Part shown: positions 1-64,000 of the stretch, piece by piece | Numbering within the stretch: position 1 is the stretch's first letter | Layout of the letters: every line of letters begins with the position of its first letter | DNA from: Sphingomonas radiodurans | Lineage (GTDB): Bacteria > Pseudomonadota > Alphaproteobacteria > Sphingomonadales > Sphingomonadaceae | Reading direction: 5' to 3' | DNA length: 64,000 nt | NCBI RefSeq assembly: GCF_020866845.1 | Contig: NZ_CP086594.1 | Location: forward strand, 1,922,001 to 1,986,000 | Position numbers and translations under genes: made by a program | Notes under the pieces: generated by a model | Told to the model about the DNA's origin: nothing | What the model saw: only the letters and a program-made list of their open reading frames with translations | The model's database searches: none

Positions 1-259
1 CAAGCCTCAAAGTCATTTTCAAAAAGCGGACCGCGATCATAAGCTAGATGCCACGCATGAGTGTAGAAAAGAAGCTTTTGGAGCTTCATCTGATCAAAGG
101 CAAACTGCGGCTCAGCCTGAGCAAATTTCAGGAACTGGTTAGCCGCCGCGATGGCTGTGGTAGCTGGCATTGTACTGTTCCCGTCGTGGGAACGAATCTA
201 GTACGTTCCGTAGAGGGATGCAATGCTCACCCCCGCTGCCAGTACCCTGCCCAGCGGCG
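1..259. other. left edge, no gene recognised
   Basis: This stretch precedes the end of the IS1595-type transposase. An open frame on the plus strand starts at 48 but runs into the antisense of the transposase and resembles nothing I know. I see no clear terminal inverted repeat, so the left end of the element cannot be placed. Confidence 0.4.
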
Positions 260-1155
260 TTATACCGGCGACACCATCGTAGCACGCGTAATCATCGCGG
301 CCTGTGCGCCGTTATCGACGCGGCGGTAATCTTCGCGCCATGAAGCCTCGCCAGCGTAGGCGTTGAGATACGGCCCGGCGATGTGGTGGTGCGTACCGAC
401 TTCCATGCGGCGAAGGCGCGAGAAGTAGCTTTCCGCCTGATTGGTGCAGGCGCCCTTGTCCATGAACTGAACCGAGTGATTGACGCGCTTCGTATCCCAG
501 CCCGCGTGCAGCGCATCCCAGCCGGTGCCTTCGTCGGCGTGGATCGTTGCGAGCGTGCCAACGTGATCGCGCACGAACGGGACGGCATCGCCTTCGTTGC
601 GAACTACGAACGGAAGTGACTTCCCGCCGCGCTCACGCATGATGACGACGCACTGGCGCTTGCCGTTCTGATTGAGGCGAAGGCGGCGATCCTTGCGGTC
701 AGCCTTCTCGTTCTCGGGCTTCACGTAACCGCCAAAGTACGCGCCATCGATCTCGACAACGCCGTCAAGCTCGCGGTCGCGAAGCTGAAGCGCCATCGCC
801 TCACGCAGCTTGTGAGACAGCACGAAGGCAGTCTTGTACTGCACGTCCAGATCGCGGCTCACTTGAAGCGCCGACACGCCCTTAGCGCCGTTCACGAAGA
901 TCACGATCGCGGCGAGTAGGTCGGTGTAGGACAGCTTGCGGCTGGCGAAGATCGTGCCGCTGGTGACGCTGAACTGGTGGTGACAAGCGACGCACTTGAA
1001 GCGACGGCGCGACGTGATGTTGTACGTCTCGACGCAGCCGCAACAGGGGCAGACCGCCTCGCCGTCAAGCACTCGTAAGCGGCATCCTCACCCATCCGAA
1101 ACACGGCCGTGAGGCTCAACGTGCGGGCTTTGGCGGAGAGAAGGAAGTGCTGCAT
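260..1155 (-). pseudogene. IS1595-family (ISXO2-like) transposase, frameshifted near its N-terminus
   Basis: A DDE transposase of the ISXO2/IS1595 type. The main frame (1072 down to 260) opens with a zinc ribbon (CPCCGC, then CVACHHQF) and continues into a catalytic domain with EIDGAYFGG, the late ATIHADEG segment and NQAESYFSRLRR. The conserved beginning of this family (MQHFLLSAKARTLSL) is present but in another frame, from 1155 to about 1073. The two frames meet at an EDAAYECL / LDGEAVCP junction, where roughly 10 family residues seem to be missing. The main frame has only a GTG in a poor context. I infer a small deletion that broke the gene. A shortened protein lacking the N-terminal helix is possible but unlikely to be active. 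Confidence 0.85.
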
Positions 1156-1180
1156 GTCATCGTATCCAGTGCTTATGCAC

Positions 1181-1233
1181 TACATATGATGGCAATACGT
1201 ATCGTTGTCAACGGCATTTGCATTGCGTATGAT
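1181..1233. promoter_or_regulatory. back-to-back sigma70-like promoters sharing a -35 region
   Basis: On the plus strand TTGTCA (1205-1210) and TATGAT (1228-1233) are separated by exactly 17 bp, followed by AGGAG at 1249-1253 and the GTG start at 1260. On the minus strand TTGACA (1211-1206) faces the transposase, with TATGTA (1186-1181) 19 bp away. The two -35 boxes overlap almost completely, so only one polymerase could bind at a time. Spacing and match are read directly; activity is inferred. Confidence 0.55.
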
Positions 1234-1242
1234 GGCATAACG
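1185..1242 (+). repeat. pair of 15-bp direct repeats around the divergent promoters
   Basis: TATGATGGCAATACG (1185-1199) and TATGATGGCATAACG (1228-1242) differ at two positions and lie 43 bp apart, about four helical turns. A small inverted repeat (AGTGC-TTAT-GCACT, 1168-1181) is adjacent. This arrangement would suit a dimeric DNA-binding protein; the DUF6471 product encoded next door is the obvious candidate, but that is inference. Confidence 0.5.
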
Positions 1243-1259
1243 CATCATAGGAGCGACAA

Positions 1260-1490
1260 GTGAAATCCGCGAAAGACTGGGAAGATCAGGCGAAGTCGCT
1301 GCTGAAGGCGGAGCTGAAGCGCCGCAACGTCACCTATGCCCAGCTTGTCGGGAAGCTCGCTGACATAGGCGTGATGGACTCGGAGCCGAACATCAGGAAC
1401 AAGCTGGCGCGGGGTAAATTTACAGCGGTGTTCTTGTTGCAATGCCTAGAGGCTATCGGTGCATCATCCTTGCGGCTGTCGGATGGCTAG
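1260..1490 (+). CDS. DUF6471-type small protein
   Basis: A 76-residue basic protein with the hallmarks of DUF6471 proteins: a WEDQAKSLL-type opening, an AELKRRNVTY segment, then NIRNKLARGKF and FLLQCLEAIG. The predicted fold is a compact helical, helix-turn-helix-like domain, so DNA binding is plausible but unproven. The GTG start is chosen because AGGAG lies 6 nt upstream and a good promoter precedes it (1205-1233). It is divergent from the broken IS1595-type transposase and may have been carried with it. The next gene begins inside its 3' end, a 49-bp overlap in another frame. Confidence 0.75.
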   Translation: MKSAKDWEDQAKSLLKAELKRRNVTYAQLVGKLADIGVMDSEPNIRNKLARGKFTAVFLLQCLEAIGASSLRLSDG

Positions 1491-2428
1491 TCTTATGTGG
1501 CGCTCAACCACCAGCCAAGCAGGCTGCAGGCTCCCAAAGCACTGAGCAACCCGGCCCAGCGGCGCAATCTCCCGCGACGCCAACGCCAACCCCTTCCGCT
1601 AGCCAAACCCCCAAATTCACGCCCTATCCAGGCTATGATCCCGACCCCTGCTATAGCGCCAGTGACAAGGATGCCGCCGATTTGTGCGCCCAGTGGCGCG
1701 CCGCCTTGGCTGCTGAGAAAGCAGCGCATGAGGCTCGGCGAGCCACTACTTGGTCGGTTTTCGCAACGTTCTTGAGCTTTGCTGGATTGTGCGGACTGAT
1801 TTGGACTATCTGGCAAACCCAAGGCTCCCTCGGCGAAGCTAGGCGAGGCAACCGCATCACGTTGCTCGTTGAGAAGCGCGCGCGGCGTGAATCTCATAAA
1901 GCGGGCGGAGACACGCAAGAGGCCCTTAGGATCGCCGCGCTTAACGCCCACGCCGCAATCGAGCATGTGCGTGTCGCCGAGCAAACATCTAAGGCGCGAC
2001 TCCGGCCCTATGTTTATGCCACAGAGTTCCAGTTCGATAAGAATCCGCCCGACCCCAACGTTGTCAGGATATGGGTGACCATCAGGAATTTCGGGTCTAC
2101 GCCAGCACGAGAGTGTCGATTCCAAATTGGGGCCTGTTACGGACCCTATCCGCTGGCTGAGCAACTGCCGGATATCCCAGCTTTCGACAGGCCGGGAATG
2201 GAAATGGCTCCAACTCAGGAAGTCTATCACCCTGCTCTGGCGGTTGAGTTTTACAAATACGCGCCGATGGTGGTTGCTGAAGACAAAGCGCTGATCGTCT
2301 TTGGCACTATAGCCTACAAAGATGGGTTTGGAGCCGAATACACGACCAACTTCTGCCAGTATTGCACCGGACCCTGGCTCAACGAACAAATCATGGAAGC
2401 CCACCCTTACGGGAACAGCTCCACCTAG
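1442..2428 (+). CDS. hypothetical membrane-anchored protein
   Basis: 328 residues. The N-terminus has a short hydrophobic stretch (about residues 8-20) like a signal peptide, then a Pro/Ser/Thr/Gln-rich linker, then Cys-containing sequence, a clear transmembrane helix at about residues 105-125 (SVFATFLSFAGLCGLIWTIW), a charged helical segment, and a C-terminal soluble domain with beta-rich character (PYVYATEFQF, WVTIRNFGSTPA). Helix plus beta-domain proteins of this kind are common among accessory genes of sphingomonads; the function is unknown. The start overlaps the preceding gene and no later in-frame ATG precedes the hydrophobic stretch. Base composition is visibly more AT-rich than the window average, in keeping with transfer. 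Confidence 0.7.
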   Translation: MPRGYRCIILAAVGWLVLCGAQPPAKQAAGSQSTEQPGPAAQSPATPTPTPSASQTPKFTPYPGYDPDPCYSASDKDAADLCAQWRAALAAEKAAHEARRATTWSVFATFLSFAGLCGLIWTIWQTQGSLGEARRGNRITLLVEKRARRESHKAGGDTQEALRIAALNAHAAIEHVRVAEQTSKARLRPYVYATEFQFDKNPPDPNVVRIWVTIRNFGSTPARECRFQIGACYGPYPLAEQLPDIPAFDRPGMEMAPTQEVYHPALAVEFYKYAPMVVAEDKALIVFGTIAYKDGFGAEYTTNFCQYCTGPWLNEQIMEAHPYGNSST

Positions 2429-2528
2429 CGCCAGTGCCGGGTAGCTCCACGCAACACAAATGATCGCAAGCGCAATCGAGCGTGACGCAAATGTCATGTT
2501 CTTGGTGCGTTTGCTACATAATGCCGGA

Positions 2529-3196
2529 TCAGCGCACGGCCTGCATACGCTCCGCAACGCCTTTTAGCAGTTCCTTATCACCTCTGGCCCACTGCCGGAC
2601 GTTAGTATCCGCAACGAGAAGCACTGCGGCGAGACGTCCATTCCGCAAGAGCGGCGCGCCAAGCGCGGAGCGGATGCCCAAAGCGCCGTAGGCCGCCTTT
2701 GCCTGTACGCTGAACTGCTCGGAGCTAGTCAGGTCCGGCATGTCGAGCATTGCATCTGAAGACATCAGATCGAGGAAGTCACGCTCATCCAGTCAGTGTC
2801 GAATACGCGCTCCTCCGGGCCATCCTCGCCGTGCAACGGGACGGCAAAGGTCGTGAGCCGTGTGGCGCGTCCGGCGCGCGCTTCTTCCAGCAGCGGCGAA
2901 ATCACCGCTTCGTACACATCTGGCCAACCTTCCGCCACCGGGCGGCCGAGCAACGAAGGATGACGCTTCCTTGCAATGGCAATGTAGGCGTCGTTGTAGA
3001 GCTGGACGTGCTGCGGCCCCCATAAGACTGTCGCAGGGCCGGGCATGGCCAGCATGATGTCGACGGTAGTGCGCAGAACGTGTGGCCAGAGCTCAAGCGG
3101 CCCAAGTGGCGTTTGCGCCCATTCGTGGGCACGGATGCGCGCGGCCATCTCGCCTGCTCCGAAGGGCCACATCGTCAAGGACAAACGGTTTTCCAT
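2529..3196 (-). pseudogene. PAS/GAF sensor histidine kinase fragment
   Basis: Two minus-strand pieces of one former sensor protein. From 3196 to about 2767 lies a PAS domain of the type that begins many hybrid or HWE kinases (a WAQTPLGPLELWP start, then LYNDAYIAIARKRHPSLLG and PVAEGWPDVYEAV). It stops just where the PAS domain should continue (FDTDW). From 2765 to 2529 lies the end of a GAF domain (GIRSALGAPLLRNGRLAAVLLV, ending with GVAERMQAV), which stops before any kinase domain. The linker, most of the GAF domain, and the histidine-phosphotransfer and ATPase domains are missing. I read this as a deletion remnant rather than two small genes. Confidence 0.8.
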
Positions 3197-3465
3197 TTTA
3201 CGCCTGTCGCCACCATGGCATTGAATGCAAGGGAAGCCAAAAGCTAACGCATTGAATCAACGTTAGTTACCCAACGAAAACTTCACGACGAAAACGGGCC
3301 AGTGTTTGTGCTCCGCCCACTCTCGTTCGAGGCAGACGCGAAATGTGCCCATAAAGCTGCGGACTGCCACTGCCCGATAAAACGCATCAAGCGCTTGACT
3401 GTATCAATTGAGGCGATGGGTGACGCCGCAAGCGAGTATGCCAATCAAAATACAGGAGAAAAGCG

Positions 3466-6400
3466 ATGGGCATGATGTCAGCAAAGCATGCCAAGCTTCG
3501 TAGGCAGCGCGTTGTCGCCATCCTGGGGTGCAGCTTTTCGCTCTTCGCGGCGCAGCAAGGATCGGCGCAATCCACGCCAGTTTTGCCAACAGGCGAGCGG
3601 GTCGTGGCGGGCGACATTGCCGTCATGCGCAACGCCGGCGGAACGATGACGGTCAGCCAGACTGCGCCCGCGGCGATCGTCGCCTGGAACGACTTTTCGA
3701 TCGGTAAGGGCGGCGCTGTCCATTTCGACAACGGCGGCGGCGCGACCCTCAACCGCGTCGATGGCACGGCAGTGTCGCGGCTCGACGGGTCGCTCAGTGC
3801 ATCAGGCTCGCTTTATCTCATCAACCCGCAGGGTATCGTCGTCGGGCGTAGCGGAGTGGTCGACGTCGGCGGCAGCTTCGTCGCTTCGACGCTTGATGTA
3901 GATGACTCGGAATTCCTTGCCCGGGGCGATCGTACGTTCACCGGGCCGTCGCGCGGGGCCGTCGTGAATCTCGGGCGCGTCGGCGCACTCGGCGGCGACG
4001 TTGCGTTCATCGCGACGCAAGTGCGCAACGACGGTAGCGTCAGCGCACCGGGCGGATCGGCTGAGCTCCTTGCAGGGTCGAGCGTACTGCTGTTCGATGT
4101 CGAGTACGATCGGGGTCGCTTCGCCGTGCTCGCGGGCGGCCTCGGGGATTCGGTGACGAACAGTGGAACGATCCGGGCCATCAGCGCCGCGCTGCGCGCC
4201 GAGGGTGGATCGGTCTACGCCCTCGCCGGTAACACCAGCGGCATCACGCGCGCTGACGCTGTGCAGATCGTCGGTGATCAAATCATCCTGGCGGCGGGCG
4301 AAGGCGGCACCGTCAACGTCGGCGCCACCACGCTTTCCGCAACCGGCGTCGAGAACATCGGCTACGTCGAAGTGACGGGCAGCACGATCAACGTAGCGCA
4401 GGGCGCAACGCTCGACGTTTCGGGCGCCTACATCGGCGGGCAGATCTACGTCACCGCCGGCGATCGGCTGAACTTCGCCGGCACCGGCTTGTCGCGAGGC
4501 GGGATACAGGGTGGGGACGTAGTGCTGAGCGCGCCTCAGCTCGACTTCATTGGCACGGCCGACACGACCGGCGGCGAATATACCGGCAATCTGTACCTGT
4601 TCCTGCCCAGCGTCGTCATCGACGGCCGTAAGGCGTCAGCGATCAGCCGAAGCGTGCGCACGAGCAATGTTTCGCTCGTCACGGCGGCAGACTTCTTCGG
4701 CGGTACGTACGAGGATGGCGACATCACGATCGCGGCGCCGTTCAGCCTGTCGGGAAACAACCGCCTGACGCTGGCGGCGCAGGATGCCCTGCGCTTCGAC
4801 GCGAACGTCACGGTGGGAGGCAACGCTTCGATCGACCTGACGGCGGGAGGCGGCGACGGCGGCATGAACATCGCGTTCGCGCCCAATCGCAGCCTCACCT
4901 TCGCCGCCCCGACGGCGGCGTCAACACCAGCGCTGCTGGTGAACGACGAACCATACAAGCTGATCTACAACCTCGCCGATCTTCGCGCGATCGGCAGCGA
5001 CCACACCGCCTCCTACGCGCTCGCGCGTTCAATCAGCGCGAGCAGCGCCGTGCTGTCGGGGCCGGTTGCCGGCGGGCAAGGCGAGGAGGCGTTCGCCGGC
5101 GACTTCGATGGGCTTGGCCACAGCATCACCGGGCTGCGCATCGAAGCGCCGGATACTTATGCGGTCGGCTTGTTCGGCAACGTGAACGGATCAATCCGCA
5201 ACCTTGCGCTCGTCGGCGGATCGGTCGTCGGCGGATCGTTGGTTGGCGCGGTCGCAGCAGCGATCAGTGACGGTTCGATTGCGCGCACCACGAGCTCGGC
5301 CTCGGTCATGGCACGTAGCACGTCGCCGTCAGGCACGATTGGCGGGCTCGTCGGATCGGTCTACCTCGGTTCAGTCGTCGACAGCAGCGCGACGGGGAAC
5401 GTCTATGCACCGGGCTCCAGCGACGTGGGCGGGCTGGTCGGGAGCATCTACGGCACGTCCGTCATCCGCTCGTTTGCGACCGGCAACGTTACGGGTGCGC
5501 AACTCACCGGGGGGCTGGTCGGCAGCGTCAGCCGCGCGTCGATCGCGGCGTCCTACGCGACCGGTCGCGTGATCGGGACGATCGATGTCGGCGGCCTCGT
5601 CGGCGCTGCCGCTTATGCTGGCGGAGTTTACGATTCGCGCGCGAGCGGCCGCGTGTCGGGTATCGAGAACGTTGGCGGGCTGGTCGGGCGTCAGCTCGAC
5701 GCCGGCGTGACGAATTCGTCGGCGAGCGGCGCCGTATCGGCCAGCGCCTATAACGGCGGTGGGCTGGTCGGGGTCAGCTACGATGGCGGTGTGTTTTCAT
5801 CGACGGCAAGCGGCCGGGTAACCGGCGGCGACAGCCTTGGCGGGCTGATCGGATCGATGAATGCCACGACCGTCCAGGACGTCGCTGCTTCGGGAAGCGT
5901 CACCGCATCGGGCAGCGGCGTCGGCGGGCTGGTCGGCCGCGCATCGTCGAGCACGATCGAGCGCGCCGTGGCCAGCGGCGCCGTGCAGGGCTTCGAGGCG
6001 GTCGGCGGATTGGTCGGCGCGGCGCCGGGTCTGACGGTCGATGCGTCATCGGCAAGCGGGGCGGTGCGTGGCACCACCTCGGTAGGGGGGCTGATCGGCG
6101 CGGCGGGGTCGCGCTACGGCAGCTACAGCGATAGCTTCGCGACTGGCGCGGTGAGCGGCCAGACAAACGTCGGCGGACTGATCGGCAGCGCTGACAATGT
6201 CGGGATCAGCGGCTCCTTCGCGTCCGGCACCGTCACCGGCAACTCGCGCAGCCTGAACATCGGCGGCTTGGTCGGCTCGCTGTTCGCGTCGGGCGTCGTC
6301 GACAGCTTTGCCGAAGGACGAGTCACCGGCGCGGGCAACGTCGGCGGCCTTGTCGGTACCTCATTCGCGACGACGATGCGCGGCGTCGTGGCGCGCGGCA

Positions 6401-6633
6401 CGGTCAACGGCACGCTCGGTAGCGGTGAGAATGTCGGTGGGCTGATCGGGCGAAGCGAGATCGACGACATTCTCGATGCCAATGCGCTGAACAGCGTCCG
6501 CGGCCGTACCAATGTTGGGGGGCTGATCGGCTCGCGGAGTGGCGGCACGCTTGGCGATGTTTCCGCGACCGGCCCTGTCAGCGGCACGAGCAACGTCGGG
6601 CCGCTGATCGGACAGGACGATCCGACTCCCTGA
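3466..6633 (+). CDS. TpsA-type two-partner secretion exoprotein with GLUG repeats
   Basis: A 1055-residue exoprotein of the filamentous-haemagglutinin type. A long signal peptide (residues 1-35, ending GSAQS) precedes the TPS secretion domain: residues about 36-300 with AIVAWNDFSIGKGG, LNRVDG and the NPQGIVVG motif that corresponds to the family NPNGI box. A beta-helix region follows. From about residue 620 to the end there are about 16 repeats of 24-30 residues built round GG-L-V/I-G, the GLUG motif (PF07581). The product should be exported by Sec and threaded through the TpsB pore whose gene starts 4 bp downstream, ending at the cell surface or released as an adhesin. The start follows a GGAGAAAAG ribosome site. 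Confidence 0.92.
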   Translation: MGMMSAKHAKLRRQRVVAILGCSFSLFAAQQGSAQSTPVLPTGERVVAGDIAVMRNAGGTMTVSQTAPAAIVAWNDFSIGKGGAVHFDNGGGATLNRVDGTAVSRLDGSLSASGSLYLINPQGIVVGRSGVVDVGGSFVASTLDVDDSEFLARGDRTFTGPSRGAVVNLGRVGALGGDVAFIATQVRNDGSVSAPGGSAELLAGSSVLLFDVEYDRGRFAVLAGGLGDSVTNSGTIRAISAALRAEGGSVYALAGNTSGITRADAVQIVGDQIILAAGEGGTVNVGATTLSATGVENIGYVEVTGSTINVAQGATLDVSGAYIGGQIYVTAGDRLNFAGTGLSRGGIQGGDVVLSAPQLDFIGTADTTGGEYTGNLYLFLPSVVIDGRKASAISRSVRTSNVSLVTAADFFGGTYEDGDITIAAPFSLSGNNRLTLAAQDALRFDANVTVGGNASIDLTAGGGDGGMNIAFAPNRSLTFAAPTAASTPALLVNDEPYKLIYNLADLRAIGSDHTASYALARSISASSAVLSGPVAGGQGEEAFAGDFDGLGHSITGLRIEAPDTYAVGLFGNVNGSIRNLALVGGSVVGGSLVGAVAAAISDGSIARTTSSASVMARSTSPSGTIGGLVGSVYLGSVVDSSATGNVYAPGSSDVGGLVGSIYGTSVIRSFATGNVTGAQLTGGLVGSVSRASIAASYATGRVIGTIDVGGLVGAAAYAGGVYDSRASGRVSGIENVGGLVGRQLDAGVTNSSASGAVSASAYNGGGLVGVSYDGGVFSSTASGRVTGGDSLGGLIGSMNATTVQDVAASGSVTASGSGVGGLVGRASSSTIERAVASGAVQGFEAVGGLVGAAPGLTVDASSASGAVRGTTSVGGLIGAAGSRYGSYSDSFATGAVSGQTNVGGLIGSADNVGISGSFASGTVTGNSRSLNIGGLVGSLFASGVVDSFAEGRVTGAGNVGGLVGTSFATTMRGVVARGTVNGTLGSGENVGGLIGRSEIDDILDANALNSVRGRTNVGGLIGSRSGGTLGDVSATGPVSGTSNVGPLIGQDDPTP
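5335..6620 (+). repeat. tandem GLUG-encoding repeats inside tpsA
   Basis: About 16 diverged units of roughly 75-90 bp, each centred on a GGCGGGCTGGTCGG-like core encoding GGLVG or GGLIG. The unit length varies and the sequences between cores are well diverged, so this is old protein-level repetition rather than a recent DNA expansion. Such tracts can still change length by recombination. Confidence 0.85.
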
Positions 6634-6637
6634 AGCG

Positions 6638-8281
6638 ATGCGCGCCGCAAAGCGGGCGCTCGCCGCGCTGCTCATTTGCCTCGCCGCGCCGACGGCAGCG
6701 CAGGTGGTGGAGCGCCATCTTCCCCCCGCTCCGGTGACGAGCGCACCGCGGCTGGCTGAGCCGGCACTACCTGCTGAAGCCGACGATCGGCCGCTCGGCC
6801 CGCGACTGACGGGAATCATCTTGCTCGGCCCGAAGGCGCCAGCGGCATCGGGAACCGGCATCCGGGTGGTCGGCGTCGCACCACCGCGGCAGGTGGCGCT
6901 CGTTCGAACATTGGCCACGCTCCTTGGCCGGCCAGTGTCGCGCAAGCTGTTGGCGGATGCGATTGCGATTGTCACGCGCGGCTATCGGCGCGCCGAGCGG
7001 CCATTCGTATCCGTCACGACACCACCGCAGAACCTGACGGCCGGCGTACTCCAACTCCGCGTCGTCGAATTCGCCGCCGGCAAGCTCGTCGCGCAAGCCC
7101 GGACCGAGGCTACCGCGGCCGTGGCAGCATCGCATGTCCGCTTTCTGCCGGGCGAGCGAATCGATGCGCGGCGGCTGCGCCAGGATCTCGGCTGGATCGA
7201 TCGTTATCCGTTTCGCCGAGTCGGCGCCTTGTTCAGCCCCGGCATTGAGCCGGGCACGACTGACCTGACCCTGAACGTCGTCTCGACCCGCCCGTGGCAG
7301 GCGTTTACCGGCATCGCTAGTTCGGATGCGCCATCGAGCGGGAACATGCGCGTGCTCGCCGGGATCGTCCTCGGCGACCTGTTCGGGTCGGGCAGTCTTC
7401 TATCCGTGCAAGGAACGACCTCCGGGTTCGACCACCCACGCTATTGGAGTGTCGCCGGACGAATGACGATGCCGCTCGGCGCACGTCGTGAAGTGTCCGT
7501 GTTGGTTGGTCACGTCAGAGGGCGAGCGGCGCTTGCCCCCTTCGCCTCGACGTCGGAAACGACCGAGGCGGCACTCGGCGTGCGGTTCGCACTGCCGCCG
7601 GCATTGCTCGGCGACGCGCATCTCGGCATCGAAGCGGGCCGCCAGCGCGTCGGCGCGCAATTTGGCGGCTTGCCGGTTTACGATGTCGAAGCGACGACGT
7701 TCGCCGCGACGGCGGGATATCGCGTCGTACTGCCGATCTCGTCGGGCGTGCTGTCGGCCGATATCGCGGTTCATGCCAGCCCCGGCGGCATCGGCCGAGC
7801 CAATGAGGCTGATCGGCTGTTCTTCGGCCGTGCGCGCGCCGGCTCGGCGACCTATGCCTATCTCACCGCCGACATAGCGATCGAGCGGACAGTAGCGGCG
7901 ATCCTCAATTGGCGCGGGCGAGCGCTCGTGCAGGCAAGCGCGGCCACACTGCCGGGCCTGGACCAGATCGGGATCGGGGGATCGGCCTATGCGCGTGGCT
8001 ATACGCTCGATGATGGCGGGTACGACAGCGCGATTGTCGTGCGGAATTCGCTTGGACCGCGGCAATGGAAGATTGCCGCTTATGCGTTCACGGATTGGAG
8101 TTACGCGCGGGACCGGGCGGCGCGTCGCACAGTGGCGATCGGTTCGGCCGGCTTAGGTTTCGACCAGGCGATCGGTAGCCGTATCCGCTTCGTTGCGGAA
8201 GCGGCACTCCCGTTGCTCAACGGTCCGCGCACGATGGCAATGCACCCACGTCTCGTCGTTCGTGCGGACCTTACATTCTGA
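6638..8281 (+). CDS. TpsB-type outer membrane transporter (ShlB/FhaC/HecB family)
   Basis: A 547-residue Omp85-superfamily pore that should secrete the TpsA encoded 4 bp upstream. It has a cleavable signal peptide (about residues 1-22, ending APTAAQ), a Pro-rich linker, two POTRA-like modules (about residues 60-220, including SVTTPPQNLTAGVLQLRVVEF, the typical first POTRA end), and a 16-strand barrel region to the C-terminus. It ends in an aromatic residue (VRADLTF) as expected of an outer membrane barrel. The A-then-B gene order and tight spacing imply one transcript. Confidence 0.92.
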   Translation: MRAAKRALAALLICLAAPTAAQVVERHLPPAPVTSAPRLAEPALPAEADDRPLGPRLTGIILLGPKAPAASGTGIRVVGVAPPRQVALVRTLATLLGRPVSRKLLADAIAIVTRGYRRAERPFVSVTTPPQNLTAGVLQLRVVEFAAGKLVAQARTEATAAVAASHVRFLPGERIDARRLRQDLGWIDRYPFRRVGALFSPGIEPGTTDLTLNVVSTRPWQAFTGIASSDAPSSGNMRVLAGIVLGDLFGSGSLLSVQGTTSGFDHPRYWSVAGRMTMPLGARREVSVLVGHVRGRAALAPFASTSETTEAALGVRFALPPALLGDAHLGIEAGRQRVGAQFGGLPVYDVEATTFAATAGYRVVLPISSGVLSADIAVHASPGGIGRANEADRLFFGRARAGSATYAYLTADIAIERTVAAILNWRGRALVQASAATLPGLDQIGIGGSAYARGYTLDDGGYDSAIVVRNSLGPRQWKIAAYAFTDWSYARDRAARRTVAIGSAGLGFDQAIGSRIRFVAEAALPLLNGPRTMAMHPRLVVRADLTF

Positions 8282-8624
8282 CTGGGTCACATATGACAGG
8301 TCTGGTGAACGTCTTGATCAATGAACGCATCAGACGTGTCGTCTCTTGTGCATAAGCGGTTCGAAGTGATGAAATCGCGCGCGTGGACCTCAGTGCTGTT
8401 CCGGAGCTCGATAGAGAACTGAGTGGGTGACGAGCCTCGTCGCGACGTTCCCGACGCCTTCTTCCGTTTCGAAGTCAGTCATTGATAGATGATCGATACG
8501 CTGCACACGCGATTGAAGCAGCGGGTTCAGCGTGGATCTTTTCCTACGCCCCCTTCGTATGCACGTGTGGCTGCGATCCTGCGATCGGTTAGCCGTGAAC
8601 CTCAGTGCCTTAGGAGAGGGTCGG
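8282..8624. other. intergenic region before the ferritin-like genes
   Basis: 343 bp between tpsB and the chosen start of the first ferritin-like gene. I see no gene, no strong terminator and no convincing promoter hexamers. The frame of the downstream protein is open back to 8532, but those extra 31 residues precede a much better start at 8625. Confidence 0.5.
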
Positions 8625-9617
8625 ATGCCGGCGAGCGAAACACTCCAGGAGGCGCTGGATGTGCGCGGTCACCGACGAAAAGAACGTCGAGATTTTTTCA
8701 AGAGTGCCTTGGGCGCAGTGGCTGTCGGCGTCGGTGCCGTGTCGCTTCCTCGGGAGGCGGAAGCCCAGACCGCTTTAACCGACGTCGATATTCTGAACTT
8801 CGCGCTTAACCTCGAGTACCTCGAGGCTCAATTCTACGCGCACGCGGTCAGCGGCATGGGTCTGCCGGGGGACCAGCTAGCCGGTACGCAGACGCAAGGC
8901 ATGGTGACGGGTGCCCGCAGGGCGAATCTCACCGACCCCCAGGTAATCCAGTATGTCCGCGAGATCGCCGCCGACGAAGCAGCGCACGTTGCCTCGCTAC
9001 GTAGGGCGCTTGGCACTGCTGCAGTGGCACAACCTACAATCGACCTGTCGCCGACCGTGTTCACCGCAGCGGCGGTAGCGGCGGAAATCGATCTCGGTGC
9101 ATCGGGCGGCGTGTTCGACCCTTACGCGAGCGACGATAACTTTTTGCTTGCCGCCTACATCTTCGAAGACGTCGGCGTCACCGCCTACAAGGGCGCCTCG
9201 CCGTTGCTTAGCAATGTTGACTTCGTAGATGCCGCCGCTGGCTTGCTGGCGGCAGAGGCATTCCATGCCGGCATCATCCGCAGCGCGTTATACCGCCGCG
9301 GAGTCGATGTTCCGGATTTGCGCGAGAGCGCCGACAAAATCTCCGACGCGCGCGACGATCTAGACGGCACCGAGGAAACGGACGGGCCACCGCAACGCAC
9401 CGACTCCGCTGATCAGGGCATATCGCCGATCACCTCGATCTACGGCACTGCGTCGAACTTCGTGCCCACAAACGGCCGAGGCATCGTGTTCAGCCGAAGT
9501 TCCGAGCAGGTTCACAACATCGTCTATCTGACGCGCAGCCAGGTCACCGCCGGCGGCTTTTTTCCGGCCGGCACCAACAACGCCAACCCAGCACTGCGCC
9601 GCTCCGGCGCGAACTGA
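8625..9617 (+). CDS. Tat-exported ferritin-like (Ferritin_2) protein
   Basis: 330 residues. The start at 8625 is preferred because AGGAGAGGG lies 5 bp upstream and it puts a twin-arginine motif (RRDFFKSALG) near residue 25 followed by a hydrophobic stretch and an A-Q-type cleavage site. The mature part is a four-helix ferritin-like domain (PF13668; relatives include desiccation-related protein Pcc13-62): DVDILNFALNLEYLEAQFY, EIAADEAAHVASLR, then a second pair of helices with AEAFHAGIIRSALYRR. Conserved Glu/His positions (EYLE, DEAAH, EAFHAG) could bind two metal ions. It probably acts in the periplasm in stress protection. A second paralogue follows after 12 bp, so the two form an operon. Confidence 0.88.
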   Translation: MPASETLQEALDVRGHRRKERRDFFKSALGAVAVGVGAVSLPREAEAQTALTDVDILNFALNLEYLEAQFYAHAVSGMGLPGDQLAGTQTQGMVTGARRANLTDPQVIQYVREIAADEAAHVASLRRALGTAAVAQPTIDLSPTVFTAAAVAAEIDLGASGGVFDPYASDDNFLLAAYIFEDVGVTAYKGASPLLSNVDFVDAAAGLLAAEAFHAGIIRSALYRRGVDVPDLRESADKISDARDDLDGTEETDGPPQRTDSADQGISPITSIYGTASNFVPTNGRGIVFSRSSEQVHNIVYLTRSQVTAGGFFPAGTNNANPALRRSGAN

Positions 9618-9629
9618 AGGAGCCGCGGA

Positions 9630-10664
9630 ATGGGCGATCAAATCGAATTCCTGGAGCTGGTGGAACGAGCCGAGCAGCAGCGCCTGGCACGTCGCCGCTT
9701 CGTCCGGCTTTGCGGTGGTGTAGCCGCCATGACGGGCGGGTTGTCGCTATCGTCTGCCTGCGGCGAAGATGACGGGGACGGTGCCACCCCGCCGCCGTCG
9801 CCAACACCCAACCCGACGACCGGCGTCAGCGAAGTGGACATCCTGAACTTCGCGTTGCAGCTCGAGTATCTCGAAGGCGCTTATTACGCGTATGCCGTGT
9901 CAGGACGGGGCATCGACTCCAACCTGTTGACCGGCACCGGCACACAGGGCCCGGTGGTCACTGGCAGCGGTCCTGGAGCGGCACGTGGTGTCGACTTCAC
10001 CGATCAGGTGGTAAGGGAATACGCTCGCGAGATCGCTGCGGATGAGGTCGGGCACATCTCCTACCTGCGGCAGACGCTCGGCTCATCGACAGTGGCACAG
10101 CCGACGATCAATCTATCCGGCAGCGCCAGCGTCGATGTCGGAGGGACGACCGCCGTCGGCGCCTTCACTGCTGCTGCACGTGCTGCAGGCGTCATCGGCG
10201 CAAACGACATCTTCGATCCGTTCGCAAACGACGAGAACTTCCTCATTGGTGCGTACCTGCTGACCGATGTGGGCGTGACGGCCTACCGTGGTTCCGCCCG
10301 GCTAATCACCAACAAGTCCTACCTCGAGGCAACGGCGGGCATCATGGCCACCGAATGTTATCATGACGGTGTGATCCGCGCGGAGCTGTGGCGGCGTGGC
10401 TTGACCATGCCCAGCATCTACACGCGCATTTCCCGGATCTCGGACGCCCGCGACGGCTTGGATGGTCCGGGCGAAACCGATCAGGACATCGGCACGGCAT
10501 CGGCCGCTAATCTGGTGCCTACCGATGCAAATGGCTGGGTGCTGGGGCGCACCGCGCCGCAAGTGCTCAATATTATCTATCAGAGCCGCGCGGCGGTAAC
10601 GAGCGGCGGCTTCTTCCCACAGGGCGTAAATGGGACAATTCGGCAGAGCGCTGCCAACGCTTAG
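9630..10664 (+). CDS. Tat-exported ferritin-like lipoprotein (Ferritin_2)
   Basis: 344 residues and clearly a paralogue of the preceding gene (shared EVDILNFALQLEYLEGAYY and EIAADEVGHISYLRQTLG). Its N-terminus carries a twin-arginine motif (RRRFVRLCGG) and then LSSAC, which fits a lipobox, so this copy may be a Tat-exported lipoprotein while its neighbour is soluble. A short Pro/Thr linker precedes the ferritin-like bundle. The metal-ligand candidates EYLE, DEVGH and ECYHDG match those of the partner. GAAGGAG lies 8 bp before the ATG. Both proteins also share a C-terminal VLNIIYQSRAAVTSGGFFP-type tail, which is not part of the four-helix core and is of unknown role. Confidence 0.88.
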   Translation: MGDQIEFLELVERAEQQRLARRRFVRLCGGVAAMTGGLSLSSACGEDDGDGATPPPSPTPNPTTGVSEVDILNFALQLEYLEGAYYAYAVSGRGIDSNLLTGTGTQGPVVTGSGPGAARGVDFTDQVVREYAREIAADEVGHISYLRQTLGSSTVAQPTINLSGSASVDVGGTTAVGAFTAAARAAGVIGANDIFDPFANDENFLIGAYLLTDVGVTAYRGSARLITNKSYLEATAGIMATECYHDGVIRAELWRRGLTMPSIYTRISRISDARDGLDGPGETDQDIGTASAANLVPTDANGWVLGRTAPQVLNIIYQSRAAVTSGGFFPQGVNGTIRQSAANA

Positions 10665-10977
10665 TGGCGAAGCATAACAGGTCAGCGTCGCGATTGCGCC
10701 GATGAAACCGGTGGCCGTAGTTCAACCGCCGATATCCGGCGTTTCAGCAATGTACGACCGCAGACGCTCTAAGGCCACCCTTTGCACGATTTCACCGTCA
10801 AGCTGTGACGCTTGTCTGTCCGGCTAACGTATCAGCTGCCGGCCGCGGTCGGAAAGGCTGCGGCACGTGATCGACCAGCGTGTTGCGACCATTTCGGCAA
10901 TGCTGTGCTCCCAGTCGTACCGAGCCTCCCCTTGAAGATGATAGCCACCGCGCGGCGTCAGCGGAATGACGAGGCGT
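10665..10977. other. intergenic region, nothing recognised
   Basis: 313 bp between the ferritin-like operon and a truncated minus-strand gene. It should include the lost 3' part of that gene, yet no reading frame here continues it, so foreign or deleted sequence probably fills the space. No hairpin with a T-tract was seen. Confidence 0.4.
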
Positions 10978-11209
10978 TCAAATCGCTCTCCAACCCGCCG
11001 TGAAGTGCTGACCGACGCGCAGCAGCTTGCCCTTCGTCGTGAGTTCCTGGCTGAGCTTCAGCGGAACCTTCGTGCCAACCCTCAGAACGTTGTAGGCGGT
11101 GGCTGGTGCCAAGGTGGCGATCTGTGCAGGCGCGGGAACTGCGACTTGCCCGTGAGCGGCGGCGGCAGCGCAAAGCTCCCACGCGAGCGCGCTGGTTCGC
11201 ACGATCATG
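10978..11209 (-). pseudogene. truncated secreted protein gene (5' end only)
   Basis: The gene starts at an ATG (11209) with GGGGGGAG about 7 nt upstream and encodes a weak signal peptide and then LRVGTKVPLKLSQELTTKG followed by KLLRVGQHF. This looks like the start of a sphingomonad protein family in which that stretch leads into a longer beta-rich domain. Here the frame changes character at TAGWRAI and stops after about 76 residues. I infer a 3' truncation. Family recognition is from memory of the pattern and not proven. Confidence 0.5.
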
Positions 11210-11376
11210 AAATGCTCCCCCCCCATCGATTCGGCGCCCCCGCACCTGCCATTGCGAGGAAGTGATTGAGTTTGTTGGGTCTCGTCAAGTCGTCCGTTGA
11301 CCTTCACCGGCACTCGCCCATTCGATAGCGGCGCCGGTAACAATCCCGTTGTGCAGCAACCACGAGTGTAAGCGCC

Positions 11377-12291
11377 TCACCAATCGGACGGGATCCAGTT
11401 GAATTCGTTGAGCGCCGATGCGCCAGTACGTCGCTTGCACAGCCGGTCGAGGGCCGAGACGACCAGGCAGCTGAGCGTGATGCCGAGCAGAAACGCACCG
11501 GCGAAGATCCAGCCGTCGGGCTCCTCGGCCGGTTGACCCGCAATATCGAGGACGATCACGATCGTGCCGAATAATGTGGCAACGCCCATTGCCAGCTCGA
11601 CGAGGAAGAACAGGATGAGCCCGCAGCCGTTGACCGGCTTGGCCCGCGCCAGCCGTTCGCGTTGCAGTTGCTCCTCGCGCGCATGTGCGGCGAGGGCGCG
11701 GGCACGTTGCGCGGCATCGAGCCGGCGATAGCTGCGGCGGCGACGGAGGATGCCGAACCCGCCGACGAGGATCGCGAAGACCCCGACGACGCTACGATCG
11801 GCGATCGTCCCGGCCGAACCGGTAAGCCACCACAAGATCGCGATGACGATCGCAGCGAGCGCGGCGCCGTAGCCGAAGCTTTTCTCGAAATCGGGATCGC
11901 GCGGCGGCTGGACGGCGGGGCGCCCGCGCAAGGCGCGCGCCGGTGCGCGCGTGGCATGTTCGTGCGAGATCAGTAGCAGGATCGCGGCGAGCGCGGCGAC
12001 GACCCCTGTCGATCCCGCCACCGCGAGACGCCCGGCATCGGCGAGCAACCGCGATGCAACGAGCCACGCGGCGGCGGCGCACATGGCGAAGGCGAGCAGA
12101 TGATATAGGAACGCGTAGGTGCCGGCGCGGACGAAGCCGTCGCGTTCGTCCACGGTCACGTGGATCGCGGGGCCGGTGCCGTCTTCGCGATAGAAATAGC
12201 CATCATCGGTGCGCTCGAATTGCGGCGCGACGCCGGCTGCAATGGCGATCGGCCTGATGCGTTGGCGGCGGGGTAGCGCGGTGCCGGGCAT
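11377..12291 (-). CDS. hypothetical multi-pass membrane protein
   Basis: 304 residues with about six hydrophobic segments: residues near 60-80, 90-108, 140-155, 165-182, 225-250 and 258-280. A basic, coiled-coil-like loop (RRRRSYRRLDAAQRARALAAHAREEQ by pattern, about residues 180-205) separates the first four from the last two. The N-terminal 45 residues are soluble and look cytoplasmic. No family is recognised. It lies 27 bp after the TetR gene on the same strand, so the two are probably cotranscribed. Confidence 0.65.
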   Translation of the reverse strand: MPGTALPRRQRIRPIAIAAGVAPQFERTDDGYFYREDGTGPAIHVTVDERDGFVRAGTYAFLYHLLAFAMCAAAAWLVASRLLADAGRLAVAGSTGVVAALAAILLLISHEHATRAPARALRGRPAVQPPRDPDFEKSFGYGAALAAIVIAILWWLTGSAGTIADRSVVGVFAILVGGFGILRRRRSYRRLDAAQRARALAAHAREEQLQRERLARAKPVNGCGLILFFLVELAMGVATLFGTIVIVLDIAGQPAEEPDGWIFAGAFLLGITLSCLVVSALDRLCKRRTGASALNEFNWIPSDW

Positions 12292-12318
12292 GTCATTCCC
12301 TTCGCTGCTTGGACGTGA

Positions 12319-12915
12319 TCAAGATTGGCCGCGATAAGCGGCGAGGCTTTCGCGAACGCGGGCGAGCGCCACCATTTCGGCATCGTGCTGGCCCATCGCT
12401 GCCCACGATCCAGTGATCGCGAAACTGCAATGGCCGTGGACGGTCGCGACGAGCGACCGCGCGAAAGTGCCGAGCGCGGCATCGACCGGGCGGTGGAGCG
12501 CGGTGGCGATCTCGCCTGCCACAATGTGCATCAGTCGACCGCGCATCGCATGTTCGGCCTCGGTGATCGTCTCGGAAGCTGGTCGGTGATCGTAGATCGC
12601 CGACCAGCGCCGTGGATGATCACGCGCGAAGCGGAAATACGCCTCGACGAGGGCCGCGATGCGATCTTCGTCGGCGGTGGCGAGGCTGCGTTCGAGCTCA
12701 TCGGCCCAGGCGCCGAACGCGCGAGTATTGATCGCGGTGACGAGCCGATCGACGCTGCCAAACACATTATGGATCGTTCCGATCGAATAGCCGATCCGCT
12801 TGGCCACCTCGCGCGCCGAGAAATTGGCAAAGCCAACCTCCGCCATCAGCGTTTCGCCGGCGGTAAGGATCAGTTCGCGCAATTCCTCGCGGCTGTGATC
12901 GGATCGTCTGCCCAT
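12319..12915 (-). CDS. TetR/AcrR family transcriptional regulator (WHG-type C-terminus)
   Basis: 198 residues. The N-terminal helix-turn-helix is clear (REELRELILTAGETLMAE, FSAREVAKRIGYSIGTIHNVFGS, VTAINTRAF). The C-terminal ligand domain resembles the WHG group of TetR regulators. It likely acts as a ligand-responsive repressor. A good candidate target is the overlapping palindromes at 13963-13995, in the divergent promoter between the small secreted proteins and the flavoprotein gene. A strong hairpin (12938-12970) separates it from the upstream gene on the same strand, leaving only about 22 bp for its own promoter, so readthrough transcription is likely. Confidence 0.88.
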   Translation of the reverse strand: MGRRSDHSREELRELILTAGETLMAEVGFANFSAREVAKRIGYSIGTIHNVFGSVDRLVTAINTRAFGAWADELERSLATADEDRIAALVEAYFRFARDHPRRWSAIYDHRPASETITEAEHAMRGRLMHIVAGEIATALHRPVDAALGTFARSLVATVHGHCSFAITGSWAAMGQHDAEMVALARVRESLAAYRGQS

Positions 12916-12937
12916 GATGCCTGTCTGTCGAAAAGGA

Positions 12938-12970
12938 ACCGGCGGCGCACGCCGATGGTGCGCCGCCGGT
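12938..12970 (-). terminator. strong hairpin, likely rho-independent terminator or attenuator
   Basis: Perfect 13-bp inverted repeat (ACCGGCGGCGCAC / GTGCGCCGCCGGT) with a 7-nt loop, 8 nt after the stop of the 12979-13443 gene. In the minus-strand reading it is followed by TCCTTTTC, a modest T-rich tract. It should reduce transcription into the TetR gene. Confidence 0.75.
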
Positions 12971-12978
12971 GAAAAGGA

Positions 12979-13443
12979 TCAGCCGCGGCGGAAGAAGCGG
13001 CCGCCGCTGGGGGTGTTGTCACCCGAGGGGGTGAGCGCCTGGAGCTGCGTGACTAGCCCGCCGCCGGCGGTGCGGATCAGCGTGAACATCGGCGTGCCGA
13101 GCGGCGCGCGACCGGGATCGCTGGGGCGCAGCTTGAACATCTTGATGATCAGCTTCTCGCCTTCCGGGGTCGCGGTGCATTTGAATTGCTCGTAACGCTG
13201 ATAGCCTTCGATCCGGACGGTGCAGCCGGTATCGCGAACCGCGGGCTGCAGGCTCAGGCGATAGGTGGTGAAGACTGCGACGCTGTCGGCGCGCGATTCG
13301 CCGCCGACCCGGCCAAGTGGTTCCTCCCAGACATAACTGCCATACCATGTGGGGAGCGGTGCGGCGCTTGCGGCGACGGGAAGCATCGCGGCGGTGGCGG
13401 TGAGGCCAAGGGCAACAGCGGACTTTAGGGTGTTGAACATCAT
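12979..13443 (-). CDS. DUF5991-like secreted protein
   Basis: 154 residues with a clear signal peptide (about residues 1-27, ending ASAAPLP). The mature protein carries WYGSYVWEEPLGR, a beta-rich middle with two Cys-containing strands (GCTVRIEGYQ and FKCTATPEG) and a Gly/Pro-rich tail. The pattern matches DUF5991 proteins, which resemble small periplasmic lipocalin-like barrels of unknown role; the family name is tentative. The start is the first of two adjacent ATGs behind AGGAGAG. It follows the 13491-13886 gene after 47 bp on the same strand, and both are likely transcribed from the divergent promoter near 13960. Confidence 0.7.
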   Translation of the reverse strand: MMFNTLKSAVALGLTATAAMLPVAASAAPLPTWYGSYVWEEPLGRVGGESRADSVAVFTTYRLSLQPAVRDTGCTVRIEGYQRYEQFKCTATPEGEKLIIKMFKLRPSDPGRAPLGTPMFTLIRTAGGGLVTQLQALTPSGDNTPSGGRFFRRG

Positions 13444-13490
13444 TTCTCTCCTACTGGCGGGGGGTAGAACGTTTCGAAAGCGGTTCGGCT

Positions 13491-13886
13491 TCACCGTCGC
13501 CCGGCGAGCGACATGCGGCCGGTGAGCGGGGTGATCGCGTAATCGGTGCCACCGCGGGGCGAGGGCCACATCGCGATCTGGAAGCGCTGGCGCGCGCCAC
13601 AGGCGTTGAGGCTCCATTGTTCGAAGTGGCCGCCACGCGCGACCGCGGGCATGCTCGGTTGCACCGGCGTGTAGCTGCGCGGCAGCACCGTCATATGGAC
13701 TGAAAACACGAACGAGCAGCCGCCGGTCGCCTTGGAGAAGCTGGAGATATCGCGCAGGACATCGGCCGCGAGTTGCGGACTGGCGAGCGTCCGGCCGGTC
13801 GGGGTGAGCGTGTAGGCAGTGGCGGGCTGGCTGGCCATCGTGGCCATCGCGAGGATCGCACCGGCGATTACATGCTTGGGCTTCAT
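13491..13886 (-). CDS. hypothetical secreted protein
   Basis: 131 residues. The ATG at 13886 follows AAGGAGTAAGACC and yields a signal peptide of about 24 residues ending QPATAY. The mature protein has two to three Cys and a central FSVHMTVLPRSY segment, then ARGGHFEQWSLNACGARQRFQIAMWPSPRGGTDY by pattern (about residues 85-118). No family is recognised. It is first in a minus-strand unit with the DUF5991-like gene, and divergent from the flavoprotein at 14039. Confidence 0.65.
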   Translation of the reverse strand: MKPKHVIAGAILAMATMASQPATAYTLTPTGRTLASPQLAADVLRDISSFSKATGGCSFVFSVHMTVLPRSYTPVQPSMPAVARGGHFEQWSLNACGARQRFQIAMWPSPRGGTDYAITPLTGRMSLAGRR

Positions 13887-13962
13887 GGTCTTACTCCTTG
13901 TCGCGTCCCCGATGATGGGGACCGTCACGGCGTTTCCCTGCCGCCCGATCAATTAAGCAGTG

Positions 13963-13995
13963 TTCAGTTTAACTGAAAATGAACAGCGTTCATTT
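13963..13995. promoter_or_regulatory. two overlapping perfect palindromes, candidate TetR operator
   Basis: TTCAGTT-T-AACTGAA (13963-13977) is a perfect 7-bp inverted repeat round one base. AAATGAAC-AGC-GTTCATTT (13977-13995) is a perfect 8-bp inverted repeat round 3 bp. They share one base and lie between divergent genes at 13886 and 14039. Size and symmetry fit TetR-family operators. The nearest candidate regulator is the TetR protein encoded at 12319-12915; that link is inference. Confidence 0.6.
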
Positions 13996-14038
13996 AATTT
14001 CGGGTTGCCTGTCAAAGGCGTGGCGGTACGCTTATCTT

Positions 14039-15697
14039 ATGAGCCAAACGGGATCTTCGCGCCGTAGGCGCGTGTTGCTGACCGGAGTGTCGGTGCTGGC
14101 GCTGGGGATCGCTGGGAGCGTGGCGTATGTCGCGCCGCTCGCGGCGGATCCGGTGGGAGCAAAGGATTGCGGGCTCGCCGTGCCATTGCCGCCGGGCGGA
14201 CGCGGGCCGGGCGTATCGGGCGGGCCGCAGCGGATCCCCGCCCCGGCCTGGGCGCAGCGCGGCGGTGACGTCAACGATGCGAGCTGCCTCAGCCGCACGC
14301 CGGTGGCTGGCGTGGTGCGGCCGCGCTCGGAACGCGAGATCGCAGGTGCGCTGGCCTATGCGCGGGCGAACGGGCTGCCGTTGTCGGCGGCGGGGGTGAA
14401 GCATTCGATGGGCGGGCAGGCGTTCGCGCGAGGCGGCATGGTGCTTGACATGCGCGCGATGAACGCGGTGCGGCTCGACCGAGCAGCGCGCACAGTGACG
14501 GTAGGCGCGGGCGCAACGTGGCACGAGATCCAGCAGGCGATCCACCCCGAGTTCGCAGTGAAGGCGATGCAATCGACCGACATCTTCTCGGTCGGCGGAT
14601 CGATCTCGGTCAACGCACACGGGATGGATCATCAGGCCGGCGCGGTGATGGCGTCGCTGCGCTCGATCCGGCTGATGCTCGCCGACGGCCAGGTGGTGAC
14701 GGCGTCGCGCGACGAGAATGCCGAGCTGTTCCGGCATGTCGTGGGTGGGTACGGGCTGTTCGGGATCATCCTCAGCGCCACGCTCGATGTGGTGCCCAAC
14801 GACATTTATCGCTCCGAACGGGCGCTGATCGATTATCGCGCCTTCCCCGACACCTTCGCGAAAATCGCCGCGGATCCCGCGATCGGGCTGTCCTACGTCC
14901 ATCTGTCGACCGCGCCCAAATCGCTGCTGCAGGAGGCGCTGGTTTATACCTATCGCCGGATGCCCGAGGATCAGGGGCTGGCGCGCGCGCCGCTCGGCGA
15001 CGTGGCGGCGACCAAGATCCGCCGGCTGACGGTCAATCTCGCCAAGAAGAACGATACGTTCAAGGCGCTGAAATGGTGGAGCGAAAAGGAACTCGAGCAC
15101 CGGCTGGAGAGCTGCACCGTGACGCGCGCGCAAGCGATGGGCGACGGCGAGGCGTGTCTCGTCGCGCGCAACGATCCGATGCACGACAGCGTGGCGTATC
15201 TGTTCAACAACCTGCCCGGCGAGACCGACATTCTGCATGAGTATTTCGTGCCGCGCGACAAGATCGTGCCGTTCATCGACGGGATGCGGACGGTGTTCCG
15301 CGCGCAGCGTGCCAATCTCGTCAACGCCTCGATCCGCGCGGTAGGGACCGAGGACAATGCGCTGAGCTATGCCCCGCAGCCGGCGTTTTCGGTGGTGCTG
15401 TACCTGAACCAGCCGACGACCGAGGTAGGCAGCGCGGCGATGGCGAAGCTGACGAGTTCGCTGATCGATTTGTGCTCGGCGCAAGGCGGCCGGTTCTTCT
15501 TGCCCTACCAGCTACATTACACGCCGGCACAGCTGGCGCGCGCCTATCCCGAAATTGGCAATTTCTTTGCGGCGAAGCGCGCCTGGGATCCCGAAGGGCG
15601 CTTCACCAACAACTGGTATGCGAGCTACGCCCCTGCCTTCGCGATGCAGCCTGCAGCGATCCGCCCCTCGATCACCGCGGGCGCGCCGGCGGCGTAG
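14039..15697 (+). CDS. FAD-linked oxidoreductase (VAO/GlcD-like), membrane-anchored or exported
   Basis: 552 residues from ATG 14039; an ATG at 13979 in the same frame lies inside the operator and is less likely. The N-terminus has SSRRRRVLLTGVSVLALGIAG-like sequence, a basic region and hydrophobic helix that may be a Tat or Sec signal or an anchor. The FAD-binding PCMH fold follows: VVRPRSEREIAGALAYARA, GVKHSMGGQAF, TVGAGATWHEI, then DIFSVGGSISVNAHGMDHQAG and GGYGLFGIILSATL. The C-terminal substrate domain ends with FTNNWY, typical of the D-lactone and sugar oxidase group. The substrate is unknown. It is divergent from small secreted proteins with a shared operator region, and its 3' end overlaps an opposing gene by 73 bp. 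Confidence 0.85.
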   Translation: MSQTGSSRRRRVLLTGVSVLALGIAGSVAYVAPLAADPVGAKDCGLAVPLPPGGRGPGVSGGPQRIPAPAWAQRGGDVNDASCLSRTPVAGVVRPRSEREIAGALAYARANGLPLSAAGVKHSMGGQAFARGGMVLDMRAMNAVRLDRAARTVTVGAGATWHEIQQAIHPEFAVKAMQSTDIFSVGGSISVNAHGMDHQAGAVMASLRSIRLMLADGQVVTASRDENAELFRHVVGGYGLFGIILSATLDVVPNDIYRSERALIDYRAFPDTFAKIAADPAIGLSYVHLSTAPKSLLQEALVYTYRRMPEDQGLARAPLGDVAATKIRRLTVNLAKKNDTFKALKWWSEKELEHRLESCTVTRAQAMGDGEACLVARNDPMHDSVAYLFNNLPGETDILHEYFVPRDKIVPFIDGMRTVFRAQRANLVNASIRAVGTEDNALSYAPQPAFSVVLYLNQPTTEVGSAAMAKLTSSLIDLCSAQGGRFFLPYQLHYTPAQLARAYPEIGNFFAAKRAWDPEGRFTNNWYASYAPAFAMQPAAIRPSITAGAPAA

Positions 15698-15945
15698 AGC
15701 CGGCGCGCGAACCCGGCCTGCGGCGAGCGCGCAAGAACCGCGCCGCGCCGCGCCTCGACGATGCTGCCGCCCGCCGCCCGGATCGCGCGGACCGCGGCGC
15801 CGGTATCACCGAGCACCGCGACCTGCCGGCCCGGTGCGCCGACGAACGGCAGCGCGAGCATGATCAGCGCCCAAGCGGCGAGGATCAGCGCGACCTGGGC
15901 GCCGGCGCGGACGATGGCGCGCGGGGCGCGCGCATTAATAATCAT
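15625..15945 (-). CDS. small membrane-anchored hypothetical protein
   Basis: 106 residues: a single transmembrane helix (about residues 16-36) and then a short alpha/beta domain with QVAVLGDTGAAVRAIRAAGG and RSPQAGFARRLYAAGAPAV, resembling a small Rossmann-like or FtsX-periplasmic fold. Its ATG overlaps the stop of the preceding gene by 11 bp, supporting translational coupling and real coding. Its 3' end runs 73 bp into the antisense of the flavoprotein gene. Function unknown. Confidence 0.55.
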   Translation of the reverse strand: MIINARAPRAIVRAGAQVALILAAWALIMLALPFVGAPGRQVAVLGDTGAAVRAIRAAGGSIVEARRGAVLARSPQAGFARRLYAAGAPAVIEGRIAAGCIAKAGA

Positions 15946-16996
15946 AGACGTGTTCGAGCTGAGCGCCGCGCGCCCGAGCCGTGGCGATCCAGCGTGTCAG
16001 GTTGCCGACGGGCAGCGTCACGCCGTAGCGCCACCAGCCGGGGCGGTCGCCGAGCGGCATGGCAAGCGTCGCAGCGGGCGGGCGGAGCGCTTCGGGTGCG
16101 CGGATGGTCAGGAAGATCGTGTGGTTGCCCGCGATGTCGTCGATCGCGATGCCGCGCGCTCCGAGCTTCGTGATCAGATCGGTGAATTGCGCATAGCGCG
16201 GCGCCTCGACCAGCGTCGCGCCGCCGGGCAGCTGGCGCAGCGGCTTCAGCCGCGGATCGATCGTGCGGAGCGTCGCGGCGCGCGCACGCACCACCATCCG
16301 CAGCGTCAGCGCGTCCGGCGCAAGCGAGGCGCCTGTCGCGGCGCCGAGTGCCTTGGCGTAGATCGCCTTCACGCCATATTCGGCGCTGAGCGCGACGCGG
16401 CGTTCGGGGCGGCGCACCAGCGACCAATCACCCTGCGTCGCCCATAACCCCCCAAGCGCCTCGCCGAAGCCGAAGCGATACCACGGGATTTCGTGCATGA
16501 ACCCGGCGTAGCGCTGCTGGATGCGCGCGGCGTAGCGGTCCTCGGGGCTCGCCCAGCCGCCGAGCGTTTCGGATATGCGGCCGACGATATTTTCCCAGGC
16601 CGCCTTGATCGCCATCTCCGCGGTGAAGCTGATCCCGATCGTGTAGATCATCAGCTTGGCCTCCCCGGTGCCGGGGCGTTCCGCCGCAATGCGGTTGATC
16701 GCGCAATAGCTGCGCCAAAAGCCCGCAACGTCAGCGCCATAGTCATACGCGCTCGGCGGTCGTCCAGCAGCGAGATGGCGGCCAAGGCTTTCCGCTGAAT
16801 AGACGATATGCCATTCAGGGTAGGTCAGCCAGGTGCGCGCCTCGGGCCGACGCAGCGCGGACGGAACCACGCTGGCGACTGGGGCGGGGGGCGTCGCGGC
16901 GGCGCGGCAGCCGGTTTCGATCGCGGCGATCGGCAGGAGGATTGTCGTGGCGGCGATCCCACCCACGCCAAGCAATAGCCGCCAGCGACGCTTCAT
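15935..16996 (-). CDS. hypothetical protein with N-terminal membrane anchor
   Basis: 353 residues. An N-terminal hydrophobic helix (about residues 5-27) should anchor it to the inner membrane with the rest in the periplasm. A distinctive conserved-looking block (WLTYPEWHIVYSAESLGRHL, then YDYGADVAGFWRSYC) follows, and the remaining sequence is mixed alpha/beta. No family is recognised. It is the middle member of a coupled trio: it starts within the 16993-17412 gene (4-bp overlap) and its stop lies inside the start of the 106-residue protein. Confidence 0.65.
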   Translation of the reverse strand: MKRRWRLLLGVGGIAATTILLPIAAIETGCRAAATPPAPVASVVPSALRRPEARTWLTYPEWHIVYSAESLGRHLAAGRPPSAYDYGADVAGFWRSYCAINRIAAERPGTGEAKLMIYTIGISFTAEMAIKAAWENIVGRISETLGGWASPEDRYAARIQQRYAGFMHEIPWYRFGFGEALGGLWATQGDWSLVRRPERRVALSAEYGVKAIYAKALGAATGASLAPDALTLRMVVRARAATLRTIDPRLKPLRQLPGGATLVEAPRYAQFTDLITKLGARGIAIDDIAGNHTIFLTIRAPEALRPPAATLAMPLGDRPGWWRYGVTLPVGNLTRWIATARARGAQLEHVYDY

Positions 16997-17412
16997 GCGA
17001 AGCCCGGCCGCGGGCGCGCGGCGAGCCGGTACCCAACCCAGATTGCCACGCCGCCGATCACAAGGTGTGGAAGATTGGCGAAAAAGCGGATCAACAGCGA
17101 TAAATCCTGCGGCCCGTAGAGGAAGATCCCGCCGTCCAGATAGCCGCTTCCGGTGGTCAGTCCGAGTACGCCATCAAGGAAGTAGAGCGGCCCGAACAGC
17201 CGGAAATAGCTGCGTGCCGCGCTATACGACCAATAGGCCGCAACGCCAGCCCAGACCCCCGAGGCAAGATGCAGGCTATCGTCGTACAGATCGAGCTTGA
17301 ACAGTCCGAACAGATTGCCGTCGGTATCCTCGAAGCCGGGCACATAGCCAATTGCTACGACCAGGATGAACAAGGCGAAATACCCCCAGCCGAATGCCCG
17401 TACCCGATCCAT
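16993..17412 (-). CDS. four-helix membrane protein, DUF4383-like
   Basis: 139 residues with four hydrophobic helices. A short soluble loop after helix 1 (YVPGFEDTDGNLFGLFKLD) and the YDDSLHLASGVWAG segment in helix 2 recall DUF4383 proteins, small membrane proteins of unknown function; the assignment is tentative. It is first in the coupled trio (stop overlaps the next ATG by 4 bp) and divergent from the zinc-ribbon gene at 17535. Confidence 0.6.
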   Translation of the reverse strand: MDRVRAFGWGYFALFILVVAIGYVPGFEDTDGNLFGLFKLDLYDDSLHLASGVWAGVAAYWSYSAARSYFRLFGPLYFLDGVLGLTTGSGYLDGGIFLYGPQDLSLLIRFFANLPHLVIGGVAIWVGYRLAARPRPGFA

Positions 17413-17534
17413 CTGCCTCTCCTGCCATGATGCCTCAACCTACGGAATTCTCGGGCGATAGGAAGATGTTGCAATCGAACCGGATGGGGAACGATCAGGC
17501 GCACTGGTGCGTCGTGCCACGACAGGAGAGCAAA

Positions 17535-18284
17535 ATGGCATTCTGCACCGATTGTGGCACGCAACTTCCCGCCGGGGCGCGTTTCTGCCCAAGCTGCGGC
17601 GCGACCGCCGCCTCCGGCGACACGGTCGCCGCACCCGTGAACGAGACATCGCGACCGCCGCTGCCAGGCGATATCCCGCCTGAGGCGGTAACCACCCCTC
17701 CCTCAGGCACGTCTTGTGCGCCACCTGTCCAGTCAGCCGGCAGCGGCGGCAGTGGTCTCGCTTGGATCGTGCCGTTGTTGATCGTGATCGCCGCGCTGGC
17801 GATCGGCTACACGATGTTGGCGCCGGGCCGCGATGGCCCCCAATCGGCTACTCAGGTTGCCGGCGGTGAGAAAGGCGCTGAGGAGACCGATGCGAACCCG
17901 TTTGAGTCCAGGCCAGCCGACCAGCCTAGCACGACGCGCTCCGTCGATCGGGCCGCCGCGGACGCCGAGCGGCTCTCGAGCGGTAGCGCGACATCGGCGG
18001 CAGCGCTTGACTCCGCCTTTTTTCGCGACCCAGCAGGCGCCGCATCGATCTATCGCGGCCCAGTCCGCGTCTCCGGCGTGATTGCGTCAATGGTGCAGCC
18101 GGGGCCGACCCCGGCGCTATCAATGGAGGGGCGCACGCGGTTCAACTACATGATCGTGAACTTCCCGGTCGGCTATCGTGAACGGCTGGCGCCGCTGGCT
18201 AAGGGACAGTTCATTCAGGTGGCCTGCGAGGAAGTGCGGTCGCTAGCTGGCACAACGATCCTCGACGGCTGCGCGCTGAATTGA
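17535..18284 (+). CDS. zinc-ribbon membrane protein with C-terminal OB-like domain
   Basis: 249 residues. Starts with a zinc ribbon (FCTDCGTQLPAGARFCPSCG, two CxxC pairs), followed by a Pro-rich linker, one transmembrane helix (about residues 78-98) and a Ser/Ala/Asp-rich linker. The C-terminal 85 residues (YRGPVRVSGVIASM, FNYMIVNFPVG, FIQVACEEVRS) look like an OB-like tRNA_anti-like fold. The zinc ribbon should lie in the cytoplasm and the OB-like domain outside. The ATG at 17535 is chosen because ACAGGAGAG lies just upstream and it puts the ribbon at the N-terminus. Role unknown. Confidence 0.75.
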   Translation: MAFCTDCGTQLPAGARFCPSCGATAASGDTVAAPVNETSRPPLPGDIPPEAVTTPPSGTSCAPPVQSAGSGGSGLAWIVPLLIVIAALAIGYTMLAPGRDGPQSATQVAGGEKGAEETDANPFESRPADQPSTTRSVDRAAADAERLSSGSATSAAALDSAFFRDPAGAASIYRGPVRVSGVIASMVQPGPTPALSMEGRTRFNYMIVNFPVGYRERLAPLAKGQFIQVACEEVRSLAGTTILDGCALN

Positions 18285-18379
18285 TTCGTTCAGCGAGGCA
18301 GACAACGCTTCAGCCGAAACAACTCTCGACTACTTCGTCCGCGTGAAATGCGACGGGGACGCTGCTTGGGATATGGAAG

Positions 18380-18955
18380 ATGCTCGAACTCCTTGGCTTT
18401 CCCATGGCTATTCAATTCAAGCCTGGCGAGCGGGCCGAATGGGTGTACCGCAAGGATCAGGTCGGCCCCGCGCTGCCTACAACACGAGAGGAGCGCGACC
18501 GCTACGTACGGCGATTTGGGTGGGTTATGGTCACCGGTCCGTTTTTATTTTTCATCGTTATTGCAGCGGGTGCTTGGATTTCTGAGAAGTTCTTCTCAGA
18601 TGCGAGTAATGCACTACAGGTCGCGATAAGTACGATCGGCGCTGTGGCCGCGTTCGCTCTCAACTATTTCTATCTGCGTTACTACGGCCACGCTCCAGCA
18701 CGTGATTTTCTTGGCAGAACGCCTGTCGCGCCGCCGCTGGCCATGCGGGTGGCTCACCGTCGTGTTCTGGAGCGAATGACTAACGCCCGACTAGTTCAGA
18801 GCGTTGCCATCTTAACGGGCATTTTGGGTCTTTCTGCATTTCAACCGCGCATATCTCCCGCGGATCGACCAATAGCGCTCGTGTTCTGCCTTGGCCTACC
18901 ACCGCTTATTGGGTTCGGATTTTGGCTATGGCGACGTCACATCGCCAACAATTGA
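18380..18955 (+). CDS. hypothetical four-helix membrane protein
   Basis: 191 residues with four predicted helices (about residues 45-68, 78-100, 133-152 and 163-183) and a basic cytoplasmic loop between the second and third. No family is recognised. It is AT-rich compared with its neighbours and lies at the left border of an IS6-like relic that begins within 5 bp of its stop, so it may be transferred or cut by the insertion. ATG 18407, in frame, is an alternative start. Confidence 0.55.
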   Translation: MLELLGFPMAIQFKPGERAEWVYRKDQVGPALPTTREERDRYVRRFGWVMVTGPFLFFIVIAAGAWISEKFFSDASNALQVAISTIGAVAAFALNYFYLRYYGHAPARDFLGRTPVAPPLAMRVAHRRVLERMTNARLVQSVAILTGILGLSAFQPRISPADRPIALVFCLGLPPLIGFGFWLWRRHIANN

Positions 18956-18958
18956 TCT

Positions 18959-19612
18959 GGTCCTGTTAGACGAAATGCACCGGCTGGTAAGATGGGCTGG
19001 ATAGGGTATTCGCATGCCCCACCCGTGCAAGCCTGCCAGCCCGTTGCGCTACTTCAACTCGAGGTGATCCGGCTGGTAGTGATGATGTACGTGCGTTTCC
19101 CGCTGTCGCTGCGAAACGTCCAGGACCTGCTGTTCGAGCGCGGGATCGATATCTGCCACAAGACGGTCCGGATGTGGTGGAACAAGTTCGGACCGATGTT
19201 TGCCGGCGACATACGCCGCCACCGGGTGTCGCGGATGCGAGTCTTCCGCGACTGGCGTTGGCACCTCGACGAGTTGTACGTGAAGCTCAACGGCGAGATG
19301 GTATACCTCTGGCGAGCGGTCGATCAGGAAGGCGAAGTCCTCAAGAGCTACATTACAAAAACGCGTGATAAGGAGGCAGCGCTCACCTTTATGAAGAAGG
19401 CGCTCAAGCGCCACGGATAGCCCGACGCGATCACGACGGATGGTCTGCGCTCCTACCGTGCGGCGATGAAGGAGCTTGGAAACACCGACAAGCAGGAGGT
19501 CGGACGTTGGGCCAACAACAGGGTTGAAAACAGCCATCTGTCGTTCCGACGACGAGAACGGGCGATGCTCCGGTTTAGGCAAATGAAGACGCTACAGAAG
19601 TTCGCTTCAGTT
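18959..19612 (+). mobile_element. decayed IS6-family element, copy 1
   Basis: The transposase frame opens at 18992 and has the IS6/IS26 signature: LRLVVMMYVRFPLSLRNV-type N-terminus, MWWNKFGPMFAGDIRR, the DELYVKLNGE start of the catalytic core, and VENSHLSFRRRERAMLRF. An in-frame TAG at 19418-19420 interrupts it after KRHG, and coding resumes in the same frame (PDAITTDGLRSYRAAM). Homology ends at 19612 after KTLQKFASV, so the usual last 30 residues and right terminus are missing. A plausible left terminus, GGTCCTGTTAG, starts at 18959. The element cannot encode an intact transposase. Confidence 0.82.
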
Positions 19613-19730
19613 CGGCGCTGCAAAGGATCGCGGGCAAAGCTCAGCAGTTCCGCGGCGCCGTGCAGAGACATATTAGGAGAACTGGCGCGCTATCGCTTGA
19701 CGTCGCGACTCGATCAGATCTGCTAAACCG

Positions 19731-21560
19731 ATGCCTTCCAAGGAACCGCCTGTGCCATCTCCACGACCAGACGCAGGTTCCGGCCTTCCCGTTCAGCTTT
19801 CCGACATTGCTGCCATGATCGCGTGCGACCCTGCTGCCGCGGTGACCGAAGCCAGAGCTGCAATCCGCGACTTGCCGGACTTGGTACAAGCTTATCGCTT
19901 GCTTGCTTCGGCGTTGCGCGCCGTCGGCGATGTTTCCGACGCTGAGCAACAGGAGATGCGGGCGGTCGATGTCGCGCTTCGCAATCCAGCTGTCGTGCGC
20001 GCTCGACGTGAGTTTGCCTCCGGCCGGACCGAAACGGCGGCACAAGAGATCGGGTTCCATTTACGCACAGATCCCGAGAACCCCGGCGCACTGCACCTTC
20101 TCGGTCAAATCGCCGAACATTCTCATGCGCTGCGCGAGGCGGAGGGTCTGTTCCGTCGCGCAGTAGCGCTCGCCCCTATTTATTACGACGCGCGACTTAG
20201 CCTCGCCAGCCTGCTCAACAAGACCCGGCAGACCGACGAGGCTCTGAGCGCGATCGATGCAGTGCTGGCGCGCGAACCCGCCCATCTCAAGGCGCTGTCG
20301 CTTAAGGCCACGATGCTGGTTCAGCACCGCCGTGCCGAAGCCGCAGGCGCTGCGTTTTCTACGTTGCTGATTCACCATCCGCACGCTTGGCGAGGATGGA
20401 TGAACCACGGCCACTTTCTGAAAGCATCCGGCCGCATCGACCAGGCGGTTGCCGCGTACCGTCGGGCGATCACGATTGCACCGGAACACGGCATCCTGTG
20501 GTGGGCGCTCGCGAACCTGAAGCCGGTGCCGCTCGACGCGGCGGACATCGTCAAGATCGACGCTGCGCTTGCAACGAGCAAAGACCCTGCCGATCGCGTG
20601 CATCTGCACTTCGCGCTCGGCAACGGATTGGATGCGCTTGGCGACCATGCCACCGCCATCGAACAGTTGCGCGCGGGAAACGCGCTCCGCCATTCGCTGG
20701 CGCCGCACGACGCTGATCGGTTCTCGGCTCTAATCCGAAAATCGGAGGATCTCTTCACAGCCAAGTTCCTAGAGGAACGCGCGCGGTTCGGCGCGCCAGC
20801 TGCCGATCCGATCTTCATCGTGGGTATGCCGCGGTCCGGCTCGACATTGATCGAACAAATTCTGGCAAGTCATCCCTCTGTCGAGGGTACTGAGGAGCTT
20901 CGTGATCTGAACGAAGCAGTCAAATCGATCATGGTCGGCCGTCGTGCCGACAGCTATCTTGACCTTCTGCCCTCGCTCTCCGCAGGATCGTGGCGTGCCG
21001 TTGGCGAGCGCTATCTTAACTCAACTGCGAGGTATCGCCGAACGGACCGGCCATTCTTTACTGATAAGATGCCGAGCAACTGGATTTATACCGGATTGAT
21101 CCTTCTTGCCTTGCCGAACGCCCGGATCATCGATGTGCGACGTCATCCCATGGCGTGCGGGTTCGCCAACTTCGCACAGCATTACAATTGGGGAAACAGC
21201 TTCGCCTACGACCTGTGCGGGATCGGCAGTTTCTACTCCGATTATGTGCGGTTGATGACCCATTTCGATCGGATGGCGCCAGGCCGAGTACATCGCGTAC
21301 ACCACGAGGCGATAGTCAAGGACCTTGAAGGGGAAGTGCGGCGGCTGCTGGACTATCTCGCATTGCCGTTCGATGCAGCCTGTCTGCGGTTCTTTGAAAC
21401 CGAACGTGCTGTGCATACTCCTAGTACCACGCAGGTCCGTCGCCCAATTGACGGTAGCGGTCTCCGCCGATGGGAGGCCTATAAGGATTGGCTCGGCCCG
21501 CTTGAGCAAGCTCTCGAGCCTTTGTTGCAATACTATCCAGCGACACCGCACGACGGGTAG
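19731..21560 (+). CDS. TPR-containing sulfotransferase
   Basis: 609 residues. The first 330 residues are tetratricopeptide repeats (for example PGALHLLGQIAEHSHALREAEGLF and AWRGWMNHGHFLKASGRIDQAVAAY). The C-terminal part is a sulfotransferase: the 5'-PAPS loop FIVGMPRSGSTLIEQILASH at about residue 361, and the 3'-phosphate motif VRRHPMACGFANF near residue 467. Such fusions transfer sulfate from PAPS to a protein, glycan or small acceptor, with the TPR part probably recruiting the acceptor. There is no good ribosome site before the ATG. The gene is bracketed by decayed IS6-like copies in the same orientation, so it was probably acquired. Confidence 0.88.
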   Translation: MPSKEPPVPSPRPDAGSGLPVQLSDIAAMIACDPAAAVTEARAAIRDLPDLVQAYRLLASALRAVGDVSDAEQQEMRAVDVALRNPAVVRARREFASGRTETAAQEIGFHLRTDPENPGALHLLGQIAEHSHALREAEGLFRRAVALAPIYYDARLSLASLLNKTRQTDEALSAIDAVLAREPAHLKALSLKATMLVQHRRAEAAGAAFSTLLIHHPHAWRGWMNHGHFLKASGRIDQAVAAYRRAITIAPEHGILWWALANLKPVPLDAADIVKIDAALATSKDPADRVHLHFALGNGLDALGDHATAIEQLRAGNALRHSLAPHDADRFSALIRKSEDLFTAKFLEERARFGAPAADPIFIVGMPRSGSTLIEQILASHPSVEGTEELRDLNEAVKSIMVGRRADSYLDLLPSLSAGSWRAVGERYLNSTARYRRTDRPFFTDKMPSNWIYTGLILLALPNARIIDVRRHPMACGFANFAQHYNWGNSFAYDLCGIGSFYSDYVRLMTHFDRMAPGRVHRVHHEAIVKDLEGEVRRLLDYLALPFDAACLRFFETERAVHTPSTTQVRRPIDGSGLRRWEAYKDWLGPLEQALEPLLQYYPATPHDG

Positions 21561-21610
21561 ATTTCGACCAAGGAGCGCTCGCCGCTCGCAACGCCGCCTT
21601 ATGTCAGTCT

Positions 21611-21941
21611 GGCGCTGTCAGGTTAACGTGACACACCAGCACGGCGTGGAATACGAGCAGCCATGAGCCGACGATCGAGAGCCAAGCCGCCGAGCCCGTT
21701 CCGCCGCTTCAACTCCTCACCGGAGGTCCTCCGGCTGGTGGTGATGATGTGCGTGCGGTTTCCGCTTTCGCTGCGGAACGTGGAGGACCTACTGTTCGAG
21801 CGCGGGATCGACATAAGTCACGAGACGGTGCGGCACTGGTGGAACAGGTTCGGCCCGATGTTCGCCGGCGACATTCGCCGGCAGCGGGTGTCGCGGATGC
21901 GTGGCTTTCGGCAGTGGCGCTGGCACCTTGACGAGATGTGA
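21611..21941 (+). pseudogene. IS6-family transposase fragment, copy 2
   Basis: The N-terminal 92 residues of an IS6 transposase (VLRLVVMMCVRFPLSLRNV, WWNRFGPMFAGDIRR, HLDE) that stop at 21941. The stop is the TGA opening the left inverted repeat of the IS407-type element, so that insertion cut the gene. A likely IS6 left terminus, GGCGCTGTCAG, lies at 21611. It is similar but not identical to copy 1 at 18959-19612 (for example HETVRHWWNR against HKTVRMWWNK), so the two are not recent duplicates. Confidence 0.82.
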
Positions 21942-21963
21942 CCTGCTGCCCGTTTCCTGGACC
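21939..21963 (+). repeat. left inverted repeat of IS407-type element
   Basis: Starts TGACCTGCTGCCCGTT and ends TGGACC. It matches the right repeat (23151-23174, complement) with two substitutions in the first ten bases and a small indel. Its first three bases give the stop codon that ends the interrupted IS6 transposase. Confidence 0.85.
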
Positions 21964-22019
21964 GTTTTGAGCTGGAAAATTCCAGTTATGATCGGAGGGC
22001 CAGAGAAGCGGAGCGAGTG

Positions 22020-22286
22020 ATGAAAAGGTCGAAGTTTTCGGAGGCGCAGATCGCCTTCGTGTTGAAGCAGGCCGAAGACGGCACGACCGTCGGCGAGGTG
22101 TGTCGGAAGACCGGGATCAGCGAGGCGACGTTCTATGCCTGGCGCAAGAAGTATGCGGGGTTGATGCCGTCCGAGATGCGGCGGTTGCGCCAGCTTGAAG
22201 AGGAAAATGCCAAGCTGAAGCGGCTGGTCGCTGATCTCAGCCTCGACAAGGCGATGTTGCAGGATGTCGTCTCGCGAAAGCTCTGA
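22020..22286 (+). CDS. IS3-family transposase OrfA
   Basis: The 88-residue helix-turn-helix protein of the element: KFSEAQIAFVLKQAEDG, VGEVCRKTGISEATFYAWRKKY, then the leucine-zipper stretch RRLRQLEEENAKLKRLVADLSLDKAML. It binds the element's ends. A GTG immediately precedes the ATG. The frame stops at 22286, and the OrfB frame, shifted by -1, is open through this point, so an OrfAB fusion transposase is expected by frameshifting near the GCGAAAG around 22275. Confidence 0.92.
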   Translation: MKRSKFSEAQIAFVLKQAEDGTTVGEVCRKTGISEATFYAWRKKYAGLMPSEMRRLRQLEEENAKLKRLVADLSLDKAMLQDVVSRKL

Positions 22287-22360
22287 GGCCTGACCGGCGT
22301 CGGCAGCTCGTCGACGATGTTCGAAGCACCTGGCAAGTCAGCATCAGGCGGGCGTGCGGC

Positions 22361-23137
22361 GTGCTTCGGGCGGAACGATCGAGCTACCACTATCGTGGGC
22401 GCCGCGCCGATCAGGCCGATCTGAAGAAGCGGATGAGGGAGATCGCCGAGACGCGGGTGCGTTATGGTTATCGCCGCATCCATGTGCTGCTCCGGCGGGA
22501 GGGCTGGGACGTGAACGCGAAGCGGATCTATCGGCTTTACAAAGAGATGGGGCTACAGCTGCGGCATAAGCCACCGAAGCGCCGGGTGAAGGCGAAGCTG
22601 AGAGAAGGCCGCTGCGCGGCGTCTTGTTCGAATGAAGTGTGGGCCATGGACTTCGTCCATGACCAACTCGCCACGGGATCGAAGCTGCGCATCTTGACCG
22701 TGGTCGACACCTTCAGCCGGTTCTCGCCGGCGGTTGTTCCGCGGTTCGGCTTCCGGGCTCCCGACGTGGTGGAAGTGCTCGAACGGGTATGCAGCGAGGT
22801 GGGCTTCCCAGCGTCGATCCGTGTCGATCAAGGCAGCGAGTTCATCTCGCGTGACCTCGACCTGTGGGCGTATACGCGCGGCGTCACGCTCGACTTCAGT
22901 CGGCCCGGCAAGCCGACCGACAATGCGTTCATCGAGTCCTTCAACGGCAAATTCCGGGCGGAATGCCTGAACCAGCACTGGTTCATGAGCCTCGACGATG
23001 CCGTCCGAAAATGCGAGACTTGGCGCAGAGACTACAATGAGGTGCGACCGCATAGCGCCATCGGCAACAAACCGCCGATATCGCTAGTGAACCGGTCAGC
23101 GGCACATGGCCCGCCGCTGCCGGCAGAAGCTGGATGA
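22361..23137 (+). CDS. IS3-family transposase OrfB (rve integrase core)
   Basis: The catalytic half. The frame is open back to 22262, before the OrfA stop; 22361 is the first plausible independent start (GTG). Conserved blocks include RVRYGYRRIHVLLRREGW, WAMDFVHDQL (first catalytic Asp), DQGSEF (second Asp) and GKPTDNAFIESFNGKFRAECL (catalytic Glu), ending with NEVRPHSAIGNKPP. All DDE residues are present, so the element may be active. Made as the OrfAB fusion by -1 frameshifting in this family. Confidence 0.92.
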   Translation: MLRAERSSYHYRGRRADQADLKKRMREIAETRVRYGYRRIHVLLRREGWDVNAKRIYRLYKEMGLQLRHKPPKRRVKAKLREGRCAASCSNEVWAMDFVHDQLATGSKLRILTVVDTFSRFSPAVVPRFGFRAPDVVEVLERVCSEVGFPASIRVDQGSEFISRDLDLWAYTRGVTLDFSRPGKPTDNAFIESFNGKFRAECLNQHWFMSLDDAVRKCETWRRDYNEVRPHSAIGNKPPISLVNRSAAHGPPLPAEAG

Positions 23138-23150
23138 CAGCCAGCGAAGT

Positions 23151-23174
23151 GGTCCAAGAACGGGTAGCAGCTCA
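23151..23174 (-). repeat. right inverted repeat of IS407-type element
   Basis: Read on the minus strand it starts TGAGCTGCTACCCGTT and ends TTGGACC, matching the left repeat at 21939-21963 with a one-base gap. It is followed by AACATCGG, which does not repeat the left flank. Confidence 0.85.
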
Positions 23175-23225
23175 AACATCGGTCCGTCTCTGGTTGCCGC
23201 TGGATGAAAGACGGGGGTCACGTCA

Positions 23226-24030
23226 GTATGCCGCAAGGCCGAGATCAGCAATGTGACATTCTATGCGTGGCGCAAGAAGTACGCTGGGCTGACGCCACCG
23301 GAGATGCGGCGGCTGCGCCAGTTCGAAAATGAGAACGCCAAGCTCAGCTCGTTGACGATGCCAAGAGCGCCTGGTCGGTCAGCATCGGACGGGCGGAGGA
23401 GCCGCAAAAGCTCCAACGATGCGAAGCATCGATGAACAGCGGTGGAGGGGATGGACTTCGTCCATGACCAACTCGCCGTGGGGTCGAAGCTGCGCATCCT
23501 GACGGTGATCGACACGTGCAGCCGGTTCTCGCCAGCGGTGGTGCCGCGATTCAACTTCCTGGCACCAGACGTGATCGAGGTGCTGGAACGCGTGCGCGGC
23601 GAGGTTGGCTACGCGGCCTCGATCCGGTTGGATCAGGCCAGTGAGTTTGTCTCCAGAGACCTCGACTTATGGGCGGAGCAGCTAAGGCTCCGGCGACGCG
23701 CAGCGTCGCTGGACGGCTGCGGAGGGGTACATGAAGGGCGCCACGCTGGACTTCTCTAGGCCCGGCACGCCAACCGACAACGCGTTCATCGAGCCGCCCA
23801 GCGGCAAGTTCCGGGCGGAATGCCTGAACCAGCATTGCTTCATGAGCCTCGACGATGCGGTCGGGTCACGCGAGACTTGGCGTAGATACTATAACGAGGT
23901 GAGGCCACATCACGCGATCGGCAATAAGCCGCCGATAACGCCGGTGAACCGGTCAGCGGCACATGGCCCGTCGCTGTCTGCAGGCGCTGGATGACGGTCG
24001 GCCAAGTCATCCAAGACCGGGAGCAAGTCA
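23226..24030 (+). pseudogene. degenerate second IS407-type element
   Basis: A relic in the same orientation. It begins inside OrfA (VCRKAEISNVTFYAWRKKYAG), passes by deletion into OrfB at GMDFVHDQLAVGSKLRILTV, and is disrupted near 23680, where a non-homologous segment replaces the YTRG region. It then continues with ATLDFSRPGTPTDNAFIE, FRAECLNQH and EVRPHHAIGNKPP. Its right terminus (TGACTTGCTCCCGGTCTTGGA on the minus strand, ending at 24030) is of the same type as that of the intact element. It is a distinct, diverged lineage of the same IS group, with no functional transposase. Confidence 0.82.
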
Positions 24031-24241
24031 GTCTGTAAAGGCGCAATAGCACACAGCTCCCAATCGTGAACTTTGCGCCAACGGTCAGATCGCCGCGTCC
24101 GAAACACGCCGCAAATTCCAAGATGTACAAGTGGTAGGTTGTGAGGAGCGGAAAAGCGGCCGCCAATGTCTGGGAGTGGGTCTGAACGGCAGGAGGTAGC
24201 AAAGAAGCCTTCGTACCGGAGGCTCACCAATACGTTTCATG

Positions 24242-25483
24242 TTACTGCAGATCAGGCTCGCCTAGGTGGTGCGCCTTCCACTGCATGCTCATGAGGATGC
24301 GTGTCCGTCCGGACGGATGGTCGAAGAATACGATCTCTTCGAGCCGGCTCGGTTCCAGCTTGCGATACTCGCCTAGTCTCAGTGCAACTCGCGCCCAGCC
24401 ATCTGGTGCGCGCGACGTGTTGATGCCGAAATAGTCGGCTTGTGTTTCATGGAAGCGGATCAGGCTGTTCGTCACCGGCGTCAGCAAGACGGCGAGTAGG
24501 CTGGCGACGATCGTCGCAGGCACGAGCATCGCAGGGTCATCGCGCCCACTGATGTGCCAACGGCTCCCGTAACGTCCCACCAGCCACGGGGTGGCGTGAT
24601 CAAGCACGAGGAGAAACAGCCCGGCGATAAGGGTGAAACCGATCAGCAGCGAGGCAGTGTGACCGAGAACGTAGTGACCGAGCTCGTGCCCCATCACTGC
24701 GCGCACCTCCGGCGGAGACGTGCGGTTCAGCAGATTGTCATTGAGCGCGACCCGGACGGTGGGGCCGACACCTGCCACGTTGGCGGAGATACGCTTGGTC
24801 TGGCGCGACGCGTCGACCACCAGCACGTTGGACGTCGGCACGCCATTGGCTTGCGCCATTTGCAGGATCTGAGCGCGCAGCGGCGATGCCGGCATTGGGG
24901 TGTAGCGATTGAACAGCGGCTCGATGAACACCGGGCCAAGTAACAGCCCGACGAGCAGGAAAAAGCCGCTGGCGAGGGTGCCCCACGCCCACCAACTGCG
25001 CGTCAGTTTTCGGTAGAGGGTCAGGAGCCCCAACAGCGCCAACCCACCGAGGATTGTGCCGATCGCCGTCCCGATCAGCCACTCGCCGAGCCATGCCGGA
25101 AGCGTTTGGTTGGACATCCCGTACTGATGCTCGCGCAGCCAGCCGACGTAGATTGACCAGGGCAGCGTTACCACGCCGGTCAGGGCCAAATACAGACACG
25201 CGAAAATGAAAGCGCGACCGGCCTTGCGGCCCTTTGTCCAGGCGGTAGCCCTTTCAGAGAGGCGCGAAACCACCCCGGCCTGCAATAAGCCCCAGGCAAC
25301 ACCCACGCTCACCAGAGCGTTCCACAGGATTAGCCAGTAGCCGCCTTCGAAATAGGCGTCGGAGCGCGCCCGGGCGACGCTGCTGATGGTGGCAAGATAG
25401 GCATTGGTTGCCTCTACAGGATCGAATGCCTGCGGGGCAGGCGCCGCCTGCACGATCGCCGACAGGATCGTTGAAACTATCAT
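24242..25483 (-). CDS. M48-family (Ste24/CAAX-protease-like) zinc metallopeptidase
   Basis: 413 residues. A multi-pass membrane N-terminal half of the M48 N domain type (EGGYWLILWNALVSVGVAWG, LTGVVTLPWSIYVGW) precedes the protease domain with the zinc motif HELGHYVLGH and the downstream HETQADYFGIN, which supplies the third ligand (Glu) and Asp. FIEPLFNRYTPMP and RQTKRISANVAGVGPT are the expected Ste24 blocks. It should cut membrane or membrane-proximal substrates in the inner membrane. The ATG at 25483 sits behind a G-rich stretch; a GTG at 25492 would add three residues. It borders the IS island. Confidence 0.9.
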   Translation of the reverse strand: MIVSTILSAIVQAAPAPQAFDPVEATNAYLATISSVARARSDAYFEGGYWLILWNALVSVGVAWGLLQAGVVSRLSERATAWTKGRKAGRAFIFACLYLALTGVVTLPWSIYVGWLREHQYGMSNQTLPAWLGEWLIGTAIGTILGGLALLGLLTLYRKLTRSWWAWGTLASGFFLLVGLLLGPVFIEPLFNRYTPMPASPLRAQILQMAQANGVPTSNVLVVDASRQTKRISANVAGVGPTVRVALNDNLLNRTSPPEVRAVMGHELGHYVLGHTASLLIGFTLIAGLFLLVLDHATPWLVGRYGSRWHISGRDDPAMLVPATIVASLLAVLLTPVTNSLIRFHETQADYFGINTSRAPDGWARVALRLGEYRKLEPSRLEEIVFFDHPSGRTRILMSMQWKAHHLGEPDLQ

Positions 25484-25492
25484 TGCCGCCAC

Positions 25493-25787
25493 CCCCGTGA
25501 AGCCTCGAGGTTAGTTGTTAGCGACGACGAGTGCCAGCACCCTGTTTGCCGCGCGTGTTCGCCAGAATGTATCACCTATTTGGAAAGAACGGCCTGGCTT
25601 ATGATGCGCTGGTCGAATGGAATGCATCGCCGCTGCGCCCGCCGGGCCAAGGTAAGTCGTACAAGCGGCGTTTTCGGTGGGATGCGCCGTGCGGACGCGG
25701 CGGCTTGCTACCGCCTACACGCTAACCGATCGACGTTTGTGAGCTGGCATTGCGTTTGGCCGGTCGATTGCGGCTAAGGCCGCTTCA
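25493..25787. other. intergenic region, no gene recognised
   Basis: 295 bp between divergent genes (M48 protease leftward and NHL/M23 fusion rightward), so it must hold two promoters. Short open frames exist but match nothing I know and lack ribosome sites. Confidence 0.4.
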
Positions 25788-27866
25788 ATGGTCAGGAAAG
25801 CCGCGCGCGCAGCCCCTATTGTCGTACTCTTCTTCCTCGTTCTGGCCGGCGGGGGATATTGGTTGCTGTCGATTCTCGGCTGGCTCCGTCCGGCGCCGAC
25901 GATCTTCGGCTGGCAGGCGGCGCTCACCGCCGTGGCCGGCGACGGTGTGCGGGGCGAGGCGGATGGCGTGGGAGCAGCGGCGCGTTTCGGCGATCCGTTC
26001 GCGGTGGCGATGGATGCGGACGGCAATCTCTATGTCGCCGACGCAGGCGAGCGCGGCCATGTCCGCCGGATCGATGCCGATGGGGTCGTTACGACGCTGC
26101 CCGGATCGTTCGACACGCCTTCCGGCATCGCAATCGACGGACACGGCAATGTCATCGTCGCGGAGACGGGGCGGCATGCGATCCGGATGATCAGTCCAGA
26201 AGGTGCGGTCACGACGCGCGCCGGCACTGGTGCTCCCGGTTATCGTGACGGCGCGGCGGCGGGCGCGCAGTTCAACGGCCCGATCGGCGTGGCAGTCGAC
26301 GACGCGGGCAATATCTATGTCACCGACAGCTACAACGACCGCATCCGCCTGATCACTGCTGACGGGACCGTGCGTACCGTCGCCGGGCAGGATCGGCCCG
26401 GCTTTGCCGATGGGCAGGGCGCGAATGCCGCGTTCGACACGCCGACCGGGATCGCGCTGGACCGCGACGGCGCGATCCTCGTCGCAGATACCGGAAACGA
26501 CGCCGTTCGGAAGCTCAGCCCGGATGGCCGCGTCTCGACCATCGCGCGCACCGATCCCGAAGATGGCGGTGGCTTGCTCAAGGGCGCGATCGGGCTAGCG
26601 CCGACATGGGACGGCTTTCTCTACATCGCCTCCTACCAGCGCGGCCGGATCGTGCAGATGTCACCGCAGGGCGCGCTGGGTGTTCTGGCCGGGCAGGGGG
26701 CAGCGGCTCCCGGCAATGCCGAGCTGCCTCTGCTCGGCCCGTCTGGAATCGCGGTCGATCGCAAGGGCGCTCTTTATGTCGCGGACGCCTCGGCGTTCGC
26801 GATCCGCAAGCTCAGCCTTCGCACCGCCGACATGGCCCCCGAATCCGCGGGACTTAAGGCGCAGGTGCTCGACCTCGTCCGAACCCGACCGTTTCCCTGG
26901 CCGTTCGCCCCGCAATTTGGATCGCACGAGGTGGTCGGCGTCTTGGGCGAGGTGCGTGGGGATTATCAGGGGGAAAGCCGCCATCACCTCCACGCCGGGC
27001 TGGATATCAGCGAGCCGATGGGCACCACGGTCCTAGCATCGGCCGCGGAGACCGTGCGCGATCCGTTGCCGAACACGCGCGAGGTCGGCAGCCTGAACGA
27101 GGCGCTGCGGATCGATCAGCTGACCTATGTGCACATGCGCGTCGGCCGTACGCTCGATGACGAGCCGTTGGACCCGGCTCGCTTCCAACTGATCCGCGAT
27201 GCCGGGGGGCGCGTCGTCCGGGTGAGGATCAGGCGCGGTACGCGATTTGCAGTCGGCGACCGGATCGGGACGATCAACCGCATGGCGCATGTCCACCTTG
27301 AACTCGGTCCGCCACGCGGCAAGGTAAACGCGCTAGCGCTCCGGTTCCCCGGCTTGTCCGACCATGTCGCACCGCGGATCGACGACGTGCATCTCCTCGA
27401 TGTGGCGGAACGGCGACTGGTCGAAAAGGTCGACGGTCGCCTGCTCGTTTCCGCAAATGGCGGGCCGCTCGATATCGTGGTCGAAGCCTGGGATCAGGTC
27501 GACGACAACGCCCCCCGCCGTCGTCTCGGCCTCTACAAGGCAGGCTTTCAGATCATTAAGGCAGACGGCACGCCGGTTTGTGGCTTCGAACGGCCGCGGA
27601 TCACGCTGGAATTCGACCGGATGCCGCTGGCGCCCGACGCCGCGAAGATCATCTACGCGCCTGCCAGCGGCGACTCCGTCCACAGCGATCAGCGCACGCG
27701 AATGCTCTATGTCGTCAGCAACTGGGGGCGTCATGGCCAAACGCAGAAGAGGGGCTGGAATCCGGCCGGCCTGACGGCGGGCGACTATGTCATCCGTATT
27801 TTTGCTGCCGATCGGATGGGTAATGTAGCGAAGGCCGGGCGCGATCGGCCGATCACCATCCGGTGA
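25788..27866 (+). CDS. membrane-anchored NHL beta-propeller fused to an M23-like peptidase
   Basis: 692 residues. A single N-terminal transmembrane helix (about residues 9-32) should leave the rest in the periplasm. Residues about 45-345 are NHL repeats (for example GPIGVAVDDAGNIYVTDSYNDRIRLI by pattern), enough for a five- or six-bladed propeller. After a linker comes an M23/LytM-type domain: HAGLDI at about residue 402 is the HxxxD zinc motif and HVHLELG near residue 501 is the HxH motif, so all three usual ligands are present. The 100-residue spacing is slightly longer than usual. A C-terminal beta domain of about 170 residues follows. Probable peptidoglycan or peptide hydrolase with a propeller for binding; the substrate is unknown. 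Confidence 0.82.
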   Translation: MVRKAARAAPIVVLFFLVLAGGGYWLLSILGWLRPAPTIFGWQAALTAVAGDGVRGEADGVGAAARFGDPFAVAMDADGNLYVADAGERGHVRRIDADGVVTTLPGSFDTPSGIAIDGHGNVIVAETGRHAIRMISPEGAVTTRAGTGAPGYRDGAAAGAQFNGPIGVAVDDAGNIYVTDSYNDRIRLITADGTVRTVAGQDRPGFADGQGANAAFDTPTGIALDRDGAILVADTGNDAVRKLSPDGRVSTIARTDPEDGGGLLKGAIGLAPTWDGFLYIASYQRGRIVQMSPQGALGVLAGQGAAAPGNAELPLLGPSGIAVDRKGALYVADASAFAIRKLSLRTADMAPESAGLKAQVLDLVRTRPFPWPFAPQFGSHEVVGVLGEVRGDYQGESRHHLHAGLDISEPMGTTVLASAAETVRDPLPNTREVGSLNEALRIDQLTYVHMRVGRTLDDEPLDPARFQLIRDAGGRVVRVRIRRGTRFAVGDRIGTINRMAHVHLELGPPRGKVNALALRFPGLSDHVAPRIDDVHLLDVAERRLVEKVDGRLLVSANGGPLDIVVEAWDQVDDNAPRRRLGLYKAGFQIIKADGTPVCGFERPRITLEFDRMPLAPDAAKIIYAPASGDSVHSDQRTRMLYVVSNWGRHGQTQKRGWNPAGLTAGDYVIRIFAADRMGNVAKAGRDRPITIR

Positions 27867-28428
27867 CGTCGGCGGTCGATGGTTGCGCTGATCAGGGATA
27901 TCGCCGCTGTAACTTATCGGCCCAAGGTGAAGGGCGTCGACGGTGATCGTCTCTTGCTTTAGATGAATGAACAACAGGGACTGGGAAGTGACGAGCGGTC
28001 GCCAGACGAGCGCATTTCACTCATTGCTACGCAGGCTGTATCTAGAGATTGGCAGACTTCAAAAAACTTAAACGACATTGCGCGAAACGGCATTTGGCCT
28101 CAGCCCGGTCTTCAGATCCTCGACCGTCGCACGCTTGTGCCACTTCGCCACAGTCTTCGGATTATCCCGAGCTCCCGGCTCAGCGTTGCGAGCGACGCTT
28201 GGGATCGCTTTATTGCTGCTCGGACTGCGTACGTGCTCGTGGCGTTCCCGTGACGTACCTTCCCTGCACGGCTTCCTTCCTTCCAATCAAAGAACTGCAC
28301 CATCGAACCGTGGACCGAGCACCTAGTCTCCTGCCCGAAAGATCCACCTGTATCGGGCGGAGAGCGGTTCGCACTGGCCTGCAGCACCTACCAGCGTGGT
28401 AACTGGAGAATTGTCCGACTGGCTATAC
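27867..28428. other. intergenic region with an IS481 relic
   Basis: 562 bp between convergent genes. The central part (28104-28267) is a decayed IS481 transposase start, described separately. The flanks hold no gene that I can support. Confidence 0.6.
28104..28267 (-). pseudogene. IS481-family transposase N-terminal relic
   Basis: On the minus strand the N-terminus of an IS481-type transposase is readable in two frames: GKVRHGNATSTYAVRAAIKRSQ and SLATLSRELGI in one, then NPKTVAKWHKRATVEDLKTG in another. They join if one base is restored near 28165. After KTG homology ends, so no catalytic domain is left. Identified from the ARL..GI-NPKTVAKW-RTTVEDLKTG pattern of the family. Confidence 0.75.
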
Positions 28429-29238
28429 TCACAATGCATTGCGCAGCATGAGCGTGCCGATCACCAGCAGATAGACGCCAAATGCTCGCTTCAACAGGTC
28501 GGCGGGCAGACTGTGCGCGGCGGCGACGCCAAGCGGCGCCGTCAGCATGGACATCGAGGCGACAGCTGCCGTCGCGGGCAGATTCACATAACCAAGCGAT
28601 CCCCACGGCAGGCCGGGTGCATGGAGCCCGATGATGGCGAAGCCGATCGCGCTTGGCACCGCGATCAACGTTCCGATCCCCGATGCGGTGGCGATGGCAC
28701 GATGGATGGTGCGACCACATAGCGTCATCACCATGATCGCAATCGTTCCCCCGCCGATCCCCAGCAGCGCGGAGAATGTGCCCAGGCCCCCGGCAATGCT
28801 CGCGCGCAGCGGCCCGGTCGGCAGCGTCTGGCTGACCACGCGGTTGCCAAGCGTCGGCACGAGAAAGTTCACCGACATCAGCAGCACGCCCGATGCGAAG
28901 ATTGCGATCAGCGCGCGCCCGTTGATCCGATCGGCGAGCATCACGCCCAGGACGGCGCCGCCGACGATCCACGGTGCCCAGCCGCGCAGCATCTCGAAAT
29001 CGACCGCGCCGCGCTTCGCGTGCGATCGCAGCGACCGTACTGACGTCATGATGATGGTCGCGGCCGACGTGCCGATCGCGACATGCGCATATTCGGATGG
29101 CATCCCGCCAAGCAGCGGCAGCACGACGAGCAGCGCGGGCACGACAACGAATCCGCCGCCGATGCCGAAGACGCCGGCGGCAAAACCAGCGAGCAGACCG
29201 GCGACGAGCAGGCCGATGAGTGGCGCGGCGACGCTCAT
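28429..29238 (-). CDS. TauE/SafE-family membrane transporter
   Basis: 269 residues with about eight hydrophobic helices and the two diagnostic glycine-rich repeats of the TauE/SafE family: GFAAGVFGIGGGFVVVPALL near the N-terminus and GGLGTFSALLGIGGGTIAIM in the middle. Members export or import sulfite, sulfoacetate or other small organic anions; the substrate here is not clear. The ATG at 29238 is chosen; a GTG at 29277 would add 13 basic residues. It faces away from the aminotransferase gene at 29662. Confidence 0.88.
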   Translation of the reverse strand: MSVAAPLIGLLVAGLLAGFAAGVFGIGGGFVVVPALLVVLPLLGGMPSEYAHVAIGTSAATIIMTSVRSLRSHAKRGAVDFEMLRGWAPWIVGGAVLGVMLADRINGRALIAIFASGVLLMSVNFLVPTLGNRVVSQTLPTGPLRASIAGGLGTFSALLGIGGGTIAIMVMTLCGRTIHRAIATASGIGTLIAVPSAIGFAIIGLHAPGLPWGSLGYVNLPATAAVASMSMLTAPLGVAAAHSLPADLLKRAFGVYLLVIGTLMLRNAL

Positions 29239-29277
29239 CCGGCGCCGGTTCCACGCGGCTTTGCGCTTGCGCAGCAC

Positions 29278-29661
29278 AAGGCTGCGAGATGACTAGACGT
29301 CGTTCCCTCATTCATATCCGATGTCAGGCGAAGCAAAGAGGGTGGTCCTTCCCTGGACGGCCTCTCCCGCGAGCGAGCCTGCTGAAATGATCTCACATTT
29401 TCCAGCCGAGTCTAGCGGAATCGGGCGCGGCTTCGATTCACTTGATCATCCGTTTGTTCGCAAGAGACTGATGTCACACGGATCGGCATGGTCGATCACC
29501 TGGCGCACACTATCGTCTTGCTTGTAGCCTCGGATTGCGCGACGTTCCACGCAGTGGTTCTGAATAATGCCCGGCGATTCAAGCACGGGTCAGGCAGAGC
29601 TTTCGGCTGGAGAGCGATCGAAATTCCGCTGGTGATTTGACTCTTCGGATGGGGACACGAA
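29278..29661. other. divergent promoter region, nothing else recognised
   Basis: 384 bp between the TauE/SafE gene (leftward) and the aminotransferase gene (rightward). No hairpin, repeat or convincing sigma70 pair was found by eye. Confidence 0.4.
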
Positions 29662-30816
29662 ATGTTGGACCGGGAACTGACCGAGCAATTGCTGGATCGT
29701 GGCTATTCGCGGCGGGGTCTCGGGCGGATCGCTGCCTTGATTGGTGGGGGAACGGCGATCTCGTCGATCCTCGGCTCGGCCGCTTCGGCGCAGAGCCAGG
29801 CGGCGCGGGGGGTGGCCGGCGCGGTTCAGATCGGCGCGAACGAATGCTGGAGCGGTCCCTTTCCGATCGCCGCGCAAGCCGCATCCGAGATCATCGCGAA
29901 GGGCAACCGCTATGATCCGGCGGACGAACGCGGCAAGCTGATCCGAACGGTCGCCGCGGTCGAAAGGATGCCCGAGGATCGCGTGGCCACCTGGCCGGGG
30001 TCCGGCGATCCCCTGGTGCGCTCGGTCATCACATTCTGCTCACCGAAAAAGGGCCTGGTCACCGCCGACCCGACGTTCGAATCGGTCTGGCGCGCCGCAT
30101 CATGGCTGGAAGCGCCGGTCAGCAAGGTGCCGCTGGCCCCTGGCGCTGGCACGAGCACGCGCGCGATGCTGGCAGCAAACCCCGATGCCGGGCTCTACTA
30201 CATCTGCTCTCCGAACAACCCGACTGGTACCGTCACGCCGTTGGCGGAGATCGATTGGCTGGTCGCCAACAAGCCGGCGGATTCGGTCGTGCTGATCGAC
30301 GAGGCCTATCTTCACTTCTCCGAGTCGCCGTCGGCGGCGCACCTGGCCGCCACGCGCAACGACGTCATCGTGATGCGTACCTTCTCGAAGCTATTCGGGA
30401 TGGCCGGAATGCGCCTCGGCTTGACGTTTGCAGCGCCCGATCTGCACAAGCGAATGATGCGCTACGACGGGTTCCAGGTAACCGGGACGTTGCCGATGAC
30501 TGCGGTGGCATGCGGGAACGCCTCCTACACTCAGGCGGACTTGATCACGGCGCGGCGCAACGAAATGATCGCTGTGCGCGAGACGACGATCGCGCAACTC
30601 AAGGCGCGCGGCCTGACGGTCCATCCGAATTCGCAGGCCAACATGTTCATGGTCGATTGGAAAACCAGGCAAGCCAAGGACGTCCAGGCGGCGCTGCTCG
30701 CGCAAAAGGTGCAGATCGGTCGCAGCTGGCCGATCTGGCCAACCGTCTCGCGCGTTACCGTCGGATCCGCCAGCGAGATGAACACCTTCGTAACGGCGGT
30801 GGCGACGGTCGTTTGA
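29662..30816 (+). CDS. Tat-exported fold-type I aminotransferase (HisC-like)
   Basis: 384 residues. The N-terminus has YSRRGLGRIAALIGGGTAIS, a twin-arginine motif and hydrophobic stretch, ending in AASAQ. The mature enzyme has the class I/II fold: SGDPLVRSVITFC, SPNNPTGTV, VLIDEAYLHF, and the PLP-lysine motif MRTFSKLFGMAGMRLG. It is closest in pattern to histidinol-phosphate aminotransferase relatives, but an exported enzyme is unlikely to make histidine, so the substrate is probably a periplasmic amine or amino acid. Tat export fits a cofactor-loaded enzyme. It converges on the type VI-type regulatory operon, and its 3' end lies next to a truncated gene of that operon. Confidence 0.85.
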   Translation: MLDRELTEQLLDRGYSRRGLGRIAALIGGGTAISSILGSAASAQSQAARGVAGAVQIGANECWSGPFPIAAQAASEIIAKGNRYDPADERGKLIRTVAAVERMPEDRVATWPGSGDPLVRSVITFCSPKKGLVTADPTFESVWRAASWLEAPVSKVPLAPGAGTSTRAMLAANPDAGLYYICSPNNPTGTVTPLAEIDWLVANKPADSVVLIDEAYLHFSESPSAAHLAATRNDVIVMRTFSKLFGMAGMRLGLTFAAPDLHKRMMRYDGFQVTGTLPMTAVACGNASYTQADLITARRNEMIAVRETTIAQLKARGLTVHPNSQANMFMVDWKTRQAKDVQAALLAQKVQIGRSWPIWPTVSRVTVGSASEMNTFVTAVATVV

Positions 30817-30819
30817 GGC

Positions 30820-30938
30820 TGAGTGGGTTCATTTAGACCAAACGTGCCTTTACCCTTAATCCGATCGGTAGATTTTGCCGCACGAATGTTGAAGATATTG
30901 GGGCCTGTGTTGGGGTCGATCTGCACCGCTGCCGTCAT
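30820..30938 (-). pseudogene. 5' end of an unknown gene after pppA, probably truncated
   Basis: An ATG at 30938 on the minus strand follows a near-perfect ribosome site (CCAGGAGGATGAGGC). It encodes MTAAVQIDPNTGPNIFNIRA, and the lysine-rich sequence that follows extends to about residue 39. Beyond that the frame only reads antisense to the aminotransferase, which looks like shadow coding. It lies 206 bp downstream of pppA in the same direction, so it may be the cut-off next gene of that operon. I do not recognise the product. Confidence 0.35.
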
Positions 30939-31038
30939 GCCTCATCCTCCTGGAGCGCAACATGCGCGCTAGCGCTGCGACGTCTTTCTATAACAAGCTC
31001 AGGACCGCTTCGCATCGTCAGGCAATGGGATCATCCCA

Positions 31039-31139
31039 AACCCGCAAAGCGGGTTGCAGTAGTGACTACCGGGCGCGCCAAGACTACCACATCGTAGAAA
31101 AGCAGCGGGTGATAGACTGATCGCACCTTCCGAAAGGTG
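31039..31139 (-). terminator. two small hairpins downstream of pppA
   Basis: AACCCGC-AAA-GCGGGTT (31039-31055) and CACCTT-CCGA-AAGGTG (31124-31139) are perfect stems of 7 and 6 bp just past the pppA stop. Neither is followed by a clear T-tract on the minus strand. They may slow transcription or protect the 3' end. Confidence 0.35.
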
Positions 31140-31143
31140 AACG

Positions 31144-31893
31144 TCAATATTCAACGATCGACTGCGGTTCGATCAATACGAGCGAGATGTTATCGGCACC
31201 GTCTCTCTGTAGCGCCTTTGCGACGAGGTCATCGGCCAGCGCCTGGAGGTCATTGTCAAGCAGATCGGCTTCCGCCAGCGATCGCGACAGGCCGTCCGAA
31301 CACAGCAGGAACCTGTCACCTTCCTCGAACTCGACGAGGCGGCACTCGATCTCGCACCTGGAGTCGACGCCCAGGGCCCTGGTAATTACGTTTGCTTGCG
31401 GATGATGCGCCGCGGCTTCGAGGGTAAACAGCCCAGCATCGACCAGATCCTGCACGAGACTGTGATCGCGGGTGAGAAGCTGCACGGCGCGATCGCGAAT
31501 CCGGTAACAACGGCTGTCACCAGCCCAGGCGAGATGAATTGTCGTGCCGAATATGCTGAGTGCCACGACAGTTGCGCCTGCGTGCTCGCCACGTTGCGAA
31601 TTGCGCGCACAGATCATTCGGTTGGCGCCGGCCAGCGCGGCGAGGACGGCGTCGGGCGTATCGGGCGGCCCGGACGTGTGGAACCGCCGCAGCGCATCGA
31701 TCACCGACTGCGCGGCGAGGTCGCCGCCGCGATGCCCGCCCATGCCGTCGGAGACGGCCCACAGACCGCCGTCCGGCCAGTCGAACACGCGGTCTTCGTT
31801 GATCCGCCGAACCAGACCGACGTGGCTGCGCGCCGTCGATCGCATGACGTTGGTACGCGCGCGAAGATCCGTCGGCCGCTCGATCGCGATCAA
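31144..31893 (-). CDS. pppA: PP2C-family Ser/Thr phosphatase, PppA of the T6SS phosphorylation pathway
   Basis: 249 residues. Metal-binding PP2C motifs are in order: NEDRVF, VSDGMGGHRGGDLAA, AGDSRCYRIRDRAVQLLTRDHS, LCSDGLSRSL and the final DGADNISLVLI. In the type VI pathway PppA removes phosphate from Fha/TagH and opposes PpkA, both of which are encoded immediately upstream. The TTG start at 31893 overlaps the tagH stop by 4 bp (TTGA); an ATG at 31845 would give a shorter protein starting MRSTARSHVG. Cytoplasmic. Confidence 0.9.
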   Translation of the reverse strand: MIAIERPTDLRARTNVMRSTARSHVGLVRRINEDRVFDWPDGGLWAVSDGMGGHRGGDLAAQSVIDALRRFHTSGPPDTPDAVLAALAGANRMICARNSQRGEHAGATVVALSIFGTTIHLAWAGDSRCYRIRDRAVQLLTRDHSLVQDLVDAGLFTLEAAAHHPQANVITRALGVDSRCEIECRLVEFEEGDRFLLCSDGLSRSLAEADLLDNDLQALADDLVAKALQRDGADNISLVLIEPQSIVEY

Positions 31894-32903
31894 CGCGCCA
31901 GATCCTGCGCGACCGCGGCGTCCGCCCGATCATAGGCCGCCACGAACGCACGATCGAGCGATCCGCACTCGCCCTTGTCGAGCTGCTGCGACAGGTCGCC
32001 ATGCCGCACCGCGACTTCCTCGACTAAGACGGAGGCGCGACCCTTGAGCAACGATGCGCGCGGTGCTGCCGCATCGTCGAGCGCTTTCGGATCGAAGGTC
32101 GCGATCGCCGCACGCAAGCTGCCGTGCAGGCCGGCGAACGTCGCGATCAGGTGGCGCTTGATATCACGAAACGATGCCTGCAGCGCGGCGGGCCCCGACA
32201 GGAAGCTGCCTGACCCGGCCAGCAGCAAGTCAATCGCCAGCCGCTGGGTCGGCGCCCATTTGAACGGGTTGTTGTTGGCACCGCTGATCGTGGTGCGCGA
32301 CAGGTCATACAGCTTCCGCGCACGGTCGCGTTCCGCCATCAGGTCGCCGATGCCCAATACCATCTGGCGATACACGGCTCCGGCCCGTCGCATGATTTCG
32401 GCCGGATCTTCGCTGGCGAGCAGTGAAGCATCGAGCCCGGCACCGTCGCAGAACGCCTCAAGCAGCGAGCCGCCTTCGGCCGGCACGAAATCGCTAGCGT
32501 CGCTCCAGTCGTCCGGCACCGCAGCGGATCTCCCGAGCGGCGGGGTAAGCACTAAAGTACACGCCAGATCCGCCGGCTCGTCGCCATGCGGCGCGTGGCT
32601 GGCTCGCAGCTTGAAGCGGCCGAACCGGAGCGTCGCCGGCAACGAGATCGGCACATCGATGGCATCCGGAAAGCGTGCGCCGCTCGCATCGTCGAACACG
32701 CCGTTGGTGCCGAGTGCGCGGACGCTCAGGCCATCGCCGACGACCGCCAGTTCGCAATGCGCGCGCGACAATTCGACGTCGGGATCGGCAATCGACCAGT
32801 CCGCCGCGCTGTCGCGGCCGATGCGCAGCACGCCGTCGCGCAACAGGCGCGCGTCGATCGGTTGCACCGCATTCGCGCGGTCGAAAAGTTGCAGCATGTA
32901 CAT
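31890..32903 (-). CDS. tagH: type VI secretion-associated FHA protein TagH
   Basis: 337 residues. The N-terminal FHA domain (about residues 1-90) has LRIGRDSAADWSI, ELSRAHCELAV and ALGTNGVF, matching the GR, SxxH and NG phosphothreonine-binding positions. After a linker the C-terminal T6SS FHA domain is clear: RAGAVYRQMVLGIGDLMAER, RTTISGANNNPFKW and SFRDIKRHLIATFAGLHGSLRAA. In characterised systems this protein is the PpkA target whose phosphorylation triggers assembly of the secretion sheath. The start follows the ppkA stop by 10 bp and the gene overlaps pppA, so all three are coupled. Confidence 0.92.
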   Translation of the reverse strand: MYMLQLFDRANAVQPIDARLLRDGVLRIGRDSAADWSIADPDVELSRAHCELAVVGDGLSVRALGTNGVFDDASGARFPDAIDVPISLPATLRFGRFKLRASHAPHGDEPADLACTLVLTPPLGRSAAVPDDWSDASDFVPAEGGSLLEAFCDGAGLDASLLASEDPAEIMRRAGAVYRQMVLGIGDLMAERDRARKLYDLSRTTISGANNNPFKWAPTQRLAIDLLLAGSGSFLSGPAALQASFRDIKRHLIATFAGLHGSLRAAIATFDPKALDDAAAPRASLLKGRASVLVEEVAVRHGDLSQQLDKGECGSLDRAFVAAYDRADAAVAQDLAR

Positions 32904-32913
32904 GCTCGTACCC

Positions 32914-34584
32914 CTATGCCGCGCGTTTTGCGGGGCGCGCGAACCGTGTTTCGGCCATCGCTGCACCGTCCTCGGGTCGATGGCTGATCCTGCCTTCGAT
33001 CGCGCTGGCCGCGCGGTTGAATGCGTCGAACGCCGCACCGAATTCGTCGCCGCGACGGTGCGAAATGCGCAGTTCGAACCCCGTTTGCGCGGCTTCGTCG
33101 AGCGCGTTGCGCAGCCGGCTGAGTGGCCGGGCGACCATCGCGCCGCCGAGATAGCCGATGACCAGCACGACCAGCATCACGACCGCGGACAGGATCAGCA
33201 TCGACGCCCACGCCACGTCCAGCGCGGCATCGAGCGCGTCACGCTTCATGACGAGATCGACCGTCCCGAAATTCGCGCCGGCATAGGCGATCGGTTGAAC
33301 GAAGCGCAGGCCCGGCCCCTGCCCGGCGTCCGGTGCGGCACTTGCCTGCAGCGCGCCGCTGCGCAGGACGGCTTCGCCACCGCGCGGCCGATAGCGGGTG
33401 CCGACCAGCGCCGCGTTCGATGCCGCGCGGACGACCCCGTTTGAGTCCGCAACGACGAGGTCGCGGATCCCTGAATCACGCCCTGCGCTCACCGCAAAGG
33501 CCTGCAACGCCGACCAGTCCTGCTGATCAGCCGGCAGGCCGGCATTGTCGGCAGCCAGAACCGCCGCATTGTTGGTCAGGAACGTCGCGGTCGACCTGCC
33601 CGCGACGATGGCCATGCGCTCGAGCGCTTTGCGTTCATGCGACAGGCCGAAGGTGATGCACGCCGACAGCGTCAGCGCGGTAACGACCGCAAGCGTCGCC
33701 GGCAGCTTGAAGCGCAACGGGATGCCCCGGCGTCCGACCGGCGCTTCGGTCCGCGCCGCTATCTCGCGCGCGAGTGCCGCTTCGAGAACGTAGCCGTCGG
33801 CGAACCGCTGCTCGGGCTTCTTGGCGAGAAGCTTGTCGACGACGAAGCGAAAGCCCGGCGGGCAATCCGCGGCCGAACGGTCGATTGGCTCGACTTTCTC
33901 CTGCGCGATCTGGATTGCCAGCGTAGCGAGCGCGGTGCCGGGAAAGGCGACCTTGCCTGTCACCATTTCATACAGCACCACGCCGAGCGAGAAGAGGTCG
34001 GAGCGATGATCGACCGGCAGCCCGAGCGCCTGTTCGGGGCTCATGTAGCGCGGCGTCCCGATCAACTGGCCAGCCTGCGTCCGCGCGAGGTGCTGGTTGG
34101 CGGCGGCGGCGTCGATCTCGCCGATCCGCGCGACGCCGAAGTCGAGCAGCTTTGCGGTCTTGCCGTCGGCCGATAGCAGGATGTTCGACGGCTTCACGTC
34201 GCGATGGACGACGCCACACCCATGCGCATAGCCGAGTGCGCCGGCAAGTTGGCGGCCGATCTCCAGCACGCGTTCATAGGGCAGCCGCCCGCGCTGCAGC
34301 AGCACGTCGAGCGGCTCGCCGTCGACGAGCTCCATCGCAATATAGGCGACGCCCTGTGCTTCGCCGACGTCGTAGATCGTCGCGATATTCGCATGGCTGA
34401 GCGCGCCGGCCGCGCGCGCCTCGCGCAGGAAACGTGCACCGAGCTCGGGATCGCGCGCGAATTCGGGCTTCAGCACCTTGATCGCAACCGTCCGGCCGAT
34501 GTCGGGATCATAAGCGCGATAGACTTCGGCCATGGCGCCTTCGCCAAGCAGCGAATCGACCCGATAGCGGCCCAACATCGTCAT
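32914..34584 (-). CDS. ppkA: transmembrane Ser/Thr protein kinase PpkA-like
   Basis: 556 residues. The N-terminal kinase domain has LLGEGAMAEVYRA, VAIKVLK, VVHRDVKPSNILL, LLDFGVARI and MSPEQALG, a complete Hanks-type catalytic set. A transmembrane helix near residue 300 leads to a periplasmic sensor of about 130 residues, a second helix (about residues 455-478) and a HAMP domain (PLSRLRNALDEAAQTGFEL). The form fits PpkA of the threonine phosphorylation pathway, which senses an outside signal and phosphorylates TagH. The ATG at 34584 is preferred over an upstream TTG at 34617. It is one transcript with tagH and pppA. Confidence 0.9.
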   Translation of the reverse strand: MTMLGRYRVDSLLGEGAMAEVYRAYDPDIGRTVAIKVLKPEFARDPELGARFLREARAAGALSHANIATIYDVGEAQGVAYIAMELVDGEPLDVLLQRGRLPYERVLEIGRQLAGALGYAHGCGVVHRDVKPSNILLSADGKTAKLLDFGVARIGEIDAAAANQHLARTQAGQLIGTPRYMSPEQALGLPVDHRSDLFSLGVVLYEMVTGKVAFPGTALATLAIQIAQEKVEPIDRSAADCPPGFRFVVDKLLAKKPEQRFADGYVLEAALAREIAARTEAPVGRRGIPLRFKLPATLAVVTALTLSACITFGLSHERKALERMAIVAGRSTATFLTNNAAVLAADNAGLPADQQDWSALQAFAVSAGRDSGIRDLVVADSNGVVRAASNAALVGTRYRPRGGEAVLRSGALQASAAPDAGQGPGLRFVQPIAYAGANFGTVDLVMKRDALDAALDVAWASMLILSAVVMLVVLVIGYLGGAMVARPLSRLRNALDEAAQTGFELRISHRRGDEFGAAFDAFNRAASAIEGRISHRPEDGAAMAETRFARPAKRAA

Positions 34585-34658
34585 CGTCACAGCCTCACGC
34601 ACCAAGCACTCCGCCAATCACATAGGGAAGATCGCTTAAGCATTTGCTGCGCATCGCT

Positions 34659-35387
34659 TTACTTGCGCGCGCGCACCGTCGCGGCGATGCGTTCGGCGCG
34701 GGCGCGATCACGCGCGATCAGCGGGTTGCCGGGATCCGCCGCCGCGGCCCGGCGCAGCAAGGCGACCGCGCGAGCGACATTGCCCTGATTGAGCGCCGCG
34801 AGTCCGGCCGTCCTGAACTGGCGCGCAGCGGCGGGATTGGCGGCGGGCGCCGCCGGCTTGGATGGCGCCGGCTTCGCGGCTGGGGGCGCCGGGGTGCTGG
34901 CCGACGGTTGTGGGCGAGCAGGCGTCGGGGGCGGCCGGCGGACTGGCTCGATGCGTGGCGGCGTGCCAGGAATGCGCAGCGGCTGCCCCGGCGTCAGCGC
35001 GTACGGCGCGGACAGGCCGTTGTAGCGAGCCAGCTGATAGGCCTTCAGGCGATTGCCGAGCAGCTTCTGCGCCACCCCCGAAATCGTGTCGCCGGCGCGA
35101 ACGACGTACGGATAGCTCTGTGGGCCAAGCAGATCCTTGGGATCGCGCTCGATCGAATCACGCAACAGCAGGGCCTGCGCGTTCATCGGATCGCGCTTGA
35201 GCACCAACTTGATCCGTTTGCGCGCAGCGCCATCGTCCCCGCGCAACAACAATTCGTTGATCTGGTCGATCTCGCCCGCGGCGGCGGCGCTCGGCGGCGG
35301 CGCGGACGCCACGCGCGCAGGGCCGCCCGAACACGCCGCAGCCAGCAACGACAATGCGACTGGTGCGACGCGCTTGATACTCGTCAT
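34659..35387 (-). CDS. LysM-domain lipoprotein
   Basis: 242 residues. The signal peptide ends in a lipobox (LAAACSGG), so it should be a lipoprotein. A short helical region (EIDQINELLLRGDDGAARKRI) leads to a LysM domain (VVRAGDTISGVAQKLLGNRLKAYQLARYNGL) that binds peptidoglycan. A Pro/Ala-rich linker and a C-terminal TPR-like helical pair follow (GLAALNQGNVARAVALLRRA). Its ATG overlaps the EAL gene stop by 4 bp, so it is translated with it. Likely a cell-wall-linked partner of the upstream or downstream envelope proteins. Confidence 0.85.
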   Translation of the reverse strand: MTSIKRVAPVALSLLAAACSGGPARVASAPPPSAAAAGEIDQINELLLRGDDGAARKRIKLVLKRDPMNAQALLLRDSIERDPKDLLGPQSYPYVVRAGDTISGVAQKLLGNRLKAYQLARYNGLSAPYALTPGQPLRIPGTPPRIEPVRRPPPTPARPQPSASTPAPPAAKPAPSKPAAPAANPAAARQFRTAGLAALNQGNVARAVALLRRAAAADPGNPLIARDRARAERIAATVRARK

Positions 35388-36985
35388 GCCGTCAATCTCT
35401 CCATGATCTGTGCTGCGCCGGTGCTTGGCGCCAGCAGCGCAGCGAGCGCGGCACGGTCTCGCACGAGCGCGCTGAACGCATCGCCGGCCATCGGCCGGCC
35501 GAAATAATAGCCCTGGAAATGGTGACAGCCGTGACGGCGGAGCCATTCATATTCGGCGTGTCGCTCGACGCCTTCGGCCAGCACGCGAATGCCCAGGCCG
35601 CGGCCGAGCGCGATGATGCTCTGGCAGATCGCCTGGCTGTCGCTGCGGCGATCGACGTCAGTCACGAACTCGCGGTCGATCTTGATCTTGTCGAACGCGA
35701 GCGTGCGCAACGAGCTGAACCCCGAATAGCCGGTGCCGAAATCGTCGACCGCCAGCTTGATCCCCATCGCGCGCAGCTGCAGGAAGATGCCGCGGCAATG
35801 TTCGGCGTTGCTGGTCGCCACGCTCTCGGTCAGCTCGATCTCGAGCTGGCTGGCGCTGACGCCGTGGCTTTGCAGCGTGCGCTGGACGAGCAGCGGCAGA
35901 TCGTCGCCTTCGAGTTGCAGGCTCGACACGTTGACTGCGACGCGCAAGCGCCCCAGCCCGGTCGCCGCCCAGCCGCGCGCTTCGCGCAGCGCGGTATTCA
36001 GCGCCCAGGTGCCGATCTCGCCCGCCAGCCCCATCGCTTCGATCACCGGGAAGAACTGCCCCGGCGGCACGAGCCCGCGGGTCGGATGATCCCAGCGGAT
36101 CAGCGCCTCTGCGCCGTTGATACAGCCCTGCGATGCGTCGATCAGCGGCTGGTAGTTCAGGCGCAGTTCGCGACGATCGATCGCCTGGCGAAGATCCTGT
36201 TCGAGCGCGAACCGGTCGCGCGCGTATTCTGCCTGGTCGATTGCGGGCTGAGCCGTGGCGGCTGCATTGGCCGGCAACGACAGCGAGGCGAGCGCGCGGG
36301 TGATGAATGTGGCTGGAGACATCCCCGCGTCGGCATCATGCGCCGCCAGCCGAAAGGCGACTTGCGGAATGATCTTCGTGTCGCCGTCGACGACGACTTC
36401 GCCCAGCGCATAGCTGATCGCATCGAGTTCCGCCCACGCATCGACGTCGGTTACTTCGCGACCGAACCAGACACCGATATGCCCGCGATCGATCTGCGCG
36501 AGATAGCGGTCACTCGGGATCATGGTGCGCAGCCGCGCGCTGCACTGCGCGAAGACCCGGTCGGCAAGCGTCGGATCGAACGCAGACAAGCGATCGAAAT
36601 CGGTGAAAGCAATTATACCCAGCAGGCCCTGCCCGTCGGCCGTAATGCGCTCGACCAGCCCCTCGCGCACCGGCAATCCGCTGACCGGATGAACCTCGGC
36701 GATCCGATGCCGGAGCGACTGCAACTGTTGTTCCAGCCCCGCAACGCTGACCTCCGGATCAGCCTCGCCGCCACGCCGCGTCTCGCCAGGCCGCGGTAAC
36801 GCGACGCGAACGATCCGCTGAAGCTGGCTGATCCAGACAACACTTGCGAAGGAAATGAGGATGAGAGCAACCGAGGCTGACTGGCTGCCAGCAAAACCGG
36901 CAATAACAAGAACGCCCAACAGCATCACCCATGGCGCTGCCCGCGCGGTCAGGAAGATGCGAATCGGGGATGCGCCGCGGTCCAT
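35384..36985 (-). CDS. membrane c-di-GMP phosphodiesterase (EAL; GGDEF degenerate)
   Basis: 533 residues. One or two N-terminal helices (about residues 12-55), then a GGDEF-like domain lacking a recognisable GGDEF loop (QIDRGHIGVWF at that place), so no cyclase activity is expected. The EAL domain has its catalytic blocks: GAEALIRWDHP, VNVSSLQL, IELTESV, DDFGTGYSG, KIDREFV and ILAEGVE-like VLAEGVER, ending QGYYFGRP. It should hydrolyse c-di-GMP at the inner membrane. It heads the minus-strand operon EAL-LysM-ppkA-tagH-pppA, linking c-di-GMP to the phosphorylation module. Confidence 0.9.
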   Translation of the reverse strand: MDRGASPIRIFLTARAAPWVMLLGVLVIAGFAGSQSASVALILISFASVVWISQLQRIVRVALPRPGETRRGGEADPEVSVAGLEQQLQSLRHRIAEVHPVSGLPVREGLVERITADGQGLLGIIAFTDFDRLSAFDPTLADRVFAQCSARLRTMIPSDRYLAQIDRGHIGVWFGREVTDVDAWAELDAISYALGEVVVDGDTKIIPQVAFRLAAHDADAGMSPATFITRALASLSLPANAAATAQPAIDQAEYARDRFALEQDLRQAIDRRELRLNYQPLIDASQGCINGAEALIRWDHPTRGLVPPGQFFPVIEAMGLAGEIGTWALNTALREARGWAATGLGRLRVAVNVSSLQLEGDDLPLLVQRTLQSHGVSASQLEIELTESVATSNAEHCRGIFLQLRAMGIKLAVDDFGTGYSGFSSLRTLAFDKIKIDREFVTDVDRRSDSQAICQSIIALGRGLGIRVLAEGVERHAEYEWLRRHGCHHFQGYYFGRPMAGDAFSALVRDRAALAALLAPSTGAAQIMERLTA

Positions 36986-37097
36986 TCCGAATGACTAACT
37001 GGGCAATCGATACTGCGACGTTAAGCTCGACCCGGCTTAGAAGTGCATGCCTTTGACTAACCTGCATTAATCTAGACAAGGGCGTAGCCGCCACTTG

Positions 37098-37121
37098 GAT
37101 GGTCGACCTTCGTCGACCATC
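37098..37121. repeat. perfect 10-bp inverted repeat
   Basis: GATGGTCGAC-CTTC-GTCGACCATC, with a 4-nt loop, in the 279-bp gap between the EAL gene start and the Gfo/Idh/MocA gene end. No T-tract lies on either side, so it is more likely an operator or RNA hairpin than a terminator. It is 113 bp upstream of the EAL start. Confidence 0.6.
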
Positions 37122-37264
37122 GCTATGTCGATGGTGCGAGCTGAGAGATCTGCGTCGTGCCGGTCGTCGCGGCAAATACCGCGCCTGAGACCAGCGTTCG
37201 CGCCCCGCAGCAGGCGGATGATCATCGCCCTAATCCTGAATAGATTGTCGACCCCGCTTGGTTT

Positions 37265-38491
37265 TCAGCCTCTCATCCTACCGTCCGGCGCGAGGCGCAC
37301 CGTTCGTCCCGTCTCTGCGGACGCGTAGATTGCTTCGATCAGCCGCAGGTCGCGCAGACCCATTTCGCCCGGCGTTCTGATCGGAATATTGTCCCGAACG
37401 GCATCAGCAAAATGATCGAGTTGACGGGCAAACTGAACGCTCGGGTCGCCTGACGTAAGTTCGCGTTCGTCGCGCCCCTCAAGTCGCATCTTCTGCCCGG
37501 CGTAACTGGTCGCCGGGTCCATGATCAGCGCGCCGGCCGTACCGCGCACCTGAGCGAAGTTGGTGCTCGCGGAATCATAGGACGTCACCAATTGCGCGAC
37601 AGCGCCCGACGGAAATCGCCACTGCGAAGACACATGCGCGAAGATTTCTGTGAAGCGGGGATCGTTGGGCGGCCGGAAGGCAGTAGCGCTGATACTCTCC
37701 GGCATCTCACCCTTCAGATAAAGGGCGGACTGCAGCCCGTAGATTCCGTAATCCTCCAACGAACCGCCGCCCGCCAGCGCGCGGTTTGTCCGCCAATTCT
37801 CGCTCGGGCTGGTCGGGGCCATACGATAGGACTGCTCGGTCCGCACGAGCCGGATATCACCGATCGCCCGTTGTCCCATGAGCTTCATGGCTTCCAGATT
37901 ATAGGGTTCGAAGTGCGACCGATAAGCGATCATCAGCTTTCGGTTGGCGCGGCGGCCCGCAGCGATCATCCGCGCGCAATCGGCACTGCTGAGGGCCATC
38001 GGCTTTTCGCACAACACGTGCTTACCCGCAGCAAAGGCGCGGATCACCCATTCGGCATGAAGGCCAGTCGGCAGGACGATGTATATCGCATCGACGCGAT
38101 CATCGGACGCAATCTTGCCGAATGTGTCGTAAGAATAGCGCGCGTCCGGGGGAATGCCGTAGGCGTCTCCCACGCGGCGCAACTTGTCGCGGCTTCCGGA
38201 GACGATCGCGGCGATATGCGTCCGCTCCGTCTGGGCAAAGCGCGGCATCATCTGATTGAGTGCATAGCCGCCAAGGCCGACGACCGCGATTCCGACGCTG
38301 TCCGCACGCTTGCGGACCGGTAGAGTGGAAGGAAGCTTCACGCCATCCGGCATGAGTTGGCCTGTAGGGCGCACCCCGCCAGAAGCCTGCGCAAGCGCTG
38401 CAGCCGGCGCTGCTATGGCTGCGAGCGATACGGCTGCCGCTGTGCCACCAGCGTCGATGAACCGACGCCGCGTCATTTCGATGCCATCCAT
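37265..38491 (-). CDS. Tat-exported Gfo/Idh/MocA oxidoreductase (GFOR-like)
   Basis: 408 residues. A twin-arginine signal (MTRRRFIDAGGTAAAVSL) is followed by the NAD(P)-binding fold (GIAVVGLGGYALNQMMPRFA) and the family EKP motif (HVLCEKPMA), then GGGSLEDYGIYGLQSALYL, which fits the glucose-fructose oxidoreductase group known from Zymomonas. These exported enzymes keep their NADP tightly bound and interconvert sugars and lactones in the periplasm. The start follows AAGGAGATCGTA. It is monocistronic and separated from the catabolic block by 228 bp. Confidence 0.88.
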   Translation of the reverse strand: MDGIEMTRRRFIDAGGTAAAVSLAAIAAPAAALAQASGGVRPTGQLMPDGVKLPSTLPVRKRADSVGIAVVGLGGYALNQMMPRFAQTERTHIAAIVSGSRDKLRRVGDAYGIPPDARYSYDTFGKIASDDRVDAIYIVLPTGLHAEWVIRAFAAGKHVLCEKPMALSSADCARMIAAGRRANRKLMIAYRSHFEPYNLEAMKLMGQRAIGDIRLVRTEQSYRMAPTSPSENWRTNRALAGGGSLEDYGIYGLQSALYLKGEMPESISATAFRPPNDPRFTEIFAHVSSQWRFPSGAVAQLVTSYDSASTNFAQVRGTAGALIMDPATSYAGQKMRLEGRDERELTSGDPSVQFARQLDHFADAVRDNIPIRTPGEMGLRDLRLIEAIYASAETGRTVRLAPDGRMRG

Positions 38492-38719
38492 TACGATCTC
38501 CTTTTGGACGCGCTATGCATCCTTATGCCATCGCGGCCGGGCCTGACCCACTTGCCTCGACGGTAAGGCCCTTCGAGCAGGAACGTTCCATTTTTTGCCT
38601 GCGTGCGGAAGTCGTCGGAATGCGAAGGGTTGGAGTGCAAACTAACGGCGCGAGTGCGAAGCTAACTGGTCGACTTCCTCTCCCTCTTGCAGGAGGGGAG
38701 CGACAAGGAGAGGAAGCAA

Positions 38720-39397
38720 ATGACCTATGACGATGTCGTGAACGGACGCCGCAGCATTCGCGGCTTTACGGCCGAGCCGGTTCCCCGTGCGCTGATCGAG
38801 GAAGTGATCGCGCTCGCCAGCCGCGCGCCTTCGTCGCTCAATACGCAGCCGTGGAACTTCACCGTCGTGACCGGCGAACCGCTCGACCGCATTCGCGAGG
38901 AGAATGCCCGCCGCACGCTCGCCGGCGTGCCCGAATCGCGCGAGTTTCGTACCGGCGAGCAATATGGCGGCGCGCATCGCGAGCGGCAGATCGAGATCGC
39001 CAAGCAGCTGTTCGGCGCGATGGACATTGCGCGCGACGACAAGGAGAAGCGGCAGGATTGGGTGCTGCGCGGTTTCCGCCAGTTCGGCGCGCCCGTCTCG
39101 ATCGTTGTCACCTACGATCGCGTGCTGCTGGGCAGTGACATCGCGCCGTTCGATTGCGGCGCGGTGGTCAATGCGCTGGTCAACGCCGCGTGGTCGCGCG
39201 GGCTGGGATGCGTGATCAACAGCCAAGGGATCATGCAATCGCCGGTCGTGCGCGAAAATGCGCGCATCCCCGACGATCAGGTGATCCAGACGTGCGTCGC
39301 GATGGGCTGGCCCGACGAGAGCTTCCCGGCGAATGCGGTGGTGTCGCGGCGCAAGCCGGTGAGCGAAGCCGCGACGTTCGTTGGGTTCGGGGACTAA
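38720..39397 (+). CDS. nitroreductase-family FMN oxidoreductase
   Basis: 225 residues. RRSIRGF and the PSSLNTQPW segment (FMN binding) at the start, and the conserved QGIMQSPVVR and CVAMGWPDESFPAN near the end are typical of NfsA/NfnB-like flavoproteins that reduce nitro or quinone groups with NAD(P)H. Start is chosen at the ATG with GGAGAGG upstream, not at 38687. It may belong to the adjacent catabolic block but has its own promoter region and no overlap with it. Confidence 0.88.
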   Translation: MTYDDVVNGRRSIRGFTAEPVPRALIEEVIALASRAPSSLNTQPWNFTVVTGEPLDRIREENARRTLAGVPESREFRTGEQYGGAHRERQIEIAKQLFGAMDIARDDKEKRQDWVLRGFRQFGAPVSIVVTYDRVLLGSDIAPFDCGAVVNALVNAAWSRGLGCVINSQGIMQSPVVRENARIPDDQVIQTCVAMGWPDESFPANAVVSRRKPVSEAATFVGFGD

Positions 39398-39498
39398 CCT
39401 GCTCCCCTCCCGCTTGCGGGAGGGGTCAGGGGAGGGCCTGTCTCGCCGCGCAAACGGCGGTTCCGTTCGACAGCCACTGCCACAGCAGAGAGGGTGGC

Positions 39499-40500
39499 TC
39501 AGGGGAACTTCTTCTCCACCCAGCCCAGGATCGCGCGGTTCACGTCGTCGGGATATTCCTGCTGCGTCCAATGCCCTGATTTCTCGACCAGCACGCGTTC
39601 GAGATCGGGGACATAGGTCTCCATGCCGTCCGCCATCGCCGGGCTCAGCACGACATCGTTCTCCGCCATCACCATCAGCGATGGCACGTTCACCTTCTCG
39701 ACCAGATCGGCCGATGCCTCCCAGTTGCGGGTAAAGTTGCGATACCAGTTGATCCCGCCGGTGAAGCCCGTGGCCGCAAAGGTCTGTGCGAAGGCCGCGA
39801 TCTCGTCGTCGCTCAGGAACTGCTGCGTGTCGGTTGCCGCGTCGTACAGCTTCAGCCCCTCGCCCAGCGCGAGCGTGCGCATCTCGGGCGGTAGCTGTTC
39901 GTATTCTTTCAGCGTCATTTGCGGCTTGCGCATGAAATAGCGCATCGACCGCTCGGGATCGGCGCCGAGCGCCGCATCGGCCTCGCCGGGTTTCTGGAAC
40001 CACACGATGTACATGTCGTCGCCATAAACATGCCGCATCGCACCGATCGGATCGGTCTGCCCACGCGGCAGGAACGGCGTGTTGACGCCGATCACCCCCG
40101 CGCAGCGCTCGGGATGGCGGAGCGCGAACTGCCACACGACCATCCCGCCCCAATCATGCCCGCACGGGATCGCCTGTTCGATGCCGAGCGCATCCATCAG
40201 CCCCGCGATATCGCCGGTCAGGTGTTCGAGATCGTAATCCTCGATCGCCTCGGGCCGGCTGGTGAGGCCGTAGCCGCGCTGGTCGGGCGCTATCGCCCAG
40301 CGCCCCGCCACCTCGAATGCCGCCAGCTGGTGCCGCCACGAAAAGGCGAGCTCGGGGAAGCCGTGGCAGAAGATCACCGGCACGCCCTGCCCGCGCGGAC
40401 CGGCCTCGTAATACGCCATGCGGATGCCGTTGACGTCGGCGAACTGCACCGGCGGCATCGCCTTGGCGAGCGCATCGGGCGCGGTGAGCATGTCGCTCAT
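39499..40500 (-). CDS. alpha/beta hydrolase, epoxide-hydrolase-like
   Basis: 333 residues of the epoxide hydrolase group. HGFPELAFSWRHQ gives the oxyanion motif, GHDWGG the Asp nucleophile elbow, the acid is likely Asp in MVMAENDVV, and the His is in SGHWTQQEYP. A lid Tyr (GINWYRNF) fits the epoxide-opening tyrosine pair. It would turn an epoxide into a diol. Its ATG overlaps the stop of the zinc alcohol dehydrogenase gene by 4 bp (ATGA), so the two are made together. Substrate unknown. Confidence 0.88.
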   Translation of the reverse strand: MSDMLTAPDALAKAMPPVQFADVNGIRMAYYEAGPRGQGVPVIFCHGFPELAFSWRHQLAAFEVAGRWAIAPDQRGYGLTSRPEAIEDYDLEHLTGDIAGLMDALGIEQAIPCGHDWGGMVVWQFALRHPERCAGVIGVNTPFLPRGQTDPIGAMRHVYGDDMYIVWFQKPGEADAALGADPERSMRYFMRKPQMTLKEYEQLPPEMRTLALGEGLKLYDAATDTQQFLSDDEIAAFAQTFAATGFTGGINWYRNFTRNWEASADLVEKVNVPSLMVMAENDVVLSPAMADGMETYVPDLERVLVEKSGHWTQQEYPDDVNRAILGWVEKKFP

Positions 40501-41579
40501 GCCGCCAGCCCCGGTACGACGACGACCTTGCACTGCCGTTCCGGATCGGCGAGCGCCTTGAACGCATCGGCGACGCCATCGAGCCCCACCTCGTCGGTCA
40601 CTGCGGGCAGCACGTCGATCGTGCCATCGGCGATCATGCCGAGCGTCGCGGCGAATTCAGCCGCCGAATAGCCGAGCACGAAGCGGAAATCGATCTGCTT
40701 GCTGATGCACAGGAACGGCTCGATCGTGTCGGTTTCCATGCACACGCCGACGACGATCACTTGCGTGCCGACCGGCACCGATTCGATGATGTTGCCGATC
40801 ACGCCCGGCACGCCGACGCATTCGAAGACGATCGCGCGCTTGCCCGTCTGCCCGGTCATCATCGCCGCCATCCGCTCGCTCGACGTGCGCGGTACGCCTA
40901 GATCGCTCCAGCGCGTATGCGGTGATTCCTTGGCGGGATCGACGATGATGTCGGCGCCCATCTTCTCCGCGACGGCGCGGCGCGCGGGCGAGAAGTCCGA
41001 CGCGATCACCGGCCCCAGCCCGCGCGATTTGAGCGCCGCGATCACCGCCAGCCCGACCGGGCCGCAGCCGATGACGAGGTTCACCGTGTCGGCGCCCGCC
41101 GCGGACATCGCAACGGCATGTTCGCCGACCGCGAACGGCTCGGTCATCGCCGCTTGCACGTCGGAAAGGCCGTTGGGCACTTCGAGCAGCAGCGCTTCGC
41201 TCAGGACCATCCGTTCGCTGTAACCGCCCGGATAGACGTTCGAGAAACCGATCGCTTCATAGCCATCGGGCTTCATCGCGATCGGCATCGACACGACATG
41301 CGTGCCGACCTTGAACGTCTTCTGCGCGCCGGGGCCGTGATCGAGGATCTCGGCGGAGAATTCGTGGCCGAACACGATGTCGCGCGCGGGATCGGTCTTG
41401 GGCTTCTCGCCCGTCCGCGCGCCCAGTTCGAGCATCGTTTCGAACGAGTGGACCGCGTGAAGATCCGATCCGCAGATGCCGCAGGCCAGCGTCTTCACCA
41501 GCACCTCACCCGGGCCAGGCACCGGTTCGGCGATGTCGTCGCATATCAATTGCTTGTTGCGTCTCACCACTGCGCGCAT
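40497..41579 (-). CDS. zinc-dependent alcohol dehydrogenase (MDR family)
   Basis: 360 residues. The catalytic zinc ligands are in CGICGSDLH and GHEFSAEI, and the Rossmann dinucleotide motif is GCGPVGLAVIAAL. The structural-zinc loop with four Cys is replaced by SMPIAMKPDGYE, so this lacks the second zinc site. It probably oxidises an alcohol, perhaps the diol from the neighbouring epoxide hydrolase. It starts just after the shared 13-bp motif at 41663-41675, from which the divergent FAD gene is also reached. Confidence 0.88.
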   Translation of the reverse strand: MRAVVRRNKQLICDDIAEPVPGPGEVLVKTLACGICGSDLHAVHSFETMLELGARTGEKPKTDPARDIVFGHEFSAEILDHGPGAQKTFKVGTHVVSMPIAMKPDGYEAIGFSNVYPGGYSERMVLSEALLLEVPNGLSDVQAAMTEPFAVGEHAVAMSAAGADTVNLVIGCGPVGLAVIAALKSRGLGPVIASDFSPARRAVAEKMGADIIVDPAKESPHTRWSDLGVPRTSSERMAAMMTGQTGKRAIVFECVGVPGVIGNIIESVPVGTQVIVVGVCMETDTIEPFLCISKQIDFRFVLGYSAAEFAATLGMIADGTIDVLPAVTDEVGLDGVADAFKALADPERQCKVVVVPGLAA

Positions 41580-41659
41580 CGTGCGTATCCTCTCCGGGCG
41601 TCCGGCATGGGTCGCCGGATCATGCCTGTATCGTGGCCCGCGTATGACGGGGACGCAAG

Positions 41660-41678
41660 AGCCAAAACCATAACGCGT
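41660..41678 (-). promoter_or_regulatory. shared promoter motif, copy 1
   Basis: CGTTATGGTTTTG (minus strand, 41675-41663), flanked by AC-G on the 5' side. The same 13 bp occur at 45894-45906. Copy 1 lies in the 164-bp divergent promoter between the alcohol dehydrogenase gene and the FAD monooxygenase-like gene. Likely an operator of the neighbouring TetR or a promoter element. Confidence 0.55.
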
Positions 41679-41743
41679 TCGTGTTTCTTGCGCAGCGGCC
41701 TCGATTGCCCTATCTCATGATCATTGGATCCCAGGAGGAATCG

Positions 41744-43264
41744 ATGGTCGCCAGCACCGCCACACCCGCGCCGCAAGAACAGGTCGTTGTCGTCGGCGCT
41801 GGCATCGCCGGGCTGTGCACAGCACTGCGCCTGAGCGGCGGCACGCGGCAGCTCACCTTGCTCGAGCGCGACACCGCACCCCCCGAGGGCGGCCCCGACG
41901 TGGCGTTCGACGAATGGCAGCGCCGCGGCGTTGGGCAGTTGCGTCAGAGCCACGCCTTCCTCGCCCGCCTGCGCAACATCATCCGCGACGAGCATCCCGA
42001 ACTGCTAGCCGATCTGTACGCCGCCGGCTGCCGCGACATCGTCTTCGCCGACATGCTGCCCACCGCGCTGCGCGATCGCTATGTTCCCGAGCCGGGTGAC
42101 GCGGACCTGACAATCCTGACGAGCCGCCGCACGACGCTGGAGCTGGTGATCCGGCGCTATGTCGAGCGGCTGCCCGGCGTCACAATCCGCAGCGGGGTGA
42201 AGGTGCGCGAGCTGATCCGGCGGCAGGACGCAAGCGGCTTATTCGTCGTCACCGGCGTGCTCGCCGATACCGCGGCGGGGCGCGAGGAGATCACGGCCGA
42301 TGTGGTGGTCGATGCTGGCGGCAAGGCGGCGAACCTGATCGAACAGCTCATCAAGGCGGGCGCGCCGATCACCGAAGCGGCGGAGTCGGCGGGGGTGCTG
42401 TATTTCACGCGCCACTATCGCCTGCACGACGGGCAGGAGGAGCCGCCGCGTGGCGAAATCGCCCCCTCGGGCGACCTTGGCTATCTCAAGTTCGGGGTCT
42501 TCCCGGCGGACAATCAGCGCTTTTCGATCACCTTGTGCGTGCCCGAAATCGAGCACGGCCTGCGCCGCGCGGTGATGGATGGCGCGATGTTCCAGCGCAT
42601 CTGCATGGAAATGCCCGGCATGGCACCTTGGGTCGATCCCGCACGCGCGGCGCCGGTCGGCAAGGTGATCGGCATGGGCGATCTGCACAGCCGCTGGCGC
42701 AGCCTAATGCGCGACGGACGGCCCGCGGTGCTCGGCTATTTCGCGATCGGCGATGCGCTCGTGCGCACCAACCCACTGTACGGCCGCGGCTGTTCGCTCG
42801 CGGCGGTGAGCGCCGGCGTGCTGCGTCGCGCACTCGATGCCAGCCGCGATCCGAGAGCGCGCGTCGCGGCATACGATGCCGGCATCCTGGCCGAGGTGAA
42901 GCCATATTACGACCTGATGCTGAAGCAGGATCGCTCGGCGATCCGCCGCGCCCGCGCGACGCTGACGCCCGACCACCGCCCGCGGTTGAAGGCGCGCGTC
43001 GCCAAGAGCTTCCTCGACGACGGCATCACCATCGCCGCGCGCTCCGATGTGCGCCTGATGCGCGCCGCGATGCGCGGCTTTCACATGCTCGAACATCCCG
43101 AGGCCTGGCTGAAGCGCCCGCAGAACCTGAGCCGCGTGCTTGGGTATTGGGCACGCGGTCGCCGGCTGAACGCGGCCGCTTATGCGCCGAAGCCGGGGCC
43201 GGACCGCCCGGAGCTGATGGCGAAGCTTGGCCTCGACCCTCGCGCGGACATGCTCGCGTCGTAG
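41744..43264 (+). CDS. FAD-dependent monooxygenase-like oxidoreductase
   Basis: 506 residues. N-terminal FAD motif VVVVGAGIAGLCTALRLSGG, then LLERD, a RGVGQLRQSHAFLARLRN segment like that of MonCI/LasC-type epoxidases, and a second FAD block with GYFAIGDALVRTNPLYGRGCSLAAV. The C-terminal 150 residues are helical and may carry membrane association. It probably adds oxygen to, or epoxidises, an unsaturated hydrophobic substrate. AGGAGG lies 5 bp before the ATG at 41744. It is divergent from the alcohol dehydrogenase and shares its regulatory region. Confidence 0.78.
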   Translation: MVASTATPAPQEQVVVVGAGIAGLCTALRLSGGTRQLTLLERDTAPPEGGPDVAFDEWQRRGVGQLRQSHAFLARLRNIIRDEHPELLADLYAAGCRDIVFADMLPTALRDRYVPEPGDADLTILTSRRTTLELVIRRYVERLPGVTIRSGVKVRELIRRQDASGLFVVTGVLADTAAGREEITADVVVDAGGKAANLIEQLIKAGAPITEAAESAGVLYFTRHYRLHDGQEEPPRGEIAPSGDLGYLKFGVFPADNQRFSITLCVPEIEHGLRRAVMDGAMFQRICMEMPGMAPWVDPARAAPVGKVIGMGDLHSRWRSLMRDGRPAVLGYFAIGDALVRTNPLYGRGCSLAAVSAGVLRRALDASRDPRARVAAYDAGILAEVKPYYDLMLKQDRSAIRRARATLTPDHRPRLKARVAKSFLDDGITIAARSDVRLMRAAMRGFHMLEHPEAWLKRPQNLSRVLGYWARGRRLNAAAYAPKPGPDRPELMAKLGLDPRADMLAS

Positions 43265-43311
43265 AACGAAGACGATTGCGCCGCGACGGGTGATTGCGGC
43301 ACGGTCGAGCG

Positions 43312-43755
43312 ATGCAGCTCACGTTCACCAAGCGCGCCGGCAAGTATGACGATCTTCTGATCGAGCGCGATGGCCATGCGCCCGAAACGATCGCTTGTCC
43401 CAAACAGGGCATCATCCCGCACGACATGGTTCACTTTGCGGTCGAGAGCGCGCTTGGACACCGCGGCTTCCTCTCGCATGTCGCTGATGGCGCTGCACCG
43501 GCCTTCGGCCTGACGGGCGGCGCGACGGAAGAAGCGGTCGAGCGGCTGGTCGAGACCTTTCAGGCCGAATTGTGGGGCGGCCGGGTCGATCCTGCCGCGC
43601 TCATCGCAACCTACGAACATGCCTGCGGCGCACGCGGCCACGCCATCGCGCCGATCACGCCCGACGACGTGGCCGCGATCCGCGCGCGGCTGGACACGCT
43701 CGGGCGTGACTGGGCGCAGGTGCCGGTTGGTGGAGCTTTGGCGCTACGCTTCTAA
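43312..43755 (+). CDS. hypothetical protein
   Basis: 147 residues, cytoplasmic by appearance. It starts MQLTFTKRAGKYDDLLIERD with a short beta-hairpin, then has a PKQGIIPHDMVHFAVESALG core and helical C-terminal half. No family is recognised. It follows the FAD gene by 47 bp on the same strand and its stop abuts that of the convergent SDR gene. Confidence 0.6.
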   Translation: MQLTFTKRAGKYDDLLIERDGHAPETIACPKQGIIPHDMVHFAVESALGHRGFLSHVADGAAPAFGLTGGATEEAVERLVETFQAELWGGRVDPAALIATYEHACGARGHAIAPITPDDVAAIRARLDTLGRDWAQVPVGGALALRF

Positions 43756-44604
43756 CTATCCGGCGGTGCCGCCCACCGGCACCGGCGTCACCGCGGCGAT
43801 CTTCGCATCCACGGTCGCAAACAGCGTCCCCGCCGCGAGTTCGTCGCGCGTGCGTTCAGGCTCCAGCGTGGCCATATGATCGAGCGCGACCAGCTCGCGC
43901 GGCACGTACCAGTGTAGTTTGTCCGAGTGATAAGCTTCCCATACCGTTTCTGCGACTTCGCGCGGCGGGATGGCGCGGAAGATGCCCGATTTGGGCGCGC
44001 GCGCCGCTACCCCCTCGGGCAGGATCGGCGTGTCGATTAGGGCCGGCAGCACGTCGGCCACGCGCACGCCATGGGGTTTGAGCTCGATTGCGAGTGCCTC
44101 GGTCAGCCCCTTCACCGCATGTTTGGTGGCTGAATAGACCGCGATCATCGGCATGCCATACGTGGCAGACGACGAGGACGTGGTGAAGCACAACGACCCC
44201 GGCGTCGCCTTCAGCAGCGGGATCGCGAGGTGAATGCCCGTCAGCACGCCGACGAAATTCACCTGCACGACCGACAGCACATCATCCCACGGCTGATCCG
44301 CGAACGGACCGCCGCGCCCGATGCCGGCATTGTTGAACAGCAGATCGAGCGTGCCACCCGTCGCGGCGGCGAACGCATCGAGCGCGGCGCGATAATCCTC
44401 GCGATCGGTCACGTCGAGCCGGCGGATCAGGCAATTCGCCGCGCCAAGCTCGCCTTCGAGCCGTTCGAGCCCGATCTGGTTGACGTCGAACGCGCCGACA
44501 AACCAGCCTTCGTTCGCGAACAGCCGCGCGGTTTCCAGCCCCATGCCCGATGCCGCGCCGGTGATGAAGATCGCCTTGCGACCGTTCGCCATGCCGCCGC
44601 TCAT
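43756..44604 (-). CDS. short-chain dehydrogenase/reductase
   Basis: 282 residues. The classical SDR motifs are present: TGAASGMG (cofactor binding), NNAGIGRGG and the catalytic Ser with YSATK. The cofactor is probably NAD(H), judging by the acidic residue after the second strand (AFDVNQ). It is translationally coupled to the LLM gene (ATGA overlap at 44601-44604) and so belongs with it in the oxidation of a common substrate. Confidence 0.92.
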   Translation of the reverse strand: MSGGMANGRKAIFITGAASGMGLETARLFANEGWFVGAFDVNQIGLERLEGELGAANCLIRRLDVTDREDYRAALDAFAAATGGTLDLLFNNAGIGRGGPFADQPWDDVLSVVQVNFVGVLTGIHLAIPLLKATPGSLCFTTSSSSATYGMPMIAVYSATKHAVKGLTEALAIELKPHGVRVADVLPALIDTPILPEGVAARAPKSGIFRAIPPREVAETVWEAYHSDKLHWYVPRELVALDHMATLEPERTRDELAAGTLFATVDAKIAAVTPVPVGGTAG

Positions 44605-45818
44605 TCCGCAGCCTCGGTTTGCTTGTCGAGCCCCATCGCCGCGAGGATCTCGGGCCGGATATTCTCGGTCCCCTTGCTCTGGATATGCTGCGCGAGTCGC
44701 GCGCCGACCGCCGCCTGCGCCTCGCCGATGAAGCGCGGACGGTTCGCCGCGGCCCAGTCGATCGAGGCGTGGCGGTTGGCGTTCACGCCGTTCACCTCGG
44801 GGATCACGTAGCGCGCGATCAGCTCGTACGACTTCTTCTTGTTGTCCCACTCGGCCCAATTGTGATCCATCATCAGGAATGCGCCGAACCCGCCCGATTG
44901 CTCGCGCAGCCGCTCGATCTGCTTTACCGCATCCTCGGGCGTGCCAACCACCGCCATGCCCGAATTGACGAGCGCATCGACTGGGTCCGAGCCATCGCTG
45001 GGCGCCAGCGGGAGCGCAGCGACTTCGCGGAAATAATACAGCCACTGGTCCAGCCCGAAGCGGACCTGCGCGCGTGCTTCCTCACGCGTCGCGGCGACAT
45101 GCATCGGCCCGACGAGCCGCCACTGATTGCGATCGACCGTCGTGCCACTATCCGCCGCTTGCTGCTCGGCGATCGCCCAGTTGGAGGCGAGCGCGTTGAA
45201 CCCGCCGCTTTGCGTCGCGCCGATCGACAGCAGGCCGAGCCCGTGCCGTCCCGCCGCGGTCGCGCCCGATGGCGATACCTGGCTGGCAACGCTGAACTCT
45301 ACCGATGGCCGGCTGTACGGCAGCATCTGCAGCCGCGCCTCGTTCAGCTCGAACCAGTCGGTCTTCTTCGTTACTTGCTCGCCGCGCAGCAGCGGCACGA
45401 GCACGTCGAGTGCCTCGTCCATCCGGTCGCGCTGCTTCGCTACTGGAATACCCATCATGAACGCATCCGACGGCAGTGCGCCCGGCCCGACGCCGAACAT
45501 GACGCGTCCGCGGGTGATATGATCGAGCTGGTTGATGCGATCCGCCAGTATCAGCGGATGATGGTACGGAAGCGACGACACGCCGGTGCCGAGCCGGATA
45601 TTGCGCGTACGCTCGGCGACGGTGGCGATGAACAATTCGGGGCTGGCGATCAGCTCGAAGCCGGCGGAATGGTGCTCGCCGATCCAAGCCTCGTCATAGC
45701 CGAGCTTGTCCATGTGGACGACCAGATCGAGATCACGCTCGAGCGCCAGCGTCGGATTTTCGTTGAGCGGATGAAATGGCGCAATGAACGCCCCGAACCT
45801 GATCTTCTGCGCGGCCAT
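44601..45818 (-). CDS. LLM-class flavin-dependent monooxygenase, LimB-like
   Basis: 405 residues of the luciferase-like fold: FGAFIAPFHPLNENPTLALE, GYDEAWIGEHHSAG, LGTGVSSLPYHHPLILADR, and GRVMFGVGPGALPSDAFMMG. The pattern matches the limonene 1,2-monooxygenase (LimB) subgroup, which uses reduced flavin and oxygen to epoxidise a terpene double bond; the actual substrate is unknown. GAGGAGAG lies just before the ATG. The region upstream carries the second copy of the shared 13-bp motif, and the divergent TetR gene begins 158 bp away. Confidence 0.88.
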   Translation of the reverse strand: MAAQKIRFGAFIAPFHPLNENPTLALERDLDLVVHMDKLGYDEAWIGEHHSAGFELIASPELFIATVAERTRNIRLGTGVSSLPYHHPLILADRINQLDHITRGRVMFGVGPGALPSDAFMMGIPVAKQRDRMDEALDVLVPLLRGEQVTKKTDWFELNEARLQMLPYSRPSVEFSVASQVSPSGATAAGRHGLGLLSIGATQSGGFNALASNWAIAEQQAADSGTTVDRNQWRLVGPMHVAATREEARAQVRFGLDQWLYYFREVAALPLAPSDGSDPVDALVNSGMAVVGTPEDAVKQIERLREQSGGFGAFLMMDHNWAEWDNKKKSYELIARYVIPEVNGVNANRHASIDWAAANRPRFIGEAQAAVGARLAQHIQSKGTENIRPEILAAMGLDKQTEAAE

Positions 45819-45890
45819 CGCCTCTCTCCTCAATTCTGTTTCGCGTGAAGCTACGCTCTCCCGGCGGCGCGACGCAACGAAATTCTGCAA

Positions 45891-45909
45891 ACACGTTATG
45901 GTTTTGTAG
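45891..45909 (+). promoter_or_regulatory. shared promoter motif, copy 2
   Basis: ACACGTTATGGTTTTG at 45891-45906, agreeing with copy 1 at 15 of 16 positions (13 identical in a row). Its wider context CAAACACGTTATGGTTTTG is an imperfect 19-bp palindrome. It lies in the 157-bp gap between the divergent LLM and TetR genes. Confidence 0.55.
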
Positions 45910-45975
45910 AGCGTGCCCAGCATTGCAGCGAATGTCATCGATCCGTAGGAATGGTGCGATGTACGAGTATATCCG

Positions 45976-46644
45976 ATGAGCCGGCGCGAGGACGCCAAGG
46001 CCGAGCGCCGCCGGCGTATCGTCGCTGCCGCGCGCGATCTGATCAAGGAGACGGGGGACGCCGGCCTCTCGATGCGCGCGATCGCGGCGCGCGCGGGCGT
46101 CTCGCTGACGACGCCGTACAATCTATTCGGATCGAAGCGCGCGATCGTGATCGCCTTGCTCGACGACGTACGCGAGTTCCACGAGCGTTTCTCGCAATTG
46201 CACCGCGTCGGCGCGGTCGATCGCATCTTCCAGGCGGTGTCGATCACGCTCGCCTATCTTGCCGACGATCCCGATTTCTACCGCACCTTGTGGACCGAGG
46301 CTTTACGCTTCGACAGCAAGGAATTGCGCGGCGAACTGCAGTCGCCGCAGCGCTACGGCTTCTGGTGGGCGTTGCTCAACGAGGCGCGTACCGAAGGCGC
46401 GTTGCTGCCCGAGATCGAACTCGATCCGCTGCTCCGCGCGCTTGACGCCGTATTCGTCGCGGGGATGCTAGCGTGGGTGCTCGGCGCGATCGAGGTGAAC
46501 GAGCTGGAGGCGCACGTCGGCTATGGCTACGCCCTGGCACTGCGCGGCGCCGCCAGCGAGGGCCATGCGGCGCGGATCGAGAAGCGGCTGATCGGATTCC
46601 AGCGCGAACTGATGCGGCAGCGGGCGAAGCCGGTCGCGGCGTAG
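45976..46644 (+). CDS. TetR/AcrR-family transcriptional regulator
   Basis: 222 residues. The helix-turn-helix domain is clear: RRRRIVAAARDLIKETG, LSMRAIAARAGVSLTTPYNLFGSKRAIVIAL. The C-terminal ligand domain is helical with SAVFVAGMLAWVLG-like core residues. It is divergent from the LLM monooxygenase gene with a candidate operator between (45891-45906). The same motif at 41663-41675 suggests it also controls the alcohol dehydrogenase and FAD genes. It likely represses until a substrate or CoA-ester binds. Confidence 0.88.
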   Translation: MSRREDAKAERRRRIVAAARDLIKETGDAGLSMRAIAARAGVSLTTPYNLFGSKRAIVIALLDDVREFHERFSQLHRVGAVDRIFQAVSITLAYLADDPDFYRTLWTEALRFDSKELRGELQSPQRYGFWWALLNEARTEGALLPEIELDPLLRALDAVFVAGMLAWVLGAIEVNELEAHVGYGYALALRGAASEGHAARIEKRLIGFQRELMRQRAKPVAA

Positions 46645-46683
46645 CGCAACCTCGAGCGAGCAGGTCACCCCCAACGGCTTCAG

Positions 46684-48396
46684 TCAAGGCATGGCAAGGC
46701 TCGGTACCAGGCGATCGCGCAGCTCACGTTTGACGAACTTGCCGCTTGCGTTGCGCGGCAGCGGCTCCTCTGACAACCACATGTGGCGCGGCACCTTGTG
46801 CTTGGCCATGATTCCCAGGCAATGTGCGCGCAGATCGTCGAGGTCGAGGCGTTCGCCGGGCTTCGGCACGACGACCGCACCTACTTCCTCACCAAGCCGC
46901 TCGTCAGGAACACCGAAGACGCAGCATTCCGCCACCGCGTTATGACGATAAAGACCGGCCTCGACCTCGGCACAATAAACGTTCTCGCCGCCGCGGATCA
47001 CCATGTCCTTCTTGCGATCGACGACGAAGATGAATCCGTTATCGTCGATACGCGCGATATCGCCGGTATGTAGCCAGCCATCGGTGATCGCGGCGGCGGT
47101 CGCGTCGGGCCGGTTGATATACCCCTTGATGACGGCGGCGCCCTTGACCCACAATTCACCGATAGCGCCGGCCGGGACGGTGTTGCCGTCGTCATCGACG
47201 CATTTGACCTCGAAGCTTGGCATCGCCGGCCCCGCGCTGTCTGGCTTGTCGACGAAGAAATCGCCGCTGACCGACGTGATGATGCCGCACGTCTCGGTCA
47301 TGCCGTAGCCGGTGCTCGGGCGGGCGGTGCTCACCTCGTCATCGATCTTGTGGACGAGATCGGGCGGCACCTGCGCGCCCCCGCCGGCGAGTGAGACTAG
47401 GCTCGAGGTGTCGGTCGTCGCGAACGCGGGGTGATTGATGAGCTCGCGCGCCATGGTCGGGACGCCACTCATCGCGCTGACTTTCTCGCGAGCGATCAAC
47501 CGAAGCGCCTCGCCCGCATCCCAGCGGTACATCAGCACCAGCGTGCCACCAGCGGCGGTTGCGGCATATGTTCCGCAGTTATTGGCGGTCACGTGGAATA
47601 GCGGCGTGGTCAGCAGCGTCACGGGCGGGGCAGGTGGCTCAGCGGGCGGAGCGACCCCCGTCGCGCGTTCCAAAGCCAGCGCGGTGGAGGCACCAGCGTA
47701 CATCATGTTGAACAGGTTGGTCAGGCAACCGCGATGGGTCAGCTGCGCGCCCTTGGGGAACCCGGTTGTTCCCGAGGTATAGAAGATGCAGGCATCGTCA
47801 TCGGAATCGATCGATACGTCTGGCAGCGCGCCGTCGCACGCTACGACCTGCGCCCAAGGGGTGACTTCGGGCGAGCCGGCCAGGTCGGCATCAGAAAGCC
47901 GCACACCGACAAGTTGTAAACCCGAGGAGATATCATCCCGCTCACGCATCCGCGCGAGGCGTTCGGCATCAAGGAACATCACCTTGGGCGTGGAATCGGC
48001 AAGCGCATAGGCCATCTCTTCGCTGGTCCACCATGCGTTCATGCCGACCGCAGCGACGCCGATCGAGACGCACGCCCAGTATGCCAGCAGCCACTCGGGA
48101 TAGTTGCGCATGGCGATTGCCACCCGATCACCGGGCCGCACCCCGTGTGCCCAAAGCCAGGCGGCGACGGAATTTACCTGCGCATGCGCTTCGCTATAGG
48201 TCAGCCTCTCGTCATGATAGACGAGGTACGGGCGATCGGCGAACTGCGTTGTCGACAGCCAGAGGTCGCGCACCGAATTCGGCGCATTTGCGAAGGTTCG
48301 CACGCGGCGCCCCAGCACATCGGCCTCGACGATCTCGAAGGTGCCGCCCGGTCCGGTCAGCTCGCGACGTGCTTGCGAAAGCTCCTGATAATGCAC
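46684..48396 (-). CDS. acyl-CoA synthetase / class I adenylate-forming enzyme
   Basis: 570 residues. The ATP-binding motif CIFYTSGTTGFPKGAQLTH, the second core motif GYGMTETCG, DGWLHTGDIARID, and VDRKKDMVIRGGENVYCAEVE define the family; NASGKFVKREL gives the catalytic lysine. It should activate an organic acid to its CoA ester. The GTG at 48396 is chosen because AGGAG is 10 bp upstream and the rest of the N-terminus (KVHYQELSQARRELTGP) looks conserved; a TTG at 48483 would add 29 residues. It lies just after the TetR gene (convergent) and completes the catabolic block. Confidence 0.88.
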   Translation of the reverse strand: MHYQELSQARRELTGPGGTFEIVEADVLGRRVRTFANAPNSVRDLWLSTTQFADRPYLVYHDERLTYSEAHAQVNSVAAWLWAHGVRPGDRVAIAMRNYPEWLLAYWACVSIGVAAVGMNAWWTSEEMAYALADSTPKVMFLDAERLARMRERDDISSGLQLVGVRLSDADLAGSPEVTPWAQVVACDGALPDVSIDSDDDACIFYTSGTTGFPKGAQLTHRGCLTNLFNMMYAGASTALALERATGVAPPAEPPAPPVTLLTTPLFHVTANNCGTYAATAAGGTLVLMYRWDAGEALRLIAREKVSAMSGVPTMARELINHPAFATTDTSSLVSLAGGGAQVPPDLVHKIDDEVSTARPSTGYGMTETCGIITSVSGDFFVDKPDSAGPAMPSFEVKCVDDDGNTVPAGAIGELWVKGAAVIKGYINRPDATAAAITDGWLHTGDIARIDDNGFIFVVDRKKDMVIRGGENVYCAEVEAGLYRHNAVAECCVFGVPDERLGEEVGAVVVPKPGERLDLDDLRAHCLGIMAKHKVPRHMWLSEEPLPRNASGKFVKRELRDRLVPSLAMP

Positions 48397-48591
48397 CTTC
48401 TGCAATCTCCTGGTTGCGGCGGGGGGAATCTTTTCCCTCACGGTCTCCAGAGCAACTGGTGGCGAGTGGTTCGATCGAGTCAACTCGTTTGATCGCGAGA
48501 CGCCTTCAGATCAGATCTACAAGGATCGAGATCACCACGGGAAATCGGCTAGCGAGGCATCGGCGCGATCAACCTTACGAAGCCTAGTCGT

Positions 48592-49998
48592 CTATTGCGC
48601 AGCAGGTTCGCCACCAGCGGCGCGATACAGCGCCACGCGCGAGCGCGCCGCGTCGGCTCGGCCTTCGACGGCGTTTGTGCGCGAGTTGAGGCTGGTCCGT
48701 TCGGCATCGATCACGGTGAGGAAGGAATCCAGCCCACGTCGATAGCGCTCCCGTGCCAAGGTGACGGCGTCGGCGTCGATAGCTGATTGTCGCTCGAGTG
48801 CCGCGGCACGGCGATCAGCGGCACTAATGGCGCCAAGGGCGGCTTCGGTTTCGCCCAATGCGGCAAACAGCTGTCGCCGATAGTCGGCGAATGCTTCGCG
48901 TGCCTCGGCCTGACTCTGGTCGATGCGCGCGCCGACGCGTCCGAAATCCAGCAACGGTCCGGCAATCCCCGCACCCAGCGAACCCGTTAGTGAACGATCA
49001 TCGAAAAGGTTGCTCAAGCCGAGCGTGAACAGTCCCAACGCCGATGTGATCGAGAGCCGAGGATAGCGCTCGGCCGCGGCCGCCGCGATTTCCTGGTCGG
49101 CCGCGGCGAGACGGCGTTCGGCGGCGGCGACGTCGGGGCGGGCGCGCAGCAGGACCGAGGGCACCGCCAGTGCCGGTACCGAGCCCAGCGCAGGGCCGGC
49201 GGGCAGTCGCAACGTCGACAGCACTTGCTGCGCTGGCAAAGCGGTGAGCGTGACGAGCTGGCCGATTACTGCGGCGCGCTGGGAGAGAATCGGCTCAAGC
49301 CGGGCCGTGGCATCCGCCTCAAGCGATTGCGCACGGACGAGATCGAAGCCGGGGGCGATGCCGGCGCGGGCGCGGATGCGCGTCACTACTACCAGATCGG
49401 TGGCATTCGCGATGTCGCGCCGGGCCACGGTCTCGCGCGTATCGAGGGCGCGCGCATCGATCACGGCGCGGGCAATGTCGGCCTGGAGCGCCAGGCGCAC
49501 GCCCGCCGCATCGGCGTTCGCGGCGTCGAGCCGCGCCGCCGCCGCGCGCCGGCTCGCGCGCAGTCGGCCGAACAGGTCAGCATCCCAGCTGCCGTTAAGC
49601 GCGATATTGTAGGTCGTCCGGTTGGGATCGATAACGATCCCGGGCGGCAGCGCACCGCCGAACTGCTGCTGATTGATCCGTTCGCGCGCGGCCGTGCCGG
49701 ACGCGCTGATGTTAGGCAGTTGCTCGGCGCGCGCGATGCGCGTGCCGGCGCGTGCGGCGTCGATCCGCGCGACAGCGGCCTCCAGCGTCGGCGCAGAGGC
49801 CAGCGCCTGCCGTTCAAGCTCCGCATAGGCAGCGTCGGCGCGCGGTAGCAGCGCGGCAATACTGCCGGCCTCGACGCGTTCGCGGTCAAGCAGCGCGAAA
49901 GCCGGCGGCAGTGTCGCTTCGGCTAGCGCTGGCGGCGGCGCGCGTTCGACGGTCGCGCAGCCGGCGAGCAGCAGCGCCAGGAAGAGCGCGCGGATCAT
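48592..49998 (-). CDS. outer membrane efflux lipoprotein (TolC/NodT family)
   Basis: 468 residues. A lipoprotein signal (LLAGCATV) is followed by two duplicated outer membrane efflux domains (YAELERQALASAPTLEAAVARI, then helical hairpins with DLVRAQSLEADATARLEPILSQRAAV and TVIDAERTSLNSRTNAVEG). It should form the trimeric exit duct of a tripartite pump. Last gene of the ABC efflux operon; its start overlaps the stop of the adaptor gene by 4 bp. Confidence 0.92.
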   Translation of the reverse strand: MIRALFLALLLAGCATVERAPPPALAEATLPPAFALLDRERVEAGSIAALLPRADAAYAELERQALASAPTLEAAVARIDAARAGTRIARAEQLPNISASGTAARERINQQQFGGALPPGIVIDPNRTTYNIALNGSWDADLFGRLRASRRAAAARLDAANADAAGVRLALQADIARAVIDARALDTRETVARRDIANATDLVVVTRIRARAGIAPGFDLVRAQSLEADATARLEPILSQRAAVIGQLVTLTALPAQQVLSTLRLPAGPALGSVPALAVPSVLLRARPDVAAAERRLAAADQEIAAAAAERYPRLSITSALGLFTLGLSNLFDDRSLTGSLGAGIAGPLLDFGRVGARIDQSQAEAREAFADYRRQLFAALGETEAALGAISAADRRAAALERQSAIDADAVTLARERYRRGLDSFLTVIDAERTSLNSRTNAVEGRADAARSRVALYRAAGGEPAAQ

Positions 49999-50963
49999 CG
50001 CGCGGCTCGCGCCGGGATGAAGCCGTCAACCTGCTGCCCGATGAAGAAGCGGTTCGAACTCGCGGGCAGAGCGTAGATCAGCTGCAGCACGCGAATATCG
50101 ACGCGCTCGGTCGAAGCGTTGGTCAGCGAACGCTTGGGCACGATCAGCGGCTCGGCGCGAACGAAGCGCGCGCGGATCCGCTGCCCGGCCGCGCCTTTAG
50201 GGCTGACGATCGCCGGCTGGCCAATCGCGACGCGCCAAATCTCGTTCTCGTCGACATCGATGCGAACGTGCAGCGGATCGGTGACGCCCATCGTCATCAG
50301 CGGTTCCTGGTTACCGTTTCCCTGCTGACCGGCGGGTGCATACTCGCCTTCGCGCGTACGCAGCTGAAGCACCGTCGCGGCGCGCGGTGCGCGGACGAGA
50401 TGACGGGCAAGCGCGACGCGGGCACTTTCAAGCTGCGCTTCCGCCTCGCGGACCTGCGCTCGCGCAACGGCGACCTGCGCAGCGGCATCCTCGACCGAGC
50501 CCTGCCGCGCGATCACTTCCTGCCGACTGACCGCGCGCGGGTCGCCCGCCTCGGCATAGAGCGCGAACTGCCGCCGGGCGACCGACAGTGTCGTACTGGC
50601 GGCCGCGGCGTTCTGCCGCAGCCGCTGGAGCCGCGCGCCAGCCTCGTCGACCGCGGCGCGAGCCTCGCGGCTGTCGACGGAGAACAGCGGTGCGTTGGCC
50701 GGGACACTGTCGCCCGCCGCGACAAAGACGCGATCGACCACGCCAGGCACCTGCGCGCCGATCTCGATCAACTCGCTCGCCGGCTCGACCACGCCGGCGC
50801 CGGCTACCGTGGCGCCAATGCCGGCGGGGGCGTTCGGCGGGGTGCGCGCCGGTTGGGCGATGGCGCGGTTGGGCTGGGTGCGGAGCACCAGCACTGCTGC
50901 GACGATGATCGCAATCACCGCCAGGATCGGCAGGATCTGTCGTGAAAAGTTCAGGCGCGCCAT
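49995..50963 (-). CDS. HlyD/MFP-type periplasmic adaptor
   Basis: 322 residues. One N-terminal transmembrane helix (about residues 9-27), then the first half of the lipoyl-like motif, a coiled-coil hairpin (residues about 95-205, with RLQRLRQNAAAA and VAVARAQVREAEAQLESA) and the return to beta structure (HLVRAPRAATVLQLRTREGEY). The form is closest to DevB-like adaptors of ABC exporters. It joins the ABC transporter to the outer membrane duct encoded next. Confidence 0.9.
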   Translation of the reverse strand: MARLNFSRQILPILAVIAIIVAAVLVLRTQPNRAIAQPARTPPNAPAGIGATVAGAGVVEPASELIEIGAQVPGVVDRVFVAAGDSVPANAPLFSVDSREARAAVDEAGARLQRLRQNAAAASTTLSVARRQFALYAEAGDPRAVSRQEVIARQGSVEDAAAQVAVARAQVREAEAQLESARVALARHLVRAPRAATVLQLRTREGEYAPAGQQGNGNQEPLMTMGVTDPLHVRIDVDENEIWRVAIGQPAIVSPKGAAGQRIRARFVRAEPLIVPKRSLTNASTERVDIRVLQLIYALPASSNRFFIGQQVDGFIPARAAR

Positions 50964-50979
50964 CGAATCGATCCGGTCC

Positions 50980-51681
50980 TTAATGATCCTGGGGCATCTC
51001 GCGCCCGTCGTGAGTGATACGCCCGTCCTCCATCGCGAGGATGCGGTCGGCGAGGTCGAAGATCCGGTTGTCGTGCGTGACGATGATCACCGCGCGCTCG
51101 GCCGCGAGCGCGACTTCGCGCAACAGGTCCATCACTCGCCGGCCGGATCGCGCATCGAGCGCGGCGGTCGGCTCGTCGCAAACGACGAGGCGCGGCTCGT
51201 GAACCAGAGCGCGGGCGATCGCCACGCGCTGTTGCTGGCCGCCGGAGAGTTGGCGGGGCAGTTTGTCAGCCTGATCACCGATGTTAAGCCGCTCCAGCAA
51301 CGCCCGCCCGCGCTCGACCGCGTCCTTGCGCCGCATCCCTGAGGCGATCAGCGGCACGGCGGCATTCTCCGCCGCGGTCAGCGTCGGCAGCAGGTTATAT
51401 TGCTGGAAGATGAAACCGATCGTGTTCAGCCGAAACTCGACGAGACGGGTATCGGTCAACGTGTAGATGTCGGTACCAAACACTTCGACGCGGCCGGCGG
51501 TGGGATAAAGGATGCCGGCGACGATCGAGATCAGGGTCGTCTTCCCCGAACCCGATTCACCGACGAGATAGGTGAGTTCGCCCGACCGTACCGAAACGTC
51601 GATGCCGTGGAGCACGCGCACGCTGGTGTCGCCGACCGGAAACTCCTTGGTGACCCCGGCGATGTTGATCGCCGCGCTCAC
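50980..51681 (-). CDS. ABC transporter ATPase (MacB/LolD-like)
   Basis: 233 residues. Walker A GESGSGKTTL, the ABC signature LSGGQQQRVAIARALVHEP, Walker B LVVCDEPTAALD, Q-loop FIFQQYNLLPTLTAAENA and H-loop THDNR are all intact. This form goes with FtsX/MacB-type permeases, as encoded directly upstream. GTG start overlapping the permease stop (GTGA). Cytoplasmic side of the inner membrane. Confidence 0.95.
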   Translation of the reverse strand: MSAAINIAGVTKEFPVGDTSVRVLHGIDVSVRSGELTYLVGESGSGKTTLISIVAGILYPTAGRVEVFGTDIYTLTDTRLVEFRLNTIGFIFQQYNLLPTLTAAENAAVPLIASGMRRKDAVERGRALLERLNIGDQADKLPRQLSGGQQQRVAIARALVHEPRLVVCDEPTAALDARSGRRVMDLLREVALAAERAVIIVTHDNRIFDLADRILAMEDGRITHDGREMPQDH

Positions 51682-52814
51682 CGGAAGACCTCGGCCGGTT
51701 CGGTCTTGAGCACCGTGCGCAACGCGACGAGACCAGTGAGCAGGATCATGACGATCACGACTGCGGCAGTGATCATCGGGATCTGCCAGGGCGTGTAGAA
51801 GCCCTTGAATGCATCGCTGCTGTTGGCACCTACAACGATGAACAGAACGGCGAGGATGATGCCCAGGCCATAGCCGATCAGGCCGACCATGGCGGACTGC
51901 GCCGCTACCATCAGCCGGAGCTTCCCGTTAGTGACCCCGATCGCCTTCAGCGCGCCGAACTGCTTGATATTGTCGCGGATGAAGAGGCTGAAAGTCAGGC
52001 CGACGATAGCCACGCCGACGATGAAGCCGAGCGCCACGGTGATACCGAAGTTGATCGGGATTCCGGTATTGTCGATGATGTACTGGACGCCGTCGCCCGC
52101 GAACTCCTCCCTGGTTCGGGCGCGCAAGCCGGTGGCTCGCTCGATCGCTTGCGCGACTTGCTTTGGATCAGTGCCGGGGGCTGCTCGGGCGAGGACGAAG
52201 GATAGCCGGTTGCGCGAGCCCGGCACGAAGGCGAGTGCGTTCGAGTAACGGGTGTAGAGAATGACGGTCGAAGTAAAGCTGGGGTCGGCATCGACCACTC
52301 CGCGGACGACCGCGCGCTGGTCGTTGAGTTCCAGCCGAGTACCGACCGCGCCGCCATCCGGAAATAGCTTGCGTGACCCGACATCGTCGATGAACACCGC
52401 GTCGGGTTCCGCGAGAGCATTTGAACTGCCCTGCAACATCGTGCGTGGAAGGCCGATCAACGTCGCATCGTCGAGGCCGATGACGCTCACCGGCTCAAGC
52501 TCCCCCGCGGGGGTGCGCACCGTCGCGCCGGAACGAATGATCGGCGCTGCCCACGCGACCCCCGGCACGCCGCGGACGCGATCGAGCGCCGTCGCGGGCA
52601 TCGGCAGCGTGACGTCCGCGGTCCGGCCGGAGCGATCCATCACCCAAATGTCGGCGGTCACAACCTCATTGACCGGCGCCGCGCCGCGGAGCAGCAGGTT
52701 GACGAAGATTGTCAGCTGCTGCGTGATGAGCAAGGTCGAGAAGGCGACACCAAAGAGGAGTCCCAGGAACTTGACCCGGTCCCCCGTCAACATTCGGATC
52801 GCGATCCAGCTCAT
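51678..52814 (-). CDS. ABC transporter permease (FtsX/DevC-type)
   Basis: 378 residues from ATG 52814 (MSWIAIRMLTGDRVKFLGL); an ATG at 52856 would add 14 residues that touch the operator and lack a ribosome site. One helix at the N-terminus (FLGLLFGVAFSTLLITQQ), a long periplasmic MacB-PCD-like domain of about 200 residues, then three C-terminal helices (GFIVGVAIVGLTFSLFI, GYGLGIILAVLFIVV, VIVMILLTGLVALR) define the FtsX-like fold. It should carry a drug or lipid-like substrate in the tripartite pump with the ATPase, adaptor and outer membrane protein downstream. Confidence 0.9.
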   Translation of the reverse strand: MSWIAIRMLTGDRVKFLGLLFGVAFSTLLITQQLTIFVNLLLRGAAPVNEVVTADIWVMDRSGRTADVTLPMPATALDRVRGVPGVAWAAPIIRSGATVRTPAGELEPVSVIGLDDATLIGLPRTMLQGSSNALAEPDAVFIDDVGSRKLFPDGGAVGTRLELNDQRAVVRGVVDADPSFTSTVILYTRYSNALAFVPGSRNRLSFVLARAAPGTDPKQVAQAIERATGLRARTREEFAGDGVQYIIDNTGIPINFGITVALGFIVGVAIVGLTFSLFIRDNIKQFGALKAIGVTNGKLRLMVAAQSAMVGLIGYGLGIILAVLFIVVGANSSDAFKGFYTPWQIPMITAAVVIVMILLTGLVALRTVLKTEPAEVFR

Positions 52815-52862
52815 GCGTTCACGGGCCCCGGCTATGCCGATTCGCGCGGCATGCATTTATAG

Positions 52863-52894
52863 TGTACGCACACGTTCATGAACGCAAGCGTACA
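52863..52894. promoter_or_regulatory. perfect nested palindrome, candidate TetR operator
   Basis: TGTACGC (52863-52869) and GCGTACA (52888-52894) form the outer arms. The inner palindrome CGTTCATGAACG spans 52873-52884. Everything is symmetric round 52878/52879. It lies between the divergent permease and TetR starts, 7 bp from the TetR ATG, where bound protein would block both. TGTACG-type arms are frequent in operators of AcrR-like repressors. Confidence 0.75.
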
Positions 52895-52900
52895 GTTTTG

Positions 52901-53545
52901 ATGCTGAGTAAGGACTTACCCGCACGGGTCCGCAATCGATCTGGTGGGCGCTCGCCCGATCCGGCCAAGGACGAGGCGATTCTCGAGGGCGCCCGAAGGT
53001 GCTTCTTCGAAGACGGTTTCAGCAGCACGACCATGGAAAACGTCGCGGCGCGCGCCGGCGTGTCGAAGGTGACCGTATACAAACGCTTTGAAGACAAGGA
53101 GGCGCTCTTCGAGGCGGTGGTGCGCCGCGAGATGGCGAAGATGGAACAGGCTTTCGAGAGTTGGCCGTTCGAGGACGGATCGCTGGTCGAGCGGCTCAAC
53201 GCCTATGGATCGATCCTGCTACGCTTCCTGTTCTCGACTGAGCATATGCTGCTCGACCGGATGCTGGCGCATGACCTCAAGCATTCGCCGGCAATGGCGC
53301 GCCGGTTTTTCGACGTCGGGCCAGGAGCTTGCCGTTTGCGACTGGCCGGGATGCTTGGGGAAGCACATGCCAGCGGTGAAATTGTGATCGACGACCCGCT
53401 GCTTGCCGCGGCAGACTTGTTCGCGCTGTGGAAGGGGTTCATCGACAAGGAGCTTGAGTTCAAGGTGCTGCAACCGGTCAGCGGCGAGACCATCGACGCA
53501 CGGGTACGGCGCGGAACGCGGCTGTTCATGAAAGCGGTCAGGTAA
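52901..53545 (+). CDS. TetR/AcrR-family repressor of the efflux operon
   Basis: 214 residues. The helix-turn-helix is clear (AILEGARRCFFEDGFSSTTMENVAARAGVSKVTVYKRFEDKEALF by pattern, about residues 26-70). The C-terminal part resembles the AefR-like domain (FSTEHMLLDRMLAHDLKHSPAMARRFF, and DPLLAAADLFALWKG). It is divergent from the ABC efflux operon with the 32-bp palindrome between. The ATG at 52901 is chosen; a GTG at 52862 would fall inside the operator. Likely represses the pump and itself until a transported toxic molecule binds. Confidence 0.9.
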   Translation: MLSKDLPARVRNRSGGRSPDPAKDEAILEGARRCFFEDGFSSTTMENVAARAGVSKVTVYKRFEDKEALFEAVVRREMAKMEQAFESWPFEDGSLVERLNAYGSILLRFLFSTEHMLLDRMLAHDLKHSPAMARRFFDVGPGACRLRLAGMLGEAHASGEIVIDDPLLAAADLFALWKGFIDKELEFKVLQPVSGETIDARVRRGTRLFMKAVR

Positions 53546-53725
53546 CGCCTGATGATGCCAATCATACGGCGAGCGGTATTGAGGCCCCGCTTACGACGCG
53601 GAGATGCCCGAAAGCGATCTACGAGCGCCCAAGTCAACGATAACTTGGGTCACCCCGACCGCGATGGTACGGGGCGACCCGAAATTCGGATAACGCTTTC
53701 TAGCTACCCGAGCGGTAGCTGCGAA

Positions 53726-53926
53726 TCACCGATCGCGTTCGGCTCGCTTGCGATCTGCCTTGCGCGCGCGGCTAACCGCGGCTGCGTGCTCGCGAGCGCG
53801 CTTCTCCGAGGGCTTCTCATAGTGCCGGCGAAGCTTCATCTCGCGGTAAACGCCTTCGCGCTGCAGCTTCTTCTTGAGCGCACGAAGCGCTTGATCGACA
53901 TTGTTGTCACGAACGATAATTTGCAT
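53726..53926 (-). CDS. rpsU: ribosomal protein bS21
   Basis: 66 residues with the characteristic start [25 protein letters not shown], the [17 protein letters not shown] core and a basic tail. It binds the 30S subunit and helps start translation. Alphaproteobacteria often carry more than one copy, so this may not be the only one. It is monocistronic or follows a hairpin at 53962-53993. Confidence 0.97.
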
Positions 53927-53961
53927 GTTTCTCGGCTTCCGACGGTCTGGCAGCGGGCATA

Positions 53962-53993
53962 AAGCGCGCGCATTAGCCTAGGAGCGCGCGCTT
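53962..53993 (-). terminator. hairpin between the 112-residue protein gene and rpsU
   Basis: AAGCGCGCGC / GCGCGCGCTT, a perfect 10-bp stem with a 12-nt loop, 30 bp after the upstream gene's stop on the minus strand. Only two Ts follow, so termination may be weak. It could also act in the rpsU leader. Confidence 0.5.
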
Positions 53994-54022
53994 ACCAAGC
54001 TGCTTTTACAATTTAACGATCA

Positions 54023-54361
54023 TCACGCATGTGAGCTGTTGTCGAGAGGCTGATCGTCCTCCTCCACATCGTCGGCGTGGAACTCGGCAAATGCCGCGCG
54101 GACCTCGCTGGCCGAATCGGCGTCGGCGAGGGCGACGGAGACTGCGATCGCGCCGTTCAACGGTGCGTCATCGCGACTTTCGGGCGTTGGCTCATCCGAG
54201 CGCGTGTCCGAGCCGGCCTGCTCCTCGCCGACGCTGTTCTCGTTGCCGGCGGCGGATACGGCGATGGCGGCGCGATCGAGGTCGAACTGCTGGACCAGCC
54301 GCTCGATCGTCATTTCGGCTTCGCGTCGGGTGTCAAAGGTAGCGCTGAGTGTGACGGTCAT
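54023..54361 (-). CDS. small acidic hypothetical protein
   Basis: 112 residues. MTVTLSATFDTRREAEMTIERL begins a ferredoxin-like beta-alpha-beta unit, followed by an acidic, low-complexity linker and a second such unit (AIAVSVALADADSASEVRAAFAEF), with an acidic C-terminus. Similar small proteins accompany stress genes in related bacteria, which fits the YciE gene 60 bp upstream. The ATG has GGAGAAG just upstream. Function unknown. Confidence 0.65.
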   Translation of the reverse strand: MTVTLSATFDTRREAEMTIERLVQQFDLDRAAIAVSAAGNENSVGEEQAGSDTRSDEPTPESRDDAPLNGAIAVSVALADADSASEVRAAFAEFHADDVEEDDQPLDNSSHA

Positions 54362-54421
54362 CGTCTTCTCCAGATGAGGGGAGCAATGCCCGCCCGGTGT
54401 TTCCCAGGCGGGCAAGCTGCA

Positions 54422-54925
54422 TCAGGCGTCTTCGGCCTGGAGGTTGACCGAGGTCTCCGCGAGCTTGGTCATATATTCGTCGCCGCCGTAGATTTCCTTG
54501 GTGGCGCTGTTCAGCTTCTTGCTGTCGTCCTTCAAGCCCAGCGCTTCGGCATACGCCGCTGCGGTGCCAAAGCCGGCGATGCCGTAATGCGTCATCCGCT
54601 GATATTGCGCGATGATCAGGACATCGAGCAGCGGGCCCTTCTTCGGTCCCTCTTCCAGCACGTGCTTGGTGGCTTCGGCGGCCAAGCCCTCCATGCCCTT
54701 GCAATGCTCCTTCGACACTTTCTCTTCGTGGCTGGCGATCAGCTCTTTCAGCACGTCAGTGTGCTTGGCGATCCCGTCTTGCGACTTCGTCAGCATCTCC
54801 TTGAGCGCCGGATCACTGGCCTTTGCGGTGATCTTCTTAACGACCTTCTGCATCTGGTCGTTGGCCGACCACAGATCCTTCAGCTCGTCGGTGTAGATTT
54901 CCTTGAGGTCCTCGGGGGTCGACAT
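54422..54925 (-). CDS. YciE/YciF-family ferroxidase-like protein (DUF892)
   Basis: 167 residues from the ATG at 54925, preceded by GAAGGAACG. It is a ferritin-like bundle of the DUF892 type: EDLKEIYTDELKDLWSANDQMQKV, SHEEKVSKEHCKGMEGL, VLIIAQYQRMTHYGIAGFGTA and LGLKDDSKKLNSATKEIYGGDEYMTKLA. Glu and His at helix positions can bind a di-iron site. The family is induced by osmotic and general stress. It is followed by a small acidic protein, probably in the same transcript. Confidence 0.88.
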   Translation of the reverse strand: MSTPEDLKEIYTDELKDLWSANDQMQKVVKKITAKASDPALKEMLTKSQDGIAKHTDVLKELIASHEEKVSKEHCKGMEGLAAEATKHVLEEGPKKGPLLDVLIIAQYQRMTHYGIAGFGTAAAYAEALGLKDDSKKLNSATKEIYGGDEYMTKLAETSVNLQAEDA

Positions 54926-55136
54926 GCGCGTTCCTTCGATTTGATGCGCCACTTCGCGCCGCTGCCGGGTGCCAGTCGGCGGTGATGGTCGTTGAAGGAA
55001 CGTGCGTCGCTGCAATCTGGGTCCGTCGAGCATGAAATGTTTGAATGTTCTGAAGCGCTTCGGCCGAACTGTCAGTCTGCGTGGATAGCCCCGCGTGCGA
55101 TCAGACCGGCTTCTTTGTCGGCAGCGTCACCATCGC

Positions 55137-57776
55137 CTAGAACTGACCGCCAACGGAGAAGGTGATCAGCTTCGTATCGTCGCCGGGTTGAGAAAGCAGC
55201 GCTTTCGCGAGGTCGATCCGCAGCGGACCGAATGGCGAGGTCCAATTCACACCGATGCCGACGGAGAGCCGCGGCGACGCGCTGTTGCCCTGATAGATCT
55301 CCTTATAGGCGCTGAGCGAGTAGTTATACGGCGTCCCGGTGTTGGTCGTCGTCGCGTTCCCGTCCGCGTCGAGATAGAGCAGCGCCCCGTCATCGTTCGT
55401 ATATTGCCGCAGCGGGGCGGTGCAGGCCGATCCGGCCGCGTTGGCAGCCGCGCATGTGTCGGTCAGTCTGGGTGACGTGCCGCCGAATACCGCGCCGACA
55501 TCCATGTAGATCGATGGCCGAAGCCCCAGTTCGCGCGCGCCGGTGCCGAGCGGAAGCTCGAGTTCCAGGCGGGAGCGATAATAGGTCGTGCCGCCCAACG
55601 CGTCTTGCGTGATGTTGGCCGAGTCGGTCGACAGCGTCGCGGGGGTCACGCTCGTGTCGTAGATCGTGCGTGTGACCCGCGGCCCGACACCCCGAATGTC
55701 AAAGCCGCGCATTTGCGGGTCACCGAGATAGAAGCGGTCGGTGAGCTGCACGTCCTGCCCGATCCCGAAGATGTGGCCGCCCTCGAGCTGCGCACTCAGG
55801 ACAAATCCCGACCCGACGTTCCAGTATTTCGAAGCCTCCGCGCGCGTGCGCAGATAGCGCACGTCACCGCCGAGGCCGGCGAAGTCCTGGCTGAACGTCA
55901 ATCTGTTCCCGGATGTTGGACGGATACGACTGTTCAGGCTGTCGTAGATTAACGAGTAGCCGATCGAAGACGTCCAGCGGTTTCCCACCGCATCGCAAAG
56001 ATACTGCCCCGCCAAGGCGGAATCACATGCGCCGTTGGTATAATAGGTCGCCTCGTCGAGCGAGACCTGTTCGTAGCTGAGTGTGTACCGGCTGGCGAAC
56101 TGCCAAAATTCGGTCAGCGGAATCCCTGCTCTGAGCTGCAACCCCGTCGATACCTGTTCATAGGTCGTGTTGTTGTTGTCGGACGAGCTGAAGGATCGGT
56201 AGTCCCGTCGAAACACGTCGACCCCGACCGCGATGTTCCGGTCGAACAGGTACGGCTCGGTGAAGCCCAATTCGACCGATTTGGAGGAGGCCGAGTAGTT
56301 GCCGCTTAGCCGCAGTTCCTGGCCCTTGCCGCGGAAATTGCGTTGCGTGATGCTGGCTTGAAGCAGCGCATTTTCCTGGCTCGAATACCCAGCCGACAGC
56401 TGCAGCTCGCCCGTCGCCCGTTCCTCGACGTTCGCGCCCAGCACGACGCGATCGGGCGTCGAGCCCGGCGTCTGCTTGATCTCGAACTTCTCCTGGAAGT
56501 ACCCAAGGCTGTTGATGCGGTCCTGCGAGCGCTTCACCTGGAAGCTGTTGAACGCATCGCCTTCGGCCAGCCGGATCTCGCGCCGGATCACCTTGTCCTG
56601 CGTCTGCGTGTTGCCCGTGATGTCGACCCGCTCGATGTACGACCGCTTCGCCTCGGCGATGTGGAAGTTGATCGACATCGTCAGCGCTTCCTTGTCGCGC
56701 TGGATCTCGGGTTCGATCTGGGTGAAGGCATAGCCGAACAGGCCGGTCGTCTGGCTCAGGCTGTCGATCGTGTCCTCGATCAACTTGGCATTGTACCAAT
56801 CGCCCTTCTTCGGCACGAGCGTCTTAGCCAGCGCCTTGTCGTCGAAGTCGCGGATGTCGCTGTCGACCGTGACGTCGCCGAACTTATAGCGCGCGCCTTC
56901 CTCCACCACGTACGTGATGATGAAGTCTTCCTTGTCCGGCGTCAGCTCGGCGACCGCGCTCGTCACGCGAAAATCGGCATAGCCCTCGGTCAGGTAGAAT
57001 TGCCGCAGCTTCTGCTGGTCGTACGCCAGCCGATCCTGATCGTAGGTCGTGTTCGACGACAGCAGCCGGAACAGGCGTGCCTGCTTGGTCGCCATCTGCT
57101 CGCGCAACTTGTCGTCGTCGAACACCTCGTTGCCGATGATGTTGATCTGGCGGACCTTGGATTTCGGCCCTTCGCTGATCTCGAACACCACGTCGACGCG
57201 GTTCTGATCGAGCGCGACCATCTTGGGCGCGACGCTGGCGCCGAACCGGCCCTGGCGGCGATACAGTTCGACGATCCGCGCCACATCCTGCCGCACCGCC
57301 GTCCGCGTGAACACCTGGCGCGGCTTGAGCCTGATTTCCTTCGTGATCTTGTCTTCCTTCAGGCGCTTGTTGCCCTCCAGGATCACGCGGTTGATGATCG
57401 GGTTCTCGCGCACCCGCAGCACGATGTCGCCGCTCTCGGCGCCGGATACGGTGACGTCGGCGAACAGGTCGCTCGCGTACAGATCCTTGATCGCCTGATC
57501 GAGCGTCTCGTTGGTATACGTCTGGCCGATTCGCAGCTTGGTGTAGCTGAGCGCGGTTTCCGCCTCGATGCGCTGCGATCCCTCGACGCGCAGTGACTTG
57601 ATCTGCCGCTCCACCGCAGGCGCGACCGGCGCGCGTTCGGTGCCGGGACCAGGCGGCGCTAGCCTATTCTGTGCCGCCGCGACCACCGGCGTTACGGCCA
57701 GGATCGTGCAGCCGAGCGACATCGCCGCGAACCGCGGACGAGCAAACGAAGTGTTCAAAACAATTACCAATGTCAC
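55137..57776 (-). CDS. bamA: BamA-type outer membrane assembly factor
   Basis: About 879 residues. After a signal peptide (MSLGCTILAVTPVVAAAQN) there are five POTRA domains (for example LRVEGSQRIEAETALSYTKLRIGQ, VLEGNKRLKEDKITKEI-like, INIIGNEVFDDDKLREQ, EGARYKFGDVTV, RVDITGNTQTQDKVIRREI) and a 16-strand barrel with the L6 motif MRGFDIRGVGP and a terminal Phe (VGGQF). It inserts barrel proteins into the outer membrane. The start is unsure: GTG 57776 is used here; a TTG at 57758 and ATG 57857 are alternatives. The usual alphaproteobacterial neighbours (rseP, dxr, skp, lpxD) are absent. Confidence 0.88.
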   Translation of the reverse strand: MTLVIVLNTSFARPRFAAMSLGCTILAVTPVVAAAQNRLAPPGPGTERAPVAPAVERQIKSLRVEGSQRIEAETALSYTKLRIGQTYTNETLDQAIKDLYASDLFADVTVSGAESGDIVLRVRENPIINRVILEGNKRLKEDKITKEIRLKPRQVFTRTAVRQDVARIVELYRRQGRFGASVAPKMVALDQNRVDVVFEISEGPKSKVRQINIIGNEVFDDDKLREQMATKQARLFRLLSSNTTYDQDRLAYDQQKLRQFYLTEGYADFRVTSAVAELTPDKEDFIITYVVEEGARYKFGDVTVDSDIRDFDDKALAKTLVPKKGDWYNAKLIEDTIDSLSQTTGLFGYAFTQIEPEIQRDKEALTMSINFHIAEAKRSYIERVDITGNTQTQDKVIRREIRLAEGDAFNSFQVKRSQDRINSLGYFQEKFEIKQTPGSTPDRVVLGANVEERATGELQLSAGYSSQENALLQASITQRNFRGKGQELRLSGNYSASSKSVELGFTEPYLFDRNIAVGVDVFRRDYRSFSSSDNNNTTYEQVSTGLQLRAGIPLTEFWQFASRYTLSYEQVSLDEATYYTNGACDSALAGQYLCDAVGNRWTSSIGYSLIYDSLNSRIRPTSGNRLTFSQDFAGLGGDVRYLRTRAEASKYWNVGSGFVLSAQLEGGHIFGIGQDVQLTDRFYLGDPQMRGFDIRGVGPRVTRTIYDTSVTPATLSTDSANITQDALGGTTYYRSRLELELPLGTGARELGLRPSIYMDVGAVFGGTSPRLTDTCAAANAAGSACTAPLRQYTNDDGALLYLDADGNATTTNTGTPYNYSLSAYKEIYQGNSASPRLSVGIGVNWTSPFGPLRIDLAKALLSQPGDDTKLITFSVGGQF

Positions 57777-58014
57777 CCCGGGCAGCCGTCGGCTCCCGGT
57801 GCGTGCGCGCAGGAATCTCGTGCGCCCGCCTCTTGGAGCGTTGTGAGAAACCCACATGTCCCGCAGATTTCGATATGTTGCGAAGATTGTCAGAACCGCT
57901 GTTTTGCAGGCTTGCCACCAGCCTGTGCCGCGTCGGCGGCCCGCTTTCGGTCGACCGAGGCAACGCATCCTGCCATGAGCCCTCGTCGGACTTGGCCTCC
58001 AGGAACCTTACCGG

Positions 58015-60840
58015 ATGATCCTCGCTGTCCTGACGATGCTGCCCTTTGCGGCGGCGCTGCTGCTGGCGCTGTGTCGCGACAGGGGTCGGCGCGTGCATGT
58101 TGCGATTGCCGCGGGCGCGAGCGCGGGCGGGTTGGCCTTGCTGCTGAGTGCAGCACCGACAGTGCTCGCCGGGACGCCGATCACCGCGCAGACCGCGTGG
58201 GTGCCGGCGCTCGGGCTCGATCTCAGCCTGTGGCTCGATCCGCTCGGGCTGCTGTTTGCCGGGTTGATCCTGGGCATCGGGCTGTTGGTCGTGATCTACG
58301 CGCAAGGGTATCTTGCGAAGGACGAAGCGACGGGGCGTTTTCTGTCGTTTCTGATGCTGTTCCAGGGCGCGATGGTCGGCATTGCCTTGTCGAACAACGT
58401 GCTGCTGATGCTCGTCTTCTGGGAGATGACCAGCCTGTCGTCGTTCCTGCTGATCGGCTTCTGGCGCGAACGCGCCGACGCCCGGCAGGGCGCGCGCATG
58501 GCGCTGGCGGTGACCGGCGGCGGCGGGCTGGCGCTGATCGGCGGCATGGTACTGCTGGGGCAGGCGGCTGGCTCGTACGAACTGGCGACCATCCTCGAGC
58601 GGGGCGACGTGGTCCGCGCGTCGCCGATGTTTCCGGCGATGCTCGTGCTGGTGCTGCTCGGCGCGTTCACCAAATCGGCGCAATTCCCGTTCCACTTCTG
58701 GCTGCCGCACGCGATGGCCGCGCCGACGCCGGTGAGCGCTTACCTCCATTCGGCGACGATGGTGAAGGCGGGCGTTTTCCTGCTGGCGCGGCTGTGGCCG
58801 GTGTTCGCGGGAAGCGAGGAATGGTTCTACCTCGTCACTGCCACTGGCCTTGTCACGATGATCTTCGGGGCGGGCGTCGCGCTGTTCCGTGATGATCTGA
58901 AGGCGATCCTTGCCTATTCGACGATCAGCCAGCTGGGGCTGATGGTGATGCTGCTCGGTTTCGGCACCGCCGCCGCCGCGGCGGCGGCTGTGTTCCACAT
59001 CCTCAATCATGCGGCGTTCAAGGCCGCCTTGTTCATGAACGCCGGGATCGTCGATCACGAGACGGGAACGCGCGACATCCGGCGACTGGGCGGGCTGGCC
59101 GCGTTGATGCCAATCACTGCCACGCTGGGGACGCTGGCAGCGGCGGCGATGGCGGGGTTGCCGCCACTGGGCGGGTTCATTTCCAAGGAGATGATGCTCG
59201 AGGAAAGCGTTCACACCGCCTTTGCCGGGCAGGATTTGCTGGTGCCGCTGCTGGCGACGCTCGCCGCGATGCTGTCCGCCGCCTATTCGCTGCGATATGC
59301 GGTGAAGCTGTTCTTCGGCGCGAGACTTACCGGAGAAGTCGCAGCCCCACACGATCCCGGCATGGCGATGGTTGGGCCATCGATCGTGCTGGTCGGCGTC
59401 GCGCTTGCGCTGGGATTGCTGCCGATGACGCTCGCCGGCCCGCTCGTCGCGGCTGCCACGGCCGCGGTTACGGGCAGCGCTGCGCCGACGCTAAGCCTTG
59501 CGCTGTGGCACGGCATCAATCCAGCGCTGATGATGAGCATCGCCGCGGTGGCGGTGGGGGCGCTGCTGGTGTGGCGGTACGATGGCGTCGCAGCGGTGTT
59601 CGCGGGCAAGGCTACGCTCGACGCCAGGCGGATGTTCGACACGGCAATGGAAGCGATCGTGGCGACCACGCGATGGGCGTCGCTTGCCGTGCATGCCGCA
59701 TCGCTCCAACGCTATCTGTTCGTGCTGTTCGCCGTCGCGGTGGCGCTGGGCATCGAGGCGGCATGGACGCGCGGCGGGTTGCGGGCGGGCGGCCGGCCGA
59801 CGCAGCCCGCCTCACCGGTCGCGATCGTCGCTTGGTTCGCGCTGGTTGCGGCGACACTGACCGTCGTCGTGACGCAGCGGCAACGCTTCCTCGCGCTGGT
59901 GTTCATCAGCGTCATTGGCCTCGTTATTGCGCTGGCGTTCGTCCATTTGTCCGCGCCCGATCTCGCGCTGACGCAGATCGCGGTCGAGGTGGTGACGATC
60001 CTGCTGCTGCTGCTGGCGTTGCACCTGATGCCCAAGCTGCCGCAGCGCTTGTCGAGCCTGCCGCGCCGCACGCGCGACGGCGCGCTCGGGATCGCCGCGG
60101 GGCTGGGCACGGGATGGGCGGCCTGGGCGATCATGACGCGCGAGGTGCTCGATTCGGTTTCCGCCTATCACTGGGCCAACAGTTATTCAGGCGGTGGCGG
60201 CACGAATGTCGTGAACGTCACGCTGGTCGATTTCCGCGCCTTCGACACGATGGGCGAGATCATCGTGCTGGGCATCGCGGGGCTGGCGATCTTCGCGCTG
60301 CTCGAGCCCGCCGCGCGCGGTGTTGCGGGTCGCCGGCTGCGCGAATGGCGCGAGGACATGCCGCATTCGCCCGAGCGACACCCGATGATGTTCGTGATGG
60401 CAACGCGCCTGCTGCTGCCGCTGGCACTGCTCGTCGGCATCTACATCTTCCTGCGCGGACATAACCAGCCGGGCGGCGGATTCATCGCCGCACTCGTCTT
60501 CGCCATCGCGATCCTGCTGCAATATCTGGCGTCCGGCTTCGACTGGACCGACGAGCGGCGAAAGATCGGCGAGCATCCGCTGATCGCTTATGGCGTGCTG
60601 ACCGCCGTCGCGACCGGGCTCGGGTCGCTTGTGTTCGGGGCATCGTTTCTGTCGAGCAGCTTCGGCTATTTCACGCTGCCGCTGATCGGCACGTTCGAGC
60701 TGGCGACCGCGATGTTCTTCGACCTGGGCGTGGTCTTCGTCGTACTGGGCGCGGTGATGATGGCATTGGCGCAGCTCAGCCACGTCGCACAGCGTGCCGC
60801 GAAGTCCGGCGAGCGAAACGAGGCGGAGGGCGCGCGATGA
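58015..60840 (+). CDS. mrpA: Mrp Na+/H+ antiporter subunit A fused to subunit B
   Basis: 941 residues. The NuoL-like part has GLLVVIYAQGYLAKDE, FWEMTSLSSFLLIGFWRE (conserved Glu), GAFTKSAQFPFHFWLPHAMAAPTPVSAYLHSATMVKAG by pattern (about residues 217-254) and AILAYSTISQLGLMV. The MrpA C-terminal domain follows, and the last 150 residues are a MrpB domain (VGIYIFLRGHNQPGGGF, IGTFELATAMFFDLGVVF). This is the A' fusion typical of group-2 Mrp systems, as in rhizobial Pha. The complex exports Na+ (and K+) in exchange for protons for salt and alkali tolerance. First of six genes joined by 4-bp overlaps. Confidence 0.95.
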   Translation: MILAVLTMLPFAAALLLALCRDRGRRVHVAIAAGASAGGLALLLSAAPTVLAGTPITAQTAWVPALGLDLSLWLDPLGLLFAGLILGIGLLVVIYAQGYLAKDEATGRFLSFLMLFQGAMVGIALSNNVLLMLVFWEMTSLSSFLLIGFWRERADARQGARMALAVTGGGGLALIGGMVLLGQAAGSYELATILERGDVVRASPMFPAMLVLVLLGAFTKSAQFPFHFWLPHAMAAPTPVSAYLHSATMVKAGVFLLARLWPVFAGSEEWFYLVTATGLVTMIFGAGVALFRDDLKAILAYSTISQLGLMVMLLGFGTAAAAAAAVFHILNHAAFKAALFMNAGIVDHETGTRDIRRLGGLAALMPITATLGTLAAAAMAGLPPLGGFISKEMMLEESVHTAFAGQDLLVPLLATLAAMLSAAYSLRYAVKLFFGARLTGEVAAPHDPGMAMVGPSIVLVGVALALGLLPMTLAGPLVAAATAAVTGSAAPTLSLALWHGINPALMMSIAAVAVGALLVWRYDGVAAVFAGKATLDARRMFDTAMEAIVATTRWASLAVHAASLQRYLFVLFAVAVALGIEAAWTRGGLRAGGRPTQPASPVAIVAWFALVAATLTVVVTQRQRFLALVFISVIGLVIALAFVHLSAPDLALTQIAVEVVTILLLLLALHLMPKLPQRLSSLPRRTRDGALGIAAGLGTGWAAWAIMTREVLDSVSAYHWANSYSGGGGTNVVNVTLVDFRAFDTMGEIIVLGIAGLAIFALLEPAARGVAGRRLREWREDMPHSPERHPMMFVMATRLLLPLALLVGIYIFLRGHNQPGGGFIAALVFAIAILLQYLASGFDWTDERRKIGEHPLIAYGVLTAVATGLGSLVFGASFLSSSFGYFTLPLIGTFELATAMFFDLGVVFVVLGAVMMALAQLSHVAQRAAKSGERNEAEGAR

Positions 60841-61205
60841 GCCTCGAGTTCCTGATCGCCAGCGCGATCGCCGTGCTGACCGCGGGCGGGGTCTATCTCG
60901 CGCTGCGTGGCCGCACGTTCCAGGTGGTGCTCGGGCTGACGTTGCTGTCCTATGCGGTGAACCTGTTCCTGTTCGCCGTCGGGCGATTGATCGTCGATCG
61001 GCCGCCGCTCTACGCCAAGGACGTGGTCGCTCACGCCGATCCGCTGCCGCAAGCGCTGGCGTTGACGGCGATCGTCATCACCTTCGGCATGACGGCATTG
61101 GTGGTGATCCTGTCGCTGCGCAGCTTCCTCGAAACCGGGTCCGACCAGGTGGACGGCGTGGTAGATGCGCCCAGCGACCAGCTACGCGACGAGCCGGCGC
61201 CATGA
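60837..61205 (+). CDS. mrpC: Mrp antiporter subunit C (NuoK-like)
   Basis: 122 residues with three transmembrane helices, LRGRTFQVVLGLTLLSYAVNLFLF and DPLPQALALTAIVITFGMTALVVIL, the MrpC signature that resembles NuoK of complex I. It starts inside the mrpA stop (ATGA overlap) and itself overlaps the next gene. An inner membrane part of the antiporter. Confidence 0.95.
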   Translation: MSLEFLIASAIAVLTAGGVYLALRGRTFQVVLGLTLLSYAVNLFLFAVGRLIVDRPPLYAKDVVAHADPLPQALALTAIVITFGMTALVVILSLRSFLETGSDQVDGVVDAPSDQLRDEPAP

Positions 61206-62722
61206 CCGCGCTCGATCACCTAGTCATCGCGCCGATCGTGATACCGGCGATCGCAGCGCCGCTCGCGCTGCTGGTGATGCGGCGACGGCGGCGGGTCGGC
61301 GTCGCCATTTCGCTGGCAGGTTGCATGGCGATGCTTGTCGCCGCGCTCGCGCTGTTCGGCATCGCGCAGGACGATGCGATTCGCGTCTATGCGCTGGGTG
61401 GCTGGGTCGCCCCGTATGGCATCGTGCTGGTGCACGATCGCCTGTCGGCGATGATGCTGGTGCTGGCGGCGGCGCTGGCGATGATCGTCATGGTCCATGC
61501 CATCATCACGGCGGTGGATCGCAAGGGGTGGCATTTCCATCCGATGTTCCATTTCCAGCTACTCGGCCTGAACGGCGCGTTCCTGACGGGCGATCTGTTC
61601 AACCTATTCGTGTTCTTCGAGGTGCTGCTAATCGCCTCGTACGGATTGATGCTGCACGGCCAGGGCGCGGCGCGGCTGAAGGCCGGGGTCGGCTACGTCA
61701 TCGTCAATATCGTCGGATCGGCGCTGTTCCTGATCGCGCTCGGGCTGCTGTACGGTCTGACCGGCACACTCAACATGGCGGATCTCGCACGGCGGGTCGC
61801 GGCACTCGGCGCGGCGGATCAGGGGCTGGTGCGCATGGCCGGGTTGCTGCTGCTGACGGTGTTCGCGCTGAAGGCTGCGGTGGCGCCGTTGCATCTGTGG
61901 CTGCCGCGCACCTATGCCGCGACCACGCCAGTCGTGGCGGCATTGTTTGCGATCATGACGAAGGTGGGCGTCTATGCGATGCTGCGCACCGTGCCGCTGA
62001 TCTTCAACGATGGCGCAGGCGCCGCGGCGTGGGTGCCCGATCCGTGGCTGATGCCTGCCGCGGTGCTGACCGCGACCATCGGCTTCCTCGGCGTGCTGGG
62101 CGCGCGCGCGATGCGGGAACAAGCGGCGTTTGCGCTGCTCGGATCGACCGGCACGCTGCTGCTGGCGATATCGTGCTGGACGCAGGCGACGACTGCTGCT
62201 GGCCTGTTCTACCTCGTCCATTCGACGCTGGCGGGGGCGGCGCTGTTCCTGGTGGCGGACGTCACGCTGCGTCGCCGCGGGCAATATGGCGATGCGGTGG
62301 TCGCCAGCCCGCGCTTCGCCGAGCAGCAAGCGACCGCGCTGCTGTTTCTCGGCGCGACCGTGGCAACCGTCGGCCTGCCGCCGCTGTCGGGCTTCGTCGG
62401 CAAGCTGTTCGTGCTTCAGACGGTTGCCACGACCGCGGCATGGCCGCTGATCTGGGCGACCGTGCTGGGGACGACGCTGTTCGGCGTGATCGGCTTTGCG
62501 CGCAGTGGCAGCGCGGTCTTCTGGAAGGATGCGCCCGAGGGCGATGCCGTGGTCTGCCCGGACAGGTCGCGCGCGGAGCTGATCGCCCCATGCGCACTGC
62601 TGGCGGCGCTTGCGTTGCTGACGCTCGGGGCCGGTTGGGCAACCGCACAGGCACAGGCGACGGCGGCGCAATTGTTCGCGCCTCAGCGTTATCTGAGCGC
62701 AGTGCTGGAAGAGGGGCGATGA
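61202..62722 (+). CDS. mrpD: Mrp antiporter subunit D (NuoM/NuoN-like)
   Basis: 506 residues and about 14 helices. FFEVLLIASYGLMLHG (conserved Glu), VFALKAAVAPLHLWLPRTYAATTPVVAALFAIMTKVG by pattern (about residues 219-257; key Lys and His) and LVHSTLAGAALFLVADVTLR match proton-channel subunits of complex I-type antiporters. It forms one of two ion paths of the complex. The ATG overlaps the mrpC stop by 4 bp. Confidence 0.95.
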   Translation: MTALDHLVIAPIVIPAIAAPLALLVMRRRRRVGVAISLAGCMAMLVAALALFGIAQDDAIRVYALGGWVAPYGIVLVHDRLSAMMLVLAAALAMIVMVHAIITAVDRKGWHFHPMFHFQLLGLNGAFLTGDLFNLFVFFEVLLIASYGLMLHGQGAARLKAGVGYVIVNIVGSALFLIALGLLYGLTGTLNMADLARRVAALGAADQGLVRMAGLLLLTVFALKAAVAPLHLWLPRTYAATTPVVAALFAIMTKVGVYAMLRTVPLIFNDGAGAAAWVPDPWLMPAAVLTATIGFLGVLGARAMREQAAFALLGSTGTLLLAISCWTQATTAAGLFYLVHSTLAGAALFLVADVTLRRRGQYGDAVVASPRFAEQQATALLFLGATVATVGLPPLSGFVGKLFVLQTVATTAAWPLIWATVLGTTLFGVIGFARSGSAVFWKDAPEGDAVVCPDRSRAELIAPCALLAALALLTLGAGWATAQAQATAAQLFAPQRYLSAVLEEGR

Positions 62723-63210
62723 TACGGTGGTTGTTGCCGCATCCCGCGCTGTCGGCGATGCTGCTCGTCGTATGGCTGTTGATGGCCAATACCATCACCG
62801 TCGGCGGGTTCGTGGTCGGCACGATCCTGGGCGTGATCCTGCCCAAGTTCACCCAGCCGTTCTGGCCCGATCGTCCGCGGATCCGCTTCGGGCGTGCGCT
62901 GATTGCGTATCTTGCGGTGGTGCTGTTCGATGTTCTCGTGGCGAACTTCCAGGTTGCTTGGCTGATCCTGTTCCGACGCAACCGGGATTTGCGATCGCGC
63001 TGGCTCGTCATCCCGATCGAGCTGACCACGCCCGAGGCGGTGACGATGCTGGCGGGAACGATCAGCCTGACGCCCGGGACGGTATCGTCCGACGTGTCGG
63101 CGGACGGACGCTATCTGCTCGTCCATGCGCTCGATGTGACTGACGAAGCCGCCGAGATCGCGCGTATCAAGGCGCGCTACGAGGCGCGGCTTCAGCAGGT
63201 TTTCATATGA
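62719..63210 (+). CDS. mrpE: Mrp antiporter subunit E
   Basis: 163 residues. Two to three N-terminal helices (LPHPALSAMLLVVWLLMANT, VGGFVVGTILGVILP) and a cytoplasmic domain with LVIPIELTTPEAVTMLAGTISLTPGTVSSD, the MrpE mark. Needed for assembly of the complex in known systems. Overlaps both neighbours by 4 bp. Confidence 0.94.
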   Translation: MIRWLLPHPALSAMLLVVWLLMANTITVGGFVVGTILGVILPKFTQPFWPDRPRIRFGRALIAYLAVVLFDVLVANFQVAWLILFRRNRDLRSRWLVIPIELTTPEAVTMLAGTISLTPGTVSSDVSADGRYLLVHALDVTDEAAEIARIKARYEARLQQVFI

Positions 63211-63476
63211 TCGAACTGTCGCTCCAGATCGCGTCGGTCGAGGTTGCGCTGGCGTTGCTGTTCAATGGCTGGCGACTGCTGAAGGGGCCGGCGCTGGGCG
63301 ATCGCATCGTCGCGCTCGACACGATGGTGATCAACGTGATCGCGCTGATCGTGCTGATCGGGATGTTGAGCGGCGGCGACACCTATTTCGAGGCCGCGCT
63401 GCTGCTGGCGATGGTCGGGTTCGTCAGCACGATCGCGTATTGCAAGTTCATCCTGCGCGGGGACATCGTCGAATGA
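63207..63476 (+). CDS. mrpF: Mrp antiporter subunit F
   Basis: 89 residues, three helices. LLKGPALGDRIVALDTMVIN is the conserved MrpF block (the RIVALD region is thought to lie on the ion path). Overlaps mrpE and mrpG starts, so it is translated with them. Confidence 0.94.
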   Translation: MIELSLQIASVEVALALLFNGWRLLKGPALGDRIVALDTMVINVIALIVLIGMLSGGDTYFEAALLLAMVGFVSTIAYCKFILRGDIVE

Positions 63477-63886
63477 GCGCGCTCGTCGATGCTCTCATCG
63501 CTGGCCTCGTGCTGCTTGGCGCCGGCTTCGTCCTGATCGGCAGCTGGGGGCTGGTGCGGCTGCCCTCGACGATGGAGCGGTTGCACGGCCCGACGAAGGC
63601 GACGACGCTGGGGCTGGGCGCGCTGTTGCTCGCGTCGGTGGTGTATTTCCAGGCGCGGCTCGGCATCTGGACCGCGCATGAGCTGCTGATCTCGCTGTTC
63701 CTGTTCATCACCGCGCCGATCTCGGCGAACATGATCGCCAAGGTGCACCTGCACCGGGTGCATACCGGCGCGATCAAGGAGCCGACCAGCATCGCGGGGG
63801 CACCGCCGAGTCCCCCTGAGGGGGGCGATTGGGCGACGTTCGAGGAACCACAGAAGGACACGCCCTCTTCCACCGCGAGTACCTGA
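63473..63886 (+). CDS. mrpG: Mrp antiporter subunit G, with an extended C-terminal tail
   Basis: 137 residues. Three helices with IGSWGLVRLPSTMERLHGPTKATTLGLGALLL, the MrpG core, by pattern (about residues 24-55), then HVHRVHTG-like HLHRVHTGAIKEP where many MrpG proteins end. Here 25 more residues follow, rich in Pro, Ser, Glu and Asp (PPSPPEGGDW, then EEPQKD). They look unrelated to the core and may come from intergenic sequence captured when the original stop was lost. Last gene of the operon. Confidence 0.9.
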   Translation: MSALVDALIAGLVLLGAGFVLIGSWGLVRLPSTMERLHGPTKATTLGLGALLLASVVYFQARLGIWTAHELLISLFLFITAPISANMIAKVHLHRVHTGAIKEPTSIAGAPPSPPEGGDWATFEEPQKDTPSSTAST

Positions 63887-64000
63887 TGCCATCGCGTCGC
63901 GCGCTGCGATCGTCCCCCGGGGGGTGACATACCGGTGTTGGTTGAGTCATAGCCCGGTCGGATGACTGACGCCCCCGCTGTCACCCAAGCGCGGCAACGC
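63887..64000. other. downstream of mrpG, no gene recognised
   Basis: 114 bp to the window edge. CCCCCGGGGG at 63914-63923 is a loopless palindrome without a T-tract, so not a good terminator. No terminator or start of another gene can be supported before the window ends. Confidence 0.4.

Follow-up and report, generated by a model that had tools for sequence, protein, structure and literature searches.

An NHL propeller, a predicted M23-like zinc peptidase domain and an Ig-like domain combined in one protein of Sphingomonas radiodurans

In peptidases of family M23 the zinc is held by an HxnD motif together with the second His of an HxH motif, while the water is acted on by the first His of HxH and perhaps by a further His located some 30 residues upstream (His260 in LytM); in addition, an Arg has been proposed to stabilise the transition state in EnpA and in Csd3 (PMC9662197). 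The same review of M23 architectures counts more than 1,000 of them in InterPro, its text naming neither NHL nor propeller (PMC9662197), and no description of an NHL plus M23 architecture was found in the literature searched, most subscription journals lying outside it. To this extent a sequence-only reading of the DNA considered here was justified in calling a propeller an unusual partner for an M23 domain, although, as described below, the architecture is no one-off but recurs and is fairly widespread.

The gene and its domain layout

The gene lies in a stretch of 64,000 nucleotides of Sphingomonas radiodurans DNA (the window), in which the open reading frame occupies exactly positions 25788..27866 of the + strand and encodes 692 amino acids. 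Its start codon is aligned with M1 in most full-length relatives. The features are as follows, with the evidence for each in brackets.

25788..27866, + strand: whole gene, NHL propeller plus M23-like domain plus Ig-like domain (open reading frame, full-length homologues)
25800..25874, + strand: predicted N-terminal membrane anchor or uncleaved signal helix, residues 5-29 (hydrophobic helix in the AlphaFold2 model)
25914..26822, + strand: six-bladed NHL beta-propeller, residues about 43-345 (Pfam NHL, AlphaFold2, Foldseek)
26898..27347, + strand: M23/LytM-like metallopeptidase domain, residues about 371-520 (VIA-align, hhalign, PF01551 in relatives)
26991..27005, + strand: HxxxD motif HAGLD, with H402 and D406 as putative zinc ligands (invariant, 46/46)
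27132..27134, + strand: H449 (in YVHM), counterpart of LytM His260 (invariant, 46/46; role as in PMC9662197)
27150..27242, + strand: enlarged loop that separates H449 from the HxH strand (residue spacing)
27288..27296, + strand: HxH motif HVH, with H501 as catalytic residue and H503 as zinc ligand by analogy (invariant, 46/46)
27360..27863, + strand: C-terminal Ig-like beta-sandwich, residues about 525-692 (model, VIA-align)

The AlphaFold2 model of the full-length protein has a pLDDT of 89.4 and a pTM of 0.87, the latter suggesting a defined packing of the domains, and the order of secondary structure in it runs from an N-terminal helix through six blades and the M23 region to a beta-sandwich. 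All of the parts claimed in the sequence-only reading, namely an N-terminal anchor, a propeller, an M23-like domain and a C-terminal beta domain, are thus recovered in this one reading frame, the first as the helix predicted by AlphaFold2 at residues 5-29 and the last as residues about 525-692 in the models and in VIA-align. No lipobox match was found in the N-termini of those relatives that were examined, the N-terminus being hydrophobic, and a periplasmic location would seem probable for the protein.

For the propeller, the Pfam NHL match (E 3.3e-30, 103 bits against a cut-off of 20) comprises five stretches, in keeping with the five or so repeats that had been read from the sequence; the AlphaFold2 model, however, has six blades, with pLDDT mostly above 90. 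Blades 1-5 have four strands each and lie within residues 70-301, while the sixth (strands 318-344) would appear from the model to be closed by an N-terminal strand at residues 44-50. When the propeller was submitted to Foldseek, the designed six-bladed protein Pizza6 was matched at a TM of 0.87-0.88 by target length, and further matches were to the NHL domains of PknD, TRIM71 and the teneurins, so that both the Pfam score and the fold are those of an NHL propeller.

At the other end of the protein, VIA-align matched the C-terminal sandwich at Z about 7-8 to the carbohydrate-binding domain of Wzt and to the C-terminal regions of PorU and BT4663, while Big_13 and Y_Y_Y gave weak Pfam matches in some family members. 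This likeness to Ig-like sandwiches, seen in a model, may reflect a common arrangement only.

The M23 fold and the active-site residues

Routine profile scoring fails to identify the M23 domain of this particular protein. PF01551 (Peptidase_M23) reaches just 12.5 bits (E 0.18) on it, against a cut-off of 28.7, and the gene is absent from the seven M23 loci listed by a whole-genome search with PF01551; the sequence-only reading had therefore seen something that such scoring misses. Among solved structures, the C-terminal sequence used singly as query yielded no useful match, and the corresponding profile no more than a weak one to M23 (E 0.0011). Among the relatives, however, 42 out of 46 members have a PF01551 match with E <= 0.1, the best of these being 1.4e-7, and hhalign against M23 proteins of the same genome gave a probability of 94.6 and an E of 7e-8 (for a single pair); in profile comparison with three such proteins the HxGxD, YxHM and HxH regions align.

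The C-terminal half modelled alone has a pLDDT of 89.7, and when this model was compared with solved structures using VIA-align the best forty rows were all of M23/LytM fold, with Z running from 12.2 down to 7.8 (Csd3 12.2, PrgK 11.6, ShyA 11.5, EnvC 11.5, DipM 11.4, lysostaphin 11.0, LytM 10.4). The superpositions have an rmsd of about 3-4 angstrom over 115-130 residues, and the alignments to these roughly 40 chains cover the residues of both the HxxxD and the HxH motif, which bears indirectly on whether the motifs come together in a single site. Foldseek returned no match for the same C-terminal model at E <= 0.001, probably because the model holds two domains, which VIA-align separated.

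The conservation of individual residues was followed in an alignment of 46 family members, with identity to the query down to 44%. H402, D406, H449, H501 and H503 do not vary among the 46, while histidines elsewhere in the protein are mostly poorly conserved, which argues that the motifs are not there by chance. The HxxxD and HxH motifs that had been picked out beforehand correspond to HAGLD (H402 to D406) and HVH (H501-V-H503), and the description of the site as zinc-complete holds for the putative zinc ligands; what had been overlooked is H449 (YVHM), the histidine upstream of HxH, with which the predicted catalytic His pair (H449 and H501) is present as well. With the fold, the hhalign result, the PF01551 matches of relatives and the invariance of these residues all in agreement, the protein belongs to M23 by residues and fold, even though this member falls under the Pfam cut-off.

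Two further aspects of this region deserve comment. H380, E381, R398 and H400 (window 26925-26987) are also invariant, and lie directly before HxxxD but outside the M23 core set; they are possible substrate-binding or transition-state residues, and by analogy with the Arg of EnpA and Csd3 it could be R398 that acts as a transition-state stabiliser. Secondly, the spacing between H449 and H501 is 52 residues as against about 30 in LytM (the latter figure from PMC9662197), i.e. approximately 20 longer, implying that the substrate may differ.

Family distribution and genomic surroundings

Searches for homologues used the C-terminal 346 residues as query. A homologue is present in 10 of 151 Sphingomonas genomes (including this one), at one copy per genome, and a species-level genome collection yielded 56 loci, the genera represented being Sphingomonas, Stenotrophomonas, Pseudoxanthomonas, Lysobacter, Duganella, Roseateles, Paucibacter and one Massilia bin. 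Within Lysobacteraceae a profile search found it in 45 of 198 genomes (11 of 54 genera), whereas among 398 genomes drawn from the phylum strong matches were confined to the Sphingomonas family and Lysobacteraceae; searches of viral, phage and plasmid sets turned up no relative. The NHL part is present in every one of the 46 aligned members, always in one protein, so that the three parts of the architecture travel together. The family is conserved but patchy, occurring in Sphingomonas, in Lysobacteraceae and in some Burkholderiales, three proteobacterial groups in all, and the patchiness argues for an accessory role. In the tree the Sphingomonas members are split from those of Lysobacteraceae and from Duganella (100/100), the closest relative of the window sequence being that of Sphingomonas sp. 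PL-96 (81%).

Two oddities were encountered among the homologues. A record labelled Bacillus subtilis SK7B5 (L064) carries one that nests in the Stenotrophomonas clade and has Stenotrophomonas-like neighbours, and is probably contaminated or wrongly labelled. At another locus a second stretch of 187 aa resembling the C-terminal half (L030:8826-9386) lies on the same contig as the homologue, and is either a partial duplicate or an effect of assembly.

The gene stands by itself in the window, flanked by an M48 protease that is transcribed divergently and by a TauE/SafE permease. A conserved operon partner was considered and rejected: neighbours are common within Stenotrophomonas and within Duganella, not between clades, and among the loci compared no neighbour was found that is conserved across clades or that points to the cell wall. 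Elsewhere in the window (22017-23994) there are, by reading only, frames resembling an IS3-type transposase (22017-22286 and 22361-23137) and a second, broken-looking copy of closely similar protein sequence (23442-23994). The N-terminus of a class I/II aminotransferase (PF00155) at 29662-30816 resembles a twin-arginine signal (SRRGLGRIAALIGGG...AASAQ); if it is one, this PLP enzyme would be placed in the periplasm.

Proposed function and comparison with known systems

The reading to be preferred, at a probability of roughly 0.65, is that the protein is an inner-membrane-anchored periplasmic zinc endopeptidase of M23 (LytM) fold acting on peptidoglycan. The enzyme would cut the peptide cross-links or the stem peptides, with zinc held by H402, D406 and H503 and the water activated by H449 and H501, while the propeller and the Ig-like domain would frame the catalytic domain, either by tethering it to some partner or component of the wall, or by restricting access to its groove. 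The sequence-only reading had suggested that the enzyme may be aimed at a specific protein or glycan ligand; neither a ligand nor a conserved neighbour nor any sign of binding turned up for this.

An alternative, which we consider unlikely but worth serious attention, is that an M23-fold zinc peptidase is indeed present but cuts protein or some other non-peptidoglycan peptide, bound by the propeller and the Ig-like domain. Propellers and Ig-like domains do usually bind proteins or glycans, and the longer H449-H501 loop, the absence of cell-wall neighbours at the loci, and the wider range of substrates taken by LasA-type M23 enzymes (PMC9662197) could all be accommodated in this way. Set against these points, the closest solved folds are those of peptidoglycan enzymes or of their regulators, and the membrane anchor would hold the protein beside the wall.

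It is appreciably more doubtful that the protein is a non-hydrolytic regulator of wall enzymes, on the pattern of EnvC or NlpD, with its M23 fold used for binding. The LytM domains of EnvC and DipM are among the top fold matches, and propeller scaffolds would suit protein-protein contacts; however, the mark of regulators of this type is an incomplete catalytic set (PMC9662197), whereas here all five residues are found and are invariant, a pattern not easily explained unless the protein is catalytic. Finally, the suggestion that the motifs resemble M23 by chance, in a domain of some other kind, draws on the 12.5 bits (E 0.18) of PF01551 in the window protein, but is so improbable as to need little discussion, since the fold comparison, the profile alignment, the Pfam matches seen in relatives and the invariance all agree, and the VIA-align comparison in particular speaks strongly against it.

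Returning to the preferred reading of a wall endopeptidase, a distinctly speculative elaboration would have the propeller act as a sensor gating the M23 site, such that the membrane-tethered enzyme is switched on when a fragment of the wall or a partner in the periplasm binds. If this is true, such M23 enzymes of Sphingomonas, Lysobacteraceae and some Burkholderiales would share a novel means of control. Short of that, the family adds a conserved M23 subfamily missed by Pfam scoring in this genome, and its pairing of domains may bear on how wall hydrolysis is targeted or controlled in Gram-negative bacteria. What appears to be new is the combination of NHL propeller, M23 and Ig-like domains; the parts themselves are ordinary, and interest is limited because each of them, as well as the probable chemistry, is already known.

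Among known proteins, those M23 proteins of Bacteroidota that end in an Ig-like domain carry an HFHxGIDI motif and an insert before HxH; they are not known to have a propeller, and a relation between them and the C-terminal half of the present protein is no more than a lead (a DNA pattern for HFHxGIDIK had no match in viral contigs). The LytM-domain wall regulators EnvC and NlpD have the LytM fold in common with it (by fold match in the case of EnvC), differing in the catalytic set as described above. The M23 endopeptidases LytM, lysostaphin, ShyA and Csd3 have the same fold, HxxxD, upstream His and HxH, but sequence similarity to them is low (14-21% in structural alignments) and the H449-H501 spacing is longer here; furthermore, in place of LysM, SH3b, OapA or Csd3-type domains there is here a propeller on the N-terminal side and an Ig-like domain on the C-terminal side. 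Likewise, NHL repeats and the propeller fold are shared with PknD, TRIM71 and the teneurins, but in PknD the propeller accompanies a kinase, TRIM71 is a ubiquitin ligase and the teneurins are large surface proteins, while in the present protein it is joined to an M23 domain.
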